This document shows positions 1 through 38,907 of a stretch of 38,907 nucleotides of DNA, in pieces. The stretch's first letter is position 1. The number at the start of each line of letters is the position of its first letter. Made by a program: the position numbers and the translations under genes. The notes below the pieces were generated by a model. It was not told the DNA's origin. It saw nothing but the letters and a program-made list of their open reading frames with translations, and made no database searches. The DNA comes from Gammaproteobacteria bacterium (GTDB taxonomy: Bacteria; Pseudomonadota; Gammaproteobacteria; GRL18). Location of the stretch: positions 103,915 to 142,821 of the forward strand of contig JADGEK010000001.1 of assembly GCA_016744395.1 (NCBI GenBank), given 5' to 3'.

Positions 1-322
1 TTAGAGAGCGATTTAAGATCCTATCTGAAAGATAGGATTAGGGGTAAACAAAACCGCACATAATTATTGATTTGCGATTTATATTACTCCCCCTAAACAA
101 AGATTGTGTGCATTGCTTTTTTCTTATTATCTTTTTTCTTCTTATTGGTGGGGTTATTATAGATGAGTCTCATATTAATTCTTGACTATTTGTGCAAAAA
201 AAATGACATTTTGTGCAAACTTGTTAAAAAGTGAGCTTATTTTATGATTCCAATGTCTTTATTCGCTTATTGAGGCTTGCTTAAGCTGAAATACTTCTAT
301 TGGATGTATGCTTAAGCTTTGG
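1..322. other. Gene-free leading region with small repeats
   Basis: I see no coding sequence here. The region holds a perfect 8-bp inverted repeat at 18-25 and 31-38 (ATCCTATC, 5-nt loop). It also holds two copies of TTTGTGCAAA at 189-198 and 210-219, exactly 21 bp apart, in very AT-rich DNA, and two copies of the palindrome GCTTAAGC at 279-286 and 310-317. The 21-bp spacing equals two helical turns, which would suit a protein-binding site. The gene it would serve is not evident, because the only neighbour in the window (DUF599) ends at 323. The rest is featureless AT-rich sequence. Confidence 0.4.
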
Positions 323-961
323 TCAAATGCCATGATCAAGCCGATAGACAATAAAGGTAACAATAAGAGCGCATGAAAGCATCCATACAGGTCCCAGTAA
401 CCAAAAAATCAGCGGTAAAGATAAATAATAGCCCCGCATACCCAGGTTATAGCAAAGTGCCCCTTGATTTATGGCTGTGACCACATTGTGTGAGTTAATG
501 GATAAATGATAGTTTTCAGGAATATTGACTAAAAAAGAGGCGTGGTTGTAAAAACGAACGGCGAGCACAAAAGAAATGAAGGTGAACATAAAGTTTGCCC
601 CCAAAAAGAGTGCTTTTACGAGCAATACTGAGTGTTTTTGGGAGCCCATGAAATTAAATTCATGGGCAATTTCATTTAAACCATCAGTGGTTAAAGCAAA
701 ACTTAAGATGCCTAAAGAAAGCAGTATGGCCGTAGAGGCAAGAAATGTTGCGGACATGGTCCAGTTACGTAATGTCTGTATGGCCAGAATATCAAGCTTG
801 TTTTCACGAATGTGTTTGACCCAAATAGAGCGTGCGTGATTATTGAAGCCTGTGGAAGTCAACAACGGTTCACGCCTAATTTGGAAAAAATGCCAAATGT
901 GGTAGCCAAAAAAGGCGACAAATGCGCTAATAAAAAGTAGAAACTCAGGGTTTAATGACAT
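323..961 (-). CDS. DUF599 family inner-membrane protein
   Basis: A 212-residue protein, normal size for DUF599 proteins, which are membrane proteins of unknown function common in proteobacteria. An N-terminal hydrophobic segment (about residues 5-25) is followed by the family's Arg/Trp-rich cytoplasmic stretch (HARSIWVKHI) and then LRNWTMSATFLASTAILL, the typical DUF599 core. Hydrophobic segments follow near residues 70-90, 112-136 and 180-205, so about four helices. It starts at ATG 961. It lies upstream of nothing recognisable and downstream of the cold-shock gene on the same strand, 75 bp away. No catalytic motif is visible and I assign no function. The family call is by recognition of the core motif. 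Confidence 0.75.
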   Translation of the reverse strand: MSLNPEFLLFISAFVAFFGYHIWHFFQIRREPLLTSTGFNNHARSIWVKHIRENKLDILAIQTLRNWTMSATFLASTAILLSLGILSFALTTDGLNEIAHEFNFMGSQKHSVLLVKALFLGANFMFTFISFVLAVRFYNHASFLVNIPENYHLSINSHNVVTAINQGALCYNLGMRGYYLSLPLIFWLLGPVWMLSCALIVTFIVYRLDHGI

Positions 962-1036
962 GAAATACTCAAATAAACTTAGGTTCTATTAAACAGTGGC
1001 CGTAGAGACAAGGGGACTGCCTTGTCTTTACCAGCG

Positions 1037-1477
1037 TTAACTGATGATTTTAATGTCTTCAGCCTGTGGTCCTTTAGAACCTTCGGTGACCAGAAACTCA
1101 ACAGATTGACCTTCATAGAGAGAACGGTAACCATTCCCTTTAATCGAGCGAAAGTGGACAAAAATATCTTCGCCCATTGAGCGGGTAATAAAGCCATAGC
1201 CTTTATTACTATCAAACCATTTCACTGTGCCATTTTCACGATTTGGATCAGATGTGGAGTGTTTGGTTTTTTTAGATTTTGTTTTTGCTTTTTTAGGTGA
1301 GGAGACTAATTTGCTGATGGCTTCAGTTTTTATGCTTTGTGAGCTCAGCATGATAATGACAGCTAAAAAACTACTGACTAATAGGGCTGTCAGACCCGTT
1401 AGGTGTGTGGCTTGAGTAATAAATGCAGCGATAATGGCTGAAATGAATAGAATAATTAGATTTTTAGTATTAAACAT
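1037..1477 (-). CDS. Membrane-anchored cold-shock-domain protein
   Basis: A 146-residue protein with two parts. Residues 1-46 form two hydrophobic helices (about 7-23 and 28-46), followed by a very Lys-rich linker (about 60-75). Residues 80-146 are a complete cold-shock domain: [15 protein letters not shown] contains the RNP1-type KGYGFI, and DIFVHF is the RNP2 motif. Cold-shock domains bind single-stranded RNA or DNA. Free Csp proteins are about 70 residues and soluble, so this one is about twice as long and is predicted to sit on the cytoplasmic face of the inner membrane. It appears to be a single gene between DUF599 and the YchJ-like gene. What RNA it handles, and why it is anchored, cannot be read from the sequence. 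Confidence 0.85.
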
Positions 1478-1575
1478 ATAGAAAACTCTTAGATATCAAT
1501 AAATAAACGAAAATTAAACGCCTAATTTATCAATTTTAGAACTTTTGTCAAATTTTGAGCATAAATAAGGCTTTT

Positions 1576-2004
1576 TTATTTAGAAAAAGTGCCAGTGACA
1601 TAAAACCATCGGCCGTCTATTTTTTCAAACTGTGAGTTTTCCTCGAGTTTATGGGCCTTGCCATTTTCTTTATAACGGGCAATAAAATGTACGGTTCCAG
1701 AAGAGTCATTTTCCTGGCCCAATGTGGTTGATTTTATTTTTAAGCCAATCCAATGACTGTTTGAATGCTCTAAGTGGAGTTTTTCTGGACGGGATTTGGG
1801 ATGCCAGGTACTGAGTAAATACGCTTCATCACTTAAAACATAGGCACAATAGCGAGAACGCATGAGTTGTTCTGCTGTTTTAGCGAAGTGAGATAAAGGT
1901 GGCTCAAGAAAACGTTGGCAGCATTGCTCAAATAATAAGCCAGATTGGCAGTGGCAATCTGGCTTATTATTACGGAGCTTTGCTTTTGTGCGTGACTTAT
2001 TCAT
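1576..2004 (-). CDS. YchJ-like SEC-C motif protein
   Basis: A 142-residue protein of the YchJ/UPF0225 type. After a basic N-terminus comes the zinc-binding SEC-C motif (CHCQSGLLFEQCC, residues about 17-29). The conserved LMRSRYCAYVLSDEAYLLSTWHP segment follows, and the C-terminal half (FIARYKENGKAHKLEENSQF) has the expected NTF2-like fold pattern. The SEC-C motif probably binds zinc. The cellular role of the family is not established. It begins 26 bp after the lysA stop on the same strand, so it is probably the last gene of an lptM-lysA-ychJ transcription unit. No terminator is obvious downstream. Confidence 0.8.
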   Translation of the reverse strand: MNKSRTKAKLRNNKPDCHCQSGLLFEQCCQRFLEPPLSHFAKTAEQLMRSRYCAYVLSDEAYLLSTWHPKSRPEKLHLEHSNSHWIGLKIKSTTLGQENDSSGTVHFIARYKENGKAHKLEENSQFEKIDGRWFYVTGTFSK

Positions 2005-2030
2005 AAAGGCCTCATGCAGGCGCTCACTGA

Positions 2031-3287
2031 CTATGGTAAGACAGATTCATTGTTGAACAATGAGGCTATAGACTCTCTTTCACGTACCAGATAATGCTGA
2101 TCACCGTCAACAATGACTTCAGCCGCTCGTGGCCGTGAATTGTAATTGGAGCTCATGGTAAACCCATAAGCACCTGAAGATCGCACGGCTAATAAATCTT
2201 TGGCTTTAATGGCTAATGTCCGATCTTTACCTAAAAAATCGCCTGTTTCACAGACTGGTCCTACTAAATCGTAGAGACGTGCTTCGGCATCTGACTGTTC
2301 GGCAACAGGGACTATTTCCTGCCAGGATTGGTACAATGCAGGGCGCATCAGATCGTTCATGGCGGCATCAATGATGGCAAAGTTTTTACCGTCTTCAGCA
2401 TCAGTATGCTTTAGAAATTCAACTTGAGTGACTAAAATACCTGCATTACCTGCAATGGCGCGGCCAGGCTCTAAAATAATCTTTTGCAGACGCCCTGCCA
2501 TCACTTCTTTAATGGCTTGTGCATATTCGGCAGGTGTCGGTGGTGTTTCACCTTGATAAGGGATGCCCAAACCGCCACCCAAGTCAATGTGCTTCAACTT
2601 AATGCCGTCCTTACGCAAGTCATCAACCAATGATAAAACACGCTTGAGTGCATCAATAAAGGGGGCAATTTCTAATAGTTGAGAACCAATATGGCAGTCA
2701 ACACCAATAATTTTAAGATGCTCTAATTGGCTGATGTGCTGATACACTACACGGGCATTTTCAATAGGAATACCAAATTTATTGGATTTGAGGCCAGTTG
2801 AAATATAGGGATGGGTTTTAGCATCCACATCAGGATTGACTCGAATTGAAATGGGGGCAACCAAATTTAGCTCTGCAGCAACCTCATTAATACGCTCAAT
2901 TTCAGCTTCAGATTCAATGTTAAAGCAATGAATTCCCACTTCAAGTGCCCGTTTGATTTCATCAGAACGCTTACCAACGCCAGAAAAGACTATTTTGTCT
3001 GGTGAGCCACCTGCAGCGAGTACCCGTTCCAGCTCGCCTAAAGAGACAATGTCAAAGCCACTGCCAAGACGAGCCAGAAGGTTAAGGACACCTAAGTTTG
3101 AATTGGCTTTTACTGCATAACAAATGAGGTGATCCTGATCGCCAAGTGCCGTGTCAAATGCTTGCCAATGACGTTCGAAGGTTGCACGAGAGTAAATGTA
3201 AAGTGGTGTGCCGTAACGGTTAGCCAGTTTTGCTACACTATTGTCCTCGGCCATCATGAGGCCATTTTGGTAATTAAAATAATCCAT
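2031..3287 (-). CDS. lysA: Diaminopimelate decarboxylase LysA
   Basis: A 418-residue PLP enzyme catalysing the last step of lysine synthesis, meso-diaminopimelate to L-lysine plus CO2, in the cytoplasm. The PLP lysine is K60 in CYAVKANSN. The alanine-racemase-like barrel follows with HIGSQ, the phosphate-binding glycine run GGGLGIPY, and EPGRAI. The C-terminal beta domain carries the active-site CETGDFLGKDR, and SGAYGFTMSSNYN is also present. The length is standard. It lies 68 bp downstream of lptM on the same strand, the usual gammaproteobacterial lptM-lysA order. dapF, which often follows in other genomes, is absent; a YchJ-like gene follows instead. Confidence 0.97.
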   Translation of the reverse strand: MDYFNYQNGLMMAEDNSVAKLANRYGTPLYIYSRATFERHWQAFDTALGDQDHLICYAVKANSNLGVLNLLARLGSGFDIVSLGELERVLAAGGSPDKIVFSGVGKRSDEIKRALEVGIHCFNIESEAEIERINEVAAELNLVAPISIRVNPDVDAKTHPYISTGLKSNKFGIPIENARVVYQHISQLEHLKIIGVDCHIGSQLLEIAPFIDALKRVLSLVDDLRKDGIKLKHIDLGGGLGIPYQGETPPTPAEYAQAIKEVMAGRLQKIILEPGRAIAGNAGILVTQVEFLKHTDAEDGKNFAIIDAAMNDLMRPALYQSWQEIVPVAEQSDAEARLYDLVGPVCETGDFLGKDRTLAIKAKDLLAVRSSGAYGFTMSSNYNSRPRAAEVIVDGDQHYLVRERESIASLFNNESVLP

Positions 3288-3355
3288 AAAATATTTTATT
3301 GTCTGAGTGGTTTATCGAAGTTGTTTTTCAGAATGACTAATAATTTGAGCCACAA

Positions 3356-3493
3356 TTACTGGCTGTGTTCCAGAGTGTTTTTTCCATCGGGCAGATATAG
3401 AGGACCTTTTTGTCCACAGGCTGTGATCATACTGCCGACACCTAAAATTGTAATAATGAGATAAAGTGCAAGCTCAGCACGACACCATTTCAT
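3356..3493 (-). CDS. lptM: LPS-assembly lipoprotein LptM (YifL-like)
   Basis: A 45-residue gene, easy to miss at this size. The short protein has a charged N-terminus (MKWCRAEL), a hydrophobic stretch and a lipobox ITAC, followed directly by GQKGPLYLPD, the hallmark of YifL/LptM lipoproteins. LptM is an outer-membrane lipoprotein that helps the LptDE LPS translocon to mature. Start at ATG 3493 is supported by AGGTGA about 5 nt upstream. The position directly upstream of lysA matches the usual gammaproteobacterial arrangement. The call rests on lipobox, motif and context together. Confidence 0.9.
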   Translation of the reverse strand: MKWCRAELALYLIITILGVGSMITACGQKGPLYLPDGKNTLEHSQ

Positions 3494-3613
3494 AGTTTCA
3501 CCTATTAAGTTATTTTATAATAATGATAAGTCAGATAGAGTGGTTTCTATTCTATACTCTAAATAGTCGAGTATTATAACTGATATCACTAAGGAATGGG
3601 TCTTAGATAACTT

Positions 3614-5608
3614 GTGAAGTTAAAATCGTATATTTTTCGCTGGGTGACGTTGGCAACACTATTGCCTGCAACGGCTTTGGGCTTGTTTGCCACGTATTAT
3701 GTGCAAAATCTTTATCATAAAGATGCCACTGAGGATATCCAACTGAGCCTGGACAGTATTTCTGTTGAAATTGCTCGCAACCTGAAAGAGGATCAGGGGC
3801 TCATCCATAAACTGCCAGACTCTTTGGCTATGAAACAATTTTTGCCTGTATTAGATGAAGCTCGTTTAAATGAACGGCACATTGATTATGATTCAAAAAT
3901 ATATATTTTAAGTCACTTTTTACAACAATATCAATCGGTTATTTCTTTGTTTGATACTATTAGAATCCTGGATGTACGGGGTAATACCTTGCTTAAAATA
4001 CGTGCAGGCCGTGAAAGCATTACTCGCTATGAAGGTTTTGAACCCTATGCGATTATGGATAAAGAGATTATTCGACCTGAGCAGCTTAAAATATTATCTG
4101 AATTATCTGATGACAGTGTCAGCATTATTGAGTTGCCACAAACCCGGGATGAAATGGGGCTGGACAATAATATTGTCATCCCCGATGCTGTGGTGCCGTT
4201 GAACTTTGAAGGTCGACGAGTGGGCTATTTGGCTGTTGCAATAAAAGGTGCCAATATAGATCAAGTACTTGAACTGGCCCCTCGCCTGTATCATGGAAAA
4301 CTTCTCATTGCAGAGATTGATGAGGAAAACCCAGCCAGGAATGGGCAGATTCTTTATGATGACAATACCTTTTTGCGTTTTGCTCATTTGAAGTCCACTG
4401 TGGAAAAGCTTCAAGGACTGGATAATGGTGTTCTGTGGAATGCGTATCAGGATCAGCCTTATGGTTCTGTGGCAAATACAAAAGGAGACAAGCACTATTA
4501 CTATATTGAATATTTCCCCTATCCTGATTCACTAACTTCATGGATGATTGTCAATGAAGTCCAGGATGCGGCATTCAGCCGGCCTTTTGAAAGCATCCGT
4601 AAGGGAATATGGGTGCTTGCATGCATTGCTGCGTTCAGTAGTTTATTTCTTGCTCACTTTGCCTCAAGAGCCATATCGACACCGATAACACATCTGGCGG
4701 AAAATTTAAAAACCTTTGCAGATGGTAAAAAAGCCATTGCCATTGAAAGTGATATTGATGAAATGAAAGAGTCCTCTGAATCATTTAACTATATGGCTGA
4801 AAAGCTTGAACAAGCTCAGTTTGAGCGAGTGAAAGCTGAAAATATGATGATTCAAAATGCAAAACTCGCCAGTCTGGGGCAAATGGCGGCAGGCATTGGA
4901 CATGAAATTAATAATCCGTTGAATAATATTCGTTCATTATCCCGTTTAATTCATCGGGATTTAGAAAGTAACATCAAGCAATTAAAAAGCAAAAAAACGA
5001 TGGCTGATCAATCACTGGAATCCATGTTAGAAGACATTCATTCTCTTGATGAAGAAGTGCTTAGAGCTTCTGAAATTGTAAAAGGTGTGTTGAGCTTTTC
5101 CAGACAAATACCAGATAAAGAATTTAAACCATTTTATCTGGCTAATTTATTAAAAAATCTTGAAGGTCTGGTAAAACAAGAAGCAAAACGCTCACAAGTC
5201 CAAATCATTGGCATTGATGAGGTTATCTCTCATAATGAAATTATGATTTTTGGTGATCAGGGAAAATTGCAGCAGGCTCTGGTGAATATTCTCCTAAATG
5301 CCATGCAGGCGAGTACGAGTGTGAAATATCAAAATATCATTGAACTGTCATTAGACATAGAACAATCAGACAATATAAAAAATGTGATTTTAAAAGTGAG
5401 GGATCATGGTTCAGGTATTGATGATACAATAATAGATCAAATCTTTGATCCCTTTTTCACGACAAAAGAAGTCGGCCAGGGCACGGGTCTTGGTTTATCC
5501 ATTTCATTGGGAATCGTGCAAAATCATAAAGGTCAGTTAAGTATTGAAAATGCCAGAAATGGAGGTGCTATTGTTAATATTGTCTTGCCTGTCTATAGCG
5601 GAGTATAG
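3614..5608 (+). CDS. Membrane sensor histidine kinase (HAMP, HisKA, HATPase)
   Basis: A 664-residue kinase. TM1 (about 12-31) and TM2 (about 331-349) flank a large periplasmic sensor of about 300 residues, Cache-like in size and layout. A HAMP domain follows (about 350-402), then the HisKA H-box LGQMAAGIGHEINNPLNNI with phospho-acceptor His430, and an ATPase domain with an N box (LVNILLNAMQAS), DHGSGI, FFTTKEVGQGTGLGLSIS. The GHEINNPL form of the H-box is typical of kinases partnered with NtrC-class regulators, and such a regulator is the next gene. The start is GTG 3614. An in-frame TAA lies six bases upstream, so no longer form exists, and the ribosome site is weak. What it senses is unknown; the soxYZ context suggests a sulfur compound or redox signal (inference). 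Confidence 0.92.
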   Translation: MKLKSYIFRWVTLATLLPATALGLFATYYVQNLYHKDATEDIQLSLDSISVEIARNLKEDQGLIHKLPDSLAMKQFLPVLDEARLNERHIDYDSKIYILSHFLQQYQSVISLFDTIRILDVRGNTLLKIRAGRESITRYEGFEPYAIMDKEIIRPEQLKILSELSDDSVSIIELPQTRDEMGLDNNIVIPDAVVPLNFEGRRVGYLAVAIKGANIDQVLELAPRLYHGKLLIAEIDEENPARNGQILYDDNTFLRFAHLKSTVEKLQGLDNGVLWNAYQDQPYGSVANTKGDKHYYYIEYFPYPDSLTSWMIVNEVQDAAFSRPFESIRKGIWVLACIAAFSSLFLAHFASRAISTPITHLAENLKTFADGKKAIAIESDIDEMKESSESFNYMAEKLEQAQFERVKAENMMIQNAKLASLGQMAAGIGHEINNPLNNIRSLSRLIHRDLESNIKQLKSKKTMADQSLESMLEDIHSLDEEVLRASEIVKGVLSFSRQIPDKEFKPFYLANLLKNLEGLVKQEAKRSQVQIIGIDEVISHNEIMIFGDQGKLQQALVNILLNAMQASTSVKYQNIIELSLDIEQSDNIKNVILKVRDHGSGIDDTIIDQIFDPFFTTKEVGQGTGLGLSISLGIVQNHKGQLSIENARNGGAIVNIVLPVYSGV

Positions 5609-5681
5609 ACTCATAACAATGTACCCTGTGAGTTCATCCAAAAGTTCAAAAAATGTATGACATTTGTCTAAAAAGAAGTCT

Positions 5682-7034
5682 ATGAAACAGCAATTAATTA
5701 TTATTGATGATGAGCCTAAAGCGGGCCGTCTAATGGCACGTTATCTTGATGACACCTATGAATGTCATGTTTTTATCGATCCTGTTGAAGCCATTGAATA
5801 TTTTGCAAAAGAAAGCGCCGATCTGGTGATCACTGATATGCAAATGCCTAATTTAACAGGTGCTCAAGTGCTTGCTCAAATCCGTGAAATGGACGGACAA
5901 ATTCCTGTCATTGTTATTACGGCCTATTCAAATGTGGATAATGCCATTGAAGTTTTACGTCTGGGAGCAACGGATTTTGTCAAAAAGCCGTTTGATATTG
6001 AAGAGTTAAAAATAACCATTGGAAAAGCACTGAATGTTTCTGTGCTTAAAGCTGAAAACTCTCGACTGAAAGAACGATTGAAAGCCCAGCAGGCCCAGGA
6101 TGAGCGGTATCGCCTGATTGGCACGGGCGGCAATATGCAGAAGGTGTATGACATTATCAATAAAATTGCGGATATTCGATGCAATGTGATCATTGAAGGT
6201 GAGTCAGGCACAGGTAAAGAGCTGGTGGCCAGAGCCATTCATTTTCAGAGTCAATCCTCAGAGAAACCTTTTATTGTCATTGATTGTGGAGCATTGACCG
6301 ATAGCTTATTGCAAAGTGAATTATTCGGTTATGAAAAAGGGGCCTTCACGGGTGCGAACAAACAAAAAAAAGGACTTTTAGAAACTGCATCAGGAGGCAC
6401 CCTATTTCTTGATGAGATCTGTAATATTTCAGATAATATGCAGACAAAATTATTACGTGTGGTTCAGGAACAGCAGATCATACGAGTTGGTGGGTTGGAA
6501 CCAATTGATATTGATGTGCGCTTTGTTGTAGCAACTAATCAGCCAATGGATAAAATGGTACAGGAAAGTAAATTCCGTCATGATTTGTACCACCGTTTAA
6601 ATGTGATTAATATTCAAGTGCCTCCTTTACGGACTCGTCTGGAAGACATTCCTTTATTAACGGATGTGATGGTTAAACGTTTTGCAGAAAAATACCAACG
6701 CACCATTACAGGATTTGATCAGGTTTCTTCAAAGCTATTGAGCAGTTATCAATGGCCAGGGAATGTTCGTGAGTTAAGTAATATTGTTGAACGAGCAGTG
6801 GCACTGTCTGATAATGAAATATTGCATCTGGATGAAATACCAACATCGGTTCAAGCGCCAGGACAAGACAATGGCAACCAGATTGATAATGATCAGCCGA
6901 CATTAGCCGAATTGGAAAAGCGCTATATTTTCAAGCTATTGGATGCGAATAATGATAATCGTGAAAAAACAGCTTCGATTCTTGGTGTCAATAAATCAAC
7001 ATTATGGCGTAAATTAAAGGAATACAGTGTATGA
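5682..7034 (+). CDS. NtrC-class sigma-54 response regulator
   Basis: A 450-residue three-domain regulator. The receiver has IIIDDEP, phospho-acceptor Asp52 in DLVITDMQMPN, and a Thr/Lys pair (VITAYS, KKP). The AAA+ domain has Walker A GESGTGKE, the sigma-54-contacting GAFTGA loop, and Walker B as LFLDEI, followed by CNI where GEL is usual. The C-terminal Fis-type helix-turn-helix ends in NKSTLWRKLKEYSV. I chose ATG 5682, preceded by AAGAAG, over an in-frame TTG at 5664, because the receiver begins at MKQQLIIIDDEP. It sits between two kinases and just upstream of a sigma-54 promoter for soxYZ, so it is the obvious candidate activator of soxYZ (inference from proximity and promoter class). Confidence 0.93.
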   Translation: MKQQLIIIDDEPKAGRLMARYLDDTYECHVFIDPVEAIEYFAKESADLVITDMQMPNLTGAQVLAQIREMDGQIPVIVITAYSNVDNAIEVLRLGATDFVKKPFDIEELKITIGKALNVSVLKAENSRLKERLKAQQAQDERYRLIGTGGNMQKVYDIINKIADIRCNVIIEGESGTGKELVARAIHFQSQSSEKPFIVIDCGALTDSLLQSELFGYEKGAFTGANKQKKGLLETASGGTLFLDEICNISDNMQTKLLRVVQEQQIIRVGGLEPIDIDVRFVVATNQPMDKMVQESKFRHDLYHRLNVINIQVPPLRTRLEDIPLLTDVMVKRFAEKYQRTITGFDQVSSKLLSSYQWPGNVRELSNIVERAVALSDNEILHLDEIPTSVQAPGQDNGNQIDNDQPTLAELEKRYIFKLLDANNDNREKTASILGVNKSTLWRKLKEYSV

Positions 7035-8538
7035 CACTGTACCAGTGATAATGTCGATACTTTATCCGTTTCATATAAATACCTCTCGTGTTGATGTGAT
7101 GACCAAAGAGCAAATGGACAATGCACGGCATCGTATTGCCAGTAACTTTGGTGTGCGTGCGGGGTTGTCTCCGATTGCTTACATTTTGTTACTCTTGAGT
7201 TTGATGGTTGCAACGGATGAAGGCTGGAACTATTTTCAAGAGTTTTGGTACTTGGAGCTGATTCTACTGATTTTGACTGTTGGCCGCATGCTGACAAAAA
7301 AGAAGCTTATCAATTCTAATCTTAATAATTACCCACTTTATTTAAGCACTTATTATGGACTGAGCTTGTGCGCAGGTTTTCTCTGGAGTGTGGCGATTTC
7401 TATGATGTTATGGGTGGATCAATTGCAAAGTTTTAGTTACTTAATGTTATCACTCAATACAGCAATATCTGGAGGTGCTATTGGTACGATGTCTTCTTAT
7501 CGTAGAACTGTGACTCAGTTTCTTATTGTGATGTGGATTCCTATGGTCTCTTGTTTGCTTATGCTGACATTTTCAAATGTTGAGGACGCTTCTTTGGTGT
7601 TGTTTATGGTCCTGTTGATGCTGATGTTTGTTATCGATCAAGCGAGACGTATTGCACTTGAAAATCAAACCAGTTTTTTACGTCAAATACAATTAGAAAC
7701 ACGTGGCAATGAGCTTAGCCTGGCACTAGAAACCATAGAAAAACAACAAGAAGAAGTCAAAAAACACCGTGATCATTTACAAGACTTAGTGGATGAAAAA
7801 ACCATTGATTTAATAGATGCAAAAGAAAAAGCAGAAAAAGCTGATAAATCAAAAAGTGAATTTTTGGCTAATATGTCTCATGAATTGAGAACACCATTAC
7901 ACTCCATTTTAAGCTTCAGTCACTTTGGCTTAACTCGTTTAGGGCAAGTGGATGAGGCAAAAATTCGAGACTATTTTGAAAAAATAAATTACTCAGGAGA
8001 AATTCAGCTCAGTTTAGTGAATGATTTATTGGATCTATCACGATTGGAATTTAAAAAAGAAACCCTGTTCTTTCAGGATTATAATTTAACCGAACTTGCA
8101 GAAAATCTGATTTCAGAACTGAGTAGTCTGTATGAAGAAAAAAAGATCAAAATAGTATTTAATGCACCCAGTGAAGCGGCCGTTGTGAATGGCGATGAAA
8201 ATAAACTTAAACAGCTCTTACGTAATCTACTTGGCAACGCGATAAAATTTTCACCAGAACATTCACAAATATTCATTCGTCTTTATAAAGATTGCAATAG
8301 TGTTCGATTGGAAGTTGAAGATCAGGGGCCTGGAGTGCCGGATGCTGATAAACAGTCCATTTTTGATAAGTTCAGTCAGTCCAGTCGTACACGAACAGGC
8401 GCTGGTGGCACAGGCTTAGGATTGGCTATTTGTACGCAAATAATGATGCATCATAAGGGGGATCTTTGGGTTGAGGATGCGCTTAATGATGACATCGTGA
8501 GTGGTGCCTTATTTGTCATTGTCTTTCCTCCATTATGA
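7027..8538 (+). CDS. Polytopic membrane sensor histidine kinase
   Basis: A 503-residue kinase. The N-terminal 200 residues are hydrophobic with about six helices (about 45-65, 70-87, 102-125, 135-155, 165-185, 187-203) and no large periplasmic loop. A coiled coil follows (about 215-265), then HisKA SEFLANMSHELRTPLHSIL with His285, and an HATPase domain (NLLGNAIKFSP, DQGPGV, GTGLGLAI). The GTG start at 7027 has AAGGA about 6 nt upstream and overlaps the regulator's 3' end by 8 bp, implying translational coupling. An ATG at 7099 is the alternative. The cassette thus has one regulator and two kinases of different topology, one with a periplasmic sensor and one possibly sensing the membrane or quinone state (inference). 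Confidence 0.9.
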   Translation: MYDTVPVIMSILYPFHINTSRVDVMTKEQMDNARHRIASNFGVRAGLSPIAYILLLLSLMVATDEGWNYFQEFWYLELILLILTVGRMLTKKKLINSNLNNYPLYLSTYYGLSLCAGFLWSVAISMMLWVDQLQSFSYLMLSLNTAISGGAIGTMSSYRRTVTQFLIVMWIPMVSCLLMLTFSNVEDASLVLFMVLLMLMFVIDQARRIALENQTSFLRQIQLETRGNELSLALETIEKQQEEVKKHRDHLQDLVDEKTIDLIDAKEKAEKADKSKSEFLANMSHELRTPLHSILSFSHFGLTRLGQVDEAKIRDYFEKINYSGEIQLSLVNDLLDLSRLEFKKETLFFQDYNLTELAENLISELSSLYEEKKIKIVFNAPSEAAVVNGDENKLKQLLRNLLGNAIKFSPEHSQIFIRLYKDCNSVRLEVEDQGPGVPDADKQSIFDKFSQSSRTRTGAGGTGLGLAICTQIMMHHKGDLWVEDALNDDIVSGALFVIVFPPL

Positions 8539-8559
8539 GTCTGCTTGATTTTCCTTAGC

Positions 8560-8603
8560 TTGAATAGGGCTATTCAAAAATGTAAATTGCAATTTGCATT
8601 TTT
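8560..8603. promoter_or_regulatory. Tandem inverted repeats, candidate enhancer upstream of soxY
   Basis: There are two adjacent inverted repeats. The first is TTGAATA/TATTCAA at 8560-8566 and 8571-8577 with a GGGC loop. The second is a 28-bp imperfect palindrome at 8576-8603 centred on AAATTGCAATTT, with a single mismatched pair. A further ATTTGCA lies at 8605-8611. The second palindrome is about 130 bp upstream of the predicted soxY transcription start, a typical distance for NtrC-type enhancer sites. It ends in TTTTT, so it could also end transcription of the kinase gene. The two roles are not exclusive. Confidence 0.5.
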
Positions 8604-8694
8604 GATTTGCAAACTGCCTTAATGATCTGAAAAAAAAATAGAAAAAACAATCTCTAAATAGCATATCTTATTGAATAGTATCATTTAATTGATA

Positions 8695-8711
8695 TTGGCA
8701 TAATCGGTGCA
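8695..8711 (+). promoter_or_regulatory. Sigma-54 promoter of soxYZ
   Basis: The sequence is TTGGCATaatcgGTGCA. The GG of the -24 element (8697-8698) and the GC of the -12 element (8709-8710) are 12 positions apart, as in the consensus TGGCAC-N5-TTGCA. Transcription should start near 8722, leaving a leader of about 46 nt before soxY. It lies in the 229-bp gap between the kinase/regulator cassette and soxY. The motif match is direct; sigma-54 use is inferred from it and from the neighbouring sigma-54 activator. Confidence 0.75.
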
Positions 8712-8767
8712 TTATAAGTAGCATCGTGTGACAAACACTATTAACAATCAAAACGACTAAGGAAGAT

Positions 8768-9232
8768 ATGATGCAACGTAGACATTTCCTGAAAAATACA
8801 ATGGCCACTGGTGCTGTTGCTTTAGCTGCGACAAGCGGCTTGTTAGTACCTGTTCAGGTCCTGGCATGGAACAAAAAAGCTTTTGACGCAAAAGATGTAC
8901 AAGGAGCCATGAAAGGTTCAATCGGTACAGAGCTGACTGAAGCAAGTGATAAAATCAATATTAAAGCACCTGATATTGCTGAAAATGGTGCAGTTGTCCC
9001 TGTAACCATCAGTTCAACATTGAGTGGCGTGACTTCAATTACCATTCTTTCAGAGAAAAATGGCACACCGTTGATTGCAAAGTTTAACCTTAAGGGTAAA
9101 GCAGAAGCATTTGTTGCAACTCGTATTAAAATGGGTAAGACATCTAATGTTATTGCAATTTGTGAGTCTGGCGGCAAATTCTATAGTGCTAGAAAAGAAG
9201 TTAAAGTCACTATCGGTGGTTGTGGCGGTTAA
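8768..9232 (+). CDS. soxY: Sulfur-carrier protein SoxY
   Basis: A 154-residue periplasmic protein that, with SoxZ, carries sulfur intermediates covalently on a C-terminal cysteine during thiosulfate oxidation. The N-terminus is a Tat signal (RRHFLKN followed by a hydrophobic run), so it is exported folded. The C-terminus is the diagnostic GGCGG with Cys152 as the carrier residue. The length is normal. The ATG at 8768 has GGAAG just upstream; the second ATG two codons in has equal claim. soxZ follows after 101 bp. No soxAX, soxB or soxCD lies in this window, so YZ form a separate unit here, as in many Dsr-containing sulfur oxidisers. Confidence 0.96.
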   Translation: MMQRRHFLKNTMATGAVALAATSGLLVPVQVLAWNKKAFDAKDVQGAMKGSIGTELTEASDKINIKAPDIAENGAVVPVTISSTLSGVTSITILSEKNGTPLIAKFNLKGKAEAFVATRIKMGKTSNVIAICESGGKFYSARKEVKVTIGGCGG

Positions 9233-9333
9233 TTTGTTAATGAATAGAACGTTCATAACAAATAATTGATAAGACACTTTTTTTGAATGAATTCAGATTT
9301 AAGTGCACAAAATAGACGAACAGGTAAATAAAA

Positions 9334-9648
9334 ATGGCAAAAAGCTCAATTAAAATACGCGCTAAAGCAAAAAATGGCGTAGTAACAGTAAAAGCACTGA
9401 TCAGTCATAAAATGGAAACTGGACTACGTAAAGATAAGAAAACGGGCAAGGTTATTCCCGCTCACTTTATTGAAGCAGTTGACTGTGAACAAAACGGTTC
9501 TGCTGTCATGAATGCAGAATGGGGTGTTGCAATCTCTAAAAATCCATACCTATCTTTCAAATTTGCCGGCGCTTCTGGTGATAAGGTTAAATTAACCTGG
9601 AAAGATAATAATGGTAAGAGTGACACATTGGAAACAAAAGTTAAGTAA
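9334..9648 (+). CDS. soxZ: Thiosulfate-oxidation protein SoxZ
   Basis: A 104-residue partner of SoxY. The two form the YZ heterodimer that presents the SoxY cysteine to the other Sox enzymes in the periplasm. The sequence has the SoxZ pattern: basic N-terminus (IKIRAKAKNGVVTVKALISHKMETGLRKD), the KTGKVIPAHFIE segment, and an all-beta C-terminal half (SFKFAGASGDKVKLTWKDNNG). It has no signal peptide, as expected, because SoxZ is exported bound to SoxY. It lies 101 bp after soxY and is followed by a strong terminator at 9805, so the unit ends here. Confidence 0.96.
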   Translation: MAKSSIKIRAKAKNGVVTVKALISHKMETGLRKDKKTGKVIPAHFIEAVDCEQNGSAVMNAEWGVAISKNPYLSFKFAGASGDKVKLTWKDNNGKSDTLETKVK

Positions 9649-9804
9649 TTAACTTAGCGCTTGTTTCTTAGTAATTTTTTATCATTTTTTTATTAGGCTT
9701 TTCTTTAACTCTTTGTTTAAGAGAAGCTTAAAAAGAAAAGAAAAAACTTGCTAGTAATTTACCGGCACTAAGATAATCCCCCCCCATCTTGAGTTGGTAA
9801 TGTG

Positions 9805-9847
9805 AAGGGTGTAACAGGAGAAAATCCCGTTACGCCCTTTTTTTTAT
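9805..9847 (+). terminator. Intrinsic terminator after soxYZ
   Basis: A GC-rich stem starting AAGGGTGTAAC at 9805 pairs with GTTACGCCCTT, ending near 9841 with one G-U pair, and is followed by an uninterrupted run of T. It closes the soxYZ unit. The 150 bp between the soxZ stop and this stem contain an AT-rich inverted region (about 9695-9745) and a run of eight C (about 9778-9785). I see no gene there. Confidence 0.9.
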
Positions 9848-9899
9848 GTTAAAATACTCGCACTTAATGATCTCAGACAAATAGAAAACGAATAGAAAT

Positions 9900-10235
9900 A
9901 TGACAGAAGAAAAAATGACTGAAACGGGATTTAAAGATCTTGTAGAAGAGATGATTATTCAGGTTGAAGATGCTTTAGAAGATCTGGATGGTGATATTGA
10001 CTATGAATCAAGTGATGGTATTTTGACGATTGTTATGGAAAATAAATCTCAGATTATTATTAATCGTCAAACGGCAGCATTTCAACTATGGCTTGCTGCT
10101 AAGTCAGGCGGCTATCATTATGATTATGTCGATGGTCATTGGCAAGATGATCGTACCGCTGAGCTTTTCACCGATGCTATCAATCGCTGCTTGACTGAGC
10201 AGTCAGGTGAGAAAATTATACTGGATTTGGGATAA
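9900..10235 (+). CDS. cyaY: Iron-sulfur assembly protein CyaY (frataxin)
   Basis: A 111-residue frataxin homologue that binds iron and tunes IscS-dependent iron-sulfur cluster assembly in the cytoplasm. It has the acidic first helix (EEMIIQVEDALEDLDGDIDYE), the beta-sheet segment QIIINRQ, and the family signature LWLAAKSGGYHYDYVDGHW. The length is standard. Relevant clients in this genome include the sulfite reductase encoded downstream. The gene sits 3 bp before a cytochrome gene transcribed the same way and about 1.7 kb from convergent cyaA. cyaY and cyaA are close in many gammaproteobacteria, here separated by two genes. Confidence 0.95.
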   Translation: MTEEKMTETGFKDLVEEMIIQVEDALEDLDGDIDYESSDGILTIVMENKSQIIINRQTAAFQLWLAAKSGGYHYDYVDGHWQDDRTAELFTDAINRCLTEQSGEKIILDLG

Positions 10236-10238
10236 TTC

Positions 10239-11348
10239 ATGTTTCATTGTTTATTTTCCTGGGTATGCATTAAGGCTCTACTTTTTTGCATGTGTATTTT
10301 ACCATTTGCCTTAACGTTTACCTTAACGATGGCACAGGCAAAAGATATAAAATCTGAATCAATCCTGTCAGGCCAAGTGCTATTTCAAAAAAAATGTGCG
10401 GTTTGTCATGGCAATGAGGGTGCAGGAGGTGTAGGAGTCCCGCTCAATCTAAATGATTTTTTAAGCACCACATCCGATTATTATTTATACCAAACCATTA
10501 AAATGGGACGTCCCGGGCGAATTATGCCTGACTTTGCAGTATTGAGTGAAGAGCAAATTCAAAGTATTATTCATTACATTCGCAGTTGGAAACCTGAAAT
10601 AAAAGCCCCTGTATACTCACGTGAACGGATAGCAGGTGATGTGAGTAAAGGGCAGGCAGTTTATGAATCCATTTGCATTAATTGCCATCGTGAAAAGGCT
10701 ATGGGTGGTAAAGGAACAGGTGTCACTTTTTCACGACCAAGAGATGCTGAACTCATTGCACCAGCAGCTGGTAATCCCGCTTTTTTAGCGGCCGCCTCCG
10801 ATCAAATGATAAAAAAAATCATTATGACGGGACGTGAATCAACACCAATGCTTCCTGCTAAATCCATGGGGCTTAAAGAAGTTGATGTTGATAATGTCGT
10901 TAGCTATCTACGTTCTTTAGAAAATAATACTGTCAATAATCCCAGTAATGAGTCTAAAAGTGATGAAGCGGTCTTGATGTTTGAGTCGTCTTACTCTGTG
11001 GAAGAAACCATTGAAAATATAAAGCAGGCGGCATTGGGTTATAACTTTCGCTATATCAGAGAGCAAACTCTTAATCAGGGTTTTGTCGATAAAGCGGAAG
11101 AAAGTAATGCAGAGTATCTCATTTATTTTTGTAATTTTACTTTTTTAAACCAAGCACTTTCAATCGATCCTCGTATTGGAATGTTCCTGCCTTTTCGGGC
11201 GACCATTGTTAAAAAAGGTGATACGGTTTTAGTGATGACTGTGAATCCAGACTACTTGTGTTCAATGTTTAATAATGATGAATTAAAACAAAGCTGTGAA
11301 TTTATGTCCGAAAAATATGAAGCCATGCTTGAAGAAAGTACTTTGTAA
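10239..11348 (+). CDS. Dihaem cytochrome c fused to a DUF302 domain
   Basis: A 369-residue exported protein. It has a signal peptide (about 1-35, ending TMAQA), then two class I cytochrome c domains with haem sites CAVCH and CINCH, each with a downstream methionine in a plausible ligand position (GRIMPDF and STPMLPA). The C-terminal 120 residues (SYSVEETIENIKQAALGYNFRYIREQ onward) form a DUF302 domain. DUF302 proteins occur alone or beside redox and sulfur genes; their function is unknown. The next gene, whose ATG directly abuts this stop codon, encodes a free DUF302 protein. This is presumably a periplasmic electron carrier that acts with it. The partner enzyme is not evident. Confidence 0.85.
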   Translation: MFHCLFSWVCIKALLFCMCILPFALTFTLTMAQAKDIKSESILSGQVLFQKKCAVCHGNEGAGGVGVPLNLNDFLSTTSDYYLYQTIKMGRPGRIMPDFAVLSEEQIQSIIHYIRSWKPEIKAPVYSRERIAGDVSKGQAVYESICINCHREKAMGGKGTGVTFSRPRDAELIAPAAGNPAFLAAASDQMIKKIIMTGRESTPMLPAKSMGLKEVDVDNVVSYLRSLENNTVNNPSNESKSDEAVLMFESSYSVEETIENIKQAALGYNFRYIREQTLNQGFVDKAEESNAEYLIYFCNFTFLNQALSIDPRIGMFLPFRATIVKKGDTVLVMTVNPDYLCSMFNNDELKQSCEFMSEKYEAMLEESTL

Positions 11349-11870
11349 ATGAAAACTATAACTCTTAGATACCTGATATTTAACCTTCTTTCATATAAAG
11401 CGCTTATCGCTTTTATGATGGCTTCAACGCTTTTTGCAATGAGTGGAGCACAAGCTGAACATCAGGAATTGATTATGGGACGCTCAGCGGAAGCTTTTCC
11501 AGAAACAATGAGTGCTTTGCAAGAAGAAATAAAAAAAGCAGGCTATACAATCAGTATTGTGCAAAGGGTTGATATTGGTTTGACAGGAATGGGTTTTCAA
11601 ACTGATAAATATCGAGTTGTTTTTTTTGGTAAGCCTGAAGAAATTAAAATGCTACCCCAAAAATACCCTAAACTCACTCCTTATTTGCCTTTGGCCATTG
11701 CTATTTTTGCGGAAAAAGATGAAACAATTCTGACTGCAATGTCACCTCATTTTATTGAGCATACTTATGCCCCTGCTTCTGATACAAATAATGCAGAACT
11801 GCATGACATATTGCAACGTTGGCAAAAAGACATCGAGTCGATTATAGAAAAAGTAAGCTATCTGGAATAA
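11349..11870 (+). CDS. Exported DUF302 protein
   Basis: A 173-residue protein with a long N-terminal signal region (about 1-36, ending SGAQA) and a single DUF302 domain: MSALQEEIKKAGYTISIVQRVDIGLTGMGF, then YRVVFFGKPEEIKMLPQKYPKLTPYLPLAIAIF. This matches the family's alternating pattern of a 'hydrophobic-G-x-P' strand and a 'P-hydrophobic' strand. The ATG begins at the base after the preceding TAA, so the two are co-translated. No cysteine or haem site is present. Function unknown. Pairing with a cytochrome-DUF302 fusion suggests the two DUF302 domains interact in the periplasm (inference). Confidence 0.75.
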   Translation: MKTITLRYLIFNLLSYKALIAFMMASTLFAMSGAQAEHQELIMGRSAEAFPETMSALQEEIKKAGYTISIVQRVDIGLTGMGFQTDKYRVVFFGKPEEIKMLPQKYPKLTPYLPLAIAIFAEKDETILTAMSPHFIEHTYAPASDTNNAELHDILQRWQKDIESIIEKVSYLE

Positions 11871-11912
11871 AGCCTAATTGTTATCCAGGAAGAGAGGCAT
11901 GCTTAACTCTTA

Positions 11913-14885
11913 TTATAAATTCTTAATTGCCTGATTCAGACGGCGTTCAATTTCATACTTAAATTTAAGTAATTGTGTGGCCTGAATACCATGGCTGCTT
12001 TCCGCTTCCTTGAGTTCGGGTGATAAATCGATATCAGTAATATAAATTGGATAGCGTTGCTGACTTTTTCTGGTACTTATCACCTCTTCAGCCACTTTTG
12101 TATAAATATTTCGGCCATATTCAAAGGAATTAAATTCTTTATCATTGGCATAAATAATATAGCGTCGACTGCCATCTTTATTTAAATCTGCAATCACCTG
12201 TATTCTAAAAAACTGAGAAGGCATGCTTTGCAATTTAGAAAATTGCTCTTCAAGTATCAGCTTACCCGGTGCTTGTTTTTGGATTTCAAATACTTCCAGT
12301 TGCAGATCAATTTCTGAGTCATTAGCATCGAGATCCCCCAATGATGATATGAATGAGTCTTCAAAAGTGTTATCTAATAAGTCATCAAGAGTGCTATCAA
12401 AGTAACTGCTGCTATAACTGAGTCGATTAACGACAGAGTCTAAAAATAAAACAAAATGATTAATGTGAATACTATTACTTTCAATATTGGTTGTCTGATG
12501 ATAGAGGCTGCCACGTTCATCAATAATATAGATGTCAGCGGTTTTACGATGATTTTGATAGAACAATTGGATGACGTTTTCTTTGTTCTGAAGGTAGATC
12601 AATTTAAGCACTTTAAACTCAGAAAAAGCGGGATCAATGATTAATGAACTAAACTTGGCAAGAGGATAAGATAGCTCTCTTAATAATTCTTTTTGATCAG
12701 GTATTTTTTGGTATTTAGTCTCAACTGTCTCCTGCCATATCAGATAAAAACTTTCTTCTACAGCAAATAAGTAACGTGTGTGAAAGGCATTATCTTTTCC
12801 ATGAAAGGCGTTTAAAACATTATTAAATAATTCACTGATGCATCTTGAAATAGATTCACCACGAACTGAAGAAAAACAACGCACTACAGTAGGACGTTTC
12901 GGAATGTATGAACGTTGAGCTATTTCAGTTTCATGATTCCATTTTAAATAATGACAGAGACATTCTAAGAGACCTGTTTCACCTTCATAGTGATGCGTCA
13001 TTACTTCTCGCCAGCTGGTGAGCAAAACCTGATCAATTGTTATGAGTAGGTTTTCATGCATAGAGCTATAATTTAATGCATTCGTTTTATTGGTGGTAAT
13101 CTGTGTCCCCTTTGAATGATGGTTTAAAAAGGGATCAACACCAATATTTAAAAATAAAATGTTCAGGTCCAGTTGGGCGGGTTTAATCAGAGCTTCCATA
13201 CTGGCATGACCTGGTGAGGCATCAGGGAAAATGTTTTCCAGAGTTTCTAATATTTTTTTTATTTCTCTATCACTAAGGACACGTATCTCTTTGTTTAAAA
13301 TAAAGTGGGTGTGACTGTTGATGACTCGATTAAAATAGCCCCAACACAAAAGTTTGAGCAAGTGTGTTGATTTTTTTGTTGGGGCTGGTGATTTTTTAGA
13401 AATGTTATTAATTGCGCCTATATAAAAAGCCCAGCCTATGTCTTTATTTGCTTTTGTCTCAGAGCAGATGGTGTGAAGTGAAATATGAGTTTCGTGCAGA
13501 TCAATTTCATTATCATGATCAATGATTTCAATTTTACCTGCTTTTTTCTCAAAAGCCGCGTAGAGTTTCCGCCCTAAAATATGTAAATCACGCTTGCTGA
13601 TACGAATATCTTTATTCTGATAGCGAAAGTAATCTGATAATTTTCGATAACTGTAGGTGAGTGAATCAATGATGTTTCTATGTTCATCGCTGACTTCAGT
13701 TATTTTCCAGTGACTGCGTCGGTCAAGCAATACCAGTTTTGGTTGTTTCCATTGCCATTGAGACACGAGATGCTTCATGATTTTGTGACGCCAATCATGT
13801 GAAGGGGCTGTTTTTAAATCGGTGAGTGATTCGTTAACTTTGAGGTATAAACATTGTCTTGCTAAGTCAAGGCGGTTTAAACTATTTTCTTGTATAAGAT
13901 GATGGGTAATTTTATCCATCATCATGATATAAGGATCCAGTTTATTAATGTCTGGTTTGTCTTCTGAATAGACTAAGCGTTTAAACTGTAAACACAGTAG
14001 ATCAATGTCAGGATGTTCTTTGGCATAACATTCCATTAATAATAGTTTCAAAATTGATTTGTACGGAGAGTCAATTCCTTTATAAATGTGCCATAACGTT
14101 GCACCATAAAATTCTTCGGCGAGAATATGATTGATAGAACCAAAATTTAGAAAATCATGTTCTTTAAGTAAACGTTTATGAATAATATTTTCGATATATT
14201 CATCATATTCCGGTTCAAATTGTGGCGGCACCATCCACCATATGGGGTAACGTCCAACCAGTAATATAGACGTGCGGTAGAACTCTTCCAATAGGAGTAA
14301 ATGCTGTGTGGTACCACTACTTTCTGAAGAGAGTTGGTCAATTTTACCCTGACGAAAATTATCGGTGTGAATTAAAAAGAAATTAACTTCAAGATTAAAT
14401 TCAAGGCACCATTGTGATAAGTACTCAGTTTTAAGCTGTAATTCTTTAAGCTCAATTTCACTGAGGTCTTCGCGATGGCAAACCCAAATATCAAAATCAC
14501 TCTTGTCTGAATAAGCAATTGTCCCAGTGCTGCCCATAAGATAAAGTGCATGAATGTCATATTGGCGATAAGCACGGCGTTTGTATTCAAATGACTTGGA
14601 CAATTTTCGTATTGAGCGAATGCTGTCTTTGTTTGGAGTGAATTTGGCGATGCCGGCAGGACATTGTGTTGACACAAAACCAGGTAAAGATGGGTGATTA
14701 ATATGGAATAAAAGAGGTAATAGCTGTAAAAATTCAGTCTGTCGCTGCCTGAGTGAGTTGTTGGTCCGTTGCAGTCTTTGACTATTGAGGTGCAAAAACT
14801 TATGTAATATCTTTTTATGATCAAGATTTTCAAGATAAAACTTATCAGACTTACTTTGCTTAGGTGCTTTTGTTCTATGAGTCAT
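11913..14885 (-). CDS. cyaA: Class I adenylate cyclase CyaA
   Basis: A 990-residue class I adenylate cyclase, making cAMP from ATP in the cytoplasm as the signal for CRP. The catalytic N-terminal half is clear: PGFVSTQCPAGIAKF, then the nucleotidyltransferase motif LYLMGSTGTIAYSDKSDFDIWV (about 113-134) with the metal-binding Asp pair. The C-terminal regulatory half is more divergent and rich in Lys and Asn. The size is slightly above the E. coli enzyme (848 residues) and close to Pseudomonas-type enzymes. It is convergent with the DUF302 gene, 42 bp away. The gene is long and intact. Confidence 0.95.
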   Translation of the reverse strand: MTHRTKAPKQSKSDKFYLENLDHKKILHKFLHLNSQRLQRTNNSLRQRQTEFLQLLPLLFHINHPSLPGFVSTQCPAGIAKFTPNKDSIRSIRKLSKSFEYKRRAYRQYDIHALYLMGSTGTIAYSDKSDFDIWVCHREDLSEIELKELQLKTEYLSQWCLEFNLEVNFFLIHTDNFRQGKIDQLSSESSGTTQHLLLLEEFYRTSILLVGRYPIWWMVPPQFEPEYDEYIENIIHKRLLKEHDFLNFGSINHILAEEFYGATLWHIYKGIDSPYKSILKLLLMECYAKEHPDIDLLCLQFKRLVYSEDKPDINKLDPYIMMMDKITHHLIQENSLNRLDLARQCLYLKVNESLTDLKTAPSHDWRHKIMKHLVSQWQWKQPKLVLLDRRSHWKITEVSDEHRNIIDSLTYSYRKLSDYFRYQNKDIRISKRDLHILGRKLYAAFEKKAGKIEIIDHDNEIDLHETHISLHTICSETKANKDIGWAFYIGAINNISKKSPAPTKKSTHLLKLLCWGYFNRVINSHTHFILNKEIRVLSDREIKKILETLENIFPDASPGHASMEALIKPAQLDLNILFLNIGVDPFLNHHSKGTQITTNKTNALNYSSMHENLLITIDQVLLTSWREVMTHHYEGETGLLECLCHYLKWNHETEIAQRSYIPKRPTVVRCFSSVRGESISRCISELFNNVLNAFHGKDNAFHTRYLFAVEESFYLIWQETVETKYQKIPDQKELLRELSYPLAKFSSLIIDPAFSEFKVLKLIYLQNKENVIQLFYQNHRKTADIYIIDERGSLYHQTTNIESNSIHINHFVLFLDSVVNRLSYSSSYFDSTLDDLLDNTFEDSFISSLGDLDANDSEIDLQLEVFEIQKQAPGKLILEEQFSKLQSMPSQFFRIQVIADLNKDGSRRYIIYANDKEFNSFEYGRNIYTKVAEEVISTRKSQQRYPIYITDIDLSPELKEAESSHGIQATQLLKFKYEIERRLNQAIKNL

Positions 14886-15164
14886 AAAAATTGTTTTTGT
14901 TAGAACAGACAGTCAAGGGTTTATATTAATTCAAATAGCAGGCCAAAAAAGATATTTGTACCATAAAAGTATAGCAGTAAATGACAAAATATACATTTTG
15001 AGCTTTGCTTTGAAATCCCCCATTTTTTAGATGATTTTATGACGTTTGATTGAATATAAGGCATCAAACAAAAAAAATAGGAATTAAGTGCTATACTTGA
15101 ACTCATATTAACAATCACTATTATTTCAATTTTAAACTCTCTTTTTAAGGAATTGAGGCGAATC

Positions 15165-16007
15165 ATGTCAAAAACGGATATCAATTCATCATTGTGTTTA
15201 AATTTATTAGAAAATAGCCCTTCTTTTATCATTATGCTCGATGAGCAATCACGTATTTACTGGCTCAATCAGTCTTTTTGTGATTTTTTGGGTTTAGAAC
15301 GTGAATCAATAATTGGTCTTTCAGCGGATGATGCAAAAGTACCTTGTTTAGCTCAAGTGGTGAATGGTCAAGCTCGTATTGAGATTTTTGCAGGTATTCT
15401 GAACAAATGGATTGAATTGCAGGATGTGATGAATTTCAGTGGCGAACAATTTGGACTTGAAAATCAAGAGCTGAAAGTCTGTTATTACACCGATGCCAGC
15501 AATAGAGTACAGACAGAAAAGCAATTGTTACAGCTGGAACATACATTAACTCATAAAATGTCTCATGATTCTGTGACGGGTATGCTCAATCATCACAGTA
15601 TGTTTCAAACCTTAAGTTTTGAGGTGTCCAGAAGTCGTCGCTATAATAATCCTCTTTCATTGGTGCTCATGAATGTTGATTATCAGGCTGATGACAATTC
15701 AGAACAAGAAACACTTGCTCAGGAAAAAATTGAACAAATGCGTTTAATGATCAGTCAATTATTAAAAGATCAGATGCGTTGGGCAGATATTGTCGGGCAT
15801 TTAAAAAATTATGATTTTGTTTTGCTCTTACCTGAAACGGTTTATGAATCAGCTGAAGTTCTGATTAAAAAATTGAGTGAGGGTATGGAAAATGTTGCTT
15901 TGAATGCAAAACATATTCAATATGGCCTGAGTCAGTGGCAAAAAGGCGACGATGTGCAAATGTTTTTGGAACGTGCGGCGAATGAACTGAGTTCTGAAAC
16001 AGCATAA
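15165..16007 (+). CDS. PAS protein with degenerate GGDEF domain
   Basis: A 280-residue soluble protein. Residues about 8-60 form a PAS domain (SPSFIIMLDEQSRIYWLNQSFCDFLGLERESIIG). Residues about 135-275 resemble a GGDEF domain: DSVTGMLNHHSMFQTLSFEVSRSRRYNNPLSLVLMNVD is the typical start and ADIVGHLKNYDFVLLLPET the position of the active loop. There the GG(D/E)EF signature is replaced by LKNYDF, so cyclic-di-GMP synthesis is unlikely. ATG 15165 has GAGG 7 nt upstream and is preferred over TTG 15153. It stands alone between cyaA (divergent) and argH (convergent). It is perhaps a signal-binding adaptor. Confidence 0.8.
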   Translation: MSKTDINSSLCLNLLENSPSFIIMLDEQSRIYWLNQSFCDFLGLERESIIGLSADDAKVPCLAQVVNGQARIEIFAGILNKWIELQDVMNFSGEQFGLENQELKVCYYTDASNRVQTEKQLLQLEHTLTHKMSHDSVTGMLNHHSMFQTLSFEVSRSRRYNNPLSLVLMNVDYQADDNSEQETLAQEKIEQMRLMISQLLKDQMRWADIVGHLKNYDFVLLLPETVYESAEVLIKKLSEGMENVALNAKHIQYGLSQWQKGDDVQMFLERAANELSSETA

Positions 16008-16019
16008 AAGTGTTGTTCG

Positions 16020-16170
16020 GGTGAAAAGCGTACTCTGGTGTGGCTTTGTGCTCAGAGGGATGCTTCAGGGCCATCCATGGCTCGCTCAACCGCGGCATTC
16101 ATGCCTTGAAAAGCCCTCTCAGCCTAAACTCAGCCAATGGTTTCAGTAGTACTTATCCGAGCGAGCCCCT
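16020..16170. repeat. GC-richer intergenic block with internal inverted repeats
   Basis: The 180 bp between the PAS/GGDEF gene and argH is noticeably GC-richer than its surroundings. It contains a perfect 9-bp inverted repeat, GGCTCGCTC at 16079-16087 against GAGCGAGCC at 16159-16167, enclosing about 70 bp. It also has a small palindrome GGCATTCATGCC. A near match GCTCAGAGGG / CCCTCTCAGC lies at about 16050 and 16114. A 22-bp segment at 16133-16154 recurs with 18 identities at 27041-27062. This looks like an interspersed repeat or structured RNA. Copy number in the genome is unknown. Confidence 0.45.
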
Positions 16171-16187
16171 TCTTTTTCTTTAATTGA

Positions 16188-17615
16188 TTAACTTTGAATT
16201 CTTAGCCTTGCACGTTTCACTGCAGCGCGGACCTGATCAGGGGCTGTGCCACCCAAGTGGTTTCTGGCAGATACGGAGCCTTCTAAAGTGAGGACATCAA
16301 AGACATCAGCCTGTATCTGATCGGAAAATGCTTGTAACTCTTCCAATGACAGTTCAGCCAAATCTCTTTTGCTTTCAACGCCTAAACGGACGGCTTTGCC
16401 AACAACTTCGTGGGCATCACGAAATGGGACGCCAGCACGAACCAGGTAGTCGGCCAGATCAGTGGCGGTTGAAAAACCGCGTATGGCGGCTTCGCGCATG
16501 ACTTCTTTATTTGTCGTGACGTGCTGCATCATATCGGCATAGACTTTCAACGAGCCTTTTAGGGTATCAACGGTATCGAATAAGGGTTCTTTGTCTTCCT
16601 GATTGTCTTTGTTGTAGGCCAGTGGTTGGCCTTTCATCAAGGTGAGGAGACTAATCAGGTGGCCATTGACGCGGCCTGTTTTACCGCGAACCAGTTCAGG
16701 CACATCAGGGTTCTTTTTCTGCGGCATTATGGAAGAGCCTGTGCAGAAGCTGTCGCTTAACTCAACAAAGTTAAATTGTGCAGAGGCCCATAATACCAGT
16801 TCTTCAGAAAAACGTGATAAGTGAGTCATTAATAATGCGGCATTGGCAGTGAGTTCAATGGCAAAGTCACGATCACTGACGGCATCCAGTGAATTTTCAC
16901 AAATGCCTTCAAAGCCCAGCTCACGAGCGGTAAATTCTCGATCAATCGGATAAGTTGTACCTGCCAGAGCAGCTGCGCCCAATGGCATGATATTGACGCG
17001 CTTACGGCAGTCAATAAAACGACTGCGATCACGTTCAAGGTTTTCAAACCAGGCCAGCATATGATGACCGAATGTGACGGGTTGAGCGGTTTGTAAATGA
17101 GTAAAGCCAGGCATTATGGTCTCAGCTTCTTTTTCGGCCAAATTAATTAATGCTGTTTGTAAACGGATAATTTCACTGACAATGTGATCAATTTCGTCAC
17201 GTAAATAAAGTCGAATATCAGTGGCGACCTGATCATTTCTTGAACGGCCAGTATGGAGCTTTTTGCCTGTGACACCAATGAGATCGGTCAGTGCTGCTTC
17301 GATATTCATATGAACATCTTCCAGCGTAATAGACCAATTGAACTCACCTGCCTCAATGGTTGATTTCACCTGCCCAAGACCATCAATGATTTGATCGCGC
17401 TCATTTTCTGTCAGAACACCCACATGGGCCAACATTTTTGCATGAGCAAGAGAGCCTGCTATATCTTGCTGGAACATACGCTGATCAAAGGTGACTGATG
17501 CAGTAAAAGCTTCAACAAAGGCATCTGTTGGTTCAGTGAAGCGACCATTCCAGGGCTTTTCAGCTTGTTGGACTTTGCTTGATGTGTTCTTTGAGGTATG
17601 AGTGGTATCAGACAT
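16188..17615 (-). CDS. argH: Argininosuccinate lyase ArgH
   Basis: A 475-residue cytoplasmic lyase that splits argininosuccinate into arginine and fumarate, the last step of arginine synthesis. It has the fumarase/aspartase superfamily signature [12 protein letters not shown] and also [32 protein letters not shown], and the C-terminal [11 protein letters not shown]. An N-terminal extension of about 20 residues ([13 protein letters not shown]...) precedes the usual WNGRF start. It is divergent from an AlgZ/AlgR-type pair 245 bp away, matching the argH-algZ-algR order known in pseudomonads and relatives. Confidence 0.97.
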
Positions 17616-17860
17616 GGTGGTTTATTCGTCCGTTTGTTTATTGTATAAAAATAATGAGGAATTGGTTTTATATTCGTTCTTGTTGCAAACAAAACGGCTA
17701 TTATAAACTGAAATTAAGTAAAATAATTGTAAAATCATCAATTTATGTTTGTTTTCACAGATTTTTTATGTTCTGTGTACTATGCTGGACAATAATTTAA
17801 AAGCCTTTAGCTCAACTTCGTATCAGTGATACATTGCTTACTAAGGTACAGTGACTCGAC

Positions 17861-18949
17861 ATGAAAAACGATCAAATACTCAACACCGTCAAGCAAATTA
17901 ATAGAGATAGAGTTGAAAGCTCATTATTTTTACCTGATTTTTGTTCTATAAAAATGGTTTTTTCAGTGGTTATCATCGGTGTCTTACTCGCTTTAATCTT
18001 GACCCTGGTGCCATTAAGAATGGATCAGCAGTTGTGGAGTGATTTTGCATTGATCTCCCTTTTTATCCAGTGGAATGGTCTAATGTGCAGCAGTGTTTTG
18101 TGTGTGTTAAGGCCCTTTTTTAAAAAATATTCTAATCAATTTGTGGCTGTAAGTAGCTATCTTGTGTTGCTGATAATGATTACCTTTCTTAGTGAAGTGA
18201 CTTTTTATATTATCGAAGCCTACTACCTGACGAATATAATTTCTTCAGCATCTCATTGGGAGTTTTTAATTCATAACCTGCTCATTGGTGGAATCATTAG
18301 CGCACTTGCTTTGCATTATTTTTATATTCAGCATCAATGGCGAATGAAAGTTCAAGCGGAGAGTTATACAAAATTGCAATTATTGCAAGCAAGAATACGA
18401 CCCCATTTTCTTTTTAATAGCATGAATACCATTGCTAGTTTGACCAGAAGCAAACCTGAAATGGCCGAACGTATTACTGAAGATTTAGCTGAGTTATTTC
18501 GTATGCTCTTTAGGGAAGACCATGAAATGATCAGCTGGTCACGGGAGCTTACACTCAGTGAGCATTATATTGACATTGAAAAACAGCGTCTGGATGAACG
18601 CTTATCCATCCGTTGGGACGTGTCTCAAATTCCTGCTGATGCAATGGTACCTGCTTTGATCCTGCAACCCTTACTTGAAAATGCAATTTTCCATGGAATT
18701 GAGCCTGAAATTAAGGGGGGCAGTATTGTTGTTATGGGCGACTTTGACAAAAAACAGATAAGAATTACGATACAAAACAGCAATAGTAAAAATTTGGTTC
18801 ACCGTCAGGGAAATAAGATTGCTTTGGCCAATATTGAAGAACGTTTAAAGGTCCACTTTCAGGGTAAAGCATCAATTGCCTGTGAAGATAAAAACGATGA
18901 ATATTTTGCTATTGTCACTATGCCGTATCAAACAAAAAATGATACTTAA
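17861..18949 (+). CDS. algZ: AlgZ/LytS-type sensor histidine kinase
   Basis: A 362-residue membrane kinase of the AlgZ (FimS)/LytS class. It has four hydrophobic helices (about 25-47, 55-77, 90-115, 137-155) and then the His-kinase domain with LQARIRPHFLFNSMNTI, whose His is the phosphate acceptor in this family. The ATPase part is PALILQPLLENAIFHGIEPEIKGG. It lacks the usual separate HisKA dimer domain, as the class does. It is followed 31 bp later by an AlgR-type LytTR regulator. In pseudomonads the pair controls alginate and type IV pili/twitching; the target here is unknown. Confidence 0.88.
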   Translation: MKNDQILNTVKQINRDRVESSLFLPDFCSIKMVFSVVIIGVLLALILTLVPLRMDQQLWSDFALISLFIQWNGLMCSSVLCVLRPFFKKYSNQFVAVSSYLVLLIMITFLSEVTFYIIEAYYLTNIISSASHWEFLIHNLLIGGIISALALHYFYIQHQWRMKVQAESYTKLQLLQARIRPHFLFNSMNTIASLTRSKPEMAERITEDLAELFRMLFREDHEMISWSRELTLSEHYIDIEKQRLDERLSIRWDVSQIPADAMVPALILQPLLENAIFHGIEPEIKGGSIVVMGDFDKKQIRITIQNSNSKNLVHRQGNKIALANIEERLKVHFQGKASIACEDKNDEYFAIVTMPYQTKNDT

Positions 18950-18980
18950 ACCCTAATAACCTGAAGCATTGACCTAACTT

Positions 18981-19724
18981 ATGAAAATTCTTATTGCTGA
19001 TGATGAGCCACTGGCTAGAGAAAGACTGTACCATATTCTTAAAGAAATTGATGATGACTATCAATTGGTTGAAGCGAGTAATGGTCTTGAAGCGATTGAA
19101 CAGGTGAATCAGGAGGAGCCTGAAATTGTCCTGATGGATATCCGCATGCCTGGAATGAGTGGTCTGGAAGCGACACAGCACCTGATTGGTAGTGATAATC
19201 CGCCTGCCATCATTTTTACCACGGCTTATGATGAATATGCATTACAGGCTTTTGAATCACAGGCAGTTGATTATCTACTAAAACCTATCCGTAAAGAACG
19301 CCTGGAAAAAGCATTGAACAATTGTCGTAAGCTGAATAAACTTCAGTTGGAACAATTAGGGCAACAAAATCAGGAAATCACATATCGAACTCATATCAGT
19401 GCACAAATTAGAGGCACAATACTACTAATACCAGTTAAAGACATTTGTTGCTTTATGGCTGATCATAAGTACATTACCATCAAACATAATAAAGATGGAG
19501 AACTTGTTGAAACCATCATTGAGGAAACTCTAAAATCACTCGAAGAAGAATTTTCAAACCAGTTTTTACGTATTCATCGAAATGCGTTGGTACGAAAGGA
19601 TAAAATAGAGGCATTAGAGAAACAGGATGATGGTCGAGTACTTCTTAAATTAAAAGGACTGTCAAATGGGTTTGAAGTGAGTCGCCGTCATTTATCCAGT
19701 GTACGAAAATTAATGAAATCCTAA
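18981..19724 (+). CDS. algR: AlgR-type LytTR response regulator
   Basis: A 247-residue regulator. The receiver (1-120) has ILIADDEPLAR, phospho-acceptor Asp in EIVLMDIRMPGMSG, and the Lys of YLLKPIRKE. The C-terminal LytTR DNA-binding domain (about 140-247) has ICCFMADHKYITIKH, FLRIHRNALVRKDKI and GFEVSRRHLSSVRKL. It is the partner of the upstream kinase. In pseudomonads hemC follows algR; here no hem gene follows, so the synteny breaks after algR. Confidence 0.9.
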   Translation: MKILIADDEPLARERLYHILKEIDDDYQLVEASNGLEAIEQVNQEEPEIVLMDIRMPGMSGLEATQHLIGSDNPPAIIFTTAYDEYALQAFESQAVDYLLKPIRKERLEKALNNCRKLNKLQLEQLGQQNQEITYRTHISAQIRGTILLIPVKDICCFMADHKYITIKHNKDGELVETIIEETLKSLEEEFSNQFLRIHRNALVRKDKIEALEKQDDGRVLLKLKGLSNGFEVSRRHLSSVRKLMKS

Positions 19725-19909
19725 TTCCTCACATCCCAAAAGAGATTTCATATCTGGATGAGGGACTTTAGCCTTGCCTGCTCTTATTCATATTTTTTTA
19801 TAATCTGGGCGAACCTGCTAGTGAAGAGCTTCAGGCAATCATCGCTGGTTAAACCCTGTGGATTTCAGAAATATTGTGGGCTGACTTTTGGCATAAAATC
19901 TGAAACTTG

Positions 19910-20104
19910 CTAGGTATTGATTGACTGGCCAACCTGTAAGCCAAATTGCTCATCCAGAGAAAATTCTATAATCAATTGGTCGACTGCAGATTGTCCGTGT
20001 TCCCGATTGATTTCTGCTAAAAGGACTCGAACAGAATTTCGGTTATATCCACCCCCCATTTCAACTTGAATTTTAATTAATTCTCTTGCTCTTTCTAATG
20101 TCAT
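19910..20104 (-). CDS. Small conserved protein of unknown function
   Basis: A 64-residue acidic/amphipathic protein: MTLERARELIKIQVEMGGGYNRNSVRVLLAEINREHGQSAVD and then LIIEFSLDEQFGL. The pattern (a helix, a GGGYNRN turn, then a helix ending in HGQxAVD) is one I associate with short uncharacterised gammaproteobacterial proteins, so it is probably real. No signal peptide, membrane segment or catalytic residue is visible. It is convergent with algR. No function can be assigned. Confidence 0.65.
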   Translation of the reverse strand: MTLERARELIKIQVEMGGGYNRNSVRVLLAEINREHGQSAVDQLIIEFSLDEQFGLQVGQSINT

Positions 20105-20277
20105 AATGTCCTCAATCTTTTTATTAGAGATGCGTTCATTTTACTCACATAAATTTCTGAAGCAATACAATATGATTAGGCTATCCCTAAATTGCATTCA
20201 GTGCAAAGTAATCAGTGACATAGAACAATGTATGAAATTAAACAACCTGCTAACATTACATTCGCTTTTATTTTGTC

Positions 20278-20301
20278 CTTTCTCTCTGGTGTGAGAGAAA
20301 G
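20278..20301 (+). promoter_or_regulatory. Hairpin in the leader of the ZnuA-like gene
   Basis: A perfect 9-bp inverted repeat CTTTCTCTC / GAGAGAAAG with a 6-nt loop (TGGTGT), ending 23 nt before the start codon and just upstream of the ribosome site. No T run follows, so it is not an ordinary terminator. It may be a leader hairpin affecting translation or RNA stability, or a protein-binding palindrome. Confidence 0.45.
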
Positions 20302-20324
20302 CATTCTGAAAAAAGGAAACTTTG

Positions 20325-21164
20325 ATGCTATCTAAGCAAAAAATGCTTAATGTTGTAATATTCTTTTTTTGCTTTTTTATTGTGAATAATGTCCTCTCCA
20401 GCGATGAGTTCAACAAGAAAGAGCGAACACCTAAGATCGTAGTGAGTGTTGAGCCTCTTTATGAAATTGTTTCTACTCTATCTCATGGCATTGTTAAGCC
20501 TCAGGTTATTTACCTGAACTATAATGACCGACGTGAGCCATTGTCAGTCTGGCAAAAAGAGCAGATTAATTCAGCTGATATTATTATTCGTGCAGGCAGA
20601 GGATTTGAACCTTTATTGGACGACTATTTGAAACAACAGGGTGACAGACTGGAAAACAAAACCATTACTTTGTCATACTATATTCCCCTGTTAGATAAAG
20701 AAAATGGATACGATCATGTGCTTGCAACGGATCGCCAGGAAAAAAGTGATTTACGTTTTTGGATGGATCCACGCCTGCTTAAAATGCTGGCTATTTATAT
20801 TGCACCAAGATTAGTCGTGATGGATCCAGAGCATCAGGAAGAGTATCTGGATAATGAAATTGTACTTAAAGATCAGTTAAAAAAAATTGAGAAAAAGATG
20901 CTGAAGCTTTTTAAACAATTGTCAGCAGAACAAAAAATGCTGTTTGCTCAGTTTAATCCTTATTTAAAGAATCGCTATTTAAGCTTTTCTGAAATCAAGG
21001 CAATGTCGCATTCCATAAAATTTCAGCCTGAGGTTGTTGCTTGTATTCAAGGGCGTTCCTTTGATGGGATCCCGCTTAATTTAGAATACACCGAGAAAGC
21101 CTTATATGCTTTGTTGCACACCTTAGAGCAATGCTCAAAAACAAAAGTATTAATCAACAGCTAA
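20325..21164 (+). CDS. ZnuA-like exported protein lacking metal-ligand histidines
   Basis: A 279-residue protein with a signal peptide (about 1-25) and the fold pattern of TroA/ZnuA metal-binding proteins: IVVSVEPLYEIVSTLSHGI at the start, INSADIIIRAGRGFEPLLDDYL, and DLRFWMDPRLLKMLAIYIAPRL. Zinc binders normally have a His in the equivalent of 'PHDF' and 'DPHIWLDP'. Here these read EPLSVW and DLRFWMDP, and no His-rich loop is present. Classical zinc binding therefore looks unlikely. ATG 20325 follows AAGGA at 8 nt and is preferred over TTG 20322. There is no permease or ATPase gene beside it. A ligand other than zinc, or a non-transport role, is possible. Confidence 0.75.
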   Translation: MLSKQKMLNVVIFFFCFFIVNNVLSSDEFNKKERTPKIVVSVEPLYEIVSTLSHGIVKPQVIYLNYNDRREPLSVWQKEQINSADIIIRAGRGFEPLLDDYLKQQGDRLENKTITLSYYIPLLDKENGYDHVLATDRQEKSDLRFWMDPRLLKMLAIYIAPRLVVMDPEHQEEYLDNEIVLKDQLKKIEKKMLKLFKQLSAEQKMLFAQFNPYLKNRYLSFSEIKAMSHSIKFQPEVVACIQGRSFDGIPLNLEYTEKALYALLHTLEQCSKTKVLINS

Positions 21165-21379
21165 CTCAACTGATAAAACCAGTGCTTAATGAAAGTCCTC
21201 AAAATAATGCCAACCAACATGTCATTTGTGGCGCTTTGGCAGTCTGGTTGTGACATATATGGCAGTTGTAGCTGGTTTATAATGAAACTTAAATTTGAAA
21301 CTTCCCATTGATGTAATAAATATCATTTAAAATCAATAGGATAATCTTGCATATTAGATTTTTATTAAATAATGATTTA

Positions 21380-21396
21380 TTGGCACAGTGGTTGCA
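21380..21396 (+). promoter_or_regulatory. Sigma-54 promoter for a small RNA
   Basis: TTGGCACagtggTTGCA is a perfect match to the -24/-12 consensus, including the 12-position GG-to-GC spacing. The predicted start is near 21408. No open reading frame with a ribosome site follows within the next 120 nt; a structured segment ending in a terminator follows instead. A sigma-54 activator gene lies 480 bp downstream on the opposite strand. Confidence 0.85.
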
Positions 21397-21407
21397 GTAG
21401 TTATAGT

Positions 21408-21520
21408 ACAAACAAAATAGAGTGAGTTGCAGACCACAATTTAAACTGTGGAAACAACTCCTCTTTTGTCGGTGTAAGCTCTTGTACGGTAAACGACCCT
21501 CCGTTTTACCGTACCTTTTT
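21408..21520 (+). ncRNA. Candidate sigma-54-dependent small RNA
   Basis: About 113 nt from the predicted sigma-54 start to a T run. Hairpin 1 (21424-21460) has an outer stem GAGTTG/CAACTC and an inner stem CCACA/TGTGG. A single-stranded linker CTCTTTTGTCGGTG follows. Hairpin 2 (21484-21514) has the stem GTACGGTAAA / TTTACCGTAC and a C-rich loop ACCCTCC, and is followed by TTTTT at 21516-21520, so it is an intrinsic terminator. CTCCT (21458-21462) and CCCTCC are complementary to ribosome-binding sites, as in many base-pairing RNAs. No start codon with a ribosome site gives a useful peptide. I do not recognise it as a known RNA family. Target unknown. Confidence 0.7.
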
Positions 21521-21557
21521 AATTTCCCCCTCCAATTTTATATTCCCTATATCAAAA

Positions 21558-21578
21558 TGACATGTCACTGTCATGTCA
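21558..21578. promoter_or_regulatory. TGACATGTCA palindrome cluster
   Basis: A perfect palindrome TGACATGTCA (21558-21567) followed after 3 nt by TCATGTCA. A related perfect palindrome TGTCATGACA lies at 23414-23423 between the activator gene and dsrA. Half-sites occur upstream of the sigma-54 promoter. These could be binding sites of the neighbouring Fis-type activator. This is inference from position and symmetry. Confidence 0.4.
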
Positions 21579-21879
21579 TAATTTTTCAGTCTATTTTTGT
21601 GTCATGACTTATTCTGTAATTTTCACCTTTACAAGAAATATAAAACAAAAATTCCATTATAAAACAATAGTTTAAATATATTTGTGGGATTGGCATAGAC
21701 AATGCTTTAGTATAAGTCAGGAACGGAATATGTCTGAGTTATAGCTCTTATTTTTTCGTTTTGTCGGTAACCTGAAGTTGGGCTTTTTGGGCTTAAATTC
21801 AGGATTTAACATTTTTATGTTGTCAGGATTGCTCAACCGCCCTTTTGATAAAGGCCTTTGGTTGGGCTTTTTTTTTGAC

Positions 21880-23331
21880 TTATTCTTCTTCCATTTTACT
21901 AATTCTTTGTAAATAGCGGTATAAGGTTCGTTCACTGATCCCTAACTCTTGTGCTGCAGATAAGCGGTGCCCATTATGACGCTCAAGTGTTTGTTGGACC
22001 GTTGCTAAATCAGGTTTACGAGGTTTTATAGAGTTTTGCTTATAAACGGGTAACCTTCTGTCCTCTTCTACTTGAGTGGGAAAGTAGGGGGGAATATCGG
22101 TTGGGAAGTCTCCGACATCAACGTCATCGAATTCATTGCTAAAAAGATGATGACTGTTCTTATCTATGGTGAGATGCTCTTCAGAAATGAACTCCCCTGC
22201 TGATAATATGACGGCACGCTCCATAATGTTACGTAACTCCCTGATATTACCAGGAAAGTCATATGATGAAAGGATCTCAATAATATCCGATGGCAGTGGT
22301 ATGTGCTGTGCACCATCTTCCAGCTTTTGTAAAAAATGTTCTGCAATGGCAGGTATATCAGCTTTACGTTCTCTTAAGGGTGGCACGTGTACGGGAAATG
22401 TGGCGAGGCGATAATAAAGATCCTGGCGGAATTTTCCTTCTTTAACCATTTTTTTAACATCCTGGTTGGTCGCAGCAATGATGCGGACATCAACATCAAA
22501 GTAATGGGTGCCACCAATCCGTCTGATGGTACTGCTTTCCAGAACACGCAGTAACTTGGTTTGTAAATCTAATGACAGTTCACCGATTTCATCAATAAAA
22601 AGAGTACTTCCATGAGCAGATTCAATCAGGCCAATCTTTTGTTTTAAAGCACCAGTAAAGGCCCCTTTTTCATACCCAAAGAGCTCACTCTCAATTAACG
22701 TTTCACCAATGGCACCACAGTCGACCACAATCATAGGCTTATTGTTTCGCTTAGAATAATGATGGATATAGTTTGCCACACAATCTTTGCCCACTCCGCT
22801 CTCACCCTCAATAAAGACGGTCGAAAGAGTGGGGGCGACACGGTGCAGGATATTGATCAGACGCAAGATTGCAGGGGTTCGACCCACCAAAAGTTGTGGA
22901 TCTTTTTCTTCTTGTGGAATGGTGACCATAGTCTCACCCATATAATGAATTTCACCTTCGTCATTATGAATTGGGCTGGCACTGATCTGAACCTGTTCTT
23001 CTTCTTCACCATGTTTGTGGATGTGTAGAACACTGGTGGATTTTCCTGTGCGCATGACTGTTTCTAATGGGCAATGCTCACCATGCTGGCTGCAGGGGGA
23101 ATCGTAATTATGAGATACCTCATAACAGAACTTGCCTTCAAGATTTTTTTGAGTTTGAAAGGAACTTCGATAAGCTTTGTTGGAAGCAACAATTTGATAG
23201 TGCCGATCAATAATGACGAAAGGTTCATTAAAGATATTGATGAGATCATCACAAGATGGTTTAGAAATATCATCGCTTTTTAATTGGATACATTCTGCTG
23301 ATGATAAATTGTTTGGAAATGAATTTTTCAT
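21880..23331 (-). CDS. PAS-AAA-Fis sigma-54-dependent activator
   Basis: A 483-residue transcription activator without a receiver domain. The N-terminal PAS domain (about 28-138) contains a Cys/His cluster: Cys69, Cys80 and Cys87 in FCYEVSH, SPCSQHG and EHCPLE. This could bind a metal or redox cofactor, or act as a thiol switch. The AAA+ domain has Walker A at 176-183 (GESGVGKD), GAFTGA at 223-228 and Walker B at 245-248 (FIDE). A Fis-type helix-turn-helix is at the C-terminus ([19 protein letters not shown]). It is convergent with the sigma-54-dependent small RNA and divergent from dsrA, so both are natural target candidates. Ribosome site weak; the ATG at 23331 is the best start. Confidence 0.92.
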
Positions 23332-23413
23332 GAGACTGCTTTTGATTATTGAACTTTTTATTATTACAAGGGCCAGGAGCCTTTGTGCAGGTGCATGTCA
23401 AAGTCCATTTTTT

Positions 23414-23423
23414 TGTCATGACA
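23414..23423. promoter_or_regulatory. TGTCATGACA palindrome upstream of the activator gene
   Basis: A perfect 10-bp palindrome 83 bp upstream of the activator start codon, with a half-site ATGTCA 14 bp closer to the gene. It resembles the TGACATGTCA cluster at 21558. It would suit autoregulation by the activator, but no binding evidence is available from sequence alone. Confidence 0.4.
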
Positions 23424-23614
23424 GTTTTATTATAGAGACATTTATCAATAATGTATCAAATAAGCTCATTTATTTTTGATGGCACTTCAAAATAGATTAA
23501 ATTATTGTCTAAACAGACACTTGCCATGACCTAGTTGTGAAAAAGGTTTATGTGTAGAGAGGCACTCACTTTTATCTTTTTTGTACTGCTTTATATATAA
23601 GAAGAGTCATTTTA

Positions 23615-23658
23615 TTGATCTGGATCAATAAAATTTGACTTTTTCCTCAAAATAATCT
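23615..23658 (+). promoter_or_regulatory. FNR-type box and promoter of dsrA
   Basis: TTGATCTGGATCAA (23615-23628) matches the FNR/ANR consensus TTGAT-N4-ATCAA in all ten defined positions. A possible -10 (TAATCT, 23653-23658) lies downstream, putting the start near 23664. The box centre would then be about 41.5-42.5 bp upstream, the class II activation position. No good -35 is present, as expected for an activated promoter. This implies that dsrA is induced when oxygen is low. It is a motif and spacing prediction. Confidence 0.7.
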
Positions 23659-23789
23659 TAAATGACATATAAATCATTGTTTTATAACCATATTTTCTAC
23701 AAGGTTATTTATCTATGTTGGCACATAACTTCATACAATGAGGGTTTTCAAAGCAAGCCAGACGAATAAATAACGACAAGGAGGACATT

Positions 23790-25049
23790 ATGTCCAAGGT
23801 AACAATTTACGATACACCCATGCTCGATGAGCTGGAAAATGGCGAATGGCCTAGCTTTATTACATCATTCAAACGTTTAAGAGACGATCATCCTGATGAG
23901 CGTATCAATTCAATGGTTGGCGGACTGCTAGGTCAGCTAGAACATTCATATGAGACCCGTATGGGGTGGTGGAAAGGCGGAACTGTCTCTGTCTTCGGTT
24001 ATGGCGGTGGTATTATCCCGCGCTTCTCTGAAGTTGCCGACCATTTTCCAGAGTCTAAAGAATTTCACACCGTTCGAGTTCAACCACCAGCGGGTAACTT
24101 TTACACCGCAGATATCCTAAATCAGCTTGCTGATGATTGGGAGCAACACGGTTCTGGTCTGCAAACCTTTCATGGTCAGACTGGTAACATTATGTTTATT
24201 GGTTCAACGACTGCTGAAATGCAGCCTTTCTTTGACAAAGTTAACTCATATGGTTTTGACTTAGGTGGTGCAGGTCCTTGTGTTCGTACTGCAATGGCTT
24301 GTGTGGGTGCTGCACGTTGTGAACATTCATGTACTAATGAGCACGGCATGATGCGTCATCTGGTTAATGAATTTCAAGATGATCTTCACAGACCAGCTTT
24401 GCCTTATAAGTTCAAGGTAAAAGTATCAGGTTGCCCAAATGACTGTACTAATGCGATTGAACGTGCCGATATGGCCGTTATTGGTATTTGGCGTGATGAA
24501 ATGAAAGTCGATCAAGAAGAAGTGAAAGCTTTCGTTGCTGATAAAGGCCGTGACTATGTCATTGACAATGTGACTGACCGTTGTCCAACCAATGCAATAA
24601 AATTAGCTGATGATAATACTCTTGTTGTAAATAATAAAGAATGTGTTCGTTGTATGCATTGTATTAATGTGATGACTAAAGCACTAGCTCCTGGTGATGA
24701 TACAGGTGTCACTGTTCTGATTGGTGGTAAGCGTACCCTAAAAATTGGTGACATGATGGGTACTGTTGTAGCACCTTTCTTGAAAGTTGACACCATGGAA
24801 GAGATTGAATACCTGGTTGAATTAACGGGTGAAATGATTGATTTCTTCGCCGAAAATGCACTTGAGCATGAACGTACGGGTGAAATGATTGAGCGTATTG
24901 GCCTGGTTAACTACCTTGAAGGTATCGGTCTTGACCTGGATCCAAACATGGTGAGCGAGCCTCGTCAGTGTTCCTATGTCCGTATGGATGGTTGGGACGA
25001 AGAAGTTAAGAAATGGTACGACAAGAAAGCTGAAGCAGCATCTGCTTAA
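23790..25049 (+). CDS. dsrA: Dissimilatory sulfite reductase alpha subunit DsrA
   Basis: A 419-residue, full-length DsrA. The sirohaem/[4Fe-4S] cysteines are present: Cys171-x5-Cys177 (CVGAARC) and Cys215-x3-Cys219 (CPNDC). The inserted ferredoxin domain has Cys265 and Cys285/288/291 (ECVRCMHC). In sulfur oxidisers the DsrAB complex runs in reverse, forming sulfite from DsrC-bound sulfur in the cytoplasm. The ribosome site AAGGAGG is very strong. DsrA normally needs DsrB, whose gene almost always follows directly. Here a terminator follows and no dsrB is in the window. It is either a split locus or an extra copy. Nothing in the reading frame suggests decay. Confidence 0.96.
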   Translation: MSKVTIYDTPMLDELENGEWPSFITSFKRLRDDHPDERINSMVGGLLGQLEHSYETRMGWWKGGTVSVFGYGGGIIPRFSEVADHFPESKEFHTVRVQPPAGNFYTADILNQLADDWEQHGSGLQTFHGQTGNIMFIGSTTAEMQPFFDKVNSYGFDLGGAGPCVRTAMACVGAARCEHSCTNEHGMMRHLVNEFQDDLHRPALPYKFKVKVSGCPNDCTNAIERADMAVIGIWRDEMKVDQEEVKAFVADKGRDYVIDNVTDRCPTNAIKLADDNTLVVNNKECVRCMHCINVMTKALAPGDDTGVTVLIGGKRTLKIGDMMGTVVAPFLKVDTMEEIEYLVELTGEMIDFFAENALEHERTGEMIERIGLVNYLEGIGLDLDPNMVSEPRQCSYVRMDGWDEEVKKWYDKKAEAASA

Positions 25050-25127
25050 TCTTCGTTACTTTTAGGTAGCCCATTTCCGCAGGATTATGGTGCTTCTAAA
25101 GGTGCTCTTGAAGGTAAGAATAGCTAT

Positions 25128-25166
25128 AAAAATGCCCATTAGATGAAGTTCTGATGGGCATTTTTT
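25128..25166. terminator. Bidirectional terminator between dsrA and rof
   Basis: The stem AAAAATGCCCAT (25128-25139) pairs with ATGGGCATTTTTT (25154-25166), with inner TAGA/TCTG pairing extending it and a loop of about 6 nt. T runs on both strands let it end dsrA from the left and the eamA-cupin-rof operon from the right. It shows that dsrA is transcribed alone. Confidence 0.9.
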
Positions 25167-25174
25167 ATGGGTGT

Positions 25175-25435
25175 TTATTCCACTGTATAGTGTTTAATTT
25201 TATCCAGTCTAATTTCCAGCAACTCTCCTGATTCATTGGTTGCCATTAAAAATTCTGCCTTTTCATTCTTTCTACGTGTAATAACGTCATTGGGTTTTAA
25301 GCGAGTGGTTTGTTCCCTGTCGGAATGATTGGATTCGACATAACAGACTAAAAGAGATTTACCATGCATTATGGCTAGCTCAAGCTCACTGTACATTTCG
25401 CAAGATACGGTTTGATAAAGATCGATGTTTTTCAT
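25175..25435 (-). CDS. rof: Rho-binding antiterminator Rof (YaeO-like)
   Basis: An 86-residue protein matching the Rof/YaeO family, small Sm-like proteins that bind Rho and block its RNA access. The diagnostic features are an N-terminal SCEMYSELELAIMHGKSLLVCY (compare the family's 'C..YD.LELA'), LKPNDVITRRKNEKAEFLMA, and the C-terminal LLEIRLDKIKHY. The length is normal (84 in E. coli). It is 27 bp after the cupin gene on the same strand, so it is the third gene of an eamA-cupin-rof unit that ends at the shared terminator. Confidence 0.82.
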   Translation of the reverse strand: MKNIDLYQTVSCEMYSELELAIMHGKSLLVCYVESNHSDREQTTRLKPNDVITRRKNEKAEFLMATNESGELLEIRLDKIKHYTVE

Positions 25436-25462
25436 GTTAGTTTAGCTTCGTGTATTCTCGGC

Positions 25463-25849
25463 TTAATGGTCGTCATTAATTGCTTCAGGTTCCAGGCATA
25501 AATAATTTTCTTGCTTAAAGCGTGGAGTACATATGCACAAAAAAACAAGTTCAGATTCACCACAGTTTTCTATTTTTTGAGGGATGCCAGGCGGTATAGT
25601 AACCACATCTAAGTGGCTCACGTTTTCAGGTGATGAGTTGTTAACATAGACCTTCCCCTGACCATTGAGAATCACATACCGCTCTATCGTGTGTTTGACT
25701 GCATGCAACTGAGTGCAAACACCGATAGCGATAGAGGCTCTTGCGATAGAGCAGTTTTCATCTTCAGAATGGTTTAATAGTTCATTAATATCGCAACGTT
25801 CTGATGTTGAAAGTTGCTTGCTGGGATCATAGTGCTTGATGTAAGGCAT
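25463..25849 (-). CDS. Cupin-domain protein
   Basis: A 128-residue single-domain cupin. The first motif region reads QLHAVKHTIERYVILNGQGKVYV and the second DVVTIPPGIPQKIENCGESELVFLCICTPRF. The first retains His and Glu in near-canonical positions; the second has Gln where the family often has His. It resembles sugar-phosphate-isomerase-like cupins that bind a metal and a small ligand. There is no signal peptide. It lies 7 bp after eamA, so the two are co-translated or nearly so. Substrate unknown. Confidence 0.8.
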   Translation of the reverse strand: MPYIKHYDPSKQLSTSERCDINELLNHSEDENCSIARASIAIGVCTQLHAVKHTIERYVILNGQGKVYVNNSSPENVSHLDVVTIPPGIPQKIENCGESELVFLCICTPRFKQENYLCLEPEAINDDH

Positions 25850-25856
25850 ATTACAT

Positions 25857-26768
25857 TTAACCCTTCTTCATTAATCGAATTTTTTTTGTGAAAAAATCAT
25901 AATATTGATGAATGATTAATCCAGATAATACACAGATGGTACCTAATACAATAGAATCTGTAATGGTTTCATGATTAAACCATTTTCCTAAAAATAGTGC
26001 TGAAATGGGTGTAATCAATGTTGCCAGAGCCACAGTAGAAGGTGATAATCTGGAAAGTACATAGTAATAACTGACAAAGCCAACCACTGAGCCCATGACG
26101 CCCAAATAAATAATAGACCAGAGTGTTCTTGAGGGCAATTGTTCTGGTAATGGATCGCCAAATAAAAAATAGCTGATTGCAAACAAGGGCATGGAATACA
26201 GTAATCCTCCCGCTGTGACAATGAGTGCTGGTAATGGCTCATTAAGACGTTTGATCCAGACGGCACTCCAGGAATGCAATGTGACAGAGCATAGTACGGC
26301 AATAATGCCCAATAGTGCTTGCTCACCAAGGCTGATCCTATCGATAAAAATAATGGCTAAGCCAATAAGTCCCATCAAGGCCCCTATTATTTTATTCAAA
26401 CTGAATGAATCTGAACTTAACAAAAATAAAGTAAAAGCAGCCGTAATGATAGGACTTAAGCCAAATAGTACTGAAGTGAGGCCTGAGGGGATAAATTGAG
26501 CGCCCCAATAAACCAGCATCATAGCACCATAAATTGCCAATGCAGAAGCCTGATAAACCTTGCGTGCTTTTTGATGCATAGGAATATTTTTATGCACGAA
26601 CAAAGTCAGTAGGACAGCAAGGCTTGCACCAATAAACATTCGTACCGATAAGCCTGCAATAAAATCAATGCCCTGAGAACTCCATTTGATTGCAAGTGGT
26701 GTTGTGGACCAGATAATGATCATGGCCAAGTAAGCAATGATGATCAATGTTGTGTTTTTAGTGTTCAT
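25857..26768 (-). CDS. EamA/DMT-family transporter
   Basis: A 303-residue inner-membrane transporter of the drug/metabolite (EamA) superfamily with about ten helices in two repeats. TM1 is IIAYLAMIIIWSTTPLAIKW, and the second repeat opens near LLGIIAVLCSVTLHSWSAVWIKRL. Members export amino acids, nucleosides or other metabolites; this substrate cannot be predicted. I take ATG 26768. A TTG at 26780 in the same frame is possible; neither has a clear ribosome site. A 14-bp hairpin and an intrinsic terminator lie just upstream in the leader, suggesting control by attenuation. It heads the eamA-cupin-rof unit. Confidence 0.88.
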   Translation of the reverse strand: MNTKNTTLIIIAYLAMIIIWSTTPLAIKWSSQGIDFIAGLSVRMFIGASLAVLLTLFVHKNIPMHQKARKVYQASALAIYGAMMLVYWGAQFIPSGLTSVLFGLSPIITAAFTLFLLSSDSFSLNKIIGALMGLIGLAIIFIDRISLGEQALLGIIAVLCSVTLHSWSAVWIKRLNEPLPALIVTAGGLLYSMPLFAISYFLFGDPLPEQLPSRTLWSIIYLGVMGSVVGFVSYYYVLSRLSPSTVALATLITPISALFLGKWFNHETITDSIVLGTICVLSGLIIHQYYDFFTKKIRLMKKG

Positions 26769-26782
26769 TTTTTTTGCCAATC

Positions 26783-26814
26783 ATTGCTCTTGCACATGGA
26801 TGTGCAAGAGCAAT
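26783..26814. repeat. 14-bp perfect hairpin in the eamA leader
   Basis: ATTGCTCTTGCACA and its exact complement TGTGCAAGAGCAAT are separated by 4 nt. It is 14 bp before the eamA ATG on the minus strand and has no following T run in that direction. The very stable stem may protect or block the ribosome site, or be an operator. Confidence 0.6.
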
Positions 26815-26832
26815 ATTAAGATTATCCCAGGC

Positions 26833-26865
26833 CAAAAAAAAAGCCACAGATTTTTATCTGTGGCT
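26833..26865 (-). terminator. Intrinsic terminator in the eamA leader
   Basis: A perfect 10-bp stem AGCCACAGAT/ATCTGTGGCT (26842-26865, 4-nt loop), followed on the minus strand by a run of nine T. It lies upstream of eamA and downstream of no identified minus-strand gene, so it must end either a leader RNA or an unannotated small RNA. Confidence 0.88.
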
Positions 26866-27085
26866 TAACTTTTTCTGAAACAAAAGTGTTGTTTTTAATC
26901 TATCCTATCAGGGATAAGCTAAATGAAAATCAACGAAGAGAAAAGTACACAGATGTCGTCTTTTGGTCATTATAAAATTTAAAAAGACATTTCTATTTGA
27001 GTTACTCGCATACCAGCGTCGCACAGAGACGAAGCAGTGTGCCATGGGTTTGAGTAGTACTCGAAATGTGCTTGTGTTCATTGAT
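26833..27085 (-). ncRNA. Candidate structured leader or small RNA ahead of eamA
   Basis: On the minus strand a TATAAT-like element lies at 27097-27092, predicting a start near 27085. The next segment (about 27062-27000) is GC-richer than its surroundings and folds well: GAGT..ACTC at its 5' end pairs with GAGT..ACTC at its 3' end (8 bp with an internal loop), enclosing ACC/GGT and GCACA/TGTGC stems. An AT-rich stretch then leads to the terminator at 26865-26833. I recognise no known riboswitch class. It could be a leader with attenuation or a separate RNA of about 250 nt. Confidence 0.4.
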
Positions 27086-27185
27086 TTCATAATTATAGAT
27101 TGCTTTAAAATTTGATTTTTGTCAAGAAATGATTATTGAAAAAAAATTTGTAAGAAATCTCTTAATGCTTGAGCCAAGGCTTGCT

Positions 27186-27220
27186 TTGACTTTCTAATAA
27201 TATTATCTATAGTTAATATT
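27186..27220 (+). promoter_or_regulatory. Promoter and operator-like repeat before the kinase gene
   Basis: TTGACT (27186-27191), 16 bp, TATAGT (27208-27213) is a good housekeeping promoter. The -10 is embedded in an inverted repeat AATATTA / TAATATT (27199-27205, 27214-27220), which may be a repressor site. Transcription would start about 65 bp before the kinase start codon. Confidence 0.6.
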
Positions 27221-27284
27221 ATGCATTGTATTTATGTAAATAATTGTTTTATTTATTAGTTTTTAAAGAGTGATAGTAATAAAC

Positions 27285-29750
27285 GTGGCAAAAAAAATTG
27301 GTCGTTTTAATCAGGTCAGAGAACTAGGTAAAGGCACTCAGGGAGTTGTCCATCTTGCAGTTGATCCTGTTTTACAAAGAAATGTCGCCATAAAGTCACT
27401 GCATTTTTCCGATGTGAGCAATGCGGCAGATACGAAAAAAATGTTGCTCAAAGAAGCACGTACTATCAGTAAAATGATTCATCCCAATATTGTTTCAATT
27501 TATGAAGCGGGAGAAGATGATAAAAAGAACCCCTACCTGGTTTTTGAATATGTCAGTGGTCAGTTACTCACTGATGTCATGAAGAAAAAAGGCATGATGA
27601 CTGTGAAAGAGGCTTTAGCATTGCTAAAACCTGTCATTGAAGCAATCAGTCATGCAGAGCAACAAAATATCATTCATTGTGATTTAAAGCCTGCCAATAT
27701 TTTAATTAATGATGATAATATCCCCAAGGTAATGGATTTTGGTATCGCTCGTGTACTCTCTAAACAGAAATCTAAAACCGATGGGTTTTTTGGCACGCCA
27801 CGTTATATGCCGCCTGAATATATTCGTGAACAAATGGTCACTGCCAGTAATGACTCTTATGCTTTGGGTATCATTCTTTATGAAATGTTAACGGGCAAAT
27901 CTGCTTTTATGGGTAATAATATTAAACAGATTATTAGTAAAGTTTTAAATGAAACGCTCTCCCCTCCTTCAAGGTTGAACTCCGATATTGATGCGTATTT
28001 TGAAAGTATTATTTTAAAAGCCATTGATAAAAAACTTGAAAACCGTTACCAAAGTAGCAGTGAGTTTAATACGGCTATTGATGACTATTTGGAAACTCAA
28101 GGTGCAGGCATTACTCAATCCAGTAAGGCACAAGATGCCACTATTGAGTTTTTGCTTCGAAGAATGAAACGTAAAAAAGATTTTCCAGCTTTGTCAGAAT
28201 CTTTATTTAAAATAAATAAGATTGTGGACGAAGATGAAAAAGGTTTTGATGCATTAGCGGGCGCCATTGTTGAGGATTTTGCTCTCACAAATAAAATTTT
28301 GAAGATAGTCAACTCAGCTTATTATCGGCGTAGTGGTGGTGAAGTTAAAACCATTTCAAGAGCGGTGATGATGTTGGGCTTTGATGCCATTCGTTCCATT
28401 GCAGTGAGCTTGATTTTGATCGATCATCTGCATGATAAGTCTCAGGCAAAGCAACTCAAAGATCGTGTTGTATCTTCACTCTATAGTGGTGTTTTTGCTA
28501 AAAATCTTGCCGATAAGTCCCATCTTATTAATAAAGAAGAAGTCTTTCTCAGTGGAATTTTTCATAATCTTGGGAAATTATTAGCTATTTTTTATTTTAA
28601 TGAAGAGTCAATGGAAGTTGAACAGCTGGTTGAAGGGGGGGGGATCAGTGAAGAAGATGCGGCTATTCAAGTCCTGGGTGTTTCTTATCCTCGACTTGGG
28701 ACAGCCATTGCTAAAGAGTGGGAGTTGCCACACTATATTGTTAATACAATTAAACCCTATAATACCAAAGCCAATAGCAAGCGATTGCAGTTAAATGACG
28801 AAGAAAAAATGCATGCCATCAGCAGTTTATCCAATGAACTCACTGGCTTGATTGAAAAAACGGATGACTCAATTGATTGGAGGAAAAAATCGGTCTCGTT
28901 ATGGAGACAATATACACCTCAGTTGGATTTGAATGATCAAGATCTGGTCTCATTAGCGGATCAGGCAAAAGAAGATCTGATCGATCTTAATTCGATTTTA
29001 AATATTAGCATGTCTAAATCATCAATTATTGAGGGCTTGGATAGTGATGCAGTGTCTGAAGGTGATAAGCAGTTGCATGTTGAAAAAACAATTGTGCTTG
29101 AGACGACAGAAAAGCTATCGGAAAAAGAGATTAATGAAAAGTTAAAATCAGCCTTTTCTGATCAAGGTGCAAGAACCCATCAACAAAGCCAGGATGGTGC
29201 TTCTCAGGGTATTGTTGATAATGAAGAAAACTCTGATCCAGAAACTATCTTAAGAGCTGGTATTGATGATATCAGTGCAATGTTGACGGATGAATACAGT
29301 GTGACGGGTATTTTTCGTCTTTGTCTGGAAGTGATGCATCGAGCATTTCAGTTTGATCATGCCGTGGTTTGTATGGCTAATAATAAAAAGAAAATAATGG
29401 AAGGGAAATTTGGCTATGGTATTAATAATGCCTTTTTAGCTCAGTTTCAATTCCCTATGAAGTATAAACCTGATGTCTTTCATCTGGCATTGGAAAAAGG
29501 TGTTGATGTTTTGATTGCAGATACACAAGATGAAAAAATATTAAAGAAAATACCTGCCTGGTATCAACAAATTATTGAAGCAGAAAGCTTTATTGTTTTG
29601 CCCGTTATGGTGAAAAAGAAAGCCATTGGTTTATTTTATGGTGATCGTTTCAAATCGGGTGAATTGCTGATTAAACAACATGAACTGAAATTAATGCAGC
29701 AGCTGAAATTTTTGGCCTCAGAAGCATTGATAAAAAAATATCAGCGCTAA
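27285..29750 (+). CDS. Ser/Thr protein kinase-HDOD-GAF signalling protein
   Basis: An 821-residue soluble protein with three domains. Residues 5-275 are a Hanks-type kinase: GKGTQG glycine loop, Lys37 in VAIK, catalytic loop HCDLKPANIL with Asp133 and Asn138, DFG Asp151, then GTPRYMPPE. HCD replaces HRD, so it is a non-RD kinase. An HDOD domain follows (about 290-490; DFALTNKILKIVNSAYY, ISRAVMMLGFDAIRSIAVSL), then a linker and a C-terminal GAF domain (about 665-815). GTG 27285 gives the usual family start (AKKIGRF); an in-frame GTG at 27270 is the alternative. A PP2C phosphatase is encoded convergently 66 bp on, a likely partner. Confidence 0.9.
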   Translation: MAKKIGRFNQVRELGKGTQGVVHLAVDPVLQRNVAIKSLHFSDVSNAADTKKMLLKEARTISKMIHPNIVSIYEAGEDDKKNPYLVFEYVSGQLLTDVMKKKGMMTVKEALALLKPVIEAISHAEQQNIIHCDLKPANILINDDNIPKVMDFGIARVLSKQKSKTDGFFGTPRYMPPEYIREQMVTASNDSYALGIILYEMLTGKSAFMGNNIKQIISKVLNETLSPPSRLNSDIDAYFESIILKAIDKKLENRYQSSSEFNTAIDDYLETQGAGITQSSKAQDATIEFLLRRMKRKKDFPALSESLFKINKIVDEDEKGFDALAGAIVEDFALTNKILKIVNSAYYRRSGGEVKTISRAVMMLGFDAIRSIAVSLILIDHLHDKSQAKQLKDRVVSSLYSGVFAKNLADKSHLINKEEVFLSGIFHNLGKLLAIFYFNEESMEVEQLVEGGGISEEDAAIQVLGVSYPRLGTAIAKEWELPHYIVNTIKPYNTKANSKRLQLNDEEKMHAISSLSNELTGLIEKTDDSIDWRKKSVSLWRQYTPQLDLNDQDLVSLADQAKEDLIDLNSILNISMSKSSIIEGLDSDAVSEGDKQLHVEKTIVLETTEKLSEKEINEKLKSAFSDQGARTHQQSQDGASQGIVDNEENSDPETILRAGIDDISAMLTDEYSVTGIFRLCLEVMHRAFQFDHAVVCMANNKKKIMEGKFGYGINNAFLAQFQFPMKYKPDVFHLALEKGVDVLIADTQDEKILKKIPAWYQQIIEAESFIVLPVMVKKKAIGLFYGDRFKSGELLIKQHELKLMQQLKFLASEALIKKYQR

Positions 29751-29816
29751 ACCACTACTCTTAAGTAAATTCGCTTGATTTTTAATGTTATGTACGTAAA
29801 TCTGGAGTGTTTTTAC

Positions 29817-30584
29817 TCAGGTAAAATCGATGATAATAATAGAAATATTATCTTCACCACCTGCAAGGTTGGCTTCAATCACTAGTTGCTCAGGCAGTTT
29901 TTCAGGGTCACGTTCAAATTGTATCAGCATATCCAGTATCTTTTCATCGCTCACCATTGTTGTCAGCCCATCTGAGCACAGAAGCAGTTTTTCTCCTTTT
30001 TTGGCAGGATAGAGAGAAACATCGGGAGCAACTTCTGGGTATGGGCCTAATGCTTTGGTTAAGACGTTTGCAGAAGGCTTATCACCTTCAAAGCATTTGT
30101 CTTTCCAAAGTTGGAGTAATGAATGATCCGTGCTGATTTGAGTTAATTCTTGCTTGTGGTAGGAGTATGCTCTGCTGTCCCCCACATTGAAAATGACCGA
30201 CATTTTCTTTTCAGGTAAATACCAGCACCCTACAATGGTGGTTCCCATTCCCTTGCCTTCACGAAGACCGCGAGCATTATTGGCTTTATTAATCGTGACG
30301 TTTGTTTCTTCAATGGCAGCAGTGACAGCTGAAACTTCAGGAAATTCAACATCACTATTTGATGATTGGCCAGGGTTAAATTTTTTTGTTAAAGCATTTT
30401 CAACGATATCTGCCGCCATTTTACTGGCGACTTCTCCTGCCTGATGGCCACCCATTCCGTCAGCAAGAATAAAGAGCGAATTTTCAGGATTCAGACGTAT
30501 GTTATCTTCGTTATGCTTTCTGGAACGACCTGTATCCGTCAAGCCATAGGCTGTACATTTTATTGAAAGGAAGCGTGCTAGCAT
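29817..30584 (-). CDS. PP2C-family Ser/Thr phosphatase
   Basis: A 255-residue PPM phosphatase with all metal-binding motifs: KHNEDN, ILADGMGGHQAGEVAS, FNVGDSRAYSY, LLLCSDGLTTMVSD and GGEDNISII. It dephosphorylates Ser/Thr proteins in the cytoplasm using Mn or Mg. The length is the bacterial Stp/PrpC norm. It is convergent with the Ser/Thr kinase gene, the usual pairing, so the two probably set the phosphorylation of shared substrates. Confidence 0.93.
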   Translation of the reverse strand: MLARFLSIKCTAYGLTDTGRSRKHNEDNIRLNPENSLFILADGMGGHQAGEVASKMAADIVENALTKKFNPGQSSNSDVEFPEVSAVTAAIEETNVTINKANNARGLREGKGMGTTIVGCWYLPEKKMSVIFNVGDSRAYSYHKQELTQISTDHSLLQLWKDKCFEGDKPSANVLTKALGPYPEVAPDVSLYPAKKGEKLLLCSDGLTTMVSDEKILDMLIQFERDPEKLPEQLVIEANLAGGEDNISIIIIDFT

Positions 30585-30696
30585 AAATTCTCTAAATACC
30601 TTAAGTGAAAACCGATTATTCTAAGTGTTATAAAAAAGTCTGTTCATGTAATCATAGTCTACTTTGAAAATAAAGCACTTCTTAAACTTCTGCTTT

Positions 30697-31749
30697 CTAG
30701 CAGCAGCCTTCGCTAGAACTGGTATCTATAGAATCTGAGCCATTAAAAGGTAAGGCTGTTCCACAGCCAGAAAAAATACCAAAATGGGTGTTCATATCAC
30801 CATAAAATTCAAAATGTGTTTTAAAGCGTGAATCATATAACATTTTCCAGGTGTTGCCGCACACAGGAAAGTGACGTCCTTTTTCAATTGTGTGGTGTTT
30901 ATCCAGGATGAAGACTTCCTCGTGATGGATAATACCGCCTTTATACACAACTGATTGTCCATAATCTTCACAATGACTTTCCAGATCATTGAGCTTAAAC
31001 AAACGATAGGTGGCAGAAAAGAAATCAATGTGTCCAATGAGTTGCTCAATCTCAGTGTTATCAATTGCTAATGGGCGATCCTCGACGAGTCTGGGATCAA
31101 GAAAACCACACTTTTTGGAAAGATTCAAAAAGTCGTTCCAATAGAGTGCGCCACTTAAGCATTCACCATATAAAATGGGATCTTTAACCAGTTCATCAGG
31201 TACTCGCCGATCACTATAAACATCGGAAAAATAAAGTTCACCGCCAGGTTTTAAGACACGATAGGCTTCTTTTAGTACAGATTCTTTATCAGGTGACAAG
31301 TTGATGACACAGTTTGAGACTATAATGTCAAAGCTGTTGTCTTCAAGTTCAAGTTCATCCAGTTTTTCAATATAGCCTTTTTTAAAGGCTATATTTGGCT
31401 GTTTGTAGCCAAAAGCCTCGGTATGATAATCAATGTATTTATTGGCAATATCCAATTGTTCATCGGTCATATCAACGCCAAGGACAAAGCCTTCTTCACC
31501 AACCAGTTGAGAAAGAATATAGCAATCACGGCCAGAGCCACTGCCTAAATCCAGGATGCGCATGCCTTCCAGTTTTTGCGGCCGTACCAGTCCACAACCA
31601 TAATAGCGGGAAGCCACTTCTGCATGTATTTTACTCATAGCCTGTTTTAAGTGTTCAGGCATATTGGTATCGGTGCAACATGCATCTGTTTTTAAATCCC
31701 CAGAGGATTGTAGTACTTTTCCGTAATAATCTTTTACATCTTCAAACAT
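30697..31749 (-). CDS. arsM: Arsenite methyltransferase ArsM
   Basis: A 350-residue SAM-dependent methyltransferase that methylates arsenite. The start region VKDYYGKVLQSSGDLKTDACC is typical, followed by the SAM motif ILDLGSGSGRDCYILSQLVG, VGVDMT, and ISNC-type VSNCVINLSPDK with an arsenic-binding cysteine, then GECLSGALYW with the next one. The C-terminus (CGTALPF, ending EGCC) is also family-like. I chose ATG 31749, preceded by AGGAA, over GTG 31797 and ATG 31773. No arsR, arsB or arsC is adjacent, so the gene stands alone. Confidence 0.9.
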   Translation of the reverse strand: MFEDVKDYYGKVLQSSGDLKTDACCTDTNMPEHLKQAMSKIHAEVASRYYGCGLVRPQKLEGMRILDLGSGSGRDCYILSQLVGEEGFVLGVDMTDEQLDIANKYIDYHTEAFGYKQPNIAFKKGYIEKLDELELEDNSFDIIVSNCVINLSPDKESVLKEAYRVLKPGGELYFSDVYSDRRVPDELVKDPILYGECLSGALYWNDFLNLSKKCGFLDPRLVEDRPLAIDNTEIEQLIGHIDFFSATYRLFKLNDLESHCEDYGQSVVYKGGIIHHEEVFILDKHHTIEKGRHFPVCGNTWKMLYDSRFKTHFEFYGDMNTHFGIFSGCGTALPFNGSDSIDTSSSEGCC

Positions 31750-32016
31750 ACTGCGCTTTCCTAAAAATTCAGACATGGAAATAATATACAAAAACACTTA
31801 ATAAAGAAAGTGACACAAGCCTTTAATAAACGGTGTGCTCAATTTCTTGAATAAGTCAGTTTCATCTCCTATTCTTAAAAATAATGACTTATTTTCAAGA
31901 AATTTAAAGTAATTATTTGATTAGTCGATGTATTTATTAAAAATGATTTGATGAAATCTCACAATTGTATTATCTGCAATATTTTCTATTAGGTTAATTA
32001 AAGTGAAGCATATGTA

Positions 32017-33252
32017 ATGGAAATACCACCTATTTATTGGACATTATTGGGTGAAATTGCGCTGGTACTGATTGGTGTGCTGAGTACTGTGATTCTTGTT
32101 GTTCTCAAAGATCGGAAAAAACTCAAAGAATATTCAAGTTACCTCAAAGAGGTGATTAATAAGTTAAAGAAAAAGCTGGCACAATCTGAGACTGAGCAGG
32201 ATCAGGAAAGAGTGCTTGAGCTACTAAATGCGCTTATTGAGCATGTTCGTGAGCAATATCAAGCTCAATTCGGCAATAGAATTGCACCTGAAGCGGGTGA
32301 AGAATCTGCAGATGATCTTCCCTCGGTTGAAAAATTTGTCTTTATTGCGGGCTTTCAAACAATTATTGCTGAGTTAAGTGCGCTTGAAAATAGTAATGAT
32401 CCTGAAACCGCATGGACAAAAATTCAAAATGAATTGACACCACTGTTTCAAAATTACCTTGACCCTATTCTTTGTGAACAAAAGGAGATAGTGCAATCCA
32501 TTTCTCAGGATACGGATGATGAGAGCTTAAAAATACAGCTTGAAAATGCCAATAAGCGCATTGATAATCTCGAAAAATTTAAGCAACTTTACTTTGATCT
32601 GCAAAGTAAATTAAGCCAGAGTGTTGCAGAAATTGAGGCTTTGAATCAGCAGTTATTGGAGTTATCAGAAGGCAGTGATAAATATGATGAGATTCAGGTT
32701 CTTATTGAAAAAAATAAAACTCATTACTTAGAAATGGGGCAAATGATTGGTATGGACAAAGAGCAGCATCATGCCAGCGTTGCCAATACAATGGACTATA
32801 GTGATGCCATTATTAATGAGCGTAAGGACGAAATTAAGCGCTTAAAATCTCAGATTTCACAACAATTTGAAGATATTTGGGAATTACAGAATCGAGTTGT
32901 GGAGCCTGACTCAGAGACACCAAAACCTGAAGAACTCAGTGCTGGTATAGAAACAATTTCCCGTAATTTAAAAGATGCTGAAATGTGTATTGAGACTATG
33001 GATATGGAAATACAAACCTTGACGTCAGAAATTACAAATTTAAGAAATCAGTTAAAAGATCGTGATGACAGTAGCGAGAGTATTGTTCCACCTGAGCATG
33101 TGATTGCATTAGAAGAAAAAGAGACAATGATTGCTCGTTTTTCCCAGGAAAGCAAAGAGTTGCTGAGTTGTATTACGGGCCTTGAAGATGATAATCAACA
33201 TCAAAGTGAGCGAATCAGAGAGCTCGAAGCGAAATTAGCAAGTAGACCTTAG
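32017..33252 (+). CDS. Membrane-anchored coiled-coil protein, unknown
   Basis: A 411-residue protein that I do not recognise. One N-terminal hydrophobic helix (about 8-30, LLGEIALVLIGVLSTVILVVL) is followed by a basic patch, then about 370 residues rich in Glu, Gln, Lys and Leu with heptad patterns (about 35-85, 165-225, 262-290, 310-350 and 365-405). A less helical segment (about 95-150, VEKFVFIAGFQTIIAELSALEN) interrupts them. It is probably a cytoplasmic rod or scaffold tethered to the inner membrane. It is convergent with mutM. No enzyme motif is visible. Confidence 0.8.
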   Translation: MEIPPIYWTLLGEIALVLIGVLSTVILVVLKDRKKLKEYSSYLKEVINKLKKKLAQSETEQDQERVLELLNALIEHVREQYQAQFGNRIAPEAGEESADDLPSVEKFVFIAGFQTIIAELSALENSNDPETAWTKIQNELTPLFQNYLDPILCEQKEIVQSISQDTDDESLKIQLENANKRIDNLEKFKQLYFDLQSKLSQSVAEIEALNQQLLELSEGSDKYDEIQVLIEKNKTHYLEMGQMIGMDKEQHHASVANTMDYSDAIINERKDEIKRLKSQISQQFEDIWELQNRVVEPDSETPKPEELSAGIETISRNLKDAEMCIETMDMEIQTLTSEITNLRNQLKDRDDSSESIVPPEHVIALEEKETMIARFSQESKELLSCITGLEDDNQHQSERIRELEAKLASRP

Positions 33253-33273
33253 GATAGAATAGTAAAATGCTTA

Positions 33274-34089
33274 TTATTTTTGGCAGCATGTGCAGTAAAC
33301 GGTACTGCGATTGCCTAATCTAATTTCTTTTAATGGTTTCTTGCATTTCACACAAGGCTGATCTTTACGTCCATATACAAGCAGTTCCTGTTTAAAATAC
33401 CCTGGCTTTCCAGTCCCGCCCACAAAATCTTTTAGAGTGGTTCCACCCTGTGAGATGGCCTCTTTGAGTATTCTTTTACTTTCAGTGCACAGCTTTTCAT
33501 AGCGCAGCTTACTGATCTTACCTGCAGCTCTTTTAGGATGAATACCACTGGCAAATAGTGCTTCATTGGCATAAATATTACCAATGCCGACTACTATTTT
33601 ACTGTTCATAATAAATTGTTTAACGGCAACAGTTTTTTTTCTGGAGAGGTTAAAAAGGTCGTCCGCATTAAAATCATCTGACAATGGCTCAGGGCCTAAG
33701 TGATTTAGTAAGGGGTGAGCATCAATAGGGGCTGTGGTCCACAACACTGCTCCAAAGCGTCGAGGGTCTTTTAGGCGAAGTGCATTACCATTGTTAAAGC
33801 ACAGCTCAACATGATCGTGCTTGTCATAAGGACTTTGGGGATCGGTAATTCTAAGGCTGCCAGACATACCCAGATGAATGATCAGTGTGCCATTATCCGT
33901 GAAAAATAAGAGGTATTTAGCCCGACGTGTGATTTTAACAAAGCTTTGCTGCGTCAGTTGTTCTGCCAGTTCTTCAGGCACAGGCCAGCGAAGACGTGGG
34001 TTTCGAATGTTCACTTGGGTGATGGGAGAATTGCGAACGTGCGCATGTATTCCCTGGAGTGTTGTTTCAACTTCAGGGAGTTCAGGCAT
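33274..34089 (-). CDS. mutM: Formamidopyrimidine-DNA glycosylase MutM
   Basis: A 271-residue base-excision repair enzyme removing 8-oxoguanine and formamidopyrimidines. The N-terminal MPELPEVETT supplies the catalytic Pro2 and Glu3. LKDPRRFGAVLW and IGNIYANEALFASGIHP are family signatures. The C-terminal zinc finger is CVKCKKPLKEIRLGNRSTVYCTCC. The length is standard. It follows the small exported protein gene on the same strand by 72 bp and is convergent with the coiled-coil gene. Confidence 0.97.
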   Translation of the reverse strand: MPELPEVETTLQGIHAHVRNSPITQVNIRNPRLRWPVPEELAEQLTQQSFVKITRRAKYLLFFTDNGTLIIHLGMSGSLRITDPQSPYDKHDHVELCFNNGNALRLKDPRRFGAVLWTTAPIDAHPLLNHLGPEPLSDDFNADDLFNLSRKKTVAVKQFIMNSKIVVGIGNIYANEALFASGIHPKRAAGKISKLRYEKLCTESKRILKEAISQGGTTLKDFVGGTGKPGYFKQELLVYGRKDQPCVKCKKPLKEIRLGNRSTVYCTCCQK

Positions 34090-34161
34090 TGATACGAGTA
34101 CTCATGCCTGAATCATAAATTTGCCTACAGCAGAGATCGTGCGGGTCTAATTAAGCTGTTG

Positions 34162-34458
34162 TTATTCACGGTTGTCAAAAACACCGACAGGGCGATTGAA
34201 AGTATAGTTTAAAGGAGCTTCAACAAGCACATCACCTGTTTCACCAAAGTTTTCACCAGGAACACTGAAAAGTAAGCCAAAACCCTGAAGTATAATACCC
34301 GCGGCACTGCCAACAATGCCTAAAGGACGGGCCATTAGTAAATCGACGACAACATCTTGATCGTCTAACGTTTCCGAGTCGTAACGATATTCTGCAAAAC
34401 TAACGGATGCAGCAGAGAGTAATAGAGCAAAAAGCACGGTCGCTATTATTGTTTTCAT
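34162..34458 (-). CDS. Small exported protein, unknown
   Basis: A 98-residue protein with a clear signal peptide (MKTIIATVLFALLLSAASVSFA). The mature part has DVVVDLLMARPLGIVGSAAGIILQG and then LVEAPLNYTFNRPVG. This 'RPLG..G..G' plus 'P..YTF.RP.G' pattern occurs in short exported proteobacterial proteins of unknown function. I chose ATG 34458, preceded by GGAA, over the upstream start at 34506, because the signal peptide begins there. No function is assigned. Confidence 0.7.
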   Translation of the reverse strand: MKTIIATVLFALLLSAASVSFAEYRYDSETLDDQDVVVDLLMARPLGIVGSAAGIILQGFGLLFSVPGENFGETGDVLVEAPLNYTFNRPVGVFDNRE

Positions 34459-34725
34459 TATTTTCCCACTTCTTTTTTTGACGTAACTAATTTTTAAATA
34501 CAGCATTTTTTATTAATCGGGTTAAAATCTCAGTTAATTATTTAATCAGCGCTAATTAAGAGAGACAGATATACTCCAATAATAGTCAGGTAGTTTCTCT
34601 AAAGCAAGTTTAAGAGCTTGAAAGTATTAATTCATTCACATTTTTTATTAAAAATAGTGCGTTAGAGGTACCTTTTGTGTCAATTTCTATAATTTAATAC
34701 TGGATATCTTCCTGGTAGCTGTTAA

Positions 34726-35688
34726 TTATTGGGCAGGCATCCTTGATGGAGTCTCTTTAGATGTTTTCTGTATTGAAAGCTCAGTCAGTTGTTTTAACAT
34801 CTGAGGATTAATCCAGTAGGCAACTTGAATGTCTGTACGAAAAAGTTTAATTTGTTTACCATCCTGGATGATTAGGTACTGAATGGTTTGCATTGCAGAG
34901 TCAGTTTCACCAAAGGGTACGAAGCGGATGGTCACACTGGGACTTTTTAGTAATTCAGCATTATTGATAGAAAAGGACACCTTAGTTTCTACTTTTTTTG
35001 CTTTGCTTTGTTGCCAGGACTGGATCAGTTGAGCAACACTATCAGGCGAAATGTGAGTTGCACTGCTGGTGAGTTCCCAGCGGTTATGAGTGAAATGCAG
35101 TTCATTGTCAGGCCAAACAATACTCTTGAGCGAAGCCTGTGGTGGAATAAGTGCGGGAGAAATGAAAGTATCCAGGTTTGCTCTTAATTGATAAAAAATG
35201 ACTCCATTGATTAAGTGTACGGTGTTATTGCCTGAATGAATATTGTCATTAATGTTCATTGCATACCGCTGACGATTGATGGGATCTTCGCTGCCTAGAG
35301 TGAGCTCCGTCTCATTGAGCCAAACTGAGACGAAGGGCTTATCCAGATGATAACGGCTTAATTCGTTATTCTCAATTTGAAATTGAGAATAACTGCGCTT
35401 CTGAGCCAGTTTTGTAATAGTGTCTACACGTAAGGTATTAGCAGGTAATCGGTAAGGCTCGTGCATAAACCAGCCATTTTTTTCTTTCTTGAGTTTAATG
35501 GCGCCAATATCCTGGCGTTCAAGAATAATGGTCGTGATCGCTTTGCTTTTTAGTGGGCTCAGGTAGTGAATCACTGTCTGGTGAAGGCCAGGCTGAAACC
35601 AGGCAATAAGAGACAAAATAATGACAATAAAAAAAAGAATGCCATTGGTCCTGGCGAGTGGATTGAATTTGTTTTTAAGCAGTACCAT
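34726..35688 (-). CDS. DUF4340-like membrane protein of Gld-type ABC operon
   Basis: A 320-residue protein with one N-terminal membrane helix (about 17-37, GILFFIVIILSLIAWF) and a large extracytoplasmic beta-rich domain resembling DUF4340: IGAIKLKKEKNGWFMHEPYRLPANTLRVDTIT, then FQIENNELSRYHLDKPFVSVWLN. Its ATG overlaps the GldG-like stop codon in the form TAATG, so translation is coupled. An upstream in-frame start at 35712 is less likely. It is the last gene of the ABC operon, in the position such proteins usually hold. Confidence 0.82.
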   Translation of the reverse strand: MVLLKNKFNPLARTNGILFFIVIILSLIAWFQPGLHQTVIHYLSPLKSKAITTIILERQDIGAIKLKKEKNGWFMHEPYRLPANTLRVDTITKLAQKRSYSQFQIENNELSRYHLDKPFVSVWLNETELTLGSEDPINRQRYAMNINDNIHSGNNTVHLINGVIFYQLRANLDTFISPALIPPQASLKSIVWPDNELHFTHNRWELTSSATHISPDSVAQLIQSWQQSKAKKVETKVSFSINNAELLKSPSVTIRFVPFGETDSAMQTIQYLIIQDGKQIKLFRTDIQVAYWINPQMLKQLTELSIQKTSKETPSRMPAQ

Positions 35689-37172
35689 TATCGATTGCGC
35701 CTCTTGAACCAAATCAAACTGCCTGTTAGAGCGAGCAGTCCTGGTATGATGAAGAGAAAGAACCCCCCCAGTAAGGACAGCATATTGGGCGATAGTTCTA
35801 AAATAATGTCATCTTTAACTCGGTTTGGAATGCTAATAAATTGTTCATCATGACTGAGCCAGTTAAAAATATTAAGCCCCAGATCCAAATTACCAGCATT
35901 TCCCAAAAAAGTATTGGATAAGAAATCTCCATCACCCATCACAATAATGCGTTGCTCTCTTGTACTTCCTGGTGTTTTGTTTTGTCCAGACTTGAGGCTA
36001 ATGTGACGAGTTAATACCATGCCAATTGTAATGGGGCCAATAATATCCAAAAGTTCGCTAAAATGAACCTGATCATTGAGAGGTGATGTCTCAATCCAAC
36101 TGCGATCAATGGTGGTTAAAAAAGGTTGTGCATCAAAATTGTCATTGAGTGGTGTTGTGGATGAAGCATGTAAGGGTTTTTCTAGCGCTTGTGACTCCTG
36201 GTCAGTGACGGGTTTGCCCTCTTCATTATCCATGTAGTTTGGCAGGCGTTCAATGCCAGCGGCTTGTGGAAATAAAGTCACCGTTGAAAAACCATTATTA
36301 ATTGGGTGTCGTGGATAGTCTGTGACTATGGCGTAATCAGGGCGTGTGATGCCATATTGTGCCGTGGTGGGATCCACAATGACACCATCCAGAAATTCAA
36401 TGCCCAGTCGTTCAGAAAGAGGTAATAGACCATGCATGGGATTATTTTGAGTGACCTTGAGTGGTTCTCCCAGCCACAATAAATTGCCTCCAGCTTTAAC
36501 ATAGTCAATAATTAAACGCACTTCACCAGGTAAAAAAGCTGCCTGAGGCCCAGCAATAACTAAAACTGATACATTATCGGGAATACTCATTTGCTTAGCA
36601 AGATTTAAGCTTTCCACCTGGAAGCCCTGCTTGCTCAAGTGACGGGTAAATATATTCAGATCAAAATTAGCCTCATGCTCAGGACTACGTTCACCATGAC
36701 CTTGAGTAAAGACAATGGTGCGCTCCTGAGAACGCATAAGACGGTGAAAAGTATTACTCAGATCTTGTTCAGATAATTCCGTTAAATGTTCTTGCCTGCC
36801 CTGATAGTGGATAATCATTTCACCATCCACAACAATGTTTAAGCTGCGAATTTTTTCAGGATCGGCATTTGGGTTGATAAAGCTCAGTGTTATATCGGGT
36901 TTAATCTGTTGATATCGTCCAATGAGTTCTCGCACAGATTGTTTAATGCGTGAATTACTGGTGTAAGAGGTTATTTCAATGGGGGCGTCAAGTGTTTCCA
37001 GTAATTGCAGACTGATTTCATTGAGTGAATTTTGACTATTGACGGTCCAATCGGCCAAATAAACGTAGCGGTTGCTTAAGTAAGCTAAGAGTCCAATAAT
37101 AATGAGAAATAAAAGGGTAAAAAGAAAATTATGCCACCTTAAATATCGAGTCGAATGATTATTAATTTCCAT
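35688..37172 (-). CDS. GldG-like ABC transport auxiliary protein
   Basis: A 494-residue protein of the GldG/ABC-auxiliary family. It has an N-terminal helix (about 14-35) and an extracytoplasmic domain with SYTSNSRIKQSVRELIGRYQQ, FTQGHGERSP and LVIAGPQAAFLPGEVRLIIDYVKAGGNLLWLGEP (IFT52-like fold). A second helix lies near the C-terminus (about 466-488). It works with an ABC-2 permease and ATPase encoded upstream. In gliding Bacteroidota the homologues GldAFG support gliding; in proteobacteria the role is unclear. It begins 44 bp after the permease gene. Confidence 0.87.
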   Translation of the reverse strand: MEINNHSTRYLRWHNFLFTLLFLIIIGLLAYLSNRYVYLADWTVNSQNSLNEISLQLLETLDAPIEITSYTSNSRIKQSVRELIGRYQQIKPDITLSFINPNADPEKIRSLNIVVDGEMIIHYQGRQEHLTELSEQDLSNTFHRLMRSQERTIVFTQGHGERSPEHEANFDLNIFTRHLSKQGFQVESLNLAKQMSIPDNVSVLVIAGPQAAFLPGEVRLIIDYVKAGGNLLWLGEPLKVTQNNPMHGLLPLSERLGIEFLDGVIVDPTTAQYGITRPDYAIVTDYPRHPINNGFSTVTLFPQAAGIERLPNYMDNEEGKPVTDQESQALEKPLHASSTTPLNDNFDAQPFLTTIDRSWIETSPLNDQVHFSELLDIIGPITIGMVLTRHISLKSGQNKTPGSTREQRIIVMGDGDFLSNTFLGNAGNLDLGLNIFNWLSHDEQFISIPNRVKDDIILELSPNMLSLLGGFFLFIIPGLLALTGSLIWFKRRNR

Positions 37173-37216
37173 AAAGCGTATCTTTGATGTGATCCTTAAC
37201 GGTTTTTTTTATATCT

Positions 37217-37987
37217 CTAATGTGGAAGACGCAGGCGTTCAAGGCGGCGCACACTGAGGACTAAAAAAAGACAAATAAATAAAAGATAGTAGGCGATATC
37301 TGCTGTTGAAAAAATACCTTTCAGTAAGGGGTCAAAATGATTGAGTAGTGAAAGCCATCTTAGGACACTTTCTCCCCCCACGGCAATGGTGGCTTCCATA
37401 TCCGTCCCATCGGCCCAGTTTATTATCCATAAAAAAAGTAATAAGCCAAAGCTGCTGACTGCAGCAATGGCAGGTTGTCGGGTTAAAGTGGACATATAAA
37501 GTCCCGCTGCAGCAAAGGAAGCTAAAATCAGAGTAAGGCCCAACAATGCAGAAAACAACTGCCCCAAATCAATGGCTGCTCCTAATAACAATGACAGAGG
37601 CATGAGTGATATCATTAAGATAAGAATGAACAAAAAGCCCAAGACGCCTAAATATTTACCTAAAATAATCTGTGTCATAGAAATGGGTGCACTGAACAGT
37701 AGTGGTAATGTTTGATTTTTTTGTTCCTCACTGATTAACCGCATGGTCAGTAATGGCACAATGAGCAATAAAACAATGGCAGCTCCCCCCAATAAGGGGG
37801 CAATAACCAAATCAGTGAGGCCTGGCGAATCTTCCAAAACGGATAATTTGGCTTGCAGTTGTGTATAGGTTTCCAACTGGCTGAGAAATTGATAGCACAT
37901 AATCAGCTGCATCACTGTCAGCATTGCCCAGGAAAGGGGCGATAAAAACAGACTCTTGAGTTCACGTAAGGCAATGTGCTTAATCAC
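37217..37987 (-). CDS. ABC-2 type permease (GldF-like)
   Basis: A 256-residue inner-membrane protein with six hydrophobic helices. It starts IALRELKSLFLSPLSWAMLTVM, with the typical ABC-2 motif RLISEEQKNQTLPLLFSAPISMTQIILGKYLG between helices 2 and 3. It overlaps the ATPase gene by 4 bp (ATGA), so it is translationally coupled. It pairs with the ATPase and GldG-like proteins. The substrate is unknown. Confidence 0.88.
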   Translation of the reverse strand: MIKHIALRELKSLFLSPLSWAMLTVMQLIMCYQFLSQLETYTQLQAKLSVLEDSPGLTDLVIAPLLGGAAIVLLLIVPLLTMRLISEEQKNQTLPLLFSAPISMTQIILGKYLGVLGFLFILILMISLMPLSLLLGAAIDLGQLFSALLGLTLILASFAAAGLYMSTLTRQPAIAAVSSFGLLLFLWIINWADGTDMEATIAVGGESVLRWLSLLNHFDPLLKGIFSTADIAYYLLFICLFLVLSVRRLERLRLPH

Positions 37988-38907
37988 TTTGAAGGTCCTG
38001 CAATGCTCTGCTCTTGCCCTGATGTGGATTCAGATGTTTCAACACAGGTCAATGACATGAAAATGTCTTCAAGAGTTTGTTTTTCGGGAAAGATTTCATA
38101 CAGGCCCCAATGATTCTGATTGGCCAGTGTAATCAGTTGCTGAGAGGTCTGAATAATGGGCTCTTCACTGTTGTCATGCTCATTTTCAGTGGTAGAACTC
38201 TCAATATTGGAACAGTGTAAAATTAAGCTGTGACCATCGTATTGTACTGTACTGATATTGTCCAATGCTTCTATTTGAGACACATCGACAGGATGAGTGC
38301 AGCTCATACGTAAAGTCTGAGTTTGCATCTGTTGAGTCAGTTGTTTGATTGAAGCATTGAAAACCAGCTGACCTTGATTGATGATCTGGACATTATCACA
38401 GATCGCCTGGATTTCGGGCAGGATATGGCTGGAGAGCATAACACTATGCGTTTGGCCTAATTCTTTAATGAGCTTGCGGATTTCAACCATTTGAATGGGA
38501 TCCAGGCCCACGGTTGGTTCATCCAAAATGACAATGTCAGGTGAGTGAATAATTGCCTGGGCAATTCCGACTCGCTGTTGATAACCCTTAGATAAGTTAT
38601 TGATGACACGCTGACCATGGTCACTTAAGCCACAGCGCTCTTTAGTCATGAAGACCGCTTGTTTGACACTGGACTTGGCAACTTGATTCAGTTGAGCGCA
38701 ATAATACAGATATTCATCAACGGTGAGTTCTTTGTAAAGTGGCGGTGTATCAGGCAGGTAGCCAATTTTGGCTTTGGCTTCAAGGGGGTTATCTAACAAG
38801 TCCATGCCAGCAATTTTAATACTGCCGTGGGTGGGTGATAAATTGCCTGTCAACATTTGCATGGTTGTTGATTTGCCAGCACCATTTGGTCCAAGGAAGC
38901 CTAGCAC
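37984..38907 (-). CDS. ABC transporter ATPase, 5' end cut by window
   Basis: At least 307 residues; the gene runs off the right edge, so the true start is missing (about 20-30 residues by family length). Walker A is GPNGAGKST, the Q-loop is YLPDTPPLY, the signature NLSKGYQQRVGIAQAI, Walker B VILDEP, and the switch His is in LSSH. The C-terminus (about 225-307) is an extension typical of GldA/CcmA-like ABC-2 ATPases. It is the first visible gene of the four-gene operon. Confidence 0.9.
   Translation of the reverse strand: MLGFLGPNGAGKSTTMQMLTGNLSPTHGSIKIAGMDLLDNPLEAKAKIGYLPDTPPLYKELTVDEYLYYCAQLNQVAKSSVKQAVFMTKERCGLSDHGQRVINNLSKGYQQRVGIAQAIIHSPDIVILDEPTVGLDPIQMVEIRKLIKELGQTHSVMLSSHILPEIQAICDNVQIINQGQLVFNASIKQLTQQMQTQTLRMSCTHPVDVSQIEALDNISTVQYDGHSLILHCSNIESSTTENEHDNSEEPIIQTSQQLITLANQNHWGLYEIFPEKQTLEDIFMSLTCVETSESTSGQEQSIAGPSK

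Follow-up and report, generated by a model that had tools for sequence, protein, structure and literature searches.

Does a sigma-54 promoter with no gene behind it, situated close to the gene of a sigma-54 activator, drive a small RNA under the control of that activator, and if so, to what does the RNA belong? A first-pass annotation of the 38,907-nt stretch of DNA analysed here (the window), which comes from an uncultured gammaproteobacterium that oxidises sulfur, had proposed such an RNA, with two hairpins, downstream of the promoter that we call P1. P1 is the sole exact TGGCACN5TTGCW within the window. Four such sites, counting both strands, occur in a 1.05-Mb contig of a relative, so that about 0.15 would be expected in the window. 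As annotated, no gene follows the promoter: comparison across relatives revealed no conserved ORF at this unit or at the second one described below, and a coding small ORF was rejected on that ground. The positions of all features are collected in Table 1.

Table 1. Coordinates of features of the sigma-54 cassette in the window, and a candidate target of sRNA1
Feature	Position	Strand	Remarks
Probable activator half-sites upstream of P1, ATGTCAT (21219-21225) and TGACAT (21251-21256)	21219..21256	.
IHF-like site AATCAATAGGATA	21331..21343	+	8/9 defined positions; putative function
Sigma-54 promoter P1, TTGGCACagtggTTGCA	21380..21396	+	-24 6/6 and -12 4/4 bases invariant, six closest genomes
sRNA1: variable 5′ hairpin, fixed linker, terminator hairpin	21407..21520	+	Start predicted from promoter
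sRNA1 invariant single-stranded linker GUGUAAGCUCUU	21472..21483	+	Candidate pairing seed
sRNA1 terminator hairpin, C-rich loop ACCCUCC, U run	21484..21520	+	97.8% of cells paired
Putative activator sites upstream of P2, TGACATGTCAcTGTCATGTCA (21558-21578) and TGTCATGAC (21600-21608)	21558..21608	.	Assigned from sequence only
IHF-like site AAACAATAGTTTA	21662..21674	+	AATCAATAGGTTA (full match) in G012 and G017; putative function
Sigma-54 promoter P2, TTGGCATagacaATGCT	21690..21706	+	-24 5/5 and -12 4/4 bases invariant, six closest genomes
sRNA2: four stem-loops, the last a terminator	about 21717..21874	+	Start predicted; U run on to 21876
Orphan PAS-AAA-Fis sigma-54 activator, GAFTGA present	21880..23331	-	Cys 27, 69, 80 and 87 invariant in orthologues
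Activator gene promoter TATAAT (23434-23429), then site TGTCATGACA (23423-23414)	23414..23434	-	Same arrangement in 8/9 genomes inspected
AAGAGCTTACAC	upstream of STAS-sugar-transferase gene		Candidate sRNA1 target sequence

The predicted RNA, sRNA1, is about 114 nt long, with its start placed at 21407-21409; this start and that of sRNA2 are predictions from promoter spacing. The two-hairpin fold described in the annotation was recovered for 21408-21521 at -36.3 kcal/mol (z = -5.2, with no shuffled sequence equally stable), and the second hairpin (21484-21514) is followed directly by CTTTTT at 21515-21520. In the comparison of relatives, the promoter and terminator hairpin of sRNA1 proved conserved and the terminator stem covaries, with two pairs changed on both sides. 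The 5′ hairpin varies in sequence and length, and because a MAFFT alignment of so fast-changing a region is unreliable, its covariation was left uncounted and it was folded genome by genome. Of 15 genomes, 14 still have a predicted stem-loop there, and its z-score is modest in several of them; in G013 an unrelated near-perfect stem (z = -6.9) takes its place, and in G014 the hairpin is lost. The fixed parts of sRNA1 are the linker and the terminator loop. Of two elements thought able to pair with ribosome sites, the loop ACCCTCC is indeed conserved, while the supposedly exposed CTCCT is paired in stem 1 and varies among relatives.

P1 and the two-hairpin RNA are conserved in 14 related genomes, the promoter elements remaining invariant amid diverged flanks. 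Among the six closest genomes, only one of six spacer bases of P1 is invariant, against the full -24 and -12 elements, and 54 of 60 bases are invariant in the sRNA1 core, compared with 3 of 36 directly after it and 12 of 161 in far upstream DNA.

The annotation, borne out in its single sRNA, had overlooked a second sigma-54 RNA at the same locus as well as the wider regulon described below. At 21690-21706 the sequence reads TTGGCATAGACAATGCT (P2, with ATGC, not TTGC, as its -12 element), and downstream of it begins a predicted RNA, sRNA2, which is about 158 nt long, has four stem-loops and ends in nine consecutive T (21868-21876) that adjoin the stop codon of the oppositely oriented activator gene. 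Its covariation is strong: both sides have changed in 10 pairs, pairing holds in 95.9% of cells, and none of 500 shuffles scores as high; 115 of 154 bases are invariant in the six closest genomes. Elements of both promoters were found in 15 of 15 genomes, the GG and GC at -24/-12 being invariant and directly preceding the RNA in each case. Promoters and RNAs kept while flanks diverge are the pattern to be expected if both promoters and both RNAs are functional. For both units, then, we find a predicted non-coding RNA with conserved structure and an intrinsic terminator. We rejected sRNA2 as a homologue of sRNA1, since no similarity was seen and each model matches only its own RNA at the locus.

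The gene convergent with both units encodes, as first described, a PAS-AAA-Fis activator (PAS_4-AAA-HTH_8), comprising a Sigma54_activat AAA domain with GAFTGA and a Fis-type helix-turn-helix. The four cysteines listed in Table 1 are invariant in 13 orthologues, and the protein probably senses a redox, thiol or sulfur signal via its cysteine-rich PAS domain. It scored below the NCBIfam equivalog cut-off for every model shown, including LuxO, GlrR, NtrC, NifA and NorR. Candidate enhancer sites were identified upstream of both sRNA promoters, where TGTCAT/ATGACA half-sites are roughly 3 to 50 times commoner than in shuffled sequence: three upstream of P1 (0.33 expected) and seven upstream of P2 (0.31 expected). 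Half-sites recur upstream of P1 in relatives (in G013 as a single one, near the promoter), and those upstream of P2 are invariant at 17 of 21 bases in the six closest genomes. In the 4.87-Mb genome, TGACATGTCA occurs in two places only and TGWCATGWCA in 17. IHF-like sites lie between activator sites and promoter, with full matches in some genomes. Upstream of P2 in G012 (L031), eight activator sites stand head to tail in an 11-bp register, with TGACATGACAg repeated. The lone TGTCATGACA site just downstream of the conserved TATAAT of the activator gene suggests that the activator probably represses its own synthesis. The sigma factor gene rpoN is present in the genome itself and in 21 of the 24 family genomes, and hfq in 22 of the 24.

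The gene order P1-sRNA1, sites, P2-sRNA2 and convergent activator is common to 15 genomes in the extracted loci. sRNA1, sRNA2 and an activator orthologue (at least 67% identity) occur in the identical 15 of 24 family genomes, which are mostly MAGs, some of them incomplete; in the remaining nine all three are missing, and the best activator matches there are paralogues of roughly 40-52% identity. The neighbouring ZnuA-like and dsrA genes vary across genomes, and dsrA, said to adjoin the sRNA, has its start about 2.3 kb from it, on the far side of the activator gene. By this distribution, two unrelated predicted RNA families are tied to one activator through strict co-inheritance. The original proposal of a sigma-54-dependent sRNA under the neighbouring activator gains strong support from the conserved promoter, the clustered half-sites, the covariation and the exact co-occurrence. 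BLAST with the first unit gave matches in members of the genus and family and one outside (G092), which we rejected as it covers 26 bases of flank at a locus that shows no sRNA. In a sample of 369 genomes from the class, the sRNA2 model matched nothing beyond the family, and matches to an sRNA1 pattern in a collection of 84,980 species were confined to gammaproteobacterial MAGs. G011 carries two additional, weaker sRNA1-like copies (44.7 and 42.6 bits; L051 1979-2035 and L052 1960-2200), of which that in L052 resembles a decayed copy of the entire cassette and that in L051 has no recognisable sigma-54 promoter.

To our knowledge, the sigma-54-driven sRNAs that can be named are few: Qrr, GlmY/GlmZ and CrcZ/CrcY. 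Rfam gave no match at the gathering threshold and none at E values up to 5 for 21200-21900, which agrees with the annotation that no family is recognised and places the RNAs in none of those three groups. In Vibrio, the sigma-54 activator LuxO is encoded beside a Qrr sRNA that it drives. The arrangement proposed here is alike, except that our activator has a PAS and not a receiver domain and scores 262.9 against a LuxO cut-off of 800. GlmY of Escherichia coli is transcribed from a sigma-54 promoter under the activator GlrR/QseF (PMC7073468). Activator control of a sigma-54 sRNA would be shared, while the Rfam match and the link to the cell envelope are missing here and the activator scores 228.5 against a GlrR cut-off of 763. 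These two likenesses, drawn at first pass, hold; a third was overlooked. In Pseudomonas and Azotobacter, CrcZ and CrcY (CrcX) each have an RpoN-dependent promoter of their own, and a single enhancer-binding protein, CbrB, controls them (PMC8657755, PMC6292655), an arrangement that we propose for sRNA1 and sRNA2 and their activator too. CbrB, however, is a response regulator with a kinase, CbrA, and CrcZ/CrcY sequester Hfq-Crc, whereas the activator here is an orphan PAS protein and the two RNAs are mutually unrelated. On sequence comparison, the module would work like Qrr/LuxO, GlmY/GlrR and CrcZ-CrcY/CbrB, and it belongs to none of those RNA families. For sX13, a 115-nt sRNA of Xanthomonas, pairing of its C-rich loops with G-rich motifs close to the start of translation has been proposed (PMC3771888), and the C-rich loop of sRNA1 may be a pairing element of this kind; sX13 differs in having three such loops and acting independently of Hfq, where sRNA1 has one C-rich terminator loop and a fixed linker (sequence relation compared via Rfam only).

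The parallel with CrcZ/CrcY, two co-regulated sigma-54 RNAs under one activator in an organism with Hfq, raises the possibility that the RNAs titrate an RNA-binding protein, Hfq for instance, as decoys and do not act by base pairing. We regard this as unlikely, given that CrcZ is among the Rfam families not matched, that sRNA1 and sRNA2 share no repeated motif, and that what is fixed in sRNA1 is one loop and a unique linker of 12 nt, not a series of protein sites. It is more improbable still that P1 is a sigma-70 promoter, or an overlapping sigma-54/sigma-70 pair as documented for glmY (PMC7073468), with an sRNA not dedicated to the activator: TTGGCA-16-TATAGT does score 10/12, but across the 15 genomes the TATAGT hexamer is not conserved while the -24/-12 GG and GC are, half-sites lie upstream at activator distance, and the sRNA1 unit is missing wherever the activator is. 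Least credible of all is that the structures are mere terminators or leaders of the flanking genes, as the sRNA2 terminator next to the activator stop codon (which could act bidirectionally) and a ZnuA-like gene pointing towards sRNA1 in several genomes might suggest, because sRNA1 persists in several genomes without an adjacent ZnuA-like gene, the two RNAs each follow a conserved promoter of their own, and unpaired stretches such as the linker are conserved as well as the terminator stems.

The activator sites also allowed us to look for a wider regulon of the proposed sigma-54 module. Beyond the cassette, two of the 17 TGWCATGWCA positions combine with a sigma-54 promoter. The first operon so preceded encodes a napC-like tetraheme cytochrome, an ankyrin protein, a diheme cytochrome and a flavocytochrome-c sulfide dehydrogenase flavoprotein, with napD, napA and napB further along; the second encodes a diheme cytochrome and a DUF302 protein. 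Site and promoter precede the napC-like operon in 10 of the 11 activator-bearing genomes with a long enough upstream region (G011 keeps the promoter alone), and the second combination recurs in G000, G004, G008 and G015. Among genomes without the activator, the combination is absent from G001, G007 and G018, and G010 keeps just a promoter-like match. In G003 and G019 the napC-like gene still has its upstream site with no activator detected, which may reflect incomplete assemblies. Of the sigma-54-like promoters in the 1.05-Mb contig of G005, only P1, P2 and one more (815839, minus strand) are accompanied by such sites. In most genomes, the leader of the napC-like/sulfide-dehydrogenase operon includes a C-rich element, CUGCGUCCCCCCCUGCAG, that is conserved while the complementary stretches on either side of it change (L066 about 7690-7870, minus strand; L069-L082; G005:C35 near 815839, minus strand). 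The leader is retained in G005, with no napC-like gene found downstream. This leader is a possible third structured sigma-54 RNA.

A regulatory precedent in sulfur metabolism is TspS/TspR of Acidithiobacillus, a sigma-54 activator system of sulfur-oxidation genes with the palindromic site TGTCCCAAATGGGACA (PMC6335251). The use of sigma-54 and a palindromic site is similar; as far as the available part of that source goes, TspS/TspR differs as a two-component system acting on sox through its own site, with no sRNA mentioned. At 3614-9648 of the window, genes for a 664-aa protein and for another sigma-54 activator stand near soxY and soxZ, an arrangement that recalls TspS/TspR upstream of sox; this second activator shares about 40% identity with the PAS-AAA-Fis activator.

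Target prediction was run on the same G005 contig. Duplex energies against its 876 start regions gave no overall enrichment, and no sRNA target was backed by genome comparison. The suggested target dsrA ranked 71st with the loop and 459th with the linker, an ordinary complementarity on which we set it aside. A candidate sigma-54 promoter at dsrA was likewise rejected, as TGGCACATAACTTCAT at 23719 shows neither the GC of a -12 element nor conservation. Upstream of dsrA, 23660-23720 contains the strongly conserved AAATCATTGTTTTATAACCATATTTTCTACAAGGTTATT with an inverted repeat ATAACC/GGTTAT. In G005, the one genome examined for it, a STAS-sugar transferase gene of exopolysaccharide synthesis (L147 2020-3034; G005:C35:642020-643034) has, 31-42 nt before its predicted start, a 12-nt stretch that could pair at every position with the sRNA1 linker, with a duplex energy of -21.0 kcal/mol. 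This 12-mer is the only one of its kind in the 1.05 Mb besides sRNA1 itself, where about 0.12 would be expected per contig by chance and far fewer in start regions. We treat the gene as a lead only, a candidate target that might link the module to exopolysaccharide.

In all, we think it probable that the locus is a self-contained sigma-54 module, in which an orphan activator switches on sulfide and electron-transfer operons together with two trans-acting sRNAs. From the promoters, sites, RNA structures, co-occurrence and regulon footprint brought out by comparison, we infer the signal, transcription itself, the mode of action and the targets as follows. The activator, probably responding to a redox or sulfur signal, would bind TGTCATGACA-type sites and, with sigma-54 RNA polymerase and probably IHF, start sRNA1 from P1 and sRNA2 from P2. 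It would also start the napC-like cytochrome/flavocytochrome-c sulfide dehydrogenase and diheme cytochrome c/DUF302 operons, and probably limit its own synthesis through the site on its own promoter. sRNA1 most likely base-pairs in trans via its linker and the loop ACCCUCC, sRNA2 via its conserved unpaired stretches, and with the help of Hfq both would adjust other mRNAs when sulfide and electron-transfer genes are induced.

In our search of the open-access literature, no paper came up that connects a sigma-54 sRNA with the oxidation of sulfur. A bolder reading, which we hold only tentatively, is that structured RNAs are as prominent in this regulon as enzymes, the C-rich leader of the sulfide-dehydrogenase operon joining the two trans-acting sRNAs as a third RNA under an orphan redox- or sulfur-sensing activator; if true, this would amount to an RNA-based control layer of lithotrophic sulfur oxidation. 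The module is compact and testable, with a binding site that can be read from its own regulon. The joint inheritance of RNAs and activator points to sulfur metabolism having a new, RNA-based arm of control, and the module would show that in lithotrophic sulfur oxidisers post-transcriptional control is coupled to the induction of electron transfer from sulfide and nitrate genes.
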